DNA of 64,000 nt from Gautieria morchelliformis (lineage: Eukaryota > Basidiomycota > Agaricomycetes > Gomphales > Gomphaceae), in assembly GCA_015179125.1 (NCBI GenBank), contig WHVA01000392.1:46147-110146 (forward strand), written 5' to 3'. Positions 1 through 64,000 of the stretch are shown one piece after another (position 1 is the first letter of the stretch; each line of letters opens with the position of its first letter). The position numbers and the translations under genes are program-made. The notes beneath the pieces are model-generated. The model searched no databases and was not told where the DNA came from. It saw only the letters and a list, made by a program, of their open reading frames with translations.

Positions 1-1
1 G

Positions 2-1270
2 CCACCTGGTATGCCTGGTCAGCCTCCAACGGCCCTGCCAGCGTTGCCACCACCCAACACCCCCGAATCAGCCAGCACTCTGCCAGAAAGTGAACCAGAT
101 GCACTGCCTGATCAAACACCCTCAGCGTCCACCCCTCCAGAACCACCGATCTGCCGGTCTCACCGTATACAACAACGTGTTGTAGTGCCGCAACCCGACA
201 ATGCCAGCCCAGACGCGTACCACAGTCACAGGACGAGTTGACTCACTCTACACGATGCACCGTCGGCGTCAGCAGTATGGGACGACTCGATAGTCTCATA
301 CCTGGCTTCAGCACAAACGACACCTGCCGGCGATCCAGCGACATACGAGTACGCAATCTCATGCCTGGATGCGGACAAATGGCGCCCTGCCATGCAAGAG
401 GAGATAAGTAGCCTTCTAGAGAACGGCACTTGGGAGTTGTGTGACCTCCTGAGAGATTGCAAGGCAATTAAATGCAAGTGGGTATATCTTACAAAGCGTG
501 ATACTACTGGCCACGTCACCCGTTATCGCGCTCGTCTCGTCACCAAGGGTTTTTCACAAACCGCTGGCATCGATTATGATGAAACTTTCGCACCCGTTGC
601 AAGACTCGACTCCTTGAGGTTGCTGCTTGCGCTCGCAGCCCGGCTGGATTGGGACATCCACCACGTCGACATCAAATCGGCATACCTCAACAGAGACTTG
701 GATGAGGAAATTTATATGGATCAACCGAAGGGTTTCGCGATCCAAGGCATGGAAGGGAAGGTGTGTCACCTCAAAAAGGCTATCTATAGCTTAAAGCAGG
801 CAGGTCGGCAATGGCACGTCCACCTGAATGACACACTGGAGGGACTCGGTTTTCAAAAACTGATTTCAGGCGATGCTTCGATATTCATCAAACGTCACGA
901 CGGGGGAGACCCGCTTATAGTGCTGGTCTATGTCGACGACATCACTCTTCTCGGCATCCTAGGTGCAATCCAGGATCTCAAACGTGCAATGGCCATGCGC
1001 TACAAAGTGACTGATCTAGGGGAGATCAGACAGTTCCTCGGTCTGCACATTACTCACGACCGTTCAAAGAGAACACTCAGCATCAGCCAATCTCACTATA
1101 TCGAACACATGCTGACGCGCTTCAATATGTTCAGTTGCCAGCCAAACTACACCCCATTTGCCAAAGGGACGCTACTCGTCGCAAACGCCGAAAAAGACTC
1201 AGACGCATCCCTCACCTCCAATTACCAACAGATCGTTGGATCACATATGTACGCGATGTTAGGTTCTCGA
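2..1270 (+). pseudogene. Ty1/copia pol, reverse transcriptase part (5' truncated by window edge)
   Basis: This is the reverse transcriptase region of a copia-type polyprotein, which copies the element's RNA into DNA. The frame is open from the window start except for a TGA at 239-241. After it the same frame continues with the conserved copia RT sequence: KWVYLTKRD, YRARLVTKGFSQ, ETFAPVARLDSLR, VDIKSAYLN and the catalytic YVDD box at 929-940. A proline/serine-rich linker at 11-235 fits the stretch between integrase and RT. The frame breaks off at 1270, where a solo LTR is inserted, and resumes at 2215. The stop and the insertion make it inactive. Family assignment is secure. Confidence 0.93.
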
Positions 1271-2209
1271 TTTTAGGAATAATATGTCAGATATATTAGA
1301 ATGAATATATCTGGTGATTCAGGGAGTTGGAACCCTTCGTGCACCCCTGTGCACGGTATATGCGTGAGCTGACTAAGCTCTGTGGGGCGAGCGCGTCACT
1401 GATTGATGTAGGTCACGTGACCGAGTCGAGGAAGAAACAGGTGAGAACAGAGGAACAAGGGGTCTGAAGCTTTCGCTTTTGGAACAGTATAGTGTAACCA
1501 GTTATAGTAGACTCTCAACAAAGAATTAGAGAAATCTATCAAGAAACAAGCTCTGTAGCTATCAAACAAGTCTACAGTTACTTCAGGAGGTGAAACAGTG
1601 AATCATGGATATTTCTGGATGATATTCTGGATGTTTTGTTCGTACATTTATGGTAGCTACTTATACTAAAATAGTAGTGAGTACCAGTGTTCAAGATAGT
1701 GACAGAATGGGTCAGGATAATGTGGAAATGCTCCATAGGCTGCATACAGCTGTGGAGCAGGAACAATGATGGGGATACTTGTCCTACTGACAAGTATCTA
1801 AGATGGGACCTTGGAGCAATGTACAAAGCCCCTTTCAACATGTAATATAGCTCGTAATCAGTGGAGCTGGTCAGGGGAATAGAATAGAAAAGAAATCATG
1901 TGTGTCCTGTGCTGTGTGCCTACAGCAGCCTTGGCAAGGCATTTGCCATCTCTGTACCTCTCTCCTGAGGTAGCTATTCAGTACGTCCATAGATAGGACA
2001 GTGTACTGTAATCTCCATCGTGTCCGATGTCCCTGTATGGGTCTATTAATCCCATAGCAATATTTCTTCTGACCAGGGCCCAGGTGCCTGCTTTCCAGGG
2101 CAGGCACTGCTACTGGTGCATGGATCATTTATCCAGATGTTAGCTCAGTTAGACGATTGTGTAGACCTTTAGAATACTCTGTGATATAGCTATCTCATTT
2201 ATTCTAACA
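1271..2209 (-). mobile_element. Solo LTR, family A copy 1, inserted in the copia pol
   Basis: This 939-bp insertion lies between two copies of CTCGA (1266-1270 and 2210-2214), a perfect 5-bp target duplication. Read on the minus strand it starts TGTTAGAATAAAT. It is alignable along its whole length with the plus-strand copy at 9188-10110; shared blocks include the AACTCCCTGA stretch near the 3' end and the CAGCTGNATGCAGCCTATGGAGCAT stretch in the middle. No internal coding region is present, so it is a solo LTR left by recombination between two LTRs. The 3' terminus has drifted from CACAACA to CCTAAAA. Confidence 0.88.
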
Positions 2210-2214
2210 CTCGA

Positions 2215-2864
2215 CACGACATATGCTTTGCCGTTAATCGGCTTTCTCAATTCGGCTCCAAACCCACCCAAGACCACCTTTTCGCTGCACAGCACGTACT
2301 CCGTTATCTGTCCGCTACACGAAACGTCACGCTGACTTACGGATCGAACGACTCCACCGAATTGGTTGGGTACAGCGATCCGACTGGGCCTCAGACATCG
2401 ACAACTGCCACTCGACCACCGGCTACACGTTCATACTCGCTGGAGGTGCTGTTGCATGGGCCACACAGAAGCAATGAACTGTTGCACTGTCAACCACTGA
2501 GGCCGAGTATATGGCGCTCTGCGAGTGCACAAAACACGCACAATGGACCCTTTCCCTCCTAAACCAACTCGACTTCACTGCCGACCTTCCACTCGAGATT
2601 TTTTGCGATTCATCTGGTGCAAAAGACATTGCAGACAACAATGTCTTTCATAAACGGACCAAGCACATTGACATCCGATACCATTACACGCGAGAACTAA
2701 TAAACAAGCAGGTCATCAACATATTACCCATATCATCGACTGAAAACATCACCGATCTCTTGACGAAACCCCTGGCGAACGGCCAGCACCATTTTCTTGC
2801 AAGGAAATTTGGTCTCATCGGTAGTTCAAGTACGGGGGAGTGTTGTGAATCCGGTGATACTTGA
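2215..2864 (+). pseudogene. Ty1/copia pol, RNase H part
   Basis: This continues the copia polyprotein after the solo LTR. The frame reads [11 protein letters not shown] (end of RT), shifts by one base near 2375, then runs through the RNase H domain: [41 protein letters not shown] and KHIDIRYHYTREL. A TGA interrupts it near 2477. The C-terminal TDLLTKPL motif, usual at the end of copia pol, lies near 2755. The stop at 2862-2864 falls just inside the 3' LTR. At least one frameshift and one stop make this inactive. Confidence 0.9.
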
Positions 2865-3128
2865 CCGATTCCCAATCCCCTTCATGTCGTCTTGTTTCCA
2901 TGTGTCAACCATCATATGCTACTTGCTCCCTCCATGTCTCTCATCCCTTCATTCCGTTTCTTATCGTCATAACACAACGGGCTCTGTGGTATAAGTAGCC
3001 TACGCTTGTACGACGACCTCTCAGCCCCTGCTGAAGTCGTCTAGGTATTTGTTCCTTTCTCACTAATACTATCAGCCCCTGCTGAAGTCGTCTAGCCAGG
3101 GTTCTCGTACTAGACCTCTGCGACAATA
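2841..3128 (+). repeat. 3' LTR of the copia element
   Basis: The LTR starts TGTTGTGAAT directly after a purine-rich tract (ACGGGGGAG, 2832-2840), the usual plus-strand primer site. It ends near CGACAATA at 3128; the exact right edge is uncertain because the canonical CA is not present. A 24-bp sequence (TCAGCCCCTGCTGAAGTCGT plus CTAG) occurs twice inside it, at 3021-3044 and 3072-3095. The 5' LTR lies outside the window. Confidence 0.75.
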
Positions 3129-3277
3129 GAAGCCTCAGAAAAATAAGGAAAAATAATAGATAAATAGAGGAATGTTTGAATTGATTCTCCTAGCTTATCC
3201 AACAGCTTATGGGAACAATTGTTTAATCAAAGGTAGTTTTACATGATTTAAGGTCTTTCAGAACAGAAAAGGGCTGG

Positions 3278-4024
3278 TTGAACAGCCTTCCTTGGCTGGT
3301 TGAGCAGCAATTCCCCTACAGTTGTCAGGCTGATGAAGATGAGGCGGTTGGGCCATTCGTAGACAAATCAGATGGCTCAGAGGGTGCAGCTGGCTTGGAG
3401 GATATGTTGACTATCTCTACCATCTCCAGCATCTCTAGCATCTCTTCTCTCTCAGACTCAGTGTCCCTGTCATCTCAAATGGATCTTGATGAAGATGAAG
3501 AGACAAGGTATTTGCACAGGCCACACATAGTGAGACAGTACATTGCCTTTCTGACCAAAATATGGGTCCTGGAGCTGAATAAGGTGCATAAGGTATCGCA
3601 GCTGCACCTTGCCCTTGAAGACTACCAATAGGATGACCCAAAGTGGTTCTGCTGCAATCTTGGTGTGTCTCCAGACACATTTGATGCACTCCTTAATGTA
3701 CACCCTGTCTTTTCATCCTCCGGTCCTCACACTCAGTTACCTGTTTGCATCCAGCTGGTGATCACTCTGTTCTGTTTTGGACATATTGGAAACAGTGTGT
3801 CAGTGGAATCTGTCGCACAGTGGGCTGGAGTTGCAGCTGCTACCATCATCAACTGCAATTGCTGTGTTATGGTAGCATTTCTCTATTTGCATGATGAGGT
3901 TATCCATTGGCTGGGTGAGGAGGAGAAGGAAGAAGCCAAGCAATAGGTGGAGGATCAAACCTGTGTAGCATGGCATGATGGTTGGTGTTTTGTTGATGAC
4001 ACACTGGTGCTGCTGGTACTTTGA
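3278..4024 (+). pseudogene. PIF/Harbinger-type transposase, N-terminal relic
   Basis: A single frame, broken by TAG at 3629-3631 and TAG at 3944-3946, encodes the N-terminal part of an Agaricomycete DDE_Tnp_4-like protein. It has an acidic serine-rich start, then VSPDTFDALL, QLVITLFCFGHIGN, SVAQWAGV (helix-turn-helix-like), HDEVIHWLGEEEKEEAKQ and WHDGWCFVDDTLV. The last motif is where the first catalytic aspartate of the family would be expected. The frame ends at 4022 and the rest of the catalytic domain is absent. It is a different lineage from the element at 5.2-6.4 kb. A related, more decayed copy lies at 15590-15800. Confidence 0.78.
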
Positions 4025-5007
4025 TTGCAAATAAAACTATTCCTTGAACGTCCAGGTATTTCTTTCCTATTGTCCATTTGCCTATGCCAGCTTATCATGT
4101 CCTAGCTTATCATGTCCTAGCTTATCATGCCCTAGCTAGTTACACTACCGAATCTTCGTATTATTGATTATGTTATCAGCCACCGTGGGAGTGCCCATGA
4201 CTCAACTGCATTTCAAGACTCGCGAGCTCATAATAAGCATCAACAATTGTTTCATAATGGTGAATGGCTTTGGGCATATTCAGCTAATCCAGTACAGGCC
4301 TGGTGTAGTGCTCCCTATAAAAGACTTAAAACAAGCAGTTTAATTATTGGGTTTTGCATGTGAGTTTTAAACCTGGCTCAGGCTCTCTGAAACCAAGGCT
4401 GGGCCCTAGCTCCTGGCCTCAGGATGGCTTTGGCCTGGCTTTTGGCAGCTCATCTCTAGCTTAGCTGTGGCAGAAGCTGGGCTTTGCAGAACACTACCCA
4501 TAGGACTCTTCAAAGCCCTATGCAAGGAAATTACTGAGTGGCCAATACTTGACTACTAGTTCTAAGTAACTGGTGCAATCCTCCCAGAGCTGATAACAAA
4601 AGATACAATAAATTCTATTCATCAGATCTACACTGACGTGAACCAATAAAAATGGTACCATTTCTGTGATCCAGCATGATCAGACTGGGTCCATGGTTTT
4701 CACCAACCTGAACCACTGCAACCTTCCCAGATACAGGTCTCACTGGGCATGACTGCTGATGCAGAAGGTGGAATTCAGGTAAATTTTATTGAGTTCTTGT
4801 GCAGGTACAGGTAATTGGATAGAACTAGATTAATATATTCTGTATTGCACTGGGGAGTTATTATAAAAACTACTTAATGATGCCTAATTAGTCCATATGG
4901 CTTGCATACCACAGCAATCAGGGTCTCACTACTTCAGGGATCGTCTCCTGTATTCTACTTACTTTCTTACCCTTCCAGTACCTTCTGCTGAGTGCCGGAT
5001 TAGAGTA
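4025..5007. other. Intergenic region with short repeats, no gene seen
   Basis: Three tandem copies of a 15-bp unit (AGCTTATCATGTCCT and one variant) lie at 4089-4133. At about 4370-4459 there is a GGCC/AGCC-rich stretch ending CAGCTCATCTCTA. This resembles the terminal repeat of the hAT-like element at 16.2 kb, but no partner end or target duplication was found. No supported coding region. Confidence 0.5.
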
Positions 5008-5170
5008 TATTAGTTTGTAGTATATATTATGTACGATAATATGAGATTATCGTACAATAATATTGCCGCCCAGGGAAATAATCTTTCCCACAGTTATTAG
5101 ATGCACGTGACTGACGCGTGTTTAGGACCATATATTCTGAACATGCTGCTCCATCCTCGCTGCTCTCCTT

Positions 5171-6420
5171 ATGCCTCCTGTCAACCTCCACCAGCGAAAG
5201 ACTCTTCTTGCCACTGTTGTGCCCCTCCTCCTCCTGCAACAACGTACTCCTGGCTCTGGAATTCACCCCTCTGGCACCACAACCACTGAACCGACCGATG
5301 ACCTGACCCCTGACGACACACTCTCCATCTCAGTCGCCTGCAGTTCTTTGCCCAAAGTGGTCCCACACCCAGAACAGGGGGGCGAGCAGATAACGCCGGA
5401 GTACCTCCGGCAGATGAGTGAGGCCGAGTGCATCTGGAGGTTCAGGTGAGTATACACTACACGTGAACGCTTGAACAAACTCACAAAAACCACATTAGGT
5501 TTACAGCAGGGGAACTTCAGCTCCTTGCGGAGCTTTTGCAGCTCCCGAAACCTCTCATCACAGCCGCCGGGAGCCGCGCAAGTGCCCTCGAGGCAATCTC
5601 ACTTCTTTGTGCACGCCTGCGGAGCCCAGAGGACCAGTGGACCTTATCCACGAAGTACCACCGTCCTCAGTCCACTCTCTCCCAAATCACCAACGAGACG
5701 GCCTCTTTCATCAATGCCCGGTGGGGCTTTCTCCTTGACTGGGACCGGCATGGGCTTTTGTCCCCAGAGAAGCTTGGCGAGTACGCCGATGCCCTTTACG
5801 ATTTCGGAGCACCCTGTCGCAGCGTCTTTGGCTTCATTGATTGCACGATCCGGCAGACGTGCCGGCCAGGGATGTATCAGGAGCTTGCCTACACCGGTTA
5901 CAAGAAATGTCATGGCATGAAGTTTCAGGGGGTTGTCGTCCCCAACGGGTTGATTGCGCATCTAGCTGGCCCATACAGGGCCCCACAGAACGACGCTGGA
6001 GTCCTGAAGGAGAGCTCACTGCTCCAGCATCTCGAGCAGTATGCGATTCAGCCTGGGTCATGGGAAGGGGATGCACCCGGGGATCGTTATTTCCAGGTTT
6101 ACGGTGATTCAGCTTATGGGGTGAGCCCCTTTATCGTGAGTCCCTATTCCACCGTGAATGCGCTTACCCCAGAACAATGCGCATGGAACAGGGCAATGGG
6201 TGGGGTACGGATATCAGTGGAGCACGGCTTCGGCCTTGTGTTGCAAGATTGGCCGTTCCTCCATGCCTTTTGGAAGCACAAGATATGGGGGAATGCGTGT
6301 GGAACCATGTACCGCGTTGGTGTTCTCCTCACAAATGTGCATTCTTGCTTGGAGCCGAATCAGACTTCCCTTCGTTATTCATGTCCTCCCCCTTTCCTCC
6401 AAGAATACTTCCATGAATAG
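5171..6420 (+). CDS. PIF/Harbinger DDE transposase (DDE_Tnp_4-like, HARBI1-related)
   Basis: Two exons are supported: 5171-5445 and 5499-6420, with a 53-bp GTGAGT...TTAG intron between; together they give about 398 residues. The join reads AECIWRF|RFTAGELQLL. The catalytic triad is visible: Asp in GFIDCT (codon 5839-5841), Asp in VYGDSAYG (6105-6107) and Glu in RISVEHGFG (6220-6222). The family excises and inserts DNA at short AT-rich targets. Exon 1 starts at the first ATG in frame and encodes a threonine/proline-rich region before ITPEYLRQMSEAECIW. No stop interrupts the frame, so this copy could encode a full protein. The same protein is found broken at 49.5-50.6 kb. Confidence 0.88.
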
Positions 6421-6610
6421 TCATGTTCTCTAGCAGTTTATGCATGTATGCCCCCCCTGTCCCTGTTTGTAGAGCCAACAAACAATTTTTAGGTCTTTTT
6501 TTTTTAAGAAAACCTTTTTTTTTGTCTAGAAAAAATTATTTTGTCAAATTTGTCAAGAAAACAAATTTTTGGGCCAAGAAAACAATACTTTGCAAGTGAG
6601 ACATCTCAAA
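6421..6610. other. Short AT-rich spacer between convergent genes
   Basis: This contains T- and A-runs (TTTTTTTTTT near 6497, AAAACCTTTTTTTTT near 6511) and no reading frame. It probably serves as the shared 3' end of the two convergent genes of the Harbinger element. Confidence 0.5.
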
Positions 6611-7816
6611 CTAATTAAGGAGCCCCTGCCGCAAGATATCCAGGAGCGCTGTGCTTGTCCTCTCCTGCTGGTCATTTGCACGACGTGTCTCCTCAAGGAG
6701 CGCCTGGCGTGCCTTCCTCTCCTCCTCACGTTCTGCCTCACGCAACTTGCGGTCCTCTTCGCGCATCTTGCGTGTCTCTGCACGTGCTTCCTCCAGGAGC
6801 TCGACCAGTCGTGTAGTTTCAGTCCTCCGCCTCCCTCCCACACAGGAACGTTTCCGTCCGAAGCTCTCACGCGTATCTGTCCCAGATATGCTCGCCAATT
6901 GACTGCCATCATTCTCCTTCTCAGAAATCCCAACCGATGGAGATGGGGAGCGTCCTCGCTTCTGCCTAGGTCGCCGGCATATCACCATGGCATCTCACAT
7001 AGTCTCTCCCGCATCCTTCGCCGCGTTCTGAACCTATTGATTAGACAGTTAGTAGCCAATAAATATCATGAACAAAGTCCTTCACTCACCTGTTTTTCAC
7101 GCTCCTTCTGCTCCTCCCTGGTCCCTTTCGCCTCCAACTTGAGATGCTGCATGGCATCCAGCTTCCCTGAGAGTGAGGCGAACAGGGCTGGATCGCGCTC
7201 CCACTCTTTACCAAGAGCAGACCGGGGAGTCTTCTTTTTTCCCCCCTACTCTCTTCTAGTCAGCGCGCAATTTATATAAAATAATTATGCTAGGACGCAC
7301 CTCCACCCAAGTGAGCAGGGATGCCACTTTGTTCTTGAGTGTGTCCGGCTCATGGTTCAGGCAAGATCCACTCTCTTGCACGCGCCTGGCCACTTCTTTC
7401 CAGTGTTCACCCAGCTTTGCCCGTGGTGCCATGTACGGGTTGACCTCGATCACAGCGCGGAGGAGTTGGTCGAGGTCATGCAAAGAAAAGGCTTCACGCG
7501 CCTTGCGTGAAGATATGGGTTGTGACCCTAGCACACCTGACGCGTCCAACCCGGTGTTCGATGACTTGTCAGGTGTGCTAGGGGGTGCAGCGACCGAGGT
7601 AACGAGGGAGAGGGCGACAGCCGGTGGATGGGGCGCGTTAGTAGAGTTAGAGAAAAGGGCGGGACTGAGCCTTTCCTCAATCCCACCTGCTTGTGACGTG
7701 ATCGGAGTGCTAGGGGTGTTATAAAAGACGGCAGGCGGGATTTGCTGCATACTCACATGCAACGTGGTGGTGGGCTGGAATGGACGCGTGGGTGTGGGCT
7801 GGAGTGGACGCGACAT
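6611..7816 (-). CDS. Myb/SANT-like DNA-binding partner of the PIF/Harbinger transposase
   Basis: The protein reads from 7816 leftwards. The proposed exons are 7816-7301, 7230-7090, 7033-6999 and 6965-6611, totalling 1047 nt (348 residues) with no internal stop. The last intron would be only 33 bp and is the weakest part. The Myb/SANT-like domain covers LDQLLRAVIEVNPYMAPRAK, GEHWKEVARRVQE and TLKNKVASLL. It is followed by a KEWERDPALFASLSGKLD block and a charged coiled coil rich in RKLREAEREEERKARQ. In PIF/Harbinger elements the Myb-like protein binds the ends and helps recruit the transposase; that role is inferred here from family and position. Confidence 0.7.
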
Positions 7817-7897
7817 TGCTAATATTTTCTCACGCGCCTGTAGGATAGGATTAGCAGTTCGGCGTACTCCGCAACTAATATATATTACAAACTAATA

Positions 7898-8004
7898 TTG
7901 TCTATTGCACCCTAACAAATTTAGATTGTGCTGCTTGCCACTCTCATTACTTCACTGGGTGACTGAATATTACGTCCCATTGCTCATCAAGGTCACTGGG
8001 ATGT
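7898..8004. other. Short flank between Harbinger element and solo LTR
   Basis: No reading frame or repeat was recognised. It ends with GATGT, the left target duplication of the next solo LTR. Confidence 0.5.
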
Positions 8005-8703
8005 TGTTATGACCATGGAAATTCCACTCCCTGATACCCAGTTCTGCTTCTTTCCCAACATTCTGATACCTCCGATGTTTCAGCCCCTTGTTATATCTCT
8101 TACCCATTCGACTCTATTACATGGGCTCTTTGGACTTGACTTGCAGCACAGCAAGACCCTATGTTTGAGACCTCAGGAGCCCCGTTGTTCCATTTGTCAA
8201 ATAGACATTCCGTCCCCTTGTTATTTTGCCTATTGTTCTTGACTCTACCTGCACCCCCCTTGTAGTTCTTTGTTCCAGAGTAGTTACTAGCCCCATATGT
8301 CTTATCTGACTTCCGCTTTCATCAGAACATGCTTAGTAGTTCAACATTACATGTTGCTCCAGCTCTTTGTATAAAACCCACTCATGTATGCTCTCTGTTT
8401 CTGCAATTGGATAATTGACTTTGATATGTGATTCCCTTTGCACTGTCCCCTGTTCTTAGCACAGTGAGCTTGCAAGATCTCTGTCTCTCCACCTTCTGAC
8501 CTTCTGTCTTCCAACTTCTGACCTCCAACCTCTGACCTTTGACTTAGCTCGATTCTTGAACCCTTCTCTACCTCCTACCTCCACCTCTTCCCACTTCTGA
8601 TCTCCATTCCAAAATACTTAGGATGATAGTTCATTGGGGGTGCAACACAAGTTGAAGCCACTATCCTTTTAGATCTGAACTCTGGGATTCCCGATATGTA
8701 ACA
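8005..8703 (+). mobile_element. Solo LTR, family B copy 1
   Basis: It starts TGTTATGACC and ends GATATGTAACA, and is flanked by perfect GATGT repeats (8000-8004 and 8704-8708). It aligns throughout with the copies at 10609-11263 and at 9059-11773 (minus strand). Shared blocks include CTTGTAGTYC, a TATA-like GTATAAAA near 8371, CCTGTTCTTAGCACAGTGAG and TAGGATGATAGTTCATTGGGGG. There is no coding region. The 5-bp duplication and TG...CA ends are typical of Ty3/gypsy LTRs. Confidence 0.92.
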
Positions 8704-8708
8704 GATGT

Positions 8709-9053
8709 GAGAATTCTGTTGGAAATTCAACATCTTTTTCCAAGCTTTCTCTGTGTATTATGCAATTGCGAGTTCAACAAGCATACTGGTTTTGTCCTTG
8801 AATCACAGGCGGCATATTTGTTGATAGTCATAAGTGGTCTCTCCTCTGTCTTTCCTCATTGTGTCATAGCCTCTTCCACTCTTGAATTGCGCTCCTCAAA
8901 GTCTTTCCTCAAAAAGACATGGCCTGAATTGCGCATGTACTCGACATGACTCGAAATGTAGTGATTTCATTCATAGCCTTGTGCGTCATCCACTTGTCTT
9001 CAACTATATAAATGACTCCTTTGAATAACTTGTACAGGTCCATCCTCTCTCTG
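8709..9053. other. Unique sequence between two solo LTRs
   Basis: About 345 bp with no supported gene. A TATATAAAT motif sits near 9005. It continues logically at 11779, since the whole block 9059-11773 is inserted DNA. Confidence 0.45.
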
Positions 9054-9187
9054 CCAAATGTTATGTATCACAAATCCTGGAAGTCAGAACTAGAAAGGAC
9101 AGTGGCTTCAACTTATGTGTTGTGCCCCCAATAACTATCGTCCTAAGTATTTCAGATCGGAAGTCAGAAGTTGGAAAGTATCGAGGT

Positions 9188-10110
9188 TGTTAGAATAAAT
9201 GGCATAATCAATTCCATTATGTTCTATTGGTTTAAGACATAGCTAATGGTTCTGCTAACTGGATAACACTTGACTCAAGCTGGGGTATCGGTCTAGAAAC
9301 CGATGCACCGCACCGGCATTGGTGCCTGCCTCAGAAAGCAGGCGCCTGGGTGCTGGGCTAGAAGATAAAATACTAGAGGACCTAGAAGTCCATATGGAGA
9401 CCTCGGACACAATGGGAATCATAGAAGATAGACCCATTAATGGATGTGCCAAGTGGCTATCTGAGGGGAGAGGTACAGAGATGGCAATTGCCTTGCCAAG
9501 TGTGCTGCATGCATGCAGCACAAGACACATGAAGATTTATTCTCTATTCAATTCCCCTGACTAGTCCCACTGACTACGAGCTATGTTTCATGTAGACAGG
9601 GTCTTTGTACATCATTCCCAGGTCCCCGCTTGGATAGTGATCAGCAGGATCACTATCCACAAGCCTATTCCTGCTCCACAGCTGAATGCAGCCTATGGAG
9701 CATATTTCCCATATCAAAACTCACTATCTCAACCCATTTTCCTACTATTTTGAATCCTAGTAGTTACTACCATTTTAGTATAAGTGGCTACCACAAAACT
9801 GTACAATAAAACTGGTCAATTATAGGTTGCACTCACCAGACAGTCTGCATGTACTTGTTTCCAGCGGTTTTCTCTGTTTCCTCATCTAGAGTTTACTATT
9901 ACTATCTACTCTCTACCACTCCAGAAGCAAGAACTTTGGAGCTCTCATTCTCTTCTTTGACAACATCCTCTCATCGGTCCTCTGATTTGTCAGCAGGGAT
10001 CCAGTGAACCTGCTTAGTCAGCCTGCGCATACATTGCATACAAGGCAGCCCAAACTCCCTGAGCAATCAGAACCTCATTCATTCTGATTTATCTAATAGA
10101 ATTCACAACA
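9188..10110 (+). mobile_element. Solo LTR, family A copy 2, inside B3
   Basis: This 923-bp solo LTR starts TGTTAGAATAAAT and ends AATTCACAACA. GAGGT on both sides (9183-9187 and 10111-10115) is a perfect target duplication. Its full length aligns with the inverted copy at 1271-2209. There is no coding region. Confidence 0.93.
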
Positions 10111-10437
10111 GAGGTAAGTCAAAGGTCTGAAACTAATCCAGAAGGTGGGAGGTGGAAGGTGGAGAGGCAGAGGTCTTGCAATACTTACTGTGCTAAGAAC
10201 AGGAGATAGAGCGAAGAGAATCATGTATTGAAGGTGATTATCTGATTGCAGAATTGAGAGCATACATGAGGGGGTTTTTATACAGAGAGGTGAAGCAACA
10301 TGTAATGTTGTACTACTAAGCATGTTCCAAGGAAAGTGGAAGTCAGATAAGATATATGGGGTAAGTAACTAATCAGGAACAAAGAAGGTGCAGGGTAGAG
10401 TCAAGAACAATGGGCAAAAGAACAAGGGGACAGAAAG

Positions 10438-11569
10438 TATAAGGGCAACCTAGGCAGACGCTCTACACTCAAGTGGCAAACTGACGAAGGGGGATCCAAA
10501 GTAAGATAGAGAACTATATACACAACACAAACATACCTGATGAAGGGGGATCCAAAGAGAAAAATCTAAGGAACCCCTTCGCTAGCTAGCTATGACTATA
10601 AGCTGTGGTGTTACGACCATTCATTTCTGACTTCCGACCTTAAGTTCCCCAACACTTTCCACCCCTCCGATATTTCCGACATTCCGCCCATTGTTCTATT
10701 CCCTTGTTCTTTCGACTCTATTACTCGGACCCACCGGACCCGCTTCATTGTTCATCAAGACCATATGTCCGGTCACCCTTGTAGTTCGTTGTCAGACATG
10801 TTTTCCCGACCCCTTGTTCTTTGCCATTGTTTTACCTTACCCTGAACCCCCCTTGTAGTCCCATTGTTTCCCGATTAGTTAGTTCCCACGCATTGTCTAC
10901 TCGACTTCCGCTTTCCCCGGAATTTGCTTAGTACTACCCCATTACCTGTTGTCTCAGCTCTTTGTATAAAAGCCTGTCATCTATGTCTGTTATTCTGCAA
11001 TCAGATAATCACCTTCGATACTTGATTTCCTTCGCTCCATCTCCTGTTCTTAGCACAGTGAGTCTAGCAAGACCTCCGTCTCTCCGCCTTCCGCCTTCCG
11101 CCTCAATTCCGCCTCAAGTTCCGATGAATCTTCAGTTCAGTACATTCCGACTTCCGACCCATTTCCGAAATACCTAGGACGATAGTTCATTGGGGGCGCA
11201 ACCTACAAGTTGAACCCGCTGTCCTTTCCAGTTCTGACTTAGTGGAAATCTCGATACGTAACATGCGGGCATGCTAGCCCAATCACCAAATGCCTGAATT
11301 ACATAAGCAATTGCACCGGCGATAATGGGGACAGGCACAGATAAGAAAGGAATGGTGTGAGAGATGGCCCGAACAGGAAGGAAATGACTGGAACACAAGG
11401 CAGAAGGGTGCTGAAGGATAGAGAGACTTGGAGGCTTTGATCACACATCACACTGGGGCGCACACAGTGCAATGGTGGTTGTGACAATGCATTGTCTGTG
11501 ACCATGCATTGGTTGCAACCATGCATTGGCTGCAATGAGGCACACAGTGAGATGATGGTTCCCCTGACA
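10438..11569 (-). mobile_element. Solo LTR, family C variant (C-prime), inside B3
   Basis: In plus-strand terms it starts TATAAGGGCAACC and ends TTCCCCTGACA, the family C ends seen at 60643-61120 and 61720-62199. It is flanked by perfect GAAAG repeats (10433-10437 and 11570-11574). It contains the family's paired motif (GGGGGATCCAAAG twice, near 10491 and 10546). Removing the inner solo LTR B2 and its duplication leaves about 472 bp, matching the 478-480 bp of family C. It is more divergent than the copies at the right of the window. Confidence 0.85.
10609..11263 (+). mobile_element. Solo LTR, family B copy 2, inside C-prime
   Basis: It starts TGTTACGACC and ends TCGATACGTAACA, 655 bp. The flanks TGTGG (10604-10608) and TGCGG (11264-11268) fit a 5-bp target duplication with one later change. 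It aligns along its length with family B copy 1 and is the innermost element of the nest. Confidence 0.87.
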
Positions 11570-11778
11570 GAAAGCATATTTAACATGGTGGAACAATGGG
11601 ACTCCAGAGGGGTTGGACATATGGTCTTGCTGTGCTGTGAGTTGAGTCTGGTGGGTCTGAGTAATAGAGTCGAGTGGGGAAAGGAGAACAAGGGGCGAGA
11701 TTGTCAGAAGTATCGGAATGTCAGACAGGATGCAGAACTGAATGTCGGAAGTTGGAATAGCATGGTCCTAACACCAAA

Positions 11779-12043
11779 GGGGCATATCACCCTGGCTCAA
11801 AACTAAACCCTGGTGACAACGTTACCGGTGCAAGCACCAAGTTTGAGCTTGTTGCTCCATTGGTCCCCAAGCTCACTCTCTTCAGACATGACTGGGACAA
11901 GTATATGTCAAACATCTGCTCTATCCATGAAGCAGCACTTAAGGATAAGGGCCAAAGTTCCCACTGCAGGGATCCAGTGCAGAACAGACCCATTGAGTCA
12001 TCTCACCATCAGACACTGGCTTGTTATTGTGGGTGGGTGTAGT
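11779..12043 (+). other. Short open stretch of unknown origin
   Basis: An open frame at about 11805-12042 reads GDNVTGASTKFELVAPLVPK then LTLFRHDWDKYMSNI. It has no recognised domain and ends at a stop just before the 268-bp tandem array. It may be a remnant of host coding sequence cut by the B3 insertion; nothing further can be said. Confidence 0.3.
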
Positions 12044-12847
12044 AAAATACATCCATGTGCTACCTCTGACACAGTTTCCAGGAGAGGATGGAGAGTAATG
12101 ATATGAGCGATGGTTATTATGATAGTGAAGAACTCAAAGGAATGGACGAATTCACCGTTACACTCCACGACGCCCCTCTTGAATCAAGCGATTTCTCCAG
12201 CGTGGGTGCACAAACTTGGGGTGGCTCATGCATGCTCGCAGAAATGATTGCTGAGAACCCCTCAAACTTCTCTATATTTTCGGGAGAGCAGCTAGGCACG
12301 CTGCAGCCTCAGAAATACATCCATGTGCTACCTCTGACACAGTTTCCAGGACAGGATGGAGAGTAATGATACGAGCGATGGTTATTATGATAGTGAAGAA
12401 CTCAAAGGAATGGACGAATTCACCGTTACACTCCACGACGCCCCTCTTGAATCAAGCGATTTCTCCAGCGTGGGTGCACAAACTTGGGGTGGCTCATGCA
12501 TGCTCGCAGAAATGATTGCTGAGAACCCCTCAAACTTCTCTATATTTTCGGGAGAGCAGCTAGGCACGCTGCAGCCTCAGAAATACATCCATGTGCTACC
12601 TCTGACACAGTTTCCAGGACAGGATGGAGAGTAATGATACGAGCGATGGTTATTATGATAGTGAAGAACTCAAAGGAATGGACGAATTCACCGTTACACT
12701 CCGCGACACCCCTCTTGAATCAAGCGATTTCTCCAGCGTGGGTGCCCAAACTTGGGGTGGCTCATGCATACTCGCAGAAATGATTGCTGAGAACCCCTCA
12801 AACTTCTCTATATTTTCGAGAGAGCAGCTAGGCATGCTGCAGCCTCA
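12044..12847 (+). repeat. 268-bp tandem triplication of a gene's 5' end
   Basis: Three contiguous 268-bp units run 12044-12311, 12312-12579 and 12580-12847. Each contains the same presumed leader (AAATACATCCATGTGCTACC) and an ATG at 12088, 12356 and 12624 starting MESND. Units 1 and 2 differ at only about two positions; unit 3 differs from them at about six. Because 268 is not a multiple of three, each of the first two units runs to a stop at the next unit's start, so only the third ATG is joined to downstream coding sequence. Confidence 0.95.
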
Positions 12848-14006
12848 GGTCAATGCGCCCTTCCGAGCATTGGAACTAGGTGCAGGAACAGGTTTGGCGT
12901 CATTGGTGCTCGGAAAAGTCTTGGAGCGAATCCGAAGCATGGATCGACAGTGCGAAGAGCTAATTTTGTTTGAGACTTGTCGGGTGCCACTGGTTGTTGA
13001 TACGGTCTTTGCGACAGATTTTCATCCGTTCGTCCTTGCCAATCTATGATTCAACTTTGCCGTCAACTTCCCAGCTCCATAAATCAATTGCCAATCCCCT
13101 GTGGATAACGATAATAACATTGGGACATCGCATACTTCGTGTTGCGCCCCCAATGTGGTTGTGCTACCGCTGGACTGGTCCGTGATCCATTCGTTGGTGC
13201 ATCCTATCTCAAACCCCAATGTGAGCTCACTATTTGGCTTGCCAAAGACAGTGGGTAAAGAGACATCTGAGAGTTTGGCACCAGACAACAAATGGCCCAA
13301 CGATGCTGATGGGCTTTGCCAATCTCGGCCTCAAACCTCAAATCCAGTGTTAGACCAGACTAACCTTATCCGTGATCGACAGCAGGTTCTCGTTAATAAC
13401 GCTAACATCCTGACCTCAGCCACGCCTTCTTCAACTTCTTCGATTGCACCTCAGTTGGACATACCCTTTGACGTTATTATTGGAGCAGATATCATTTACA
13501 AACATTCACATGCACTCTGGGTCTGTGCCTGCGTCGAGCGATTTTTGAGGAAACCTACGAGACCTTCGTCACAAGCTGATGAGTATACCATCCAGGCACC
13601 TGCCACAGCTCCTCCATTCTTACCAAAGTGATACGTTGCCCTTGCGCATGGACCAGTGCCCAATACCTGCACTCTTCCATCTGATTATCCCCCTCAGGCG
13701 TACACATGCCGTCGAATCCCGTTCTAAGAGGTTTTTGGACTCGCTGCAGAGATCATTTCTTCACGTAAGCTGAGTCAACATGCTAATGTACTGCCACAGT
13801 CGTCTAATATTTGTGACACTGGCGATCACACTGACATTCTCCAGCCTTTGGCTGAAGCTATGTCCCCATACGCTGACTCTGCCATGGAGTCTATAACTCT
13901 GGAAGTGGCTATCATCAGGCAGGAAGATATTCTGTGCGATGCTTACAGTGACTGTGAAATGGAAGAGGAGGTGGTGTATCGATACTATTGGATTGGGTGG
14001 GTTTAG
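12624..14006 (+). pseudogene. Class I SAM-dependent methyltransferase (Methyltransf_16-like), degenerate
   Basis: Family members methylate lysines in proteins such as translation factors. From the third duplicated ATG the frame reads TLRDTPLESSDFSS, then SAM-binding motif I LELGAGTGLASL (about 12870-12905), ATDFHPFVLANL, VVVLPLDWS and the post-motif FDVIIGADIIYKHSHALWV (about 13470-13525). TGA at 13047-13049 and TAA at 13080-13082 interrupt this frame. The C-terminal FHLIIPLRRTHAVES lies in another frame at 13677-13721, and the ending EEEVVYRYYWIGWV stops at 14006. An unrecognised intron could explain one frame change but not the two stops. Probably a dead host gene; exact subfamily is uncertain. 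Confidence 0.75.
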
Positions 14007-14164
14007 ACACTGGCAGATTTATTTGACTACCCGAAATCTAGAGATGTCAGACTCGCCCACTTTTCCAATATCCGAGCATCAGTCCAAGGATGTGAGCACT
14101 GGGATCATGTGTGCTGCCTCCAGCTGGCCTAGGAGTAAATGTGCAGGTAGGAGGATAATCATAA

Positions 14165-14540
14165 TGGCTATGTAATACAGCATATATGAGTATATAATAT
14201 ATACTATAAGAGTATTAATAACAACATATAGGAATATATAGTAGTATTTATAAGGAGAATAATAGATGTTATTAGATGATTCTGTATATATTTAAACATC
14301 TCGAAGATATATATACATATGAGAGAGTATTAGACTACAAGATAGAGTAACAGATACTTGGAGAGATACTTGTAACAGATATGAGTAGGAGTATTAGTAT
14401 GACTAGTTATAATGAGAGAGTATTAGACTGCCATATGGAGTAATAGTAGTTGTGTAGATATTTGTAATATATATGAATAGTTATAATGATATAGTGTATA
14501 TTAAAAGTGGGTAGAAAAAATAAGAAGAGATGTAAAAATT
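14165..14540. other. AT-rich simple-sequence block
   Basis: About 375 bp are dominated by ATA, TAT and AGTA steps (for example GTATATAATATATACTATAAG) with no gene. It is followed by an isolated GC-rich palindrome GGCGGAGCCGCC near 14560. The look recalls fungal mitochondrial intergenic DNA, but no mitochondrial gene was recognised. Confidence 0.5.
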
Positions 14541-14839
14541 GGCAGAGGCGTTCTCGTCGGCGGAGCCGCCACTTGGGGAGGGACAAAATAAAATTATTTA
14601 TAGCCCAACAATAAGATTGGCATATACTTTCGTCCTCTTCTTTTCTATAATTGAGAATAAAATGGGTGAAGCTACAGGTAATAAAAAGTTGTGAGCATCC
14701 GCCTATTATCATCGCCATGAGGAATTGTACCTGATCTATCACAGACTCTCACATTACATGATGCTATTGCTGAAGAGAAATAACGGCTCAGGTGAGCATC
14801 CCTGATCAAGGTTCTTCAACCAACTGGGAGAACGAACCA

Positions 14840-15154
14840 TCATGACCATGCATAATTTCGCTCAGGTGTCAGAGGATAATTATATGTGAGGGGAGGTGAA
14901 CTGACGTCTGGAGTGGATGGGTAAAACATGTGGGAATGCCCTGAAATATGAGGGAGTGAATGAAAGGACGGGGCGAGTGGCGATATGTGCATACCATGCA
15001 AAGACGACATTAATGTCGTGGCTTGTTGTCTGTGTCCATGTCTGTGTCCATGTCCGTCATGCTGTTGTAACTGCTGAGGCAGGGTCGGTGTGCTGTTTGT
15101 CTTAGTTTGGCGGCCACGCTCTCTACACTCAGAATCCAGCATCAGGTCGATCAT
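14840..15154 (-). CDS. Hypothetical open frame, His/Gln/Ser/Pro-rich
   Basis: A 104-residue frame starts at 15154 and contains QQLQQHDGHGHRHGHRQQ and proline/serine-rich PSTPDVSSPPLTYNYPLTPE. The composition looks like part of a disordered regulatory protein, but no domain, intron or partner exon was identified. It may be one exon of a lost gene or a chance frame. Confidence 0.25.
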   Translation of the reverse strand: MIDLMLDSECRERGRQTKTNSTPTLPQQLQQHDGHGHRHGHRQQATTLMSSLHGMHISPLAPSFHSLPHISGHSHMFYPSTPDVSSPPLTYNYPLTPERNYAWS

Positions 15155-15306
15155 GCAATATCAAGGGAACCATCACGAAGTTCAATGGAACAGTGCTGTG
15201 GATACTGTACCGTGTTACAAAATTTTCCAATCTAATTATCAGATGACTGCAAAGCACCTTGCCAAAAGTCCAATATATTCTGCCTGTTGTCATTCTAATA
15301 ATATTA

Positions 15307-15437
15307 GGGTGTTTCACGAAGGCAAATTTGACGTGAATTCAGTTACGAAATCGGTGTGAATTCGAACATGAAATCGGGAGTTCAGACACAATTTCATGAC
15401 CGAATTCACTTCAAATTTGTGTCCTTCATGAAACCCC
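15307..15437. mobile_element. MITE-like short inverted-repeat element
   Basis: The left end GGGTGTTTCACGAAGG (then an ATTTGACGTGAATTC block) matches the complement of the right end, which reads GAATTCACTTCAAATTTG, then CCTTCATGAAACCCC. This gives about 45 bp of imperfect terminal inverted repeat in about 131 bp. No clear target duplication was found. A related end (GAATTCACCTTCGTGAAAC) occurs alone at 16062-16080. Confidence 0.55.
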
Positions 15438-15589
15438 TCTCCGTATCTGTGAAATTTAACAGCAAGGCCAGCTTGCGTGGCATACCAACGGCAGAATGGC
15501 ATGTTGTACCTGTAATGTTACATTTAGTAATTACATGCCCAATGCTCCCACCGATGTTTCAGGACATCCGTCGTCAGCCTGACGAATTA

Positions 15590-15800
15590 AGATGAGGTGG
15601 TTGCGATATTTGTGTGAACCGGATGGCTCAGAGGGTGGCGGACGGCTCAGAGACGAGGATATATACTAATGTCATCTATCTCTACCATACCATCTCCAGC
15701 ATCTCCAGTCTTGTACTCAGCTTCCCTGTCATCTCATATGATCTTGATTAAGAGGAAGGGACAAGGTACTTACTTGCAAAGGCTGCGCACAGCACTGCGG
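15590..15800 (+). pseudogene. PIF-type transposase N-terminal relic, second copy
   Basis: The DNA matches the element at about 3320-3530: GGATGGCTCAGAGGGTG, ATCTCTACCATA, CCATCTCCAGCATCTCCAG, CCCTGTCATCTCA and GATCTTGATTAAGAGGAAGG. The frame is lost through small deletions. It shows that the 3.3-kb element belongs to a family with more than one copy here. Confidence 0.6.
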
Positions 15801-16045
15801 TGCACCATGCAAAAGAAAAGGATCGAAATAAAAGGAAAGCAAAGAAAATGGTCTAGTACTAATTAATTTCCATATTGGACATCAGCTGTATGTGCCGCAG
15901 AGTGGCATGCTTGGGACTGAGTTGGGGAGCGAGTTCACGGACGAGTGCGCGAGCGAGTTTGCTGCGAAAGGAGGGTCGAAGCTGCTTTCGCAAAGTTGCA
16001 GAATTCACGAACTCTGCGAGTTCGTGGCAGAGTGCGGGACCGATT

Positions 16046-16084
16046 TCAGTACTGATTTCATGTCGAATTCACCTTCGTGAAACG
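16046..16084. repeat. Single terminal repeat related to the 15307 MITE
   Basis: TGATTTCATGTCGAATTCAC followed by CTTCGTGAAAC is the complement of the left end of the 15307-15437 element. The sequence before it (15890-16040) is rich in GAGCGAGTT and GCGAGTTCG motifs, but a matching opposite end was not found. Confidence 0.4.
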
Positions 16085-16228
16085 CCGTAATATCAAAGTT
16101 ATAAAACTGCGACCACGTCGCACCAATCCCCCCTCAGTCGGGCCACCGGGAACAGCTCTACATCACCAGACAGCTGATACACCGAATGCACCATGTCACA
16201 GATACCATGCTGTCGTGCCCCATGTCTT

Positions 16229-17045
16229 TAGTGATGGGCACGGCTCGGCCCAGGCCATCTGCAGAGCCAGGCCGAGCCAAACCAGGCCCAAGCCGTTGGC
16301 GGCTCCAGGGCCTGGCTCAGGTTTTGACAGGCCAGAGCCGAGCCAGGAAGCCAGGAAGCCAGGGCCTGCGGGCGCTTAAATCCAGGATCTTTGGTTGCTG
16401 AAAAGGACATCTGTGCTCTGATACTGGCACATACATAAGCAGTGATATGTAGTGTAGTTACAGTGGTCTTAAACCTTACTCTCTACCCACTTGCCATCTG
16501 TTGGAGTTGCAAACCGCAGCGCCCGAAGCCCCTGATTAGTCAGCAGGTCATTATTGACCGTTTTAGGTCTTGCACAGTCGCAAGACATTCTTTTATTCCC
16601 CTTTATTGCGAGTCTTATTGTTCGCATGAAATTATAAGTAGCTATTGTCATGTAAAGTCTCCCTCAGTGGTTTGACACCATGCAAACACTGAATTGATTT
16701 GTCGTTGTATAGTCTTGTTATTATTATACCATCCACTTGCCATGCGTCGTCATTGTATCGATGATTCTGACGATTCCGGGGCAGGTAGTGATTGCGACGA
16801 CACCATCGAGGATGAGGAAGAATTTTAAGGAAGAATTTTAATCTCTTTTGCGCTACATACAAAAAAATGATATCTGTGTCTACAATCCATTGCCCCACCA
16901 ACAAGCCATGGCCCAAGCCAAGGCCAAGCTGGAGCCAAGCCAGGCCAAGTGCCAATGGCCTGGCTCAGGATTTTGCAAGCCAAAGCCAGCGCTAACCAGG
17001 CCAAAGCCACGGCTTTCAGGCCAAGCCAGGCCGTGCCCATCACTA
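16229..17045. mobile_element. Non-autonomous hAT-type element with GGCC-rich ends
   Basis: The element begins TAGTGATGGGCACGGC and ends with the exact complement GCCGTGCCCATCACTA, a perfect 16-bp terminal inverted repeat that continues imperfectly as AGCC/GGCC-rich sequence for over 100 bp. It is flanked by perfect 8-bp copies of CATGTCTT (16221-16228 and 17046-17053), the length expected for hAT insertions. The 817-bp interior has no transposase. It holds one short acidic frame (MRRHCIDDSDDSGAGS... from about 16743) that could be a transposase remnant. It would need a transposase supplied from elsewhere. Confidence 0.85.
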
Positions 17046-17053
17046 CATGTCTT

Positions 17054-17450
17054 AACTACACAGCCAGACATTAGGTTATCCTCCGTATAAGCTGTGGTTT
17101 CAGATGCCCCATGTGAAACTGAAATTGAGTCCCGCTTGAGCTTGGTCAAAGCCCAGTGTCAAAGCCGAGGGATAAGCCCGGTGCAGGCAGGCACTCAGAC
17201 TCAGCGTCTCTGAGTAGAGATGGGTCACGCCGAGTCAGGTCCTGCGGCCTCGGCACGATGCCAGCACAGGCTCAGCTTATCGTGCAATCGATGCCAGAGG
17301 TCTAAACCCCAAGACAGCTCCAGTGCAGGCTGGAGGCCGAGACCAAGGCACTCTCCATAATAATATTCTAGCACTGCGGCACGCTCATCTGGCATGCCAT
17401 ATTACACGCACATGGACCACACGCTCTTGCAGGCAGCAACAGGTACGCAT
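17054..17450. other. Region before the large transposase gene
   Basis: No supported gene. A TAGAGATGGGTCACGC sequence at 17215 resembles a hAT-type end and is followed by GGCC-rich DNA, but no partner end or target duplication was found. A plus-strand ATG at 17452 (MEQPIVIAGTDTC) may be the start of the next gene. Confidence 0.35.
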
Positions 17451-17451
17451 C

Positions 17452-18628
17452 ATGGAGCAGCCCATCGTCATAGCTGGCACTGACACTTGTGCCCTTTTGC
17501 GGCGAATTTCTTGTCAAGAAGGCAGCGTGAATTTCCGCGATCTCCACTGTAAGTTTGTCGCCTTCATGCCTTGAGATCGACAATAACCTCGGGTACGAGA
17601 TTGGCTTCCCGACGGCAAGGGCCTTTGGCAATGTCAAGCTTGCCAAGATGGGCGGTGGCGTACGGGCCCTTGAGCACGTGTACACAAGGACACTCAAGGA
17701 CATCGGCGTAATGTCCAGTACCGAGGGTCCTCGAATGGGTTGCAAAATAGTGGTGCCCCGCCTGGCCATTCGGACAGTGCTCCCGCTGGGTGGACCTCGC
17801 TTCAGGGGGTTGATATTCCCGAGCCTGGAAATGATGGCTGGGAGGATGTGAGTGAGAATGCGTTGGACGGACTCGCAATAGGTCCTGTTGCGGCTGGTCC
17901 TTCATGGCTCCCGAGCGGCAGCAACACCCTTCTAGAACGATCGTTGCGCGAGAGTATGGTGTTGGAGCTGGGCAGAGCTCTCGATCAGTATCTCGGTTTG
18001 CGTGATGTACCTGCAGACCAGGACTCTGATGATAGCGAGGCCGAGAGATCCCAGACCGCCAGCGAGTCTTCTGGGGGGTCATCACATCAACTTGAAGGTA
18101 TAATGTCCCTTCAATACAGCATGTCATCATACTGATATAGTGTGTATGTTTCAGGGACGACATCCCAAGGAAGACATCGCTGCCACCAACAGACAGTGCC
18201 GAGAGAAAATGAACCCTGGTATCCATGGCCAGATCAGGTGGTAAGTCCACCGCTTTATTTGGCTTGGTCTGAGGCTCTTGCTGTGTGCTGAGCTCTGCGT
18301 GTCATAGTCCTGTACTCTGGATGTTTTGATGCATTTACCAAGGTCCGTATTTTCCGGGCGGCAGGTAGACATATTCCTGTGGATGCTCAAAGTCAATGGG
18401 ATCGACGATGTCCCTTCGGTGCGGTCAATGAAGGCGCTCAACACATCCATGCAGCATCTATGCGGCATTGAGAGCATCAAATACAATGGCGCCTTAGGGT
18501 ATACATACTATGTCAATAATATGGCGCAGTTAATTGCGCAGGTGTGTGTCGAATCGACCTTGTGAGGTATCGCTGACATGACCTCCAGGAAATGGCCAAT
18601 CCGCGTGTACGACCATATCTGCACTTCT
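17452..18628 (+). pseudogene. Large KDZ/CACTA-like Agaricomycete transposase, 5' part
   Basis: This is the N-terminal part of a large transposase-like protein common in Agaricomycetes. Supported exons: about 17740-18097 (acidic, GNDGWEDVSENALDG), 18155-18240 (PWYPWPDQV), 18308-18541 (TLDVLMHLPRSVFSGRQVD, MLKVNGIDDVPSVRSMK, YNGALGYTYYVNNMAQ) and 18589-18628 (EMANPRVRPYLHF). GT-AG introns of 47-67 bp separate them. The exon stops dead at 18628, where a Ty3/gypsy element begins, and resumes at 28502 with YPEDSHPRLSEA. The first 290 bp contain stops and its coding status is unclear. The catalytic parts lie in the second half. Confidence 0.75.
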
Positions 18629-18841
18629 TGTAAAGATATCTATCTCAAGCCTTAGGTCACAAGAGCATGACAGAACTTGACCAATGTGTGGTATTCTGAT
18701 GCTACGTAGTGACAGTGTAAGGGTAAGATGCGATGGGGTCTGCTAGCCGGTTCCCACGCATAAACTATACAGTGGGTCCCTAAGGGGCCCACTGGGATTA
18801 TGTAATAACTAATGTACATGTAGATACACGGGTTATTTACA
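18629..18841 (-). repeat. 3' LTR of the gypsy element
   Basis: 213 bp, matching 28284-28496 except three bases (T/C near 18669, G/T near 18727, T/C near 18740). The minus-strand start is TGTAAATAACCCGTG. The internal side carries a GAGGGGGAGGGTG purine tract in minus-strand sense, a plausible plus-strand primer. Confidence 0.93.
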
Positions 18842-18877
18842 CCCTCCCCCTCTATAGATAACTATAGGGGTTAACTA

Positions 18878-20281
18878 TTACTCATAGAGGTCGTCCATGA
18901 GGGAGTCCTCTAGAGTGGCCGATACGATGACATCGTCGTCGTACGGGGCCGGTGGAGCACGCGACTCCTCCGGGGGCACCTCCACGTCATCGGTGGTGAT
19001 TGGGTGAGGCTGGTCGGCCTCACCACTAGCGGCGGTCTCCGCTTGGGTGCTGGGGCCCGTGTCCTCACGGAGCATGGCCTCAACGGCCGGGTCCTCAGTT
19101 TGAGGAGGGGGCCGGAAGCGCGCCAACTCTCGGTCGAGCTGGGCATGAGTGAGGGGTCGCGGCACTGCGGCCCTCACGTGGCTGGTCTCGATGACCTTTT
19201 GTTGGCCCTCGCGGGCAGCGGCACTGAATGCCACGCCGGTGATGCTGCGTTGAACATAATGTTCAATGCGTGCCGCTCGCTCGCGAGTGACTCCCGCGTA
19301 GCGGGCCAGCCATCTCGCGATCTCCGCGAGTGGGATGTCGGGGCCGGCTTGACCCTCCACAGGGAATGGGCCCATGATTGAGAGCTGCAGGGTGGTGCTC
19401 TGAGGCGTCAGCACTTCCCTGGCGTCGACGAGGCTCGACCATTGGTCCGTCGAGCCGAAGAGGTCGAGTAGCCTCGCCCTGAGCGGTGATGCGACCCCTT
19501 TGACCTGGGGCGCAAGGGCCTTCAACCACATCCAGACGTCCATGTCGTCTAGGTTGAAGGTGCCATCCACGTTGTCACGGATGGCGGAGGGGATTCCTTC
19601 AGGGTTGTGTATCCAACCCTTTAGAATGGCCGCGATGTCGTGCGGGGTACCGCCCGCTATCACGAGACAATCCCTTTTGGGATTGCGAGCGCGTTGTTCG
19701 CGCTCGATGCGTTTGAATACGCCGATCATCTTGCGTGTACGCGCGAGCTGCGGTGTTTCTTTTGCCTGTGCTATGAGTTTGACGAAGCGTGGGTCGTCGA
19801 GCGGGCAGACGTCGTACCATTGAGTACGACGCTGTTGGGCCTTTCCTACTGGTCGTGGTAGGAGGCCCGTCTTGGAGATCGGTGGATCTCCGAGTGGGAT
19901 GATCAGTCCCTCCCCCGGGTAGGGAGGGTGAACTGTCCCTGCCGGCGGAGGCAGGGCCACGCCAGGCCCGATGTACTGGGCCTCGACCTGTGCTACCCGC
20001 CGCTGAAGGGCGGGGTCATTGATGGTGTGCGACGATGACGCCACTAGGTAAGCGCTGATTGCGCTTTCCTTCGCAATGGCTAGCCCATTGACAGTGTGGG
20101 GGGAGCCGCGCAATTTCTTGCGCTTTTTCTTTGGCTGCTCTGCCAGCCGCTGTGCCCGTTCGGGGTCGTACGTCTTCCAGACGGACGAGTCGGACTCGCA
20201 TCCATCTGGGACACCGTACGCAGAGTTGGAAGGTGCGCTCTGCCCTTCCGTGGTCGTCATGGACGGAGTCGGCGCCGACAA
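18878..20281 (-). CDS. Extra open frame downstream of integrase (ORF3)
   Basis: An uninterrupted 467-residue frame lies in pol orientation between integrase and 3' LTR, where simple gypsy elements have nothing. It has a basic patch AEQPKKKRKKLRG (possible nuclear signal), a helical middle (KETPQLARTRKMIGVFKRIE, DDMDVWMWLKALAPQVKG, EIARWLARYAGVTRERAARI) and an acidic proline-rich C-terminus. There is no transmembrane segment or signal peptide, so it is not an obvious envelope protein. The coding signal extends upstream in other frames to about 20900, including a coiled coil (HAKIKELEQQLSAAQ), so the ATG at 20281 is probably not the original start. Function unknown; a second gag-like or accessory protein is possible. 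Confidence 0.65.
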   Translation of the reverse strand: MSAPTPSMTTTEGQSAPSNSAYGVPDGCESDSSVWKTYDPERAQRLAEQPKKKRKKLRGSPHTVNGLAIAKESAISAYLVASSSHTINDPALQRRVAQVEAQYIGPGVALPPPAGTVHPPYPGEGLIIPLGDPPISKTGLLPRPVGKAQQRRTQWYDVCPLDDPRFVKLIAQAKETPQLARTRKMIGVFKRIEREQRARNPKRDCLVIAGGTPHDIAAILKGWIHNPEGIPSAIRDNVDGTFNLDDMDVWMWLKALAPQVKGVASPLRARLLDLFGSTDQWSSLVDAREVLTPQSTTLQLSIMGPFPVEGQAGPDIPLAEIARWLARYAGVTRERAARIEHYVQRSITGVAFSAAAREGQQKVIETSHVRAAVPRPLTHAQLDRELARFRPPPQTEDPAVEAMLREDTGPSTQAETAASGEADQPHPITTDDVEVPPEESRAPPAPYDDDVIVSATLEDSLMDDLYE

Positions 20282-20900
20282 TCAGGACGCTAGCCCCGAT
20301 GTTGCGCGCGCCGGCAACGGCACCGTCGCGCGAGGTGAAGATGGCCCAGCCACTGGGTCCGTGGCCGGGTCATGTCGTTGCCTTTTTGAGGCAGCGTGGA
20401 CCAGGGTAACCTGAGCTGGGCTGCACTCAGCTGCTGCTCCAGTTCCTTGATCTTGGCGTGCTCGGTTACGAGCGCGTCGTCGCGGTCCTCGACCACGCGT
20501 TCCAGCTCCTTGACCTCTTTTTTAAGGTCGTGGATGTCCCGGAGGGGCTCTTCTCACGCGTCACGTGCGATGCCCCTTGGGAGCCATCCCCAAGCTGCAT
20601 CGACAGCGTCGCCGATGTCTTCATCCCGCAATTTGACCTTGCGGGTGCCGGTCGCAGCCCTAAGGTGTGCGGCGTAGTCTGCGCATGTTGCGCAATCGTC
20701 CGGGTGGACGATGGCGAGGGCGTCCTCCCATCCCACGATCATCCAGTGCTCCTGGTCTATCGGAGCACAGAGAATGTCTGCGGCCCCTTGTCTCGGGGCC
20801 GTTGTTCGCATTGTGGACGTTGACGGGTCAACGTCCATCCCATCTTTGGGGGGCATCATCTTCGTGGGTAGATGATGGTGGTGGTTGCTTCCAAGAAGTG
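20282..20900 (-). pseudogene. Upstream, frameshifted part of ORF3
   Basis: On the minus strand a frame from about 20858 reads MMPPKDGMDVDPSTS, DQEHWMIVGWEDALAIVHPD and CATCADYAAHLRAATG up to a TGA at 20554. The next frame gives a coiled coil (VEDRDDALVTEHAKIKELEQ) up to about 20400, after which the signal passes into the 18878-20281 frame. Two frame changes separate these pieces. It probably formed one protein with the downstream frame, about 650 residues in all. Confidence 0.5.
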
Positions 20901-20907
20901 ATGCACC

Positions 20908-21592
20908 TGTCATGAACCGGTTTATTTCACCAACTGCGCTGAGCGCTTACACGGAATCTTTTCCCCCAATTGTCTCATCAGACCACTGCCATCACATCTT
21001 ACCCCAAGTTGAGCCATCACCTCCAGTGCCATGTGCTGTTCCGGATTGTTGGTTGGCTCAGGGGTTAAGGATGACTCATTATTGTCTCCATGAGTCACTA
21101 TTGTTCCTCATGACTTGCTCTTTTTTTTCGTTGACTCATTATGACTCAGTTCCCATTTGTGTACCATACCAGCCTTATTGTTCTGACTCCTCTTTTAACT
21201 CACATGACTCATTCTGACTCATCCCTCTTGTTGTTCTGACTCCTTCTCATAATCACCTGACTCACTCTGACTCATTTTGACTCATGGTGACTCATCCCTC
21301 CTATTGTCTTCTGACTCATCCCCCTTTTCCAAAGTATATAAATACCAGAGCTTGCTCCATGTATTTCGCTAGTTTGGTTATCATATACGTTACACCGTCT
21401 CCTGTGCCCTTAAGCACTTGAGGATACCTTGCTCACTCTATCGTCTCTCTTCTCTCAATCTCTTACTTCGAGGCTTGTCTACTTCAGACTTTTCCTTCTT
21501 CTTATCTCTTTCGACCAACCAGAACAGGCACCCCTTTTTAGTGCAGGGTCTTCAACATTGGGATCTTACGCCTGGTGTGGACGGTTCTGACA
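20908..21592 (+). mobile_element. Solo LTR, family D, with a bZIP-site array
   Basis: It starts TGTCATGAACC and ends GGTTCTGACA. The flanks GCACC (20903-20907) and GCGCC (21593-21597) fit a 5-bp duplication with one change. It lies opposite in orientation to the surrounding gypsy element. The presumed U3 carries eleven TGA(C/G)TCA sites between 21072 and 21318, followed by a TATATAA at 21335-21341 and a pyrimidine-rich downstream part, a typical LTR promoter layout. No second copy is in the window, so the boundaries rest on the ends and duplication only. Confidence 0.72.
21072..21318 (+). promoter_or_regulatory. Array of eleven TGA(C/G)TCA (Gcn4/AP-1-type) sites
   Basis: Matches start at 21072, 21091 (TGAGTCA), 21132, 21142, 21205, 21215, 21258, 21268, 21278, 21288 and 21312. 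Four consecutive sites are spaced exactly 10 bp apart and other pairs also are 10 bp apart, placing them on the same face of the helix. TGACTCA is the established binding site of fungal Gcn4-type bZIP activators. A TATATAA box lies 17 bp after the last site. Regulation by amino-acid starvation is an inference. Confidence 0.75.
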
Positions 21593-21828
21593 GCGCCCTC
21601 GGAAAGATCTGAGGCAAAAATTTAACCGCGCTGTGGCCGGCGCGTCACATGGTCTGCACATGACAGACGTGTCTAGCGGCGTCTGGGGAGGTCGCCTGGC
21701 TTGCCCACCCCCCGAAGCTCTAGATAGCTATCTAGGGCTTCAAGGTCCTTGCAGGACGACATGGGTTCCCATGTCACATCACCTAGGGTCCAACGGACCT
21801 GGAATTCCAGGTCCGTCGAGTTTATCCA

Positions 21829-24800
21829 TCAATGTGCGATAATCTCGTCGACGAGCCACTCCTCGTCGTCGTTTGCTCCAAAGTCATAAAATGACTTGGC
21901 CTCGCGACGAGGGAACAATTCGTCGTTGTTAGCCTCGTATCGCCGTACGAGGCTGGAATGGAAGACCGGTGAAATGCGATGGCTTTTCAGTTCGTCGGGA
22001 AGATCAAGGGTCAACGTCGAGGCGTCATTGTGAGCCTCGACGACGCGGTACGGTCCGATGTACCGCGGGACTAGTTTTCTGGCTCTTCCTTTCGGGAGAG
22101 TTAGGTTCTGTGTTGAAAGGTAGACGCGGTCGTTGGCCGCGTACCTGTCGCTCGCCATACGTTTCTTATTTGCGTGAAACGTTTGCGTCACTCGATGCTC
22201 TATGATTGCATCATGTGCCACCATCAGGTTCCATTTTGCCTGATGTGCGAACCAGGCCACCCCCTTGAACGGGGTGTCCGCGGCTATGGGGAGGTCTATC
22301 CGCGGCATATAGCCGTGGTTCAGCTCGAAAGGTGCGAACCCTGTTATCGCACTGACGTTGCTGTTGAGGGCGACCTCAACCATTGGGCATTTCACTGCCC
22401 AATCCTTCTGATCGTCTCTGACGACCGCGCGCAATATCTGGCCAATCGAGCGGTTTGCCCGCTCAGTTGCTCCATCCGTTTGTGGATGGAAGGCAGTTGA
22501 CATGAGGAGCTTAGTCCCCATGAGTCGCTGGAGTTCACGCCAGAAGATCGACGTGAACTTTGAGTCCCTGTCCGAGACGATGGAGTCGGGAACTCCAAGT
22601 AGTCGGATGACCTCCTTCAGAAACAGCCAGGCTACTCCCTTGGCTGACACGCTCGTCGTGGTTGGTACGAGGTGTACGAGCGACGTTAGTCGGTCGATGA
22701 CTACCATCAGGTAGTCACAGTCGTTGGATTTGGGCAGGGGCCCCATGAAGTCGATGCCAATCGACTGCCACGGCCTATCTGGAATGGGTAGGCTGTGTAG
22801 TAGGCCTTTGGGCCGTTGTGGCCCAGTTTTTGTCATCTGACACCTCGCGCACGATGTGCAGAACGCTTCTATGTCTGGGTTCATGCCTGGCCACCAATAT
22901 GCTCTTCGAACGTAGTTCGAAGTCTTCAGATGGCCATAGTGGCCGACTATCTGATGTGCCTGATCGATGATAATTTCGATCAGCTTCCTTCCCCCTTGAA
23001 GAACAGAGCAGGGGATGGCAATGACGTCTCTCTTGAGCTGATTCTTAGTCCAGATCAGCCCGTCCTGGATCCCAAATCTCGGGTGCACGTCTGGGTGCAC
23101 CATGATCTTTGTGAACATGGTGTCCCTGTGGTACGTGTCTCGTAGGACCTTGGACAGGTCTACGCCTTGCTTGACTATCCGGCACAGGGGTGGGCCGTCA
23201 TTTGCTGCGGCGATGGCTCTGACATCATCGTTGTCGTTGCGGGACGCGGCGATGTTCGCGGGCTCTGGTGAGCCCTCGTTTAATGCGGCGGCTTCCGTTA
23301 CTCTTGCCTCTGTCTTCTCAGCGAGGCGTTTAGAGCGTCTTGTCGCCGCTGTTCGCAACTCGACATACCGGTCGGTGGGCAATAACTCACCGTCCAGGTC
23401 TAAACGCGCATCCGCTTTCACGAAGACGTGGTCCGGGTGATTGTCATCACTCGTGTCGCTCTTGTAGTAGCGCGACAGGCAGTCCGCTACCTTGTTCTCT
23501 ACACCGTCTACATGAACGGTGTTGAAATTGAACCGGGATAGAAACTCCCACCATCTGACCTGTCGGTCAGATAGGCTCTTTTGGGTCTCGAAGTACTCGA
23601 GCCCCTTGTGGTCTGTGACAAGGGTGAACCTTCGCCCCAGCAGTTTGTCCTCCCATTTCATGAGAGCCTCGAGCACCGCGATCGTCTCGTGCTCATGAGT
23701 CCGGTAGTGTTGCTGAGCAACGCTGAACTTCTTTGACAAGAAGCCGGCTGGTCAACAAGTTTTCCAGTCAGGACCTTGGCCGTAGACCGCACCGACGCCG
23801 GCTTTTGATCCGTCGGTGATCACCCAGATCGGCTCTGGGCACCTTGTGTCTACTGGACGCAGGATCGGGGCCTTACAGGCCAATGCCTTAATGCTTTGCC
23901 AGCATTTGTCGAGCAGTGGTGTCCATTCGAATGGACAGTTATTACGCGCACAGCCCGATAGTGGGGTGGTATATGCGCTAACATCTGGCATGTAGTGTGC
24001 CAGATACTGTACCAGCCCGAGGAAACGCTGGACGTCGTTGAACGTCCGTGGCCTGCGCCATTCACGGATGCGTTGCATCTTATCCTCGTCGGCATGTACA
24101 CCTCGGCCATCGATCATATGGCCGAGGCACTCCATTCGGATGGAGTAGAGGTCCACCTTTTTCTTGCTCAGAAAGAGGTGGTCTTCCTCAGTCTGTCAAA
24201 GACGATGTAGAGGTGCTCTTCATGCTCTTGTATTGAGAGCAAGAATATGAAGATGTCGTCCATGTATACATGGACGAAGCGACCTATGCAGTCGCGGACA
24301 ATGGCTGTCATCAGCCGTTGGAATGTTGATGGGGCGTTACAGTCCCCCATCTGTATCACCTGGCTCCTGAAGGTGCCGAGGATCGTGGCAAAGGCTGTCT
24401 TTGCTACGTGATCCGGATGAATCCGGATCTGCTCGTATGCCTCTGACATATCGAGTTTTGTTCGATATTGGCAGCGAGCCATGTCGCTGCGTATGGTATC
24501 CTGATCCGGGAAGGGCGTGACATCCTTCACTGTGTTCTCGTTCTGCTGGCGCAGATCGAAGACGGTTCTCAACGTACCATTCTTCTTCGGCACACACAGC
24601 ATGGGCACTGCCTGCTGCGCTACTGCCGGAATCCACCACTTTGCAGTGGTGTATCATTCTATCTTTGCCGACAGTTCCTCTCGGAAGTGTTCGGGGCATT
24701 TCGGTAGTCGATACCGCATGTGCTTGTTGGGATCGATGAGGTTGATCTCATGGTTGATCTCCCGCAGTGGCGGGAGTTCTAATGGAATCCACTGACTAGG

Positions 24801-25440
24801 TCAGTGATTCTTTCCATCCATTCCTCGCGGAGGTGAGGAAGGTCATCATCCGTGAGGATGATGGTAGTGGTTGGCTTAGATGCCATTAGGCGCTGTTGGC
24901 GTCTATTAGGTCCCACGGCGCGTGGGCCCACTTTCCTCTTTCCCATCGCTTTCACCGTTAGGTGAGAGCGTCTCTCCCTACGACTGTAGGGTGAGTTCGA
25001 GGACGAGTCGTTCCGCGACTCGTCCTCCTGGCTTCAATGAGCCAGGTTTGGCTTCGGCGCCTGGGTGATCATGCTCACCCGTGGCCCTTTGTCCTCGTTC
25101 TTCGATTCGTCGTCGTGGAATGAGACCTTTCCCGTGGGGATCACCTCGTTTCCCTTGCGAATCGTCCCTGGGCTCGAGAAGTCCAGGGTTATGCCGAATC
25201 TCCTTAGGAACGGTGTCCCTAAGATAGCGTCGTAATATTCGACGTTTGCTACGTCGAAATATTCGTCGTATGTCCCACGACCAAACTTGATGGTCGTGTT
25301 CGTTCCATAGTTGATCGTGGAACGGCTGCCTATGCAGGCTAGCTGCAGTGCGATTGGTTGCTCCAGGGAGAACGTCTTCATCCCTGTAGCTCACGTGAAC
25401 TCGGGGGACACAGTACCCCTTCGCTGCCACTATCTAGCAG
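21829..25440 (-). pseudogene. Ty3/gypsy pol: protease, reverse transcriptase, RNase H, integrase
   Basis: On the minus strand the protease starts at LLDSGS (catalytic Asp codon 25432-25434), with YDAILGTPFLRRFG downstream. Reverse transcriptase follows, with VPKKNGTLRTVFDLRQ and the YMDD box at 24255-24266, then ECLGHMIDGRGVHADEDK and RNase H (PIWVITDGSKAGVGAV, LVTDHKGLEYF). Integrase lies in the long clean frame 23739-21829: a zinc-binding HQIVGHYGH...CTSCARC, and catalytic IGIDFMGPLP, IVSDRDSKF and TDGATERANRSIGQ. The frame is broken by a shift near 24185, a TGA before RNase H PAGFLSKK (about 23748) and stops near 24655. There is no chromodomain; the protein ends EEWLVDEIIAH. Confidence 0.93.
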
Positions 25441-28151
25441 GCAGTGGGCTTTACGCCGTTTATTTCCCAGTACCCCGATAGGGTACGGTTCTCACTGCGC
25501 GGATGCGTTGGCCGCGTCCTGTGTTTGCTTCGGTGGTGATACACCAGCTCGGCCGCCTTGTCTGGCGTGATCAATGTCATGCCGCCATGACCTTCGTGGC
25601 GGTCCATCTTCCAGCGCGAATCTGATCGCGCTGGACCTGTAGGTGGTATTTTCCACCTCCTCGTCCCATTCATAGTATTGGGATGGCTCGGGTCCCATTC
25701 TTCCGTGGGCGCCTCTCCGTTGTCCAGAGTGTCGTTGGGTTGGGGATCACCCTCCCCCTCTTCGTCAATTTGTTGAAGAGAGTTTTGACCGAGATCCGTT
25801 TCCGGATCCTCGGCTTCATTGTCGTGCCTCACAGCCGCTGTCCTCATACCGGACCTAAGCCGGGGGCACTCTGCCTTCTTGTGGCCAGGTTGGCCACATT
25901 CAAAGCATGTGGTGTTGCTTTGGCTGCCGCTGGGCCTGTCGTTGGGCCAGCCCGACGTTCTCGTCGGTGGGGCAGGTCGTGGGGACGACCCTGACGCTTG
26001 GGCTGTTTAGCTTCAGGCGGGCGTCCAGCTTGTGCTGGGCGTGAGGGCGGTAGCCGTTGTCCTGTTCCGCTTCTTGCGAACAGGCTGGGTCTGGTCAGGC
26101 CCGTTTGTGTCAATGGCTTGCTCCCTGTGAGCCAGGCAGTGCTTGCCGTTGCTGCTGCGCTTTCTGCGCGGCGCATCCCCATGTTGTATCGGGATGCCTC
26201 CTCATCATCCGGGCCGTCTCGAAGAGTTGCTCTATTGAGCTGCTCTCGGCATTATAGCCCTTTTTGAGGACCTCGTTGCGCAGCGTTTCGCGCAGCGCCG
26301 ATACGAACCGTCTCCGGAACGTGTACTCGTCTGGCGGCTGTATCATACGTGCCGCGTATTTCGTGAGCTCGTTCAGCATCTCCTGAATGGTTTTCATGCC
26401 TTGCATGCCGCGTCGAATTTATTCGATGCGTGATGGTATGTCAGTGTGTGCAGGAACCTCTTTGAAGGCCTTGCATCACTGATTCCAGCGTCCAGCTGCG
26501 GACCTGGCGATCGAAGCGTTCAATGTTTGAAGGAACCACTCCTGGGCTTCGCCGGTGAGGCGAGTGCCCACATAGCCGACCTGCGTGTCAATGCTGGTTG
26601 GCCCTAGGAGGCAATTCATTTTTAGCCATCGTAGGATGGCTGCCACGAAGATTTCAAACTCTTCGAGGTCAGATCCCCCTGCATATGGCTCGGGGTGGGC
26701 CAATTTTACGCCGGCCTTCGCTAGCACAGACTTCTCCGGGTCTGTGTCCGCGGCGTCTGCTAACGCCACGCGGATCATCCATGTGATCCCGTCGTACGGC
26801 TCCATTGGTACGACGTCGGCCTGGTCAGGGATTCCCTGGCCTTCCGTTGGGGCCATGGATGCTCGCGCGGTTGTGACGCGGCGGGGCAGGCTGTTATATG
26901 CCCTGACGGGCCCCGGGCCCGGATCGGGCTCGGGATCGGGAGCTTTTGTGCTCTCGGTTCGGGGGCGTTTTGTGCCTGGTGTCCCCAGTCAGTCCCGCGT
27001 TGCGATCCGTAGCCTGCTGTTGTAGGCTGCGCGCGCTTGCCGTGCGTCCTGTACGGCTTGCGTGAGCTGCTCGTCGGGCAGCTGAGCGGTGTGGCTGTGG
27101 GCCACCGTCTCTTCAGCGTTCTTCGCTAGTAGCTCGAGTGCCCGTGTGTGGCGGCGCGGCGCTGGCGCTTCTTTACGCTGCCAGTGTGCGACTTCGAGCT
27201 CTAAGCTCTCGGTCGTCGTTTCAGAGTCAGGCTCTGAGGCGACCTGATCCCTAACGATCTGTTGGATCGTTTTACGGCTGTCCGTTGGGGCAGCCGGTTG
27301 TTCCTGAGGTTCGTTCCCGAACCTTACGTCCTGTTCGACCGGGACGGCTGGCGGCGGCATTCGCTGCTTGTCTCGCTCCTTTGGCGCGGTCTCAGTCGCG
27401 ACTGCGTTCGTTGCTGCGGACTGTCGCGAGCTCGGACGAGTTGCGTCGCGTTCCCGCGTGGGCGGAGTGCTTTCTGGACGTCCTCCAGCGTGGCTGCGTC
27501 TTGCAGCCTGACTCCTCCGCCTGGTGGAGTTCCTTGCCGATTGCCATTAGGGCGGCGGCGGCGTTGTCAAGCTGCGATGCCAGCTGATCGTGCTTGTGGC
27601 GCGTCAGCGTACTTTGGTGCAGCGCAGCCTGCACCTGTTTGTTCAGGGCCTCTGCCGTCTCGTGGTCGATGGCGTGAGCCCTCGAGCTCTTGCGACTAGA
27701 GCTCGAGTATTCCGAGTCCTGACCATCGTCTGGGGCTCATCTTTTTGCTGTCGTCCTCCTTCAGGGACGATCGTCGTCGCTCTACTTCGTGAGCGTCGGT
27801 TTGAGTCGTGGCTTTGTGCCCGCCTCGACATTGTTGCTCTACCATCTGACGACGGCGAGGCTTCTCTGCCCTTTCCTTTGTCCTTGGGCAGAGAGTGATG
27901 GGGGGGCGCACCGGCTCGTCGCCCGGCGTTGTCTCTTCCTCAGCCATGCTCGACGAGACGTGGTCGGGGTTTTCCTCATCCTCTACTGAGGGGACGAGGG
28001 CGGTGAGATCTACGATCTCTCCGTCTTCTATCGTCCTGTTCTCTTGGTCCAGGATAGCGTCAGCCGTCGTGTCGCTAGGCTGCGCCTGGGGCGTGGACCT
28101 CGAGCTCGTCGCTCGTGTCCGTCTTCTACTGCGTGGAACCATCATGCTCAC
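25434..28151 (-). pseudogene. Ty3/gypsy gag region
   Basis: From 28151 the frame starts MSMMVPRSRRR and is acidic (NRTIEDGEIVDLTAL). After frame changes come a coiled-coil stretch (QLASQLDNAAAALMAIGKEL, about 27540), the capsid-like domain (VKLAHPEPYAGGSDLEEFEI, TRLTGEAQEWFLQ, about 26720-26530, then YTFRRRFVSALRETLRNEV, about 26325-26270), and a zinc knuckle CFECGQPGHKKAEC near 25868-25909. At least three frame breaks are needed to join these. Gag packages the RNA; in this copy it cannot be made as one protein. Confidence 0.85.
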
Positions 28152-28283
28152 AGCCGACAGTAGAAGGTCTACTGGAGGGTCTCAACGATGTTTAGTCATC
28201 GACGCAGCGATCATTTTCAAGATTGCTTCGAATCCACTATCGGTTGGTCGCATGGCGATCAACCGCAGGATAGTTCAAAAAGG

Positions 28284-28496
28284 TGTAAAGATATCTATCT
28301 CAAGCCTTAGGTCACAAGAGCACGACAGAACTTGACCAATGTGTGGTATTCTGATGCTACGTAGTGACAGTGTAAGGGTAATATGCGATGGGGTCCGCTA
28401 GCCGGTTCCCACGCATAAACTATACAGTGGGTCCCTAAGGGGCCCACTGGGATTATGTAATAACTAATGTACATGTAGATACACGGGTTATTTACA
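28284..28496 (-). repeat. 5' LTR of the gypsy element
   Basis: 213 bp; 210 positions match the other LTR by eye. The minus-strand sequence after it (CCTTTTTGAACTATCC) does not show an obvious tRNA primer-binding site, so the priming mechanism cannot be stated. Confidence 0.93.
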
Positions 28497-28501
28497 CTTC
28501 T

Positions 28502-31500
28502 ACCCAGAGGACTCGCATCCGCGTTTGTCTGAAGCCAGGCAAGGTCAATGGTGCCTCAGGGATGTGGATGATTCGATGCTCACACCAATGGTATGACTTG
28601 GAGATTGGGATTTCTATACGTGGGAGCCTGTGATGTTGAAGGATCGCACGGTGGTCATGCCGTTTCGGTGGTACACTCGAGATCAGGTAGTGTGTGCCAA
28701 GGCTTGGAGGCTCCATCCATGGCAGTGAGCGTGGGTTCAGGTGGTTACGGCCACTGTGGATGACATTTTGCTGAATTTTGTGGAGTTCGGTCAGGGACAT
28801 GGACGTTATGGTTGTCCGTCGCCCTGTGATATTGGAGGTATGTGACTAGCTATCCTCTGGGCTCTCTCTGGCTCTTGAAGGACACATCACAGGTGCATTT
28901 CTGACCCCCATAGGGGCACGAGAGCCATGGACACGGACTGATCCAAAGTTGGGTAATCTGTGGCGAGAGCAGGCCAGGGGTCATCGCGTGGTGGGTTTTC
29001 CTATATGGCTTTACTGCGATGATACCTCAGGGAACTTGTCAAAAAAATGGAATAAACATAACAGTTTCTTGTTCACACCAGCGGGTTTGGAGCGTGAGCA
29101 TGCTCAAAAGGAGTACAATGTGCATTTCTTGTGCACGTCCAACATGGCCCCGCCTTTGGAAATGCTTGAGGGGATTGTGCAGCAGCTGAGGTATGTGTGG
29201 GGCACTCGCAGGTGTGCACCCAGGTGGCTCATTGATCCACAATAGGACATGCCAAACTGCAGGCATCTGGGCTTGGGATTGTGTCTACAGGGAGATGGTT
29301 CTCATTTTGGTGTGGGTTCTGGCATTGCTTGGAGACAACCCAATGCAGAGTGAGTTGGCTTGTCACCGTGGGCTCCTTGCAAAATTTTTCTGTCGCTGCT
29401 GCTGGGTGAAAGGTTCAGATGCGAGGCCAGATGGTGTGGTGGGGACTGCCCATGAGGGCTCGACGTCCAAACACGGAGGGGGTGGGGAGGACAGGCCCAT
29501 GGAGAGTTCTGAGGCTGGGAGTAGTGCGGCTGAGAGTTCAGATGGGGCGGGCGGGGGAGACCACTGGGGGGACGTGCAAGGAGTCAGAAGGCGGGTGAGA
29601 GCATGGCAGAGATGGTGGAGCGGCTTAAGCGCTTCATGATGGTGGGTCATTTCGTAAGGGCATGTTATGGTCTCCTGATGCCTTGATGCGATTGACAGAA
29701 AGGCACACCACGCAACAAAGAGGAGAGCCAGGCATATTTGACATCCTATTTCAATGCAGCCAGGGCTGTCGGGAATCAGACGTGCATCACCAAAGCTAAG
29801 ATGGCATCTGGGAGCCATGACACTTATCAGGATTTTTTCCTGAAAAGGCTTGAGTTATCTTACAAGAAACAGGTTGGCAGGAGTGCGAAGCAGGTGGCTC
29901 TCGATCACGCAGTCGAACAGTTGCCAGCAGAGGTCAACAGTCCTGTGTGGAGGATTGCAGGTGTCATTTGCAGGAACCCTCGGTTGCTCGCTATGTGATA
30001 CTGACCTATGGCGATAATAGGGTTGGATCCCCACTGTGATACGCCAGTGGAAATTTTGCACGTGATATTGCTAGGCTTTGTGAAATACTTCTCCGGGTCA
30101 GGAAGGCAAAGAAGCAGCCACTCTTGGAATCACACCTGTCCAGCTGCCATGTCGGCGGTCTGGGTTTGTCCCCCTTGGCAGGCCACACGCTCGTCCAGTG
30201 GGCGGGTTCCCTGACAGGGTGAGACTTCCGCGCCCTCTGTCAGGTGGCCCCTTTTGTCCTATACGATCTCATACCTCCAGAGGCAATGGGGGCATGGGTT
30301 GCTCTGGCGCGTTTGATTCCCCTCGTGTGGCAACCTGTAATCCCAGATGTTGATCATCATTTGGTTGGTTCTCGCTAGTGTTGCTGGTGGGTAACTGCCA
30401 CTAATTACCATGCAGGTGGAATTAGATGTTGCACTGAAATATTTTCTGGATTGCACGGTGCAATGAACACCGAGGTGGTTTAACAAGCCTAATTTCCATA
30501 TTGTTTTGCATTTGACTGACCATATCCGCCAATTTGGGCCCCCGATTCTCTTTGCCACTGAACAATTTGAATCTTTCAATGCTGTGATACGCTCTAAGAG
30601 TGTCCATTCCAACCGACACGCCCCATCAAGGGACATTGCAATTGCCTTCGCGCAAGGCAATCGCATCCGGCACCTAATGAGCAGAGGGTTTGTGCGCTCA
30701 GGAGGGCGAACTGGGGCCCAGCTCGCGGTGTCTGACGAGGGCAGTTCGAAGCACATGCCGGCAGGACCTCAGGTGGGAGCATCATGGCGGCAGGTTGGGG
30801 ACGCACCCTTGGCGCTGATTCCGAGGGGAACTATAATAGCCTCCTACCTAGGACTTGCCCATGTGCAGGACCAGCCCCACGGTACGTGGCTCTCAGCCTC
30901 CAATGTGGTTCATCTTGCCAAAGCACACGTGGCAGGCACAGCGGGCACGGCGGTCTGCGTGGGGACCCAAGCGGTCATGTACAGATCCACTCGCATGGGC
31001 TGGATTTTCCCCACCACCGTTCTTGTTGGCAATGCAAACAGCGCAAGCGTCAAGGTGTGCAAGACACTCACACTCATGAATGGCGATGTGTGTGATCCCA
31101 AGGCATGGGTCCTCTTTCTCCCCGGGGCCGAGGGGAGTGAAAACCCCAGTGATCGCGCTAGGGTGGGACGAATTGTTGAAGTCCTGCGGGTGGCAGGGTC
31201 TGCAGCTGACATGCGTGCCCAACAAAGTGCCATCTTGGTCGAAAACTGGGTAGCCCACCACTCCACTGCGCCTTACAACATGCCACGATTATGTCGGGAT
31301 GAACAGCCACATACCCTTCTGGAAGTTCAGGTATGTTCTCCCCTCTCATCTTACAAGGGTGAGCGCCCTTCACAACTCACAGGCCCTGTTGTGCAACGTC
31401 AATGTCCAGCACAACTGCGCCCGCAACGCGTGCCAGGCCTCTGGCATGTGACGTGTCACTCAAGAGCATGAATTAACAGATCACACAGTCCCTAGGGTCA

Positions 31501-31721
31501 CCCACACCGGGGATATTGATGACATTGTGCTGAATGTTTGTCAAATGCGTGATGCCCACCATCTTGCCCATTTGCGACCACGTGTGCCACATCTCAACCG
31601 TGATCACATCATCCACATGGGAGCCGCCATGGAGCTGGCTGCACGCAATGGAAGCAGCCAGAGGGGAGATTCCTCAGCGAGCTCTGCTATACGTGCGAGG
31701 GGGTGGGGCCTGTTTCGCTAG
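28502..31721 (+). pseudogene. Large KDZ/CACTA-like Agaricomycete transposase, 3' part
   Basis: This continues the gene cut at 18628. Conserved blocks in order: YPEDSHPRLSEA; WLYCDDTSGNLSKKWNKHNS (about 29008-29065); EYNVHFLCTSNMAPPLEML; GIWAWDCVYREM and LGDNPMQSELACH; KKQVGRSAKQVALDH; then an intron joining PVWRIA to GLDPHCDTPVEILHVILLGF (about 30020); FATEQFESFNAVIRSKSVHS; RDIAIAFAQGNRIRHL; LLCNVNVQHNC; and the C-terminus LNVCQMRDAHHLAH ending at 31721. The acidic CDD, GDN and ATEQFES motifs could supply a DDE-type active site, an inference. A TGA after QASGM (about 31459) and other breaks, besides the gypsy insertion, make it inactive. The exact superfamily name is uncertain. Confidence 0.75.
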
Positions 31722-31779
31722 ATATTTACGTGCATGAAGACATATACATGAATCACCCCAAAGCCACACATAGACATGA

Positions 31780-32810
31780 TTAAGCCTGCACCCACAGGCC
31801 CTCCATAGCCAGGCCTAACTCATGAGTGACAGACAACAAGTCCAAGACCCAGCGCCTGTCGCCCATGCCATGCGTGCGTGCCAGATGGACAGCGACATGT
31901 TGCTGCCTCTGCCACAACTCCCAGAACTCGTCGGTCCCTCCACCTGGTGCGCCCACTCCCGCCTGCTTGCCCACCCATCCGAGGTACTCGTCTACCTCAC
32001 GTGTGGAAGCAATGCGACTGGCCATAGGATGCCCAATCGCGCGAGCTGTGGTGGTGGAACCCTGCGCCTGTGCTCGTGGAAGATCGAGGGTTCCCGCGGA
32101 GGTAGGCATCACGGGAACAGGCTCCACAGCCAGTGTGGACTGACTTGGGAGCTCCGATGGAGCTACCTCCTCGACCTGGACCACCCTTCTGCCATAGCTG
32201 TCCAAAATCCTCAGCACACACACCCCTGATGACATGCGATGTCATTGGGCCACGCACTCTCATCGTACGCGCTGATATCCTCTGTCCCATCGACATGAAA
32301 CTCACTCTCCCCGCTCCCGCTGTGTGAACCGGTATGAATGCCCCCTGTGGCTATCCAACCCCCATTAACCCCATGATGCCTTTGCGAGCAGTAACCACGT
32401 ACCTTGCACCCGCTCCACCTTCACCTTGGATGTGACAGACCCGGTCCTCCACGCTCGCCTTGGACTGGGCACGTGGCCTGTGCCCCCAATAGAATCCTCA
32501 AACCATTGTGTCTCTGTGGTACCCTCATCCAGGGCTCCCCCACGCTCGTTCCACAAAGATCTGCAACAGTCCACAGGTCGCCAGTATCCCCAGAACCATC
32601 AGCCACCTGAAACGACACTTAGAACCCAAAGAATGCCAACTCACGCCTCGGTGAAACGCCATCTCTCCTTCTTTTGGGGGCACACGGTAGGCCTTGTGTG
32701 CTTCTTCCCTTTTGCGTGCATAAGCCACGAAACCTGAACAGAGCCGCTTCGTGACTCAATCTGCTGCCCGACTCACCGAGGCTTTTGCACCCGTCCCCCC
32801 AGGTTCTCAA
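31780..32810 (-). CDS. Antisense hypothetical gene between two transposon genes
   Basis: A minus-strand signal begins near 32720 (YARKREEAHKAYRVPPKEGE) and continues through VADLCGTSVGEPWMRVPQRH (about 32560) to a 151-residue frame ending at 31780 (RAIGHPMASRIASTREVDEY, FWELWQRQQHVAVHLARTHG, WVLDLLSVTHELGLAMEGLW). Short introns with GT-AG ends are needed to join the pieces and were not fixed. No known domain was recognised. Its place between two sense genes of the same transposon suggests a third gene of that element. Confidence 0.4.
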
Positions 32811-32866
32811 GTTTCCCCTTGCGCCCTTACCTGCACGTTCTCATTCCACCAGAGGCCACCGTCCAC

Positions 32867-34573
32867 ATGGCCTCTCAAGGCTATGCTCTCCCCAACCTCT
32901 TGACTGCCACTGCCGAGAGCCCAAACACGGACTTTTTCAACCCACCAACGTTTTCCAGTCCCAACCACGCCCCACCCAACATGGGCCCCATCCGACTGCC
33001 ACCGCACGGGACTGTCCTCAGGCCTGCATATGACGACCGACCTTCACCGCCCCTCGACGATCCCAGCCACTTTGACGACCTCGGGTCCCTGAGCCTCCCA
33101 CCTGTGACCCAACCCTACATCCCTGAGAGCTCTGTCTCTCCTCCCAGTCCCAACTCATCCATTTCCTACGGGGTGACTGGCACTGGGCCCAACATTCCCA
33201 AGTCTGTGGACGCTGACCCCACACGAGGCGCCAATGGACCGGTCTCCACCTCTACCATTGACGCGTTAAGCACGCACTACGCACTCACGCCTCCACAACG
33301 TGACAACTTCCATACCTTCTTCCAGGTTTGTCCTTTATCGCACCACTTATCCCTCGAACTCAGCCAGGATGTGGCCCCAGACGGGTGCCGGGTTAGCCCA
33401 GGAAGACCAGCTCACCCAGGCCTACATCATGGTGCTGTTATTCCAAATACAGAGCGAGCTGGCATGCCATGATGTTGACATCACGGCTCTCACGGATGAC
33501 CTTCAGTCACGGCTTGAAGTGACCTTTGCCCTTAACAAAGAACAAGCGGTGCATCCAACCAGCTACCCCCTAGCCCAAGATTTTTGACCATGACCCCCAT
33601 TAGGCCAACATACACCTCGTTGCGCAAGACCTCATATACGACAGCCAGCGAACCAATTATGTTACGCTGTTCTTGGACGTAGAGGTGCGTGACAATGCTT
33701 TTTTGAGCCATGCCTACAGCTCAAACCGCCGCCTTTAAGTCCATGGTGCGCAAGGAATGGAAACGCTTAGGTGTCACCAATGTCTATGGGAACCCAGCAC
33801 GTGAGCACATTGTGAGCTGGAGCATCAAATCGATTTGCTCAAGTGTCTGCAATGGCTGGCATGCCGATGTGGGTGCTCTCTTTGCCTGCATACCCACATC
33901 TGACTGTGCTTGTCGCCAGATCCACAACAGTTGCCTCGGCAGCAAGACTGTGTCCCTTGCTGAGTTCACTTTTGAAAGCGCTACCAAATACAAGACGGGA
34001 GGCCCTGGGAAAAGCCTTGGCGCATTGTACTGCGTGCACAATGCCCTGCTTGTGCGTGGCGCCATTTGTCCCAGATGCCGCCCTACTTACATACCTACAG
34101 CGCCGTTTCACTTATGAAAACCCTGCCCTTGTGGACTGGGTCGAAGGGGAAGCGGAGGACATTGATGCCCCCACTCCGAGAGAAAGAGAGACCAGAAAGC
34201 GCAAAAAAACAGCCGTGGCTCGCGTCAAGAAGGGCGAGGACTACTGGTCGTGCATGGATGCTTGGTTCATGGGACTCATCTCAGCATGGGAGGCCAATAT
34301 CAGCGTGGGGAATTGGAAGCAGTGCGTGCTATTACTGTTGATGTTCGTTCACATGTCCCTCATAGGCCATTTGTGCGCACCAGGTACATCGATGACACAA
34401 TTAAGCACGACAAAGAGATGTTCGCGCAAGTCAACACCAACTATGCGATCGATTCTGCAGTCCCCCAGTTGAGCCGTGCGGCGGCAGCACCCCTGCAAGC
34501 GACCACAAATACAGTGGCGGTACCTCCAGCCGTTCGACGAGGGGGTCTCAACGCGATCTTAAACGGGACTTAA
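32867..34573 (+). pseudogene. Accessory protein of the KDZ/CACTA-like transposon
   Basis: The start at 32867 gives MASQGYALPNLL and a long proline/serine-rich disordered region, then YALTPPQRDNFHTFFQ at the end of exon 1 (donor GTTTGT at 33327). Further conserved pieces are GLAQEDQLTQAYIMVLLFQI, FKSMVRKEWKRLGVTNVYG (about 33730), ATKYKTGGPGKSLGALYCVH, RFTYENPALVDWVEGEAEDI (about 34110), RKRKKTAVARVKKGEDYWS, and the C-terminus ending GGLNAILNGT at 34573. The order and spacing match a protein usually found beside the large transposase in Agaricomycetes. Some joins fit introns, others need frame corrections. Its function is unknown. Confidence 0.6.
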
Positions 34574-37080
34574 ACTCCTAAACCCTTGCCTTTATATTTG
34601 TCCATTATAAACAATGAAATACAATCTTGAGAGTCTCGGAACCATGGAATTGAACTCGAGAGTCAGTCAATGAAAACAGTTTGTCTGTGTTTGTATGAAA
34701 AAAAACCTTTTCTTGACCACCACCACCATGTTGGACCGCTGTTGGACCACCGGCCCTTATCAATCCACCATGGTACTTGTGGACGCCTGCCCCCAGTCTA
34801 ACACTGTATGCTACCTCTGCTGTCTCTGGAGTCTACGCGCGATGATCTCCTGCTATTCGCTTCAGCTCTGGTGGTAAATGTGCTCGTGGAAGCCTTAGCT
34901 CCCAGCTTTTGGTCTGTGGGATCGGTTGACTCTGTTGCTGCTTAGGGCTATGGGCTTTAGTTTCTGTAGCTGTTGCTGCTCTGTGGTTTCTATCTGTGCT
35001 GCAGCTAATGATGGGTGGTCTTTTGCGGGACTCATGAGAGGTCTGTCAGAGCGGCCATGGATTGGCGCATTTGCGCACCTCAGGGTATGTCCTATTATAC
35101 CATCACGGTTGGATTTGCTCTGACCCTTTGCCGTGTGCTTGCACTCACAGCTGGCAAAGGCAACGGCATGGATTGCAACTGCGACTTGTCACGTGTTCTA
35201 TGTGTAGATAAAAAAAAAATTTTTTTTAACCAATTTTGGGATCAGCCGGAATAAATATAGAACGGTGGAAGCAAGACCGAGCGAGGGTGCCCGGTTTGGA
35301 GTGAGAAGATTTGTGCCAGGCATAGGCTGTGCGCAAGCTGAACCGATGTTGATATCGGGCATGCCAAGCTGAAGCCCCCTGGTTTCCATTGGAGCACAAG
35401 TGCCCATGATACTGGGCTCAGGTGGCCTGCAGTTTGGATCTCGCACAGGTTGACCGTCTGCCTGTGTAGTAAGTACGCCGAATTGGGAGCATTCTCGCGT
35501 TTCCATATCCAGAAATACCCACGGTGACATGACGCCTCTACTGAGACTATCTATGATTGCCATAGAATCAAATCCTCACGCACAGCCAGGGGCTGGAACT
35601 TGCAATTTTAGGTCAAATCCCTTCTGCTTCCTCATGTTGATCTTTTCCCATCCTCATACATCTCACAGTGTACGGTGGCAGTGTGGATCGATGCCATCCA
35701 TTGGTCGTCTTCGTCATATGAGGTGAGCTTCACTGCAGGAAGAGCACTCCCTGAAAATCAGTACAATCAGCGCTTGGAGAATCAGTTCATAAGGGACTGC
35801 TACGAAGTTCAAAAGGAGCTTGGAACCGGCTACCTTAAGTTTTTTTCCTCTGATCGGCACGGGCTGAAATTCAGTAGTGATCATGAACATTTTAGTGCAT
35901 TTTGTGGCTTGCCAGCAGCAGTCTTTGTGCGGGATTCAAGTGCTTTTGGGACTTGTATATAGCCACAAATGAACTTTATTTCAGGCCATAAATACAGGGC
36001 AGGCTATCGCATAGCAAAGCGTAGGCACGAACATCAAGTACGAAATAGAGAGAAAAATCAGAGCTAGACGGCAATAATTGAGTGTCCAAAGTCGAGCGTG
36101 CAGAGTCGAGCATCATTGTCGAAGGTGCTGGGAATCGAAGCAAGCAAGTAGGGAGTGGAGATAGGCTGACTTGATCTCTTTCCAGAAATTTGGCCTCCTA
36201 ATGAAATATTATGGTCAACTGTAAGAAATAATATGAACCTGAACCTGCTGCAGCAGACCCGGCAAGGTCGTCACTCCCACTCTCTGAAAGTACTCATTTC
36301 TCGAAGTGAATACGCATATGACAAGTGTAAGGTTTGATATCTTGCACGATTGCTGCACAGTTAGTGGCAAGGAGTTGCAGCCCAGAGGAAGTCTAGAGTC
36401 TACAGTGCCTAAAAAAGAGCGTCAAGGGCCGTTTTCTGACGAAGAGAAGGCCGGATGGCAATGAGGTGAGGCCTACAGCGTTTTGTGAAATGCGTTGAAA
36501 GGAGATTCAGTAGGGCTGAGAGAACTGCAGGATGGGTAGGAAACTTGAAGGCTCAACTATTTACTGAAATAAATGATTAATGGATGTGATAGAACGATAC
36601 AGATGATAGGGGCCACTTACTTTCAGTGCGCTTTGTATGATGGAAAACTAGGGTAAATCATAGGTGCAGGGAATATATCGAAAGCAAGTCGAGTGTGGTG
36701 GAAAACGAGAATGCGTCTGCAATTGAGAGAGCATGAAAGAAAGTATGGGATCCATTCCGACAACGAAGAGGCAATAGTGAGTGGATACAGCAGGTTCATG
36801 GATGCAGATACTGAGAGGGAATCATGGCGGACAGCATAAGTAAGAGCTTGGATGTGCGAAAGAGGCATAGGCCTATACCATGACTAAGTCGATCATCTCA
36901 TTGTATTGCTGAAGAGAACGAGGGTGAGTAATGATGCAAGAGGATGCGGCACATGGATAACCTGGGCTGGTATGTCCTGCCGCTTGGACTTCCTTACAGT
37001 GGGGGCAGAAACAGCAGTGGAAGACGAGGCCTGAATAGCATAAAGAATGTCAATAAGGAGATCTCATTAAGGTGGAAAGA
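34574..37080. other. Gene-poor region
   Basis: About 2.5 kb without a supported gene. A run AAAAAAAAAATTTTTTTTT lies at about 35210-35227. Open frames of 95-121 codons at 35198-35563 (minus) and 35675-35962 (plus) show no recognisable domain. TTTCAGTGCGC-type and other short motifs recur but no structure was recognised. Confidence 0.4.
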
Positions 37081-37089
37081 TTACCTTCG

Positions 37090-38820
37090 GCACCTTCTGT
37101 TTAATTGCCACCCGAGGAGAAACAACGTTGAGCTAGAGAAGCAATATAAGCACGAGATTGGCGGGAAGGTACAAGTACGGACTCTCAACCTGTGTGAGAG
37201 GTGGTTACTGACTCGGGATCGACATAACAAAGTACTGGCGAAGTGGTATCACAATCGATTTCGAACTGCCCCACATAAAGGTATAAAAAGCACGTTAAGT
37301 CAATCTGTCGAAAATTCCCACCTCTATGCGACTGTTCTCGATTGTGCTTCGGAAGAGGGCTGCAAGGTCTGCGGTGAAAGAACCCAATTGCACTGCCTTG
37401 AAATTACCTGATTGCGGGTGGCGTAACACCATTGGCACAGTTACAGCTAGCTGTCATGGTGCGATGCACCGAGTAACCTCCCCGCTTCCAGCCTCGTGAA
37501 ATCCATCAGAGAGTCGACGAGCCTGGACAGTCGAGAAACATTGCGAAGGGCCAACTTCAATGTTTCCTTTATTTTGGCATCCTTACACACAGAAACAGTG
37601 TTCTGGATCAGACCAAGGATTAACGTAAGCGGTGTTCCTTGTATAGCGGGGGAGAAAAGATGAGAAATTGAAAGGCCACTTCGAGAAACGTTCTACTTAG
37701 TTCATGGGATACATTGCTAAAAAAGGAGGTCTTGGCTGCGTTGAGCTGTGCCAATTGCCTACAGCGCATCGTTCCGTCAGCGTTACCTGCAGAAACTGAG
37801 TCATACACACTCGGCCCTCTGTTTCTCAGCCTCCCAGCTCAAGACTGCGGCTAAGCTTCCCCCCAGACTTATGTGGAGCAGATCGACCCACTCCTCATAT
37901 GCCTTGTTGTATGGGCATCTCGGATTGAGCCCAAGAACAAGTACAGCTTGTGGAAGGAGAGAGTCTGAACTATTGCCTTCGTATGCCCAAATTGGAACAA
38001 TGACGGCCTGACGGGGGACATCTCCCCAGGCACAACGAGACAGAGTTTCAGCAACCTCGGAGGGGAGACTAGGCACTAGGACAGTCTGGCGGGATGATAC
38101 CGCTTCTGCGATGGGCCACATCGGAGAGGGTGTCTGGGACGAGCCTGAGTTGCCGGAAGTGTGGCTAACAGTAGAGTGTCTGGACGTAATGGGTGGTGAG
38201 GCTTGGTCTTGATTGGTCGGCGAGGTGCCACCTGAGGTACCACAATCTCCCGTCATGAGTGGGAGCGTGTTCATAATTACACTAGGGGACAAAGAAACCA
38301 CGCCTCCAAGTACAGGACTGGCGTGCTGACTGACAGTCGTGTGATTCAAACCCAGCAGGCTTGAATCTCGCCAGGGAATGGTATCGGAAAGGTTGGGTCG
38401 AGCAACTATATGCGGATTAGGCAGAGGCTGCAGTGTGACAGAGTCCAGCATAAGCGCACATGTAGGCGGTGTGGCCAAGTGGGCGGATACTGTGTGGTCG
38501 TAGGACATATAGTAACGGTGGAAAGATAGAACTCACATAAATTTGGTGCCTTGCAATAATAGAACGCCACAAAGGGAACACTAAGCACATGATAGCGTGA
38601 ATTGAAGTTACAGTGAGAGTACGAAAACCTTACTCTTCCTTGTTCTGCTCTAGCACAGACAACAACTCGCTTGTCAATTGGTTCACGCCCCCGGACAGCT
38701 TCGCACGTTCTCCCATGGTGCGTAATGTGAGCAGCCGACGCTCTGCAATGACTTTTTGGGTGGTTTCTGGACAAGACATGAGTAAGACGTGAGCTGGACG
38801 ACATCCATTTTGCAGCAAGG
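37090..38820 (-). pseudogene. Fungal sensor histidine kinase, degenerate and 3'-truncated
   Basis: Histidine kinases pass environmental signals by phosphorylating a histidine. On the minus strand: QKVIAERRLLTLRTMGERAK (about 38760-38700, after a PAS-like region), a GAF-like region 38508-37811 ending AYEEWVDLLHISLGGSLAAV, an intron 37759-37810, then QLAQLNAAKTSFFSNVSHEL with the phospho-acceptor His codon at 37704-37706, an intron 37639-37696, then RTPLTLILGLIQNTVSVCK and RLSRLVDSLMDFTRLEAGRL. Weaker pieces follow (FKAVQLGSFTADLAALFR; FEIDCDTTSPVLCYVDPE; a decayed N-box near 37150). The ATPase domain and any receiver domain are missing, and stops occur after the H-box region. It was probably a hybrid kinase gene, now dead. 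Confidence 0.75.
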
Positions 38821-39199
38821 ATGTAGGTGCGGGGAGTTGATGAAGGTGATGAAGGTGAGCGTGCAGGGGGTGGTTTGGATGATGAAGATGAGAGTGCGGG
38901 GAAAGAACGAGCTTATATAACTCTGCGGAAGTCGAAATGACATCAGCTCTTTTTTTCTAGTCCCGCACAGGACAACAGGTTGGGGGTTGGGGTTACTCCG
39001 GAGTTTGAAATAAAATTTGTGAGTGTGTTCTAGTCCCACACCAGGACCATCACCCATGGCGGACAAGGAACCGTTCCTCTGCGTACCTTCTTTTACCACG
39101 GAACTCGGACGAGTTCAATGTCACCGGAAGCGGGTGCAAGCTGCACCAAGCCGTGCAAGCGCTCGCCGGATGCTGGAAGCCCTAGTAGCGCCAATAGAG

Positions 39200-41400
39200 A
39201 TCTAGATGCTGAGAGGCATTCTATCAAGATGATGGTTCCCCAGTTCAAGGTCTAGCTCTCACGCGATGTTCAATTGCTTACTCCAATTGGTTGGATTCAG
39301 ATTCCTCATAACTCATAACACACTTCCAACTCGCAGTTGTATGATCAGATCGGCTCGGATCACTGAACTCTCTGAGTCCTGGAAGCTTGGACAACCCTGG
39401 ATGATCAAATTCATCCGACCCAATGGATGAACACGCTATCTAATTCCTCATCAGCAATTTTTGTTTATTCATCCTCAATATCTAGACTCGTCGACGTGAG
39501 TGCTGAATTACAGTAATGTCGCCTTTATTAATGCACTCGAATACATGTTCTCACACAACTGTATTACGATATCAGTTCTCAGTAACCCAAACCCTTGCCA
39601 AGTCATTGAGACTTTTATCGAGACTGATTCATCTGCCGAGGATCTCAGTAGACTGTGTAAATTCTAGCTCTTGCGCCCGGGGCTCACTTGCTTCGATATC
39701 CTCTGGAACTTGTGCTTTCGGCGCACCCGATACAATGAACCGGTCAATGATGAGTACATTGCCGGCACTAACAATTCAGACATGCATTCCCGCGCTCACA
39801 TTCTCGCATTGGCACTCCCACTCCCACTCCTGGGACCCCCAGACTCACAGTGCCGCACTCCCCCTCACACTCCCGCACTCGAATTCTCCCATTCCCACGC
39901 TCGCTCTCCGGACTCGGACTCGGACTCCCGCACTCGTATTTCCGAGCTCCCTTAGACCCGCACTCGCACTCGAATTTGGTTGCATTGGTAGGGAGTGCAT
40001 CGTGGGTCGAGTTCGACGTGGGAGCAAGTGGGGGATCATCGACTGAAGTGGCAGTGTTTCTCGTACAGTTGATGCGGTAGACGGTCAGGAATAGGTAAAC
40101 GGCAATTTACCTTCACTTCTTGTGTATACAAATAAAATGTATTTCACTTTGTGTACATTGGAAATTTTTATACCTTGATACAAGTCCTAATCCAAGCCTA
40201 GGATCAGTGCCTCAGCTTTTGATTATGTTGAAAATTTAAGGGGCGTCTGGCAAGTGCAAAAAGGAGCGTCTCAGCGGCGTTGGCTTGAAAAGCGCTGGTA
40301 TACAGCGCCTATTGTTTCTACAGTGCTTGTCACGGTTTGCCTTCATTTTTCTGCTGACGCTCACTCACTTACATGCCGCTCGACCTCAAACTTCTTGAAA
40401 GGAAGACCTTTCTGAATCACTTCCAGCCCATGTCAGTCCGATGTAATCAACAGTATGCCGAGAATATTCAGGCGGCTATCCATTTATGATGCTTCTGCAT
40501 TGCCTTAGCTGAATTGGTTCTATCAGCCAGGCTGACAGGTTTAATTTGCTCGATGGGCACTCACTCGTCAGTGGACCCTAGCGCGACTCGAATGGCCTAG
40601 TGTGTATGTACGTGCTCCAGCTCATATTGGGAGTGATTCTTGATATTTCAAGGGAATCCGCGAGGCTTAGCGATTGAAAGGCATCCGCAGCCAGTTCAAT
40701 TCATGCATAGCTGCAGCCTGTCTGCCGGAGTGCAGGGAACCGACTCGACCGAGTAACTTAACCGGCCACGTCGTATGTGCAAGGAATTACAGGAAACATA
40801 CCTGTGTTTGGATAGGGAGAGCAGATTACGAAAACGTGCAAAAGACGTGTTTGTCTTAAAGCAGTGGTCCAATAGAGATCTTGAAGCTTGATGTGCCAAC
40901 TCCTGTGCAGGATGCTATGCGACGAGCTAGTAATATATTAGTACGCATAAGTAATCCAGCTGAGACCGAGGCTGAGGCATATCATGCCATGTGTAAACCT
41001 GGCACCCTGCTATTCTTTCCCATTCACATTATGCGACTTAGAAGATTGCTGTACCGCTTGGCACTGCAGTAACTCGGGGCACTTAATATAAGTACATTAC
41101 GCACCAATTTTTCAGTGCCCAAGTTACTGATAATAAGTACCTGGGGAGCGGATTTTTGACACTTCTTCTCGATAAGCTGGGTACCGAAATCTAGTAGCTA
41201 GAATGTCCGCTTTCAGCATCCTAGAACACTGATTTTCAGCTCTTTAAGTTACTTATAAATGCCGCTTTAGAACACAATAAAGCAGTGCTTTCTATTACTG
41301 AAAAGACCATTGGAAATACATTGATTGAAAGCTATGTCCCAACCAACCCAACGTCACTCTATGCACCTCCTCTACCCCAATGCTCTCGGTGCAGTACAAA
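39200..41400. other. Gene-poor region with short simple repeats
   Basis: No gene supported. A CACTCN/GGACTC hexamer-rich stretch lies at about 39790-39980 (for example GGACTCGGACTCGGACTCC). Sequences around 41060-41260 (AAGTTACTGATAATAAGTAC, CTGATTTTCAGCTCTTTAAG) resemble inverted sequences at 43170-43290 and may be ends of a small repeat family. Confidence 0.4.
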
Positions 41401-41417
41401 CTCGTTTCGTTCCGCTG

Positions 41418-42080
41418 CTACCCGCCCTTCTTCTTCCCGCTCAGGATGCATATAACAACGTTGCCCGCCTCCCAGTCCGGGCTTTTGTCGCCCTCGCCCT
41501 TGAACACGAACTCGCTGCCCTCGGCAGTGCCCACGGGGTCGTTGAGCGTGTAGTGCTGCATGTGGTGAACGAGCACGTGGGATGCGATGGATGTGCGAGT
41601 TGGAGGCGGCTCCTCAGCCACGGAAGTGGTCGCAGAGGATCTTTTCGTTGATCATGAGCTGGATACCGAGTCGCAGGCTCGCGAGAAATGGAGATGAAAG
41701 CCGAAGGCAGGATCAGAATGAGCATCGAAAGCATAATCATCAGAGGAGAAATCACGCAAAGACGATGTATATAACCTACGTCGATCTCCGCACCCATGTA
41801 CATATCCTCGAGGCTCACTTCAAAGTCACTTGTTGTCATGGGCCCGCGGCGGACTTCCTGTGGTTGGGCTGCAGTGTCACAGGATCACAAGTGTCATGAA
41901 TGATATAGCACATGAGTATGAGGAGTATTATATGGCAAAGTATCATATTGAGCATGAATAATGATAAATTAACAATGAATCAGACTCACATGCGCCGCCA
42001 TCGAAGGACGAAAACATGTCGAAGGGGTTGGTGTGCCGGCCGCCTTTGTGCTGTCTCAGGCCTTCCTGGATGAGGGAAGG
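41418..42080 (-). pseudogene. ER-type DnaJ (Scj1/DNAJB11-like) co-chaperone relic
   Basis: DnaJ proteins stimulate Hsp70 folding activity. On the minus strand, GLRQHKGGRHTNPFDMFSSF (about 42065-42005) is the Gly/Phe region after a J domain. After an intron, PMTTSDFEVSLEDMYMGAEI (about 41845-41785) begins the substrate-binding region. KILCDHFRG (about 41650) is the start of the zinc finger, which has a stop and is then almost wholly deleted, since the sequence jumps to VHHMQHYTL, AEGSEFVFKGEGDKSPDWEA and GNVVICILSGKKKGG (about 41560-41418). The J domain is not intact upstream and the C-terminal half is gone. A clear dead duplicate of a host gene. Confidence 0.72.
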
Positions 42081-42389
42081 GTAATATTGTCAGCTCGCGC
42101 CCGGGAAAGTATAAAACGATAAGTGACAAAGTAAAGTAAAGAGAGTGCAAAGAACAATGGCAAGAGCCAATTGCAACACGTACCTCCCCATGTCGATCAC
42201 AAATGCCACGCTCCCGTCCAAAAAAAAGAAATACGGCGGTCAGGTTGAGTGATGCTCATGGGCGCACCTGGGGGACTGACAGAACTTCGTATGCTGGAAG
42301 GATCGGAAATATCAGCATGGGAGCGATGAGGAAGGTAGGCATACAAGGCACGTAGGATGGTTCCCGATACTTGCGACAGCCCAGCTCCC

Positions 42390-42600
42390 ACACTCGCCTC
42401 TCGCAACCTCCACATGAGCGCGAGAGCGGCAGCATTGCAAGAGCAAGGGCAGCTGAGTGGACATATCGGCGAGAGTGAGGGTGGGAGCGGTCTATTGCAT
42501 ACGAGCAGCCGAGGGGACATATTGCAAGAGCAAGACCCTGAGCGCAAGAGTGAGAGTTAAGTTGAGTGCGAGAACGAGAGCGGCAAAGGGACATATAGCA
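42390..42600 (+). repeat. GAGAGCG/GCAAGAGCAAG simple-repeat stretch
   Basis: Short imperfect repeats such as GCGAGAGCGGCA, GCAAGAGCAAG and GGACATAT recur several times over about 200 bp. No gene is supported here. Confidence 0.45.
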
Positions 42601-42659
42601 GTAATATTATTGAGTACATGCATATTATTTTCAATCAAAGAGTACTTTACCGGGAGGCA

Positions 42660-42735
42660 CCCTCTGAACCGCCGCATTTTTATCCAATCTCGCGAACAAC
42701 TCCCCACACCAGGGTACTGCGCCAGCTGCGACTAT
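42660..42735 (-). pseudogene. Exon fragment related to the 53.4-kb hypothetical gene
   Basis: On the minus strand the sequence after a CTGCAG acceptor reads FIRNSRSWRSTL. It matches FIRNGRSWRSAH at about 53419-53384 at DNA level too (CTGCGCCAGCTGCG shared). It runs to a stop soon after. A stray duplicate of one exon. Confidence 0.45.
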
Positions 42736-43130
42736 TTCTAATAAACTGCAGATAATTAGTATAATGGAATAAAAAAGAATCAAGACTCACTATCATTGTA
42801 AGAAGAGCTTCTTCAGGCGGGTGGTGAGCGGCGATCATGTGAAAACATCATGATTATTCACATACTCTTCTTCCTGGCACCCTCCAACATAACCTTATTA
42901 CGCGTGGACATGATCGAAAATTTGATGAGGGTAAGTGTTAGTTTGTTTTCCTTTGGTCGTGATCATGGTGGGAGGAAAGGAGTTGGAATTCAGTTGGGTC
43001 GGCGATTGAAATCACTTGTGAAAATTTGGACGCGACGCCTCCCTGTTGTCACGTGACAGCTCATGCTCGTGTTTGCCCCACCACTTGCATGATCACTCAG
43101 CTCGCACGCCACAAACATCCTTGTGCATGG

Positions 43131-43181
43131 ACATGCAAGCTTTTTTTTTTTTTTTTTTTTTTCATGTACTTGCATGTTTTT
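43131..43181. repeat. 22-bp T tract flanked by a 9-bp inverted repeat
   Basis: A run of 22 T at 43141-43162 sits between ACATGCAAG (43131-43139) and its complement CTTGCATGT (about 43169-43177). It could be a reverse-strand poly(A) tail of a small retroposon or a hairpin-forming site; no other element hallmark was found. Confidence 0.5.
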
Positions 43182-43497
43182 AGTAGCTGAAAATCAGTGC
43201 TCAAAAACACTTATTATCAGTTATATTCAAAATGACGTTTGAACACTTATTTGTCAGTGCTCAAAGGTACTGATTATTGCTGCTTGTGTAAAAGGTACCG
43301 AAATTTAATGTCGGAGTTTTCTACAGTGTTGGGTACGGCGCTACGCGGCCATATGATATTACTTACTATACATGGCATGACTCGTCAGGAATCTTGGAAA
43401 ATAGTATATACTATTACAGACAATTCGTACGACGATACTTAACTCGCGACGTACGAACATGTTGAAAGGAGAAGGCGATCAAGGGGCCGAGAACGAA

Positions 43498-43550
43498 ACT
43501 GGACACCAAGGGAAAACTGGACACCAAGGGAAAACTGGACACCAAGGGAA
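43498..43550 (+). repeat. Triplicated 18-bp repeat
   Basis: AACTGGACACCAAGGGAA occurs three times in direct tandem, about 200 bp upstream of the gene starting at 43751. It could be part of that gene's promoter. Confidence 0.7.
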
Positions 43551-43750
43551 ATGAATCCCAACGTACCGGCGACTCGAAATGAAGTGATTTGCGCGGCAGA
43601 CGGCAGTTTCTCCCGTTATAGGTACCAACACGTGTTTTCCACGTTTTCATCATCGGAGCGTCTGTTGCACGAGGTTCAAAGAGTCGACAACCTCGAGGCT
43701 GCTGGTCAATACGTTCAATATCTTTTATAACAAGCAAATACTCTCTCAAA

Positions 43751-45153
43751 ATGCTCTATCATCTGCTGAACCAGGTTCACCGCTTTATCAACAAAGTCTA
43801 CTACTCCCTATTCATGGACGACCGTCGGAATCGACCTCCCGTCTTGTTCGATAATGACACCCCGTCACCTTTGACTATCCAGGCGGCCATGTTCCATCCC
43901 CTTTTGCCAAACGAGGTCAACGTCGCTGTGGTTGAAGTGGAATTCAGAAAGATGTCGTCACGACCATATCATGAATTTCTGATCTTCAAAGTTGAGGATC
44001 CCCATTATTTTCGCGCCGGAATCATCGTGGTAGACCGATACGTAGGGGAAGTTAGTGACGACGAGTTATGGCGCCGTGCCATCCCTGCCGACAGCGACGA
44101 TCCGGAGCTAAGATATTTGACCACCCCCCTTCTACCCACCGCGAGAATACTATTATCGATAGGGCCCCTCCAAGTGTAGCCGGCCCGGGTCTACTTTCAC
44201 TTTCGAGCGCGGCTGCGAGCTCGTCTTCAATCGCTGCTTCAATCGCTGCTTCGAGCGCTGCTTCGAACGCGGCTTCCGAACAGTCAATGGCAGGTTCAAT
44301 GAAATTGGCGTCTTCAGTGATCCCTGACAAACCTGCGCTGGACCGTCTTACGTTTGTCAACTTACCCATTGAACGTTATGCGAAGGAGCATAGGAAGGGC
44401 AGTTTTGTATGCAAGAGATTCAGGGGTGGGCCGCGGAGACTCACCGTGGCCGAACTACTGATTTTGGTCCACGCCGTTCATCAACAAAATCGATCGTACC
44501 ATCTCCTGCAATACCAGTGTTATTGGTTTGCGGATGTACTCTATAATGCCGCGATGGAGAGGTGCGGTCAAGTAGATGAGACGATTCGAAAGACTGTCAT
44601 GTCACCAGGCAATTTCGGGATCGTGCAGGTCATACGCCACAGGTCTTCCACGCACCGGGAGGTACTTCAGAGGCATGAGGAGGCGTGGGTGATCGCAGAG
44701 CAGAGAATTAAGGATCTAGCCGTCGTGAGTTTTGACTTTGTCCTCTTATGTGTTCGATTGTCTGAAGGGCAGGTTACGAAACAGTATAATAAATCTTGGC
44801 AAGAAGAAAGAGAAGGCCGGCGGAAGGCTGAGGCTGTCGCGCAGAATCAAGCAAGGGCTAGGCAGAAGGCTGAGGCTGACGCAGAGAATGAAGCACGGGC
44901 TAGGCAGAAGGCTGAGGCTGACGCAGAGAATGAAGCACGGGCTAGGCAGAAGGCTGAGGCTGACGCAGAGAATGAAGCACGGGCTAGGCAGAAGGCTGAG
45001 GCTGACGCAGAGAATGAAGCACAGGCTAGGCAGAAGGCTGAGGCTGCCGCACAGAATGAAGCTCAGGCTAGACAGAAGGCCGAGGACGAAAATAAAGAGT
45101 TGAAACGGCAGCTCCAGCAGTACAAGGGCAATGGCACTTCATCGGGTCGTTAA
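43751..45153 (+). CDS. Hypothetical coiled-coil protein, Agaricomycete family
   Basis: Two overlapping frames make up the signal. The first, 43751-44179, encodes MLYHLLNQVHRFINKVYYSL and NEVNVAVVEVEFRKMSSRPY. The second, usable from 44068 to 45153, has an alanine/serine stretch, LDRLTFVNLPIERYAKEHRK, LTVAELLILVHAVHQQNRSY, YQCYWFADVLYNA, and a C-terminal coiled coil. A 48-bp GTGAGT...GGCAG segment (44725-44772) is a good intron that keeps the frame. The switch between the first two frames (about 44110-44220) would need an unidentified intron or is a frameshift. The coiled coil contains tandem 39-bp repeats coding EARARQKAEADAEN (about 44850-45085). The family is found in Agaricomycetes but I know no function for it. 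Confidence 0.6.
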
Positions 45154-46429
45154 TGAGATATGCGTAGGTTTCTTGACCAGCGCTGCCTGCTGTTCCTTAC
45201 GTTGATCTTCGATCTCACACAGATGCCCGTCTTCCCTTCGCTTTCATAATGCTTTACCGCGCTTTCATCTTCGTTGTCGTCCAAACTTGTTTTGTCGTTA
45301 GGTCCGCTGCCTTGTCCCATATATCATGTACCAGCGAGATGTTGAATAATTGGAACGTTGGAATTATACCACTACCCCATTTTTGCATGCTTGAAAGCCG
45401 TTAGAGCAAAATGGAATCGTGCCCATTGCTGCAGAGGATACTTCACGCACGCCCGTTCCCGTGTTGCGGCATTGTAAAGGAACGGCGTCATTGGTCTACC
45501 AGTAGCGTTTCATCTGGGTGTGAAGAGTCCAGCGAATGGCTATGTGAGGAGTGCTGAGCTGTTTGAGGCTGGTCAGTTCAGCTGCCAGAGGATATGAGAC
45601 AATTCGACCAAGGATAGTTGCTTTAAGAGATCGTGTTTTGCCTCAAGTTCAGTCAAGATGACCCTTGCGATGATGCCAGCATGGGCCCTTCGAAATTCCG
45701 AGAGGGGGATTTAAACGGATTTTATTCATAGGATTTGGAATTCGTATTACTGGTGCGTTAGTCCATCCACCATCCCTTGAGTTTCGCTCACCGCCGGTCT
45801 ATAATGTATCCCATCGTGCCTGCCGATGTTTGGGGGAGGTAACATTTTTGGATGTTTGTTGGTCACGGCGAACGGGCGGTGAAGAAGCTAAGAGATATCT
45901 GTATCACCATTCCAAGCTGAGTCGTGACAAAAGCTCCATGACAACCGTGTCAATTTCATTCTCAGTGACGCAAATCCCAGACTTTGGAAACAAAACTGTC
46001 AGCATTAAGCCTCTCCAGGAGGACAAGTGTATACGTAATACCACAGCGAGAATTTCGAAGGCAATCAAAGGCCAATATGGAAGGCAGAGGTATTGCAACG
46101 CTGTACAGCAAAAGAAAAAACACACGTCTGAAGAATGGATACCAATCCGGCCTCGTCCTGGCAGGTTCAATCCTCCTCATCGAGCGGTTCGTAGCGGCAG
46201 AGAAAAGCTAGCAAGCAGCAGCGAGCAACAAACAGCGAGTATGTGAAGACAGATGCGTGGTAAGTCGCTCCCTCGCAGGTATAGATCCGGATCCAACTTT
46301 GCATACACGGCGTCGGGTCATCACGACAAGCAGGTGAGACGTTAGTAAGGCTGAGTGTGTGGACTATGTGCGTGCGACGCTAGGGAAACTGAGAGTGAAC
46401 AGGACGCAACCTGACACTGGCAGACCAGT
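45154..46429. other. Intergenic region, no supported gene
   Basis: About 1.3 kb. A 138-codon frame at 45830-46246 has no recognisable domain and irregular composition. Nothing else was recognised. Confidence 0.4.
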
Positions 46430-47320
46430 GTGACGTGGTCTAGTTTATCGTCCATCGTCAACAGCATCCTCCGAACCAGAAGGTATACAAGACAGGTATA
46501 CGAACCAACGGGTTGCCAGCTCTACCTGATTCACAATGTCCTCGGCTTTCACCATAGAGTTACAAGTACCCAGTTTAAGCAAGCATTCCCTTGTTCCCTT
46601 GTCGATAGACAAGGGCTCTTAACCCCGGGAGATATAGATCCGACATTGCGGTTCTTTGTATTTGATGTTATGTATGGGGGTTTTATATACCGTTCTAAGC
46701 GTGCCATCCTCTGTGCCAGAAACACTGAGGTCAATGAGATCAATTCCATGGTGTTTAGGGAGTTTCCAGGTGATGCTCAGGTCTTGCACTGTGCAAATTC
46801 CATTGAAGAATCCGACGATGCAGATCGGTATCCTGTGGAGTATCTGAATTCCATAGAGATGGGCTGTCTTCCTCCTGCTTGCTTGGAAGTCAAGCCTGGA
46901 GTGCCTCTGATGCTGTTGCGCAATTTGGATCAGAAGCAAGGACTATGCAATGGGACAAGGTTGCGGTTGGTGAGGATAAGCATTAGAGTGTTGGAGGTCA
47001 GGATCATCTCAGGTCCATGTGCAGGCAATATTGCTTTCATCCCCAGGATCATCATTAAGCCATCAGAGGGAGAGTTGCCATTTGTGCTGCAAAGGAGGCA
47101 GTTTCCAGTGCATTTGGCATTTGCAATGACTATCAACAAGTCTCAGGGACAGTCTTTGGGTACGGTTGGGCTGGACCTGAGATATCCAGTGTTTGGACAT
47201 GGTCAGTTGTATGTTGGTGTATCAAGGGGGACCAATTGGAACAGAGTGAAGGTCTTGCTTGAGGAGGGTTTGGACACAACCAACATTGTATATAAAGATG
47301 TATTACTTAGAGCTCCTTGA
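46430..47320 (+). pseudogene. Helitron RepHel, PIF1-like helicase C-terminal fragment
   Basis: Helitrons move by rolling-circle replication using a Rep-helicase protein. From about 46700 the frame carries C-terminal helicase sequence: RAILCARNTEVNEINSMVF, LKPGVPLMLLRNLD-type LEVKPGVPLMLLRNLDQKQG, NGTRLRLV, FVLQRRQFPVHLAFAMTINK with SQGQSLGTVGLDL (motif V region) and FGHGQLYVGVSRGTNWNRVK (motif VI). The N-terminal Rep part, Walker A and Walker B are absent; the first about 90 codons (46430-46690) do not match and are probably unrelated DNA joined to the fragment. The frame ends normally at 47320, 160 bp before the Helitron 3' end. Confidence 0.82.
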
Positions 47321-47487
47321 TTTTGTTATATCCACTTCTCTTGATATGGTTTATGTGTTTTACTTCATTTTACTTGATGGTAATTGATTACTTTGATTTT
47401 CCCCAATGTACTTGACCTTACTTATATGTTAGACTTACTGATGCGTTTGACCTACACCCCCACGCGAAGCGCGGGTACCCACCTAGT
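46690..47487 (+). mobile_element. Helitron 3' portion with canonical 3' end
   Basis: The 3' terminus at 47483-47487 is CTAGT, followed by T, as expected for Helitrons inserting between A and T. Just before it lies a GC-rich palindrome (CACGCGAAGCGCGGG, about 47461-47475) at the usual spacing. With the helicase fragment upstream this marks a 5'-truncated Helitron. Confidence 0.8.
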
Positions 47488-48700
47488 TACACTATATGAA
47501 AGCGCCTCGGTGGGAGGTTGTGGGCGCGCTGACAAATAATATTACATAAAAGTTATGTCAGCGGTGAGCGGCGCAGCCGCGAGCTTAATGAACGCTGCGC
47601 AGCAGCGTCCGCGGTCACGTGACCCATTCGCACATGGTCCGTGCACGACACGCGCGCGGGGTATATAAGGCAGTTCGGTAGGGTGGAACGCCAGGAATCT
47701 GCCCGACCGGCAATTCCTCTCTCTGCTGTCTGCTCTGTTTGCTGTGTGCTCTTTGCTGTGTCTGCTCTCTGCTATGTCTGCGCTGTCTGCTGTCTGCTGC
47801 GCTCTCTGGTGGGTCCTCCTTTAGCTGGCTGGCTGTCTATTTCTTTGGTGGACTGGCTATCTATTGCTTTGGTTGGCTGGCTTTCTATTGGTTTGCTTGG
47901 CTGGCTATCTATTGGCTTGGCTGGCTTTCTATTGGTAGGTAATATCTCTTTTTTAATGCATTCCCATGTATTTTATTTTATTTGTGTTAGTAATTTTATT
48001 GGTTCGATTGTTTTTTCATCATATTGTATTGTCACATGTGCTTTATATTTTTGTGAATTTTTTCGAAAATAGATTTAAATAAAATCCCGAGACTGTGCTG
48101 AAAAAAAGTATTTTTATATATATATTTTTCAGGTTTTTTTTGAAAATTGACATCAATAAGTTTCCTCTAAAATTAATGACAATAGATTCTGTTTTAAATG
48201 TGGTTTGTTTTATTGTTTTATTTACTGTAAAGCCACTTACCTATACTGGTGGCTGGCTTACTATGGCTTTGGCTGGGCTCTGGGTTTCTCTGCCAGTCTC
48301 TGGGCTTCTCTGGCTCGGGCTGGGCATTAATAACAGCTTCTGCTTCAATGTACTGTACTTTTTTGGCATTTTTTCACAAATAGATGTCAATAAATTATCC
48401 TGACTTTGTGAAAATTGACAACAGCTCCAGGTTAAATGTACAGTGCATTTTTTTGACATTTTTCGAAAAATAGATAATCTTGACTCTGTTAAAATTATAA
48501 AATTAATAATAACTTCAGCTTAAATGTACTGGACATTTGTTTTGACATTTTTCAAAAGATAGATAATCCTGACTTTGCTAAAATTACTGACAGCAGCTGC
48601 TTAAATATGGCTTCCTTTACTATTTTATTTATATCTGTATGTCACAAAATAGATATTGATACATGTCCCTGAGTTTGCTAAAAGTTAATGAAAAGACAGC
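47488..48700 (+). other. Possible start of a second Helitron, then low-complexity DNA
   Basis: Directly after the Helitron end the sequence reads TACACTATATGAAAGCGCC, then GC-palindromic DNA (GAGCGGCGCAGCCGCGAGC, CGCTGCGCAGCAGCG), a TATATAAGG at about 47662 and TGCTGTC/GGCTGGCT repeats. This resembles a Helitron 5' end and leader, but the diagnostic TC start is not present. From 47940 the sequence is AT-rich with repeated GAAAATTGACA, AGATAATCCTGACTTTG and similar; no gene is supported. Confidence 0.35.
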
Positions 48701-48730
48701 CTCTGCTTGCTTCACTTTGAGGCCCTTGGG

Positions 48731-49530
48731 ATATGCTACACATGCCATTGGGACATGCTATGCATGCTATACTTGAGGGGCATGCTACACACACTATGCA
48801 TGGGGACACGCACACTATGCATGGAGACACATATGTTATGCATGGAGACATGCATGTTAGGCATGAAGACATGCATGTTATGCGTGAAGACATGCATGTT
48901 ATGCGTGGAGACATGCATGTTAGGTGTGGAGACATGCATGTTAGGCGTGGAGACATGCATGTTGTGCATGGGGACACGCATGCTATGCTTGGGGACATGC
49001 ATGTTATGCGTAGAGACACACATGTTATGCATGGGGACAAGCATGCTATGCATGGGCACACACACACTATGCATGGGGATGTGCACACTATATGGTGGGA
49101 TACACTATGCTTGGGGACATACTATGCTTGGGGACAGAGACACTATGCTTGGGGGACACGGTACAAACAAGAGACACACTACGCACACTATGCATGGGGA
49201 AAACACTACAAACAAGGGACATTATACACATGCTATCCTTCAGGGACATGTTATGCATGGGGGACACACTTTGCACACTATACTTGAGGTAGAGGCTACA
49301 CACACTATGTGTAGGGAGATGCTACACATGTGGACATGCTATGCATGGGGGACACACATGCTATAATTTAGGGACATGCTACACACAAAATACTTGAGGG
49401 ATATGTTATGCATGTGGGACATGCCACGCACACTGTACTTGGGGACATGCTGCATGTGGGGACACACTATGCACACTATACTTAGGACACGTTACAAACA
49501 AGGGACACACTACACACACTATACTTGAGG
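48731..49530 (+). repeat. 21-bp minisatellite
   Basis: About 800 bp of tandem repeats, most regular at 48800-49090, with a 21-bp consensus like AGACATGCATGTTATGCGTGG; towards the right, units decay to GGGGACACACTATGCAC. Because 21 is a multiple of three, several frames on both strands stay open and read heptapeptide repeats (for example MHVMRGD), but these are consequences of the repeat, not evidence of a gene. The core contains the palindrome ACATGCATGT. The array runs directly into the first exon of the Harbinger transposase copy 2. Confidence 0.88.
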
Positions 49531-49540
49531 GACACACTGC

Positions 49541-50606
49541 AAGCCAAAGGAGAAGCCACGACCAAAGATCGGAGGCCATCGGATCACTGAGGAATATCTC
49601 CAGAGCCTCAGTGAGGCTGAGTGTATCTGGAGGTTCCGGTAAGCAACACCATGTGTCTGCCATGCCATTATAACTAAAATATTCAACTTTGCACTAAAGG
49701 TTTACCCTAGATGAGCTGAGAAACCTCAGTCAGGTTATGGAGCTGCCAGGTCCTCTCATAACAAAGTGCGGTTTCCGCTCCTTCCCCTTCGAATCTCTCA
49801 GCCTTCTGTGCGCACGGCTTCGCAGCCCAGAGGATTTATGGTCCCTGGCCACCAAGTACGCACGCCCCTAGTCTGCGATCTCAGAGATCGTGAATGAGAT
49901 GGCGTCTTTTATAAACACAAGATGGGGAGGGCTTCTGGCCTGGGATCATGCAGGGATCCTGAGCCAGAAAAATTTGAAGGTATATGCAGCGGCACTACAT
50001 GATTTCGGGGCTCCAACCAGCACAATCATCGGCTTCATCGATTGCACCATACAACGGACATGCAGGCCTGTGGATAATCAAGAGCTTGCTTACACAGGTT
50101 ATAAAAAATTTCATGGCATGAAATTTCAGGCGGTCATCACACCTAACGGACTAATCGCCCACTTGGCTGGCCCGTATCGCGCACCCCAAAACGACAGTGG
50201 TGTCCTGAGGGAGAGTGGACTCGTGGGTCTCATGGAGAGGTATGCGATTCAGGAGCACTCACAGGAGGGGGATCCAGCCGAGCGGCGATTTTATCAAGTG
50301 TATGGGGATTCAGCCTATGGAGTCAGCCCCTATGCTCACGTTGGAGAACTCACAAATGATGAGCGAGCCTGGAACTCAGCCATGGGTGGGGTTCGCATCT
50401 CGGTGGAACACGGCTTTGGGCTGGTCACGCAGGACTGGCCATATCTGCAATGTTTCTGGAAACACAAAATCCTTGGCAACCCCTGTGGTCTTCTCTACCG
50501 GGTGGCCGTGCTACTGACAAATGCTCATGCATGTGTCATGCCGAATCAGACTTCCCAGCGTTACTCCTGCCCGCCGCCCTCATTGGAAGAGTATTTTCAC
50601 GCGTAA
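49541..50606 (+). pseudogene. PIF/Harbinger DDE transposase, copy 2
   Basis: This is homologous to the transposase at 5171-6420. Exon 1 is cut by the minisatellite; it resumes at GGHRITEEYLQSLSEAECIW. A 61-bp GTAAGC...AAAG intron lies at 49639-49699, at the same place as in copy 1. Exon 2 reads FTLDELRNLSQVMELPGPL and onwards, with TAG at 49869-49871 where copy 1 has Gln. The catalytic triad is kept: Asp (50040-50042, GFIDCT), Asp (50307-50309, YGDSAYG), Glu (50406-50408, SVEHGFG). It ends at 50606. One stop plus the lost N-terminus make it inactive as it stands. Confidence 0.87.
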
Positions 50607-51192
50607 ATACTGGTATATGCGAGCTTCTTTTGGTGTCGAGTTTGCCAGACAGGGCTGCAAATGCAAGAGGATCACGCTCCAGCTCCTTGGCAAGTGGTGA
50701 GTGAGCTGAGGTTTTTTTTCCCCCCTACCAAAGGCATATGGGTCAGTTCGCATGCAATCATAGAATATTTACACGGCAGCTTACCTCTACCCATCCCAGG
50801 AGCGATGTCACCTTATTCTTCAAGGTCTCTGCTTCTCGGTTCAAGCAGAGCCCCTCTTCCTGGACCATTGTGGCGACTGCCTTCCACCGTTCACCTACCT
50901 TGTTGCGCGGAGCCATGTAGGGATTGACATCGATCACCGCGCGAAGGAGATGCTCCAGATCCTTTGTAGAAAACTCCTCCCTTGGTTTCCGCACTTTGGA
51001 ACGTGTGGAGCCTAAGGGGGGTCCTGAAGGGAGAGTGACTGGCTGAGAGGATGGTGCCGTGCTGGGTGGACGCGACGCGTTGGTTGAGTCACCAAGGAGC
51101 ACGGGGTCGATCTGAGGCCCGTAGTGCATGTCTGAGGCTGTAGATGAGATGGTTGTCATACCGTAGAATGAAGCTGGAGGGATGGGGTCCAT
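50607..51192 (-). pseudogene. Myb/SANT-like partner protein of Harbinger copy 2, truncated
   Basis: From 51192 leftwards exon 1 carries the Myb-like domain (LEHLLRAVIDVNPYMAPRNK, GERWKAVATMVQEEG, LKNKVTSLLGWVEV), equivalent to the protein at 7816-6611. A GTAAGC donor follows at about 50793. Part of exon 2 is present (AKELERDPLAFAALSGKLD, about 50700-50645), but then the sequence runs into the transposase 3' end. The coiled-coil exons of copy 1 and the spacer between the genes are deleted. Confidence 0.72.
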
Positions 51193-51346
51193 GGGGAGAC
51201 TTGTCAGCCCTGGAGCGTTGGGAGCGTGGCAGTGGTGGACGTCAGTGGACGCGTTCTGAGATAGAAAATTCTCACGCTGAGTCAGTAATTTTTAGCTACG
51301 CCGGAATATTCCGACCTAATAATTATTGGTAACATATACTCTCTAT

Positions 51347-51408
51347 TGTAGACGTGGACGGTGTTACTGGATAAGTATATGTATCCAGTAACACCGTCCA
51401 CGTCTACA
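51347..51408. repeat. Perfect 27-bp hairpin
   Basis: TGTAGACGTGGACGGTGTTA plus CTGGATA (51347-51373) is followed by an 8-base loop AGTATATG and the exact complement (51382-51408). No mismatch was seen. It lies about 150 bp beyond the Myb-like gene of Harbinger copy 2 and is outside any recognised element. Confidence 0.92.
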
Positions 51409-51439
51409 AGCACCCACCCATATGCGGTAAATCAGTGGA

Positions 51440-52640
51440 GATCATGAATTTATGCACGTCCTGAACTGTAACTTGCGGGACTACCGTAATGTGTGGGACT
51501 ACCACAAAAGGATATGGATCGCGTCCTGCTCCGGCGGCATACAAAAGACCTCGGAGAGTTTGGCCCACGGGTCAAGTGCGTCTAGGCGAGTCTCTGAAGG
51601 CTGGCCACCGGGAAATAATTCGGCCACGGCCGGTCGTTTGACCTTGTAGAGGATGGGCTGGGCAGCAGCGACACCAACCGTATGAGTGCGGGTGCCGCTT
51701 CGTTAAAGATGGCTTTTTTGAGGACAGACGTGTTATCATCGTCCTTTAACTCATTGGGACCTAGGAAGAACTTGAAAGCAGTGATGTAGCAATGGATTTT
51801 GTAGCTGGCCATCATTTCGTTCTGGTAACAAGACTTTGATGATAGTACTAGTGCTGTAGATGCAGATCGAGATAGGGAGCTCATCTCGGTGTCTACACTC
51901 CCCCCTAAGAAAAGAGAAATGACGTTGAGAGCGTTATCGGGACCTGCATCTATCTCTTTTGGTCAGCCTGATCAATCCAGGCTATCGGAAGATTCGGGAC
52001 GACCGGCAGTTTGGTCCAAATACCACGCTTTCCCGCCTCTATGTCTTTTGGAGCAACTGTTCGATCTCCATCATCGCTTCACCTGGTGAATCAAGCAGGT
52101 AGGTATTTAAGTATGTGCTCAATGCACTTCCCAGATCAACCATCCGTTCATGGTCAACTTGCGTTTATGCTTTCCAGGACGATGAAAATGGCTTCTTTGT
52201 CGTCATCAGGAAAACCGAACAGCATGTATATACCGTACATACGATATATACGTCTGATACCACGGCTACATGAGCCCCGGTCTGAGACACTGCAGACCCC
52301 CCCTATCGTATGTACAGTATAGCTGATCTGGGATTGCTATATTGTACATACCGTATATATGGTATATACAGTATATACCATACATAGATGCCAAACCTTG
52401 TAAATTATTACTACAGTGTACATAGCGTATATATCGTATAGACAGCATACTACGGAATAGGAATCTTAATAATAATATCACTCTAAATAATTCAAGTGAA
52501 CATTTGACCAAGATATTGTTATTATTGCTAGTACTAGTACTAGCAGTATCGGAATACCCTACTGGCTAATACTACCAACGATTAATTCAAGCTCATGTAA
52601 TAGTAGTAGAGCTAGTAGCCGTCGTATGCACAGCCACCAT
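51440..52640. other. Unassigned region with a minus-strand open frame and TA-rich DNA
   Basis: A 100-residue minus-strand frame (51884-51582) reads MMASYKIHCYITAFKFFLGP and FNEAAPALIRLVSLLPSPS. It looks protein-like but has no recognised domain. At 52220-52460 there is alternating TA-rich sequence with repeated GTATATACCGTACATACGATATATACG-like palindromic motifs. Small CTAGTACTAG repeats lie near 52533. No gene assigned. Confidence 0.35.
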
Positions 52641-54740
52641 GGTGCACACGAAGTCTTCCAAACTTTCTTCATTGTCAAAGGAAACATAGTTGTCAACGGC
52701 GTTCAGTGGTATGCCCGCTGCTACACTAAAGTGTCACTGTGAGTCAGTAGTCATGTTGAAATAGCAAGATAGTATATTAACTTACCGATCCTTATCCCAC
52801 AAACGTTTCTGCAATGTGATGCAGTTATCCGGATGACTCGATGAGAACACATGAAGGGAATCCATATATGTGGTGTAATGCGATCCATACACCTTCGCTT
52901 CAAGTGTTGGTGCCTTGCGATTGGAAGGATCCAAGGTTGGAACGTCTACATCGAGGGAATAATGTATCTATTGCAGTTGAACTTCAGTCACGGAATATAG
53001 ATAAAATAAACAACTTACCGCCACACAAGCAAAACCAATGACCGGAAGGGGTACAGGACAGAACAAATGAGGTGAAGCCGCAGCAAGCGATGTTGTTCCA
53101 GTGAACATGATGTGGAGGACGGCCGTCTCTAAAGAGGGGTGATTGAACCGACCAGTCCTGGCCAGTTTCTAGGAAGGTAATATTGAGCGGATAACATAGC
53201 GTGAAGATGGAGGCTTACCCCCATTTGCCCTGTTACTATCTCACCCTCTGCGCAGAATCCAACCTGTCTGTAGAGAAAGTTGCTGTTCTTTGCCAGGTTC
53301 GCAGCGATGGTCTTCCTGAGCTGTAGGCTTGCGTATTGTTCAAGGTGAAATGAAGGGATGATTCAGAGGCCAATCTTTCGCATATGGGCACTGCGCCAGC
53401 TGCGCCCATTTCTGATAAACTGCATGTGAGATGACAAAAATCAGTAGATAAAAAGTAAGAGATAAGACATATGACTTACATATTGCCGAACATGCTCATT
53501 AGCTGGTATAATCGTCACGGTGTTGCAGATCTCCTGTGCGTGGGACCATGCGTCGGCTGTCCATTGTGTTGTGATACCAGCTACCTCCGGAAACATGTGC
53601 TCGAGGACTAGGTTGGACTTGAAGATCGCGTCGCCTGCTACAAGTCGACTCCTCATGGGGGGAGGGGCCAAACTCAACGTTTTGCCATCCCATGTAATGT
53701 TTTCATCAGCAGAATCGGCGATGGTGGGTGCTGGACTGGCAGGGTAAGATGGAGGGGTGATACTGGAGATAGCTGGCGAGGACAAAGTGGTGGATGGAGC
53801 AGGGGAGAGAGTTCATTGCGAAGGCTGAGGTGAAGGATTGAGCCTGGCATGAACCGCTTTCAACTCGGTGGCAAGGTCGCCACGATGCTTCATGGGTTTA
53901 CTGCGAGTGACGGGGGCCAAGTGCTGGGCTTCAGTGGAAACCGGTGGTCGAGCAGAAGGCTGGGGAGCCTAGCAGAAAAAAGGTCAGACAATATAAATTA
54001 ATTGCGCCGTACATACCTCAGACTGTTGCCCGACAGTGAGTTCCTCGAGCTCGTGTTGGATGCTAGAGCTAACAGTGGCACACCATGCCATAATCTGCGA
54101 CTCACCAGCAGAAGGTGGGCATCGACTGTCATCGACAGTAATGTCGATATGGTCGGCCTTGGTGTTGTTACCTGTCACACCAGCATAGTTACTGGGCTGG
54201 CTATCGTCCAATGGAAAACCTGGATGGTTGGAGAACATATCGGGATCGAGGTTGGAGGAGAGGGGGAAATTATGGCCAAGCGAAAAGGTTTTGAGGTTGC
54301 CGAAGGCCATTCCGTTTAGAAGATTATCGTCGATTTCGGTGTCAAGTGCATCATTAGGAACGGTAGAGCAGTAATTGCTTGGTGTTTGTGACTAAAAAAT
54401 AAAATCAATAACAGGCTTGACTGCATAAAAATAACATAGGACTTGCCTGGAGTGTTTGCTGGATTAGAGGGCGCTGCAACTAAAAAATAAGATCAATAAG
54501 CTGCATAACTACATAAAAATAAAATAGGACTTGCCTCAGGGGGCGTTTGCTGGTTAAGAGGGTGCTGCAACTAAGAAATAAAATCAATAAATGGAATAAC
54601 TACATAAAAATAACATGTGAACTTGCCTGGGAATCCCTCCATGCCCATGATGCCTGTGGCCTGGCACCGCTGAGACCTGCGAGGCTTTTGAATCGCTACT
54701 AGTAGACCGAAGCTGCATTAGAGTAGGAGGAGAAATGATT
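52640..54740 (-). pseudogene. Hypothetical Agaricomycete gene with microexons (left arm)
   Basis: Reading leftwards, a frame near 54700 (RFKSLAGLSGARPQASWAWR) joins two microexons, 54570-54535 (LQHPLNQQTPPE) and 54479-54447 (LQRPLIQQTLQ), through GC-AG introns. Then follow exon 54391-54017 (LDTEIDDNLLNGMAFGNLKT, DHIDITVDDSRC), exon 53968-53480 (APQPSARPPVST, NITWDGKTLSLAPPPMRSRL, LVLEHMFPEVAGITTQWTAD) and an exon from 53419 (FIRNGRSWRSAH). Downstream signals reach GIPLNAVDNYVSFDN near 52690. TGA occurs in exon 53968-53480 and after MRKIGL. The later exons resemble basidiomycete proteins of unknown function (perhaps DUF6532-like, not certain). No start was found; the 5' end coincides with the palindrome centre. 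Confidence 0.5.
53671..54731. repeat. Inverted repeat, left arm
   Basis: The sequence from 53671 to 54731 is the inverted counterpart of 54822-55656, with a spacer of about 90 bp. Matching anchors: CTCCTACTCTAATGCAGC on both sides of the spacer, the GC-AG microexon cassettes, the TTAATTTATATT...TCTGACCTTTTT intron and the PAISSITPPSYPASPAPT coding stretch. This arm has two microexon cassettes and the 375-nt exon (54017-54391). Confidence 0.9.
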
Positions 54741-54821
54741 AAGTGGGAAGATTAAAGAGTGTGGTAGAAGTGCACCGACGAATGAAGTGAAAGTAGAGGG
54801 CAAAGGGTAAGAGAATTTGAG

Positions 54822-55656
54822 CTCCTCCTACTCTAATGCAGCCTCGGTCTACTAGTAGCGGTTCAAAAGCCTCACAGGTCTCAGCGGTGCCAGGCCGCAG
54901 GCATCGTGGGCGTGGAGGGATTCCCCAGGCAAGTTCACATGTTATTTTTATGTAGTTATTCCATTTATTGATTTTATTTTTTAGTTGCAGCACCCTCTTA
55001 ACCAGCAAACGCCCCCGAGGCAAGTCCTATTTTATTTTTATGTAGTTATGTAGCTTATTGATCTTATTTTTTAGTTGCAGCGCCCTCTTATCCAGCAAAC
55101 ACCCCTGAGGCAAGTCCTATTTTATTTTTATGTAGTTATGCAGCTTATTGATCTTATTTTTTAGTTGCAGCACCCTCTTATCCAGGCAAGTCTATGTTAT
55201 TTTTATGCAGTCAAGCCTGTTATTGATTTTATTTTTTAGTCGCAGCACCCTCTTATCCAGCAAACACCCCAGGCAAGTCCTATGTTATTTTTATGCAGTC
55301 AAGCCACCAGTCTGAGGTGTGTACGCACAGTTAATTTATATTATCTGACCTTTTTCTGCTAGGCTCCCCAGCCTTCTGCTCGACCATCGGTTCCCACTGA
55401 AGCCCAGCAGTCGGCCCCCGTCACTCGCAGTACCCATGAAGCGTCGTGGTGACCTTGCCACCGACTTGAAAGCGGTTCATGCCAGGCTCAATCCTTCACC
55501 TCAGCCTTCACAACGAACTCTCTCCCCTGCTCAGTCCACCACTTCGTCCTCGCCAGCTATCTCCAGTATCACCCCTCCATCTTACCCTGCCAGTCCAGCA
55601 CCCACCATCGCCGATTCTGCTGATGAAAACATTACATGGGATGGCAAAGCGTTGAG
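54822..55656. repeat. Inverted repeat, right arm, with four microexon cassettes
   Basis: Plus-strand copy of the gene in the left arm. It carries microexons 54985-55019, 55075-55109, 55165-55185 and 55240-55272, each preceded by TTTTTTAG and followed by GCAAGT. The 375-nt exon of the left arm is missing here: sequence jumps from CAGTCAAGCCACC to CAGTCTGAGGTGTGTACGC. Homology stops near 55656 after GGCAAAGCGTTGAGTT. Confidence 0.9.
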
Positions 55657-55702
55657 TTATGTTGAGTATGTACGTCGTTCCACTGTCTCCCTTTGGCATT
55701 AG
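54900..55702 (+). pseudogene. Hypothetical gene, right-arm partial copy
   Basis: Plus-strand copy of the left-arm gene, with the exon reading RPQASWAWRDSPQ-like sequence, the microexon series, then exon from 55359 (PQPSARPSVPTEAQQ; KRRGDLATDLKAVHARL; SSPAISSITPPSYPASPAPT; NITWDGKALSY) which runs into unrelated DNA and stops at 55702. Where the left arm has TGA (53816 region) this arm keeps CGA. Two microexons are 35 nt rather than 36, which would shift the frame, and the main N-terminal exon is deleted, so it cannot encode the same protein. Confidence 0.5.
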
Positions 55703-56255
55703 CACAATACTGACATATTTGCTTTTCTGATTGGTCTCTCTCTCCCGTCGCCATCGCATGTCATCACCACAATCGACGTCACGTCCCTACATGCACGCGC
55801 GTTTCGCTGACGTTACGAACACTACACCACTCCACTCACCTACATTGGCCGTTGCCCTCCAGCCTGCTAACCTATATCGCCCATACCGACCCCCCCCCAT
55901 GCGCCACCGCGCTCACGCACCGCCTCATTGGCACCCTCACACATTTGGTGCCCACATCCCCCGTGGGGACAAGCCATGTCGGGGGCAGGAGTAGCAGGAA
56001 GGCTGCCGCCGCCGATGCGGACACTGATTCTATACTTGCAGCCATTCTCCTCATCGTACTTTGAATTTGTTGCTATGCTTTGATGTAGTTATAACCTAGC
56101 TCGAAGGAAAATATTACAGTATGTTTGCAAGGTTATTATATTATCATAGTAAGTCGGCCACTACCACTACAGGAGTAGGGCGAAGGGCATACGGTTTGAG
56201 CGGAGCTCAAATTGCAACTCAACGTTGCCACTAACCACCACAGGACTCAAGCTTC
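55703..56255. other. Region upstream of Plavaka, no gene assigned
   Basis: A proline/histidine-rich frame at 55731-56064 (HRAHAPPHWHPHTFGAH) has no recognised domain. The last 150 bp before 56256 are AT-rich and probably belong to the Plavaka transposon's 5' end, but the terminal inverted repeats were not identified. Confidence 0.35.
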
Positions 56256-59200
56256 ATGCCCCCAAAGCTTGCAACTGGAGTAGCTACTGAACGGTGCAAG
56301 CACTGTGCTTACTTTTATGCCAGTCTAAGTGGCCATCTTGCACAGTCAAAGCAGTGTGGAGATAAACACAGAGCTGGAGGGCAGCGGTAGCTTAGTGGTA
56401 AGCCCACCCTAGGGGTTGAGCGTATAAGCTAAGGCTGAGCGTTCAACCCTGGCCCCTCCGGAGATAACACCCTAGACACTCTGGCAAATTTCTGCCACAC
56501 CAATTGCCAATAACATCCGATTGCCTGCCCCAAATATGAATGGTGGTATACTCAACTATCCCTTCCAATTCAGAACCGACCCTTTAGGAACATGATGACA
56601 CCTACTCCAATTATCTAATCCATCCAACCGCATTGGAGTACCGGGTACCTGTACTATCATGATTTGTCACACTAACAGCCAGAGGCTGGGCCAGAAACAT
56701 CGGCAGTAGACTGCAGCTGCTGCCACTCGTTGGGGTGTGGGAAAGGTGTCAAGGTGGTGTCGCAGCTGAGGGGTACAAACTGAAGTACACATGGGTATTA
56801 CATGCCCAAATAAGCCGTGGAAGGTCAATTACTATGTGGTTTATGGGTTGGACTGTTTGGCTTTAAAGGGGTGCTGAGGGGAGTATTGGTGTCTCGGCAG
56901 CATGATCATCCTTATATACCAAAAACACACCCCGCTTCACACAAGCACGGATCAGCTCAGGGGTCACCCACTGAGCACATGCAGAGACAGCAAGGATGGT
57001 TAGATTACAAGGGACAAGTTAGAAAAATGTATGCATCGTCTTACATAGGGCAAGGCCCCAAAAGACAAAAATAGATATAAAAAAAAAAAAAAAAAAAAAA
57101 AAAACACAGAGCTGAACAGACTACTATTTATGCCTCAGCACTCTATTCCAAATATGGAGCCAGATCATCAGGCTCTCAACCCACTTATACTCAGCATGCA
57201 TTTCAGGCTGCAGAGTCTTCATCTGTGCTTAGCTGGAAGCCCACAACTCCTGAAAGACCTGGTCAATCCAAGCGACCTCATTTTTTCTCTCCCACTCGTT
57301 CTATAGATGGGGACATTATCATGGAACAAATCGCCAAAATCGTCATTCCCCAAGAATTGTCTGAAGCAGAGCCTACTGCTTCTGCTTCAAACAGGGTGCA
57401 CCCAACAAACATAGTTCCGCCAACAAATGTTGGAATGGATATTTTGAAGTCAGGCCATTTGCTGATGCATCTATTACTTATGGGAAGGGAGAAACTGCCT
57501 TTGAGCATATCAGGCGAAACTGGGAACATTCAGATATTCCTGAATACCCATTTACTAGTCGAGCTGAATGGAGCTTGGTAGAGTGGCTTGGAACCTCAGG
57601 AATTTCAAATGGTCAGATTAATAGCTTGCTAAAAACGAAATGGGTAATTTGTTGCTCATGGCAACAAAAGTATAGAACTAACATTGTTATGCCATTCTTT
57701 CAATTACAGATGCAGGATAATCCACCTTCATTCAAGTCAGCTAAAGAAATGTGGAAGCAAATTGATGATCATATTGAAGCTGGGCCTGCCTGGCATGTCA
57801 AAGAGGTTATCTTGCCTGAGGCACCAAATGAGCCTCAAATTCTTTACTATCGGGATATTGTGGAATGCTTGAAATACCTTGAACAGAATCCTGCATTTGA
57901 TGGCTTTATGAATTATGAGCCTGTCCTATGGTCCTCTGATGAAGAGCTCAGTGCTGCTTCACGTGTATATGGAGACATCAATACTGGAAATGCTTGGTAT
58001 GAGTTGCAGTCCAAGGCACCTGAAGGTGTAACTATCTTGCCTGCTATTCTGGCATCAGATGCCACCCATGTTACAAATTTCTCTGGAGATGGGAAGGTGC
58101 ATCCTGTATATGCTTCAAATGGACATATCCAATCTGCTATATGTAACCAGCCAAGCCGACGTGCATTTATCCTAGTTGGATTCATACCTGTTTGCAAATT
58201 TGGAAAGACTGAATTCCCAAACAAAACCAAGGATGAGAAGATGCCTGGTCGATTACAGGCAAGGTTGTTTCATCAGTGCATGTCAATCATTACAGAAACC
58301 CTCAAGGATGCAGGCAAAAAGCCCATTCGTATGCCAGATACAAAGGGGGATCTCCGCTGGTTTCTGATTTTTCTAGTCCTCTATCTTGCAGATAAGGAGG
58401 AGCAAAATCTAATAGCATGCCTTGGAAAGAACTCATGCATAACATGCTTGGCTGAAACCAAGGATTTGGGAAATTATGAAATCTGTGATGTTCCTACTGG
58501 GAATGCTATCCTAAGCAAGATACAAAGTGTCCGTGACACTGTTGGTCCAGATGCAGATACATGGACCTTTATCATGGCAGCTATCAGTGTGCAACTAAGT
58601 GGTGTAGAGCATCCATTCTGGAAAGACTTGCCACACACTGATATTTGCCAAGTTATTTGCAATGATGTGCTCCATGGACTTCATAAGGCTTTCAATGACC
58701 ACACTGCCAAATGGTGTAGGAATATTGTTAGGGATTATCAAATTGACAAGTGGTTCCGTCGCCTCCCAAAGCAGCATGGATTCAGACATTTTTCTTCAGG
58801 CATATCCAAGGTTTCTCAGTGGTCAGGAAGAGAATGGAAAGATCTTGAAAGGAACTTCCTCCCAGTAATCTATGGAGTTGTTAAAAGCGATATCATCCAG
58901 GCAGTCAGAGCTGAACTGGACTTCATTTTTACTGCACAATGGAAACACCTGAGTGAAGGGACTTACAGCATCTTTCAGAGTTTGATCAAATCTATGATAT
59001 CCATCGAGAAGCTTTTGTCAGGGATGGTGGCTGCCAAGTCAAGAGAGGGGAGGATAATTGGGCAATACCTAAAAAGCATAGTCGAAAACATTATGCTGAT
59101 AATATATGATGGGCTGGTGCAACAAACAATTATAACACTGAGATATCAGAGCGTTATCACATTGATATGGTCAAGTGGGCATTTGAACATACAAATCGGA

Positions 59201-60274
59201 AGGAATATCTTGCCCAAATGATCCTTTGGTTAACACGTCAGGACAAGATTCGACAGCGGTCACTTTATTTCCATTGGATTGACAATGACTGGTCCGACAA
59301 CAATATTGAGACTGGAAACATAATAGGCCTACAAGTTGAAAATCATGATGCAGATGATGATGATGATGAGGCTATCATACAACCAGATGTAGTGGGAGAT
59401 ATTGAGGGAGTTCAATCTATGTCAGACATTACTGTCCGTCGACTCAAAGCAAAGGGTCACATGTCTCATAACAAACCTTCACATGCAGTTGCTCGTCGTC
59501 CTCCATTTCCATGGAATGATATATATGCTATTGCTACCATGTATCAAATCCCACAGCTTGTGAAAGAACTTGTTACGTTCCTGCTTAAGCAGAAAATGCC
59601 TGATATTACAATTCAACGCCTTAATCAGTTGCTTCAAACTACACCATTACCAGACATTTGGCAGAATATAGCAGTCTGGACTCAAATATCCATTGCCTTA
59701 CCAGTGGTTGGAGTTTCTGATGATACTGTGGAGAGACGAGCAATTCTTGCCCGACTCAAAACTGCAAAGAGTAATATAGCTTGTTTTGACACTGTGCTTC
59801 TTGATCCACATGGTGAGGAGGGAACTGAACAAGTCGGATTGGCCGGTAAAGATACCTTATTTATTTAAACATTTTCAATCATTTCTTACACGCATTTTTA
59901 TAGGACTTCGCATAGCACAAGTGAGGCTGATATTTCCAGCCTCAAAGGATGTTACAGGCAAGAAAAAGGAATTGCCTGGAGGACTTCCAGTACCCAAACT
60001 ATTTGCATATGTTGAATGGTTCTCCAAGCCACATCCAGAGCCATCTAAATATATTGACATGTTTGAGGTAAAAAGGCTGCGAGACAAGAATGGGGAGAAA
60101 CAAGGAGGGATAGTTCCAATTGAATGGATTGTACAACCATGCCCCCTTGTTCCACGGTATCCCCAAGGTGATGTAGGACAGTTGGACTTTGATGAGTACA
60201 CATGTTTGGAGAAGTATGACAGGTTTTTCATCAATTCGTTTCATGATCAACTTACATATCAAACAGTGGGGTAA
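56256..60274 (+). pseudogene. Plavaka-type transposase, interrupted by a SINE
   Basis: Plavaka is a CACTA/EnSpm-related family of fungi. From the ATG at 56256 the frame encodes a C2HC-type zinc finger (CKHCAYFYASLSGHLAQSKQ then C), then is cut by a SINE. It resumes in the same frame at 57105 (HRAEQTTIYAS). After a shift near 57432 come YFEVRPFADASITYGKGE, a 66-bp intron (57644-57709), YYRDIVECLKYLEQNPAF, GVTILPAILASDATHVTNFS, VYASNGHIQSAICNQPSRRA, CITCLAETKDL, VICNDVLHGLHKAFNDHTAK and FRHFSSGISKVSQWSGREWK. A shift near 58978 moves to FDQIYDIHREAFVRDGGCQV, with TGA near 59110. A 58-bp intron (59846-59903) joins VGLAG to LRIAQVRLIF. It ends NSFHDQLTYQTVG at 60274. Clearly inactive. Confidence 0.87.
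56377..57101 (+). mobile_element. tRNA-headed SINE inside the Plavaka gene
   Basis: The insertion starts GGAGGGCAGCGGTAGC and shows RNA polymerase III promoter boxes: A box TAGCTTAGTGG (56388-56398) and B box GTTCAACCCTG (56441-56451), spaced as in tRNA genes. It ends with a poly(A) run of about 26 (57079-57104). The sequence AAACACAGAGCTG flanks it (56364-56376 and 57102-57114), the target duplication of LINE-type target-primed insertion. About 725 bp is long for a SINE. The body encodes nothing convincing, so movement would depend on a LINE elsewhere. Confidence 0.88.
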
Positions 60275-60637
60275 TGGTATACACTGTATGGTAAATGTTT
60301 TTCTTCACATGTCAGATACTAGGGTACTCTTACATGTCAGTTCTGAAATGTATGGTCATATCAAGCAATAGATATCTGTATTTCTTCCACAGTTCAGTGG
60401 GTGTTCCACTTATGTCCACCAGTGCTAGAAACTCCAGAAGAAGCTTTCTCGGTAAGCAAGGTGTCTTATTTTATTCCAACACACATGATGATCATGGCCC
60501 TCAGAGTGGCCTGCCGACTCCGGACAACACCTGTAGATGGTCTTCAAGATGCACTATGTGAATCCCAGCTCAAGTAGGTAAACAAATTCTGAGACTGCAT
60601 GGACTGGACCCTCTTGGATGCCAAATCCACCCTTGCA
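60275..60637. other. Flank between Plavaka and the family C solo LTR
   Basis: AT-rich at first, with two ACATGTCAG repeats, then sequence such as GAAACTCCAGAAGAAGC. It may include a 3' exon or the 3' end of the Plavaka element, but no clear coding or terminal repeat was identified. Confidence 0.35.
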
Positions 60638-60642
60638 AAGGC

Positions 60643-61120
60643 TGTAAGGGCAACCCTGGCTGGTTGTGGAGATCACACTACCACACAACTGACAAGGGGA
60701 AATCCAAAGTATGTATAAATGAACAGAGTATACAAGGAAGGGGATTCTCACCTGACAAGGGGAAATCCAAAGAGAAAAGTCTAAGGACCCCCAATGTCAG
60801 CGAGCCCATATTATACTACGCTGCGCAGCCAGGGACAACATTTGGCACCTGCCATCAACCCTGCATCCCCCTGACCTCCCTGACCCTTGATCAACCCTTG
60901 ATGCCACCTATTATGCGAGTCGCTTGATTTCCAACACTGTTCCGAGAGCGGAAGTTGGAAATTGGAGTGGAACTGGCAAGGCGAACAGAACTGGTGGAAG
61001 TTCTCCCAGAAGCGGAATCATTTCCGAAAGCAGAGGTGGAGATGGAATCGGAACCGGAAGCGGAAGCGGAGTCGGAAATGGAGTCGGAACTGGGAATGGC
61101 AAACAGGGTGTCCCCTGACA
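60643..61120 (-). mobile_element. Solo LTR, family C copy 1
   Basis: In plus-strand terms it starts TGTAAGGGCAACCCTGG and ends GTGTCCCCTGACA, 478 bp. It is flanked by perfect AAGGC repeats (60638-60642 and 61121-61125). It contains CTGACAAGGGGAAATCCAAAG twice (about 60686 and 60753) and a CGGAA-rich microsatellite-like stretch at 61040-61100. It is the LTR of the chromodomain element at the window's right end. Confidence 0.94.
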
Positions 61121-61263
61121 AAGGCCAAGGAAGACAGTACTACAATGCAGACACATTAGGCAAAGCAGTTACGGTGCTAAAACTGTACATAGTGAGCAAT
61201 CAAAATATATACAATCACTGAGTAGGAAATGGAATGAGTTCAGGATGTGAATCACTCCAATAC

Positions 61264-61719
61264 TGTCAGGGGACACCCTGTTTTCCATTTCCAGTTCCGA
61301 CACCGCACCCAGTTCCGACTCCATTTCCGACTCCGCTTCCAGTTCCGATTCCATCTCCGCCTCCGCTTTTGGAAATGATTCCGCTTCTGGGAGAACTTCC
61401 ACCAGTTCTGTTCGCCTTGCCAGTTCCACTCCAATTTCCGACTTCCGCTCTTGGAACAGTGTCGGAAATCAAGCAACTCGCGTAATAGGTGGCATCAAGG
61501 GTCGATCAAGGGTCAGGGTGGTCAAGGAGATGCAGGGTTGATGGCGGGTGCCAAGTGTTGTCCCTGGCTGCGCAGTGTAGTATAATACGGGCTCGCTAAC
61601 ATTGGGGGTCCTTAGACTTTTCTCTTTTGATTTCCCCTTGTCAGGTGAGAATCCCCTCTCTTGTATACTCTGTTCATTTATACATACTTTGGATTTCCCC
61701 TTGTCAGTTGTGTGGTAGT
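61264..61719 (+). mobile_element. LTR, family C copy 2, cut by the chromovirus insertion
   Basis: It starts TGTCAGGGGACACCC and follows family C in plus orientation up to GTGTGGTAGT at 61719, about 34 bp short of the expected end. The next base begins the minus-strand LTR at 61720. GTAGT (61715-61719) would be the left target duplication of the 61720 element; its partner would lie beyond the window. The two LTRs make a head-to-head inverted pair. Confidence 0.85.
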
Positions 61720-62199
61720 TGTAAGGGCAACCCTGGCTAGTCGTGGAGATCACACTACCACACAACTGACAAGGGGAAATCCAAAGTATGTATAAATGAA
61801 CAGAGCATACAAGAGAGGGGGTTCTCACCTGACAAGGGGAAATCCAAAGAGAAAAGTCTAAGGACCCCCAATGTCAGCGAGCCCGTATTATACTACGCTG
61901 CACAGCCAGGGACAACGCTTGGCACCCGCCATCAACCCTGCATCCCCCTGACCCTTGATCGACCCTTGATGCCACCTATTATGCGAGTCGCTTGATTTCT
62001 GACACTGTTCCGGGGCGGAAGTCGGAAATTGGAGTGGAACTGGCAAGGCGAACGGAACTGGTGGAAGTTCTCCCAGAAGCGGAATCGTTCCCGAAAGCGG
62101 ATGCGGAGATGGAATCGGAACCGGAAGCGGAGTCGGAAATGGAGTCGGAACTGGGTGTGGTGTCGGAACTGGAAATGGAAAACAGGGTGTCCCCTGACA
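61720..62199 (-). repeat. 3' LTR of the chromodomain gypsy element (family C)
   Basis: 480 bp, starting on the minus strand at 62199 with TGTCAGGGGACACCC and ending at 61720 with GGTTGCCCTTACA. The adjoining minus-strand tract CTAGAGGGGGGGTGA (about 62200-62214) is the polypurine primer. The first part of the LTR continues the pol reading frame to a stop at 61979. Confidence 0.93.
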
Positions 62200-64000
62200 T
62201 CACCCCCCCTCTAGCGTGCTGCGTCCTCGAAGCGCGGGACACAAGGGATTGAAATGCCAGCGAGCGGATTCGGCGAGGGGCACCTGGATGTGTCCTGTAG
62301 AACTCCCGGAGTTTGTCAGGAGCGGAAACATCTTGCTCCGGGACCCACGAATTCTCCTCGTACCCATACCCTTCCCATTTCACGAGGAATTGGAGTCGTC
62401 CTCGCACAAACCGGCTGTCCAGGATCCGTTCTACCACGTAGTGCTCTTCCCCATCTACAATTTCTGGCGGAGGTGGCGGATGAGCCTTCCGACGTGGAAT
62501 TGGGTCCTCAAGCATAGGGAGTAACTTCACCATGTTGAAGACGGGGTGGAGGCGGGACATGGACATCGGAAGTCGGAGGCGGTATGCATTCCGTCCAACC
62601 CTCCGCGTCACTGTGAAGGGCCCAAGGTAGCGGTGGGCAAGCTTCTGCGAAGGGCGTGTGGTGCGGATGTCACTTGCATCCAGGTACACCTTGTCTCCAA
62701 CTTGGTACTCTGGGGCAGGAACCCGGCGTCGGTTGTAGTACCTTGCCATGTCATCCTTGGCCTTCGCAAGGGCCGACTTGGCTTCCGAAAGGGTGGAGTC
62801 CATGCGGTCTCGGAACTCATTGACCGTCTCGAGTCGGGAGTCAGCCTGGCGTGGTTCGAAGCCCATCCGCGGGTGTCGTCCGGAGTCGAGCATGAAGGGA
62901 GTCTGTTGCGTGGCGGAATGGACATGGTTGTTGTATTGGAATTCCGCCAGCGGAAGTAGCTCATCCCAGTCATCCTGCCTCTAATTGACAAAGAGGCGGA
63001 GATATTGCTCCAACTCCTGATTGACCCGTTCCGTCTGTCCGTCACCCTGCGGATGGTACGCTGTGGTGGTAGCCAGCTTTATGCCGAGCAGGCGGTAGAG
63101 CTCCCGAGTCAGTTCCGCGACAAACTGCGGACCTCGGTCGGAAACGACTTGCTTCGGGAGCCCATGCAACTTCCAGACATGTGCAAGGAACAGGCGGGCC
63201 GCTCCGAGGGCTGTGATCGTCGTGTGCGTCGGAATGAAGTGGGACACCTTGCTCACCGAATCCACGACGTTCATGATCGCGTCGTAGCCATGAGACTCTG
63301 GGAGTTCAACGATGAAGTCGACACTGATGGTGTCCCAGCGGGATTCGGGAATCGGGAGCGGAACAAGTTCTCCGACGGGCGGACGTCGTTGCGCTTTGGT
63401 TCGGAGACAAAGGTCACACGTCTTCACGTACTGTCCGATGTAGCGGGACATCTGAGGCCACCAGTAATTCCGAGCCACTAACTCCAGCGTCTTCCACCTG
63501 CCAGCATGCCCAGCGACCCGCGTGTCATGGTGCTGGGACACGATGCGACGGCGGAGGTCCGCCCCACCCGGAACATAGACCTTGCCTCTGAAGTGGAGCA
63601 GTCCATCACGTTCCGACCATTCCGCTGCCCGTACAGACCGTGAGTGCCCCTTCCGGAGTTCCTCCACTGCCTTCACCACCGACTCCTCCTTCTCTCCATT
63701 CCGGTACTGCCTCCGGATATCCCGGAGCATTTCCGCTTCCGCCCCAACTGCAGTTACTCCTTCTAGGGCACGGATTGCAAAGAGACTTGGGCGGAGCAGT
63801 GTCATATCCGCGTTGTCTCCACTTCCGCTTCCGTGATCCGCGCGGCGGGATAGGGCATCGGGCTTGCCCATGGTGCGGCCGGGGCGGTGGTGGAGCATGA
63901 AGTCAAACCGGGACAGGTGTAGGGACCACCGTGCTTGTCATCGGTTCAGCTTTTTAGCCATGCGGAAATACTCGAGGTTCTTGTGGTCTGTCCAGATCTC
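61979..64000 (-). pseudogene. Chromodomain Ty3/gypsy (chromovirus) pol, 3' half
   Basis: The frame enters from beyond the window in RNase H (EIWTDHKNLEYFRMAKKLNR), is broken by TGA at 63938-63940 and continues through the integrase: zinc-binding HHDTRVAGHAG...CDLCLRTKAQ, catalytic SVDFIVELPES, QVVSDRGPQF and GDGQTERVNQELEQY. A TAG at 62981-62983 interrupts it before DDWDELLPLAEFQYN. The GPF/Y-type end (KLAHRYLGPFTVTRRVGRNA) and a chromodomain (YVVERILDSRFVRGRLQFLV, KWEGYGYEENSWVPEQDV; about 62440-62320) follow. The C-terminus continues through the polypurine tract into the LTR as a Ser/Asp-rich tail. Chromodomains direct integration to heterochromatin in this group. Inactive because of stops. 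Confidence 0.93.

Follow-up and report, generated by a model that had tools for sequence, protein, structure and literature searches.

Multiplication of an intron along with its flanks has already been published for a basidiomycete gene. CNN00420 of Cryptococcus neoformans contains repeats of about 107 nt that carry a full intron and exon ends; their copy number varies among strains, and slippage or unequal crossing-over has been proposed (PMC2395259). In TOUCH3 of Arabidopsis and other internal duplications an intron is copied whole with flanking exon (PMC4974935), and in human paralogues new introns have come from internal tandem repeats at exon-intron boundaries (PMC2812944). Variable tandem exon/intron units lie near transposable elements (retroelements) in the 90-bp-exon LRR genes of Tetrahymena (PMC6564038). 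Among transposons, PlavakaB elements, described in 2025, encode a Plavaka transposase and a cargo gene between the termini CATCA and TGATG (PMC12730594).

We analyzed a 64-kb stretch of DNA of the mushroom-forming fungus Gautieria morchelliformis (the window, meaning the whole stretch), which forms the end of a 110-kb contig in a 122-Mb assembly and contains an intron-carrying tandem repeat in each of two inverted arms. This repeat probably forms the 5' end of two divergent genes of a PlavakaB-like transposon, and was probably multiplied before the element spread. As in CNN00420, the gene is that of a basidiomycete, the repeats hold introns and the copy number is variable. However, the introns of CNN00420 are of the GT-AG type with EST and strain-resequencing support, and the gene is single-copy and, in the excerpted report, is not presented as belonging to a transposon (PMC2395259), whereas the Gautieria arrays have predicted GC-AG introns and belong to a multi-copy transposon. 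TOUCH3 differs in being a plant gene, for which the excerpted text mentions no GC-AG array (PMC4974935), and the Tetrahymena LRR genes differ in having from 1 to 51 exons, each exactly 90 bp long, phase-2 introns and leucine-rich repeats (PMC6564038). The Gautieria element resembles PlavakaB in its transposase, in having a cargo gene and apparently in its CATCA and TGATG ends, seen here in different copies, but the cargo described for PlavakaB in the excerpted text is TET/JBP, and that of the Gautieria element is a DUF6532 gene (PMC12730594). Among the titles and abstract openings surveyed, no GC-AG example of an intron-carrying tandem array was found. What is new here is thus the GC-AG donors and an array common to two transposon genes; the known mechanism is not overturned, and the locus offers a tidy but largely decayed case of intron and exon gain.

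The repeats were detected in the window by Tandem Repeats Finder as a 91-bp period in 2.7 copies (54391-54630, score 311), a 90-bp period in 2.9 copies (54923-55185, score 419) and a 75-bp period in 2.0 copies (55108-55260, score 236). The two arms are inverted with up to 99% complementarity over 93 nt, and the octamer AGGCAAGT occurs eight times in the 64-kb window, all eight times inside the two arrays. Neither the arrays nor the clustering of the octamer is due to chance. Repeat finding, complementarity and the octamer count all bear out the proposal of the earlier note that tandem intron-plus-microexon cassettes with GC donors stand in both inverted arms. The array unit consists of a GCAAGT...TTAG intron of 54-56 bp and an exon piece of 21-36 nt, with seven complete introns in the window (three left, four right). 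More exactly, the repeated unit comprises a complete GC-AG intron, about 30 nt of the next exon and the last few nucleotides of the preceding exon. GC-AG introns are a rare, non-standard type. All seven complete introns have an AG|GCAAGT donor, a TTGAT motif, which we take to fit the YTRAY branch-site consensus, and a T-rich AG acceptor.

On the minus strand, the left arm carries predicted GC-AG intron 1 (56 nt, 54571-54626), a 36-nt microexon (LQHPLNQQTPPE, 54535-54570), intron 2 (55 nt, 54480-54534), a 33-nt microexon (54447-54479) and intron 3 (55 nt, 54392-54446). On the plus strand, right-arm exon 1 (93 nt, 54836-54928) is followed by intron 1 (56 nt, 54929-54984), a 35-nt microexon (54985-55019), intron 2 (55 nt, 55020-55074), a second 35-nt microexon (55075-55109), intron 3, a second intron of position-2 type (55 nt, 55110-55164), a 21-nt microexon (55165-55185), intron 4 of position-3 type (54 nt, 55186-55239), a 33-nt microexon (55240-55272) and a fifth intron truncated to its donor half (34 nt, 55273-55306); the four complete introns are again of GC-AG type. 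The inverted homology extends over exon 1 and the array and takes in part of exon 5, the right side being without most of exon 4. The right-arm copy of exon 5 (55363-55658, plus strand), an N-terminal coding part in common with the cargo gene, is frameshifted. The cassette numbers given in the earlier note, two microexons on the left and four on the right, are therefore correct, with three and five intron copies (the last one truncated), as are the 36- and 33-nt lengths on the left and the unequal exon number of the arms. Its unit size of 75-90 bp needs adjustment to 76-92 bp when measured from donor to donor, although the repeats themselves stand; its common intron end, TTTTTTAG, is present in six of the seven introns, but the first left intron ends in TTTCTTAG; and its interval 54447-55272 leaves the third left intron just outside. 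The idea that every added unit is in frame fails in the right arm, where the exons measure 35, 35, 21 and 33 nt and the following shared exon is frameshifted; each added unit would bring an in-frame exon in the cargo-side arms at most. In the left gene of the window, exon 1 measures 92 nt, is thereby 1 nt short and does not share the frame of the microexons, and exon 5 contains a stop. Given these lesions and the frame disruption by both 35-nt exons on the right, the window array is a remnant of the arrangement rather than a functional example.

The left arm is the 5' end of one of two head-to-head genes, and the right arm probably that of the other. A degenerate DUF6532 (PF20149) cargo gene occupies 52596-54718 on the minus strand, as delimited by a gene model and by the deposited protein P0005 from the same contig, which covers the C-terminal part of the gene, maps to 52596-53656 and matches PF20149 at 2.2e-16. 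The cargo N-terminus and three pieces, searched against Pfam, gave no family for any of the four. In the right flank, an open frame of 548 aa on the plus strand (57575-59218) matches the Plavaka transposase domain PF18759 with E = 7.5e-83; it shows a 100% self match and no internal stops, within an open stretch of 618 aa. The start codons at 54718 (minus) and 54836 (plus) are separated by 117 bp (54719-54835), a probable shared promoter. The right side beyond 55658 leads toward the N-terminal part of the transposase gene, and the deposited model P0004, from the copy on contig C227, fuses right-arm exons with sequence of which the end maps to window positions 57443-57556, in the same frame as the open frame at 57575. 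Judged from this model and this frame, the transposase gene would have the right arm as its 5' end. On its left side the element is bounded by CATCAGGAAAACCGAACAGC (52204-52223, plus strand), a terminus placed at an alignment border common to four copies: the border CATCAGGAAAACCG, beginning with CATCA, is common to the window and the sister loci L030, L031 and L038, L031 diverging further in. The right end, CTTTTCCTGATG (TGATG), was seen only in the pair of copies on contig C626, both of which have the same flank there. For the copy in the window no right terminus was found, nested insertions lying on that side, and no copy with both termini, as needed for recognizing a 2-3-bp target-site duplication, was recovered among the window, L030, L031, L038 and the C626 pair. 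Since the left and right ends match those published for PlavakaB, the DUF6532 gene most likely sits inside a PlavakaB-like element.

To compare sister copies, a 250-bp array query was run against the genome, which gave at least 26 matches on at least 13 contigs. All 14 stretches around matches outside the window contain at least one such intron, and 12 arms, counting that of the window, are followed by the cargo gene. Nine of these 12 were parsed for both microexons (L036, L037 and L038, which are damaged or have fewer units, were omitted). The 36-nt exon is kept in all nine and the 33-nt exon in eight, that of L034 measuring 28 nt; the nine arms share one ancestor, so equal exon lengths amount to few independent observations. 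Their donors are GCAAGT at 23 of 27 sites and GT at none, and a donor has been lost in some sister copies. The right arms are less regular. The exon pieces of the six composite right arms measure 36/36/33, 35/35/21/33, 35/33/33, 21/33, 33 and 33 nt, and the shared exon 5 is frameshifted in all six; the right arm of L033 has 36- and 33-nt exons, but the first contains a stop. Intron copies per arm range over one, two, three, four or five, truncated ones included. A whole intron and flanking exon are contained in the unit, and the copy number varies between homologues. L027, a sister that has the window's SINE-like insertion, possesses one right unit fewer, which indicates that the unit number still changes, though in broken genes. 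In L030, L034, L035, L036 and L038, exon 4 opens with another unit-like stretch, of which 18 nt are missing in six copies, an in-frame deletion. L039 and L040 are single-intron fragments. At a further locus, L056 (C490:91800-95300), the same head-to-head arms were observed with the arrays deleted on both sides. DUF6532 exons were also found on nine further contigs (C125, C208, C235, C236, C408, C485, C492, C605 and C942). Eight DUF6532 loci were considered as outgroups (L048-L055), and none of the eight upstream stretches contains exon 1 or an array intron within the approximately 2.1-2.4 kb covered at each, beyond which an array would be missed.

The arrangement can be followed in two sister copies that keep the frame through exon 4. 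In L030 and L031, removal of the three GC-AG introns, with AG|GCAAGT donors and AG acceptors, leaves an open frame that starts at the ATG, includes both microexons and lasts until exon 4 ends. The first 400 nt of L030 have the three AG|GCAAGT sites as their top donor-like sites, matching CAGGTAAGT at 8, 8 and 7 of nine positions, and the best GT site there matches at 6 of 9. We enumerated donors with at least 5 of 9 matches near the three introns with nearby acceptors, intron retention included. Of 168 donor/acceptor combinations in L030, 26 yield an open frame that reaches exon 4, none of them with GT donors alone and none with any intron retained. Since no GT-only combination is open, GC-AG splicing is the best reading, and there is a fair but indirect case from the genomic sequence that the array introns are spliced in this way, with AG|GCAAGT as the donor, as the earlier note had assumed. 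No copy intact over the whole gene was seen among the copies examined, L030 having a frameshift in exon 5, and no spliced, intron-less copy was seen, since none of the 57 genome matches listed for the joined exons crosses a junction. Changes at codon positions 1/2/3 were counted in a masked alignment of 10 of 13 rows (L033, L036 and L037, badly aligned, were dropped). Exons 4 and 5 gave 48/40/86 in the 10 copies, a third-position excess that points to selection on the protein in the past.

An unlikely alternative is that the array is a non-coding 5' minisatellite, with translation beginning downstream and the GC-AG look being incidental. The deposited protein models could be taken to agree with it, since they skip the array or read part of it: none of the six uses a GC donor of the array, P0002, P0005 and P0006 begin downstream of it, and P0001, P0003 and P0004 reach the array or its acceptor by way of GT donors that lie inside array introns or before them. 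The two 35-nt units and the 28-nt unit, which disrupt the frame, point the same way, as does the codon-position count upstream of exon 4, with 12/8/8 changes and no third-position excess in exon 1 and 3/3/5 changes in the microexons, whose 23 codons give no power. A non-coding array is, however, hard to reconcile with the reading frames of L030 and L031, each of which stays open from the ATG across both microexons and enters exon 4 in frame, with the retention of the 36- and 33-nt lengths in nearly all parsed cargo-side arms, or with the donor, TTGAT motif and T-rich acceptor that accompany every complete window intron, even though some sisters have lost a donor. Real introns of the ordinary GT-AG type, with GT donors located 4-33 nt inside, are very unlikely: P0001 and P0004 are modelled in this way, but in L030 these donors fit CAGGTAAGT at 5-6 of 9 positions and the GC sites at 7-8, and all-GT combinations leave no open frame, and we rejected their use on these site scores and the splice enumeration. 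Introner elements, mobile introns inserted repeatedly at one spot, would account for near-identical introns within one gene but are highly improbable and were rejected, as every repeat includes the neighbouring exon piece and so exceeds the intron, and the genome matches listed fall only in this gene family and not in many unrelated genes.

The history of the favored arrangement, a multiplied intron-carrying unit at the 5' end of two transposon genes, was approached with a tree built from 23 short intron sequences, taken from the window and from eight further loci; it is midpoint-rooted and without support values. Position-1 introns and position-3 introns each form one cluster across copies. 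Position-2 introns form no single cluster, those of the window and L030 grouping together and those of L033, L035 and L036 lying apart. The grouping of introns tends to follow position rather than copy, which suggests that the three introns were probably already there before the element spread. The earlier proposal that exon number changed after duplication of the arms holds in that the arms differ, but the three introns are probably older than the spread of the copies. The position-2 intron of L035 has as its neighbours in the tree the single introns of the fragments L039 and L040; being nearest a position-2 intron, these fragments may represent deletion products and not the ancestral state, and their ambiguous placement in the tree does not date a one-intron state. 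Compared by eye, the right arms appear to have acquired one extra unit each of the position-2 and position-3 types. The unit junctions (AACACYCCAG beside exon-1 ends TTCCCCAG) fit duplication via a short C-rich match.

We propose the following order of events as a probable model. The ancestral gene would have had one such intron, and tandem duplication, by slippage or unequal exchange, would have produced three introns and the 36- and 33-nt frame-keeping microexons, a direction that we infer. Exon 1, the array and the Q/P-rich exons together make up an N-terminal module that stands, in inverted orientation, before both the DUF6532 cargo and the transposase-side gene. The element would have spread next, with the unit number continuing to change in the decaying right arms. 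Within one genome and a dozen sisters, intron and microexon number can be traced beside frame preservation and decay, with GC-AG donors, and a transposon cargo gene and, presumably, a transposase gene have an inverted N-terminal module in common.

The lengths of the cargo-side microexons, 36 and 33 nt, imply that they could be left out or included with the frame intact. In L030 the first AG of each array intron (TTTTAG) is also followed 6 nt later by another (TTGCAG or TCACAG), and as both acceptors keep the frame, variants of two residues are possible. It is a speculative and distinctly unlikely extension that one inverted duplicated 5' module (promoter, start codon and GC-AG array) serves both transposase and cargo, the array acting as an evolvable adjuster of the length of a Q/P-rich N-terminus, with GC donors that may permit regulated microexon inclusion.

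Rfam and tRNA scans of the window gave no matches. A SINE-like insertion with a tRNA-like head, whose A and B boxes were labelled by eye, was observed upstream of the transposase frame (56377-57101), with an A tail at 57079-57104 and a repeat of about 12 bp at its flanks. Of the sequences compared (the window and L027-L040), only the window and L027 have this head, and the insertion site is empty in L028, L029, L031, L032, L033 and L038. A repeat of about 480 bp occurs three times in direct and inverted orientation at 60643-62199, nested in the element, and is also present at several other loci. Pieces of a Ty3-type retroelement (integrase core, H2C2 zinc finger, Tf2-1-like SH3 and chromodomain) lie on the minus strand at 61979-63898, and an open frame for a DDE_Tnp_4 endonuclease at 49890-50603 represents a second DNA-transposon gene.
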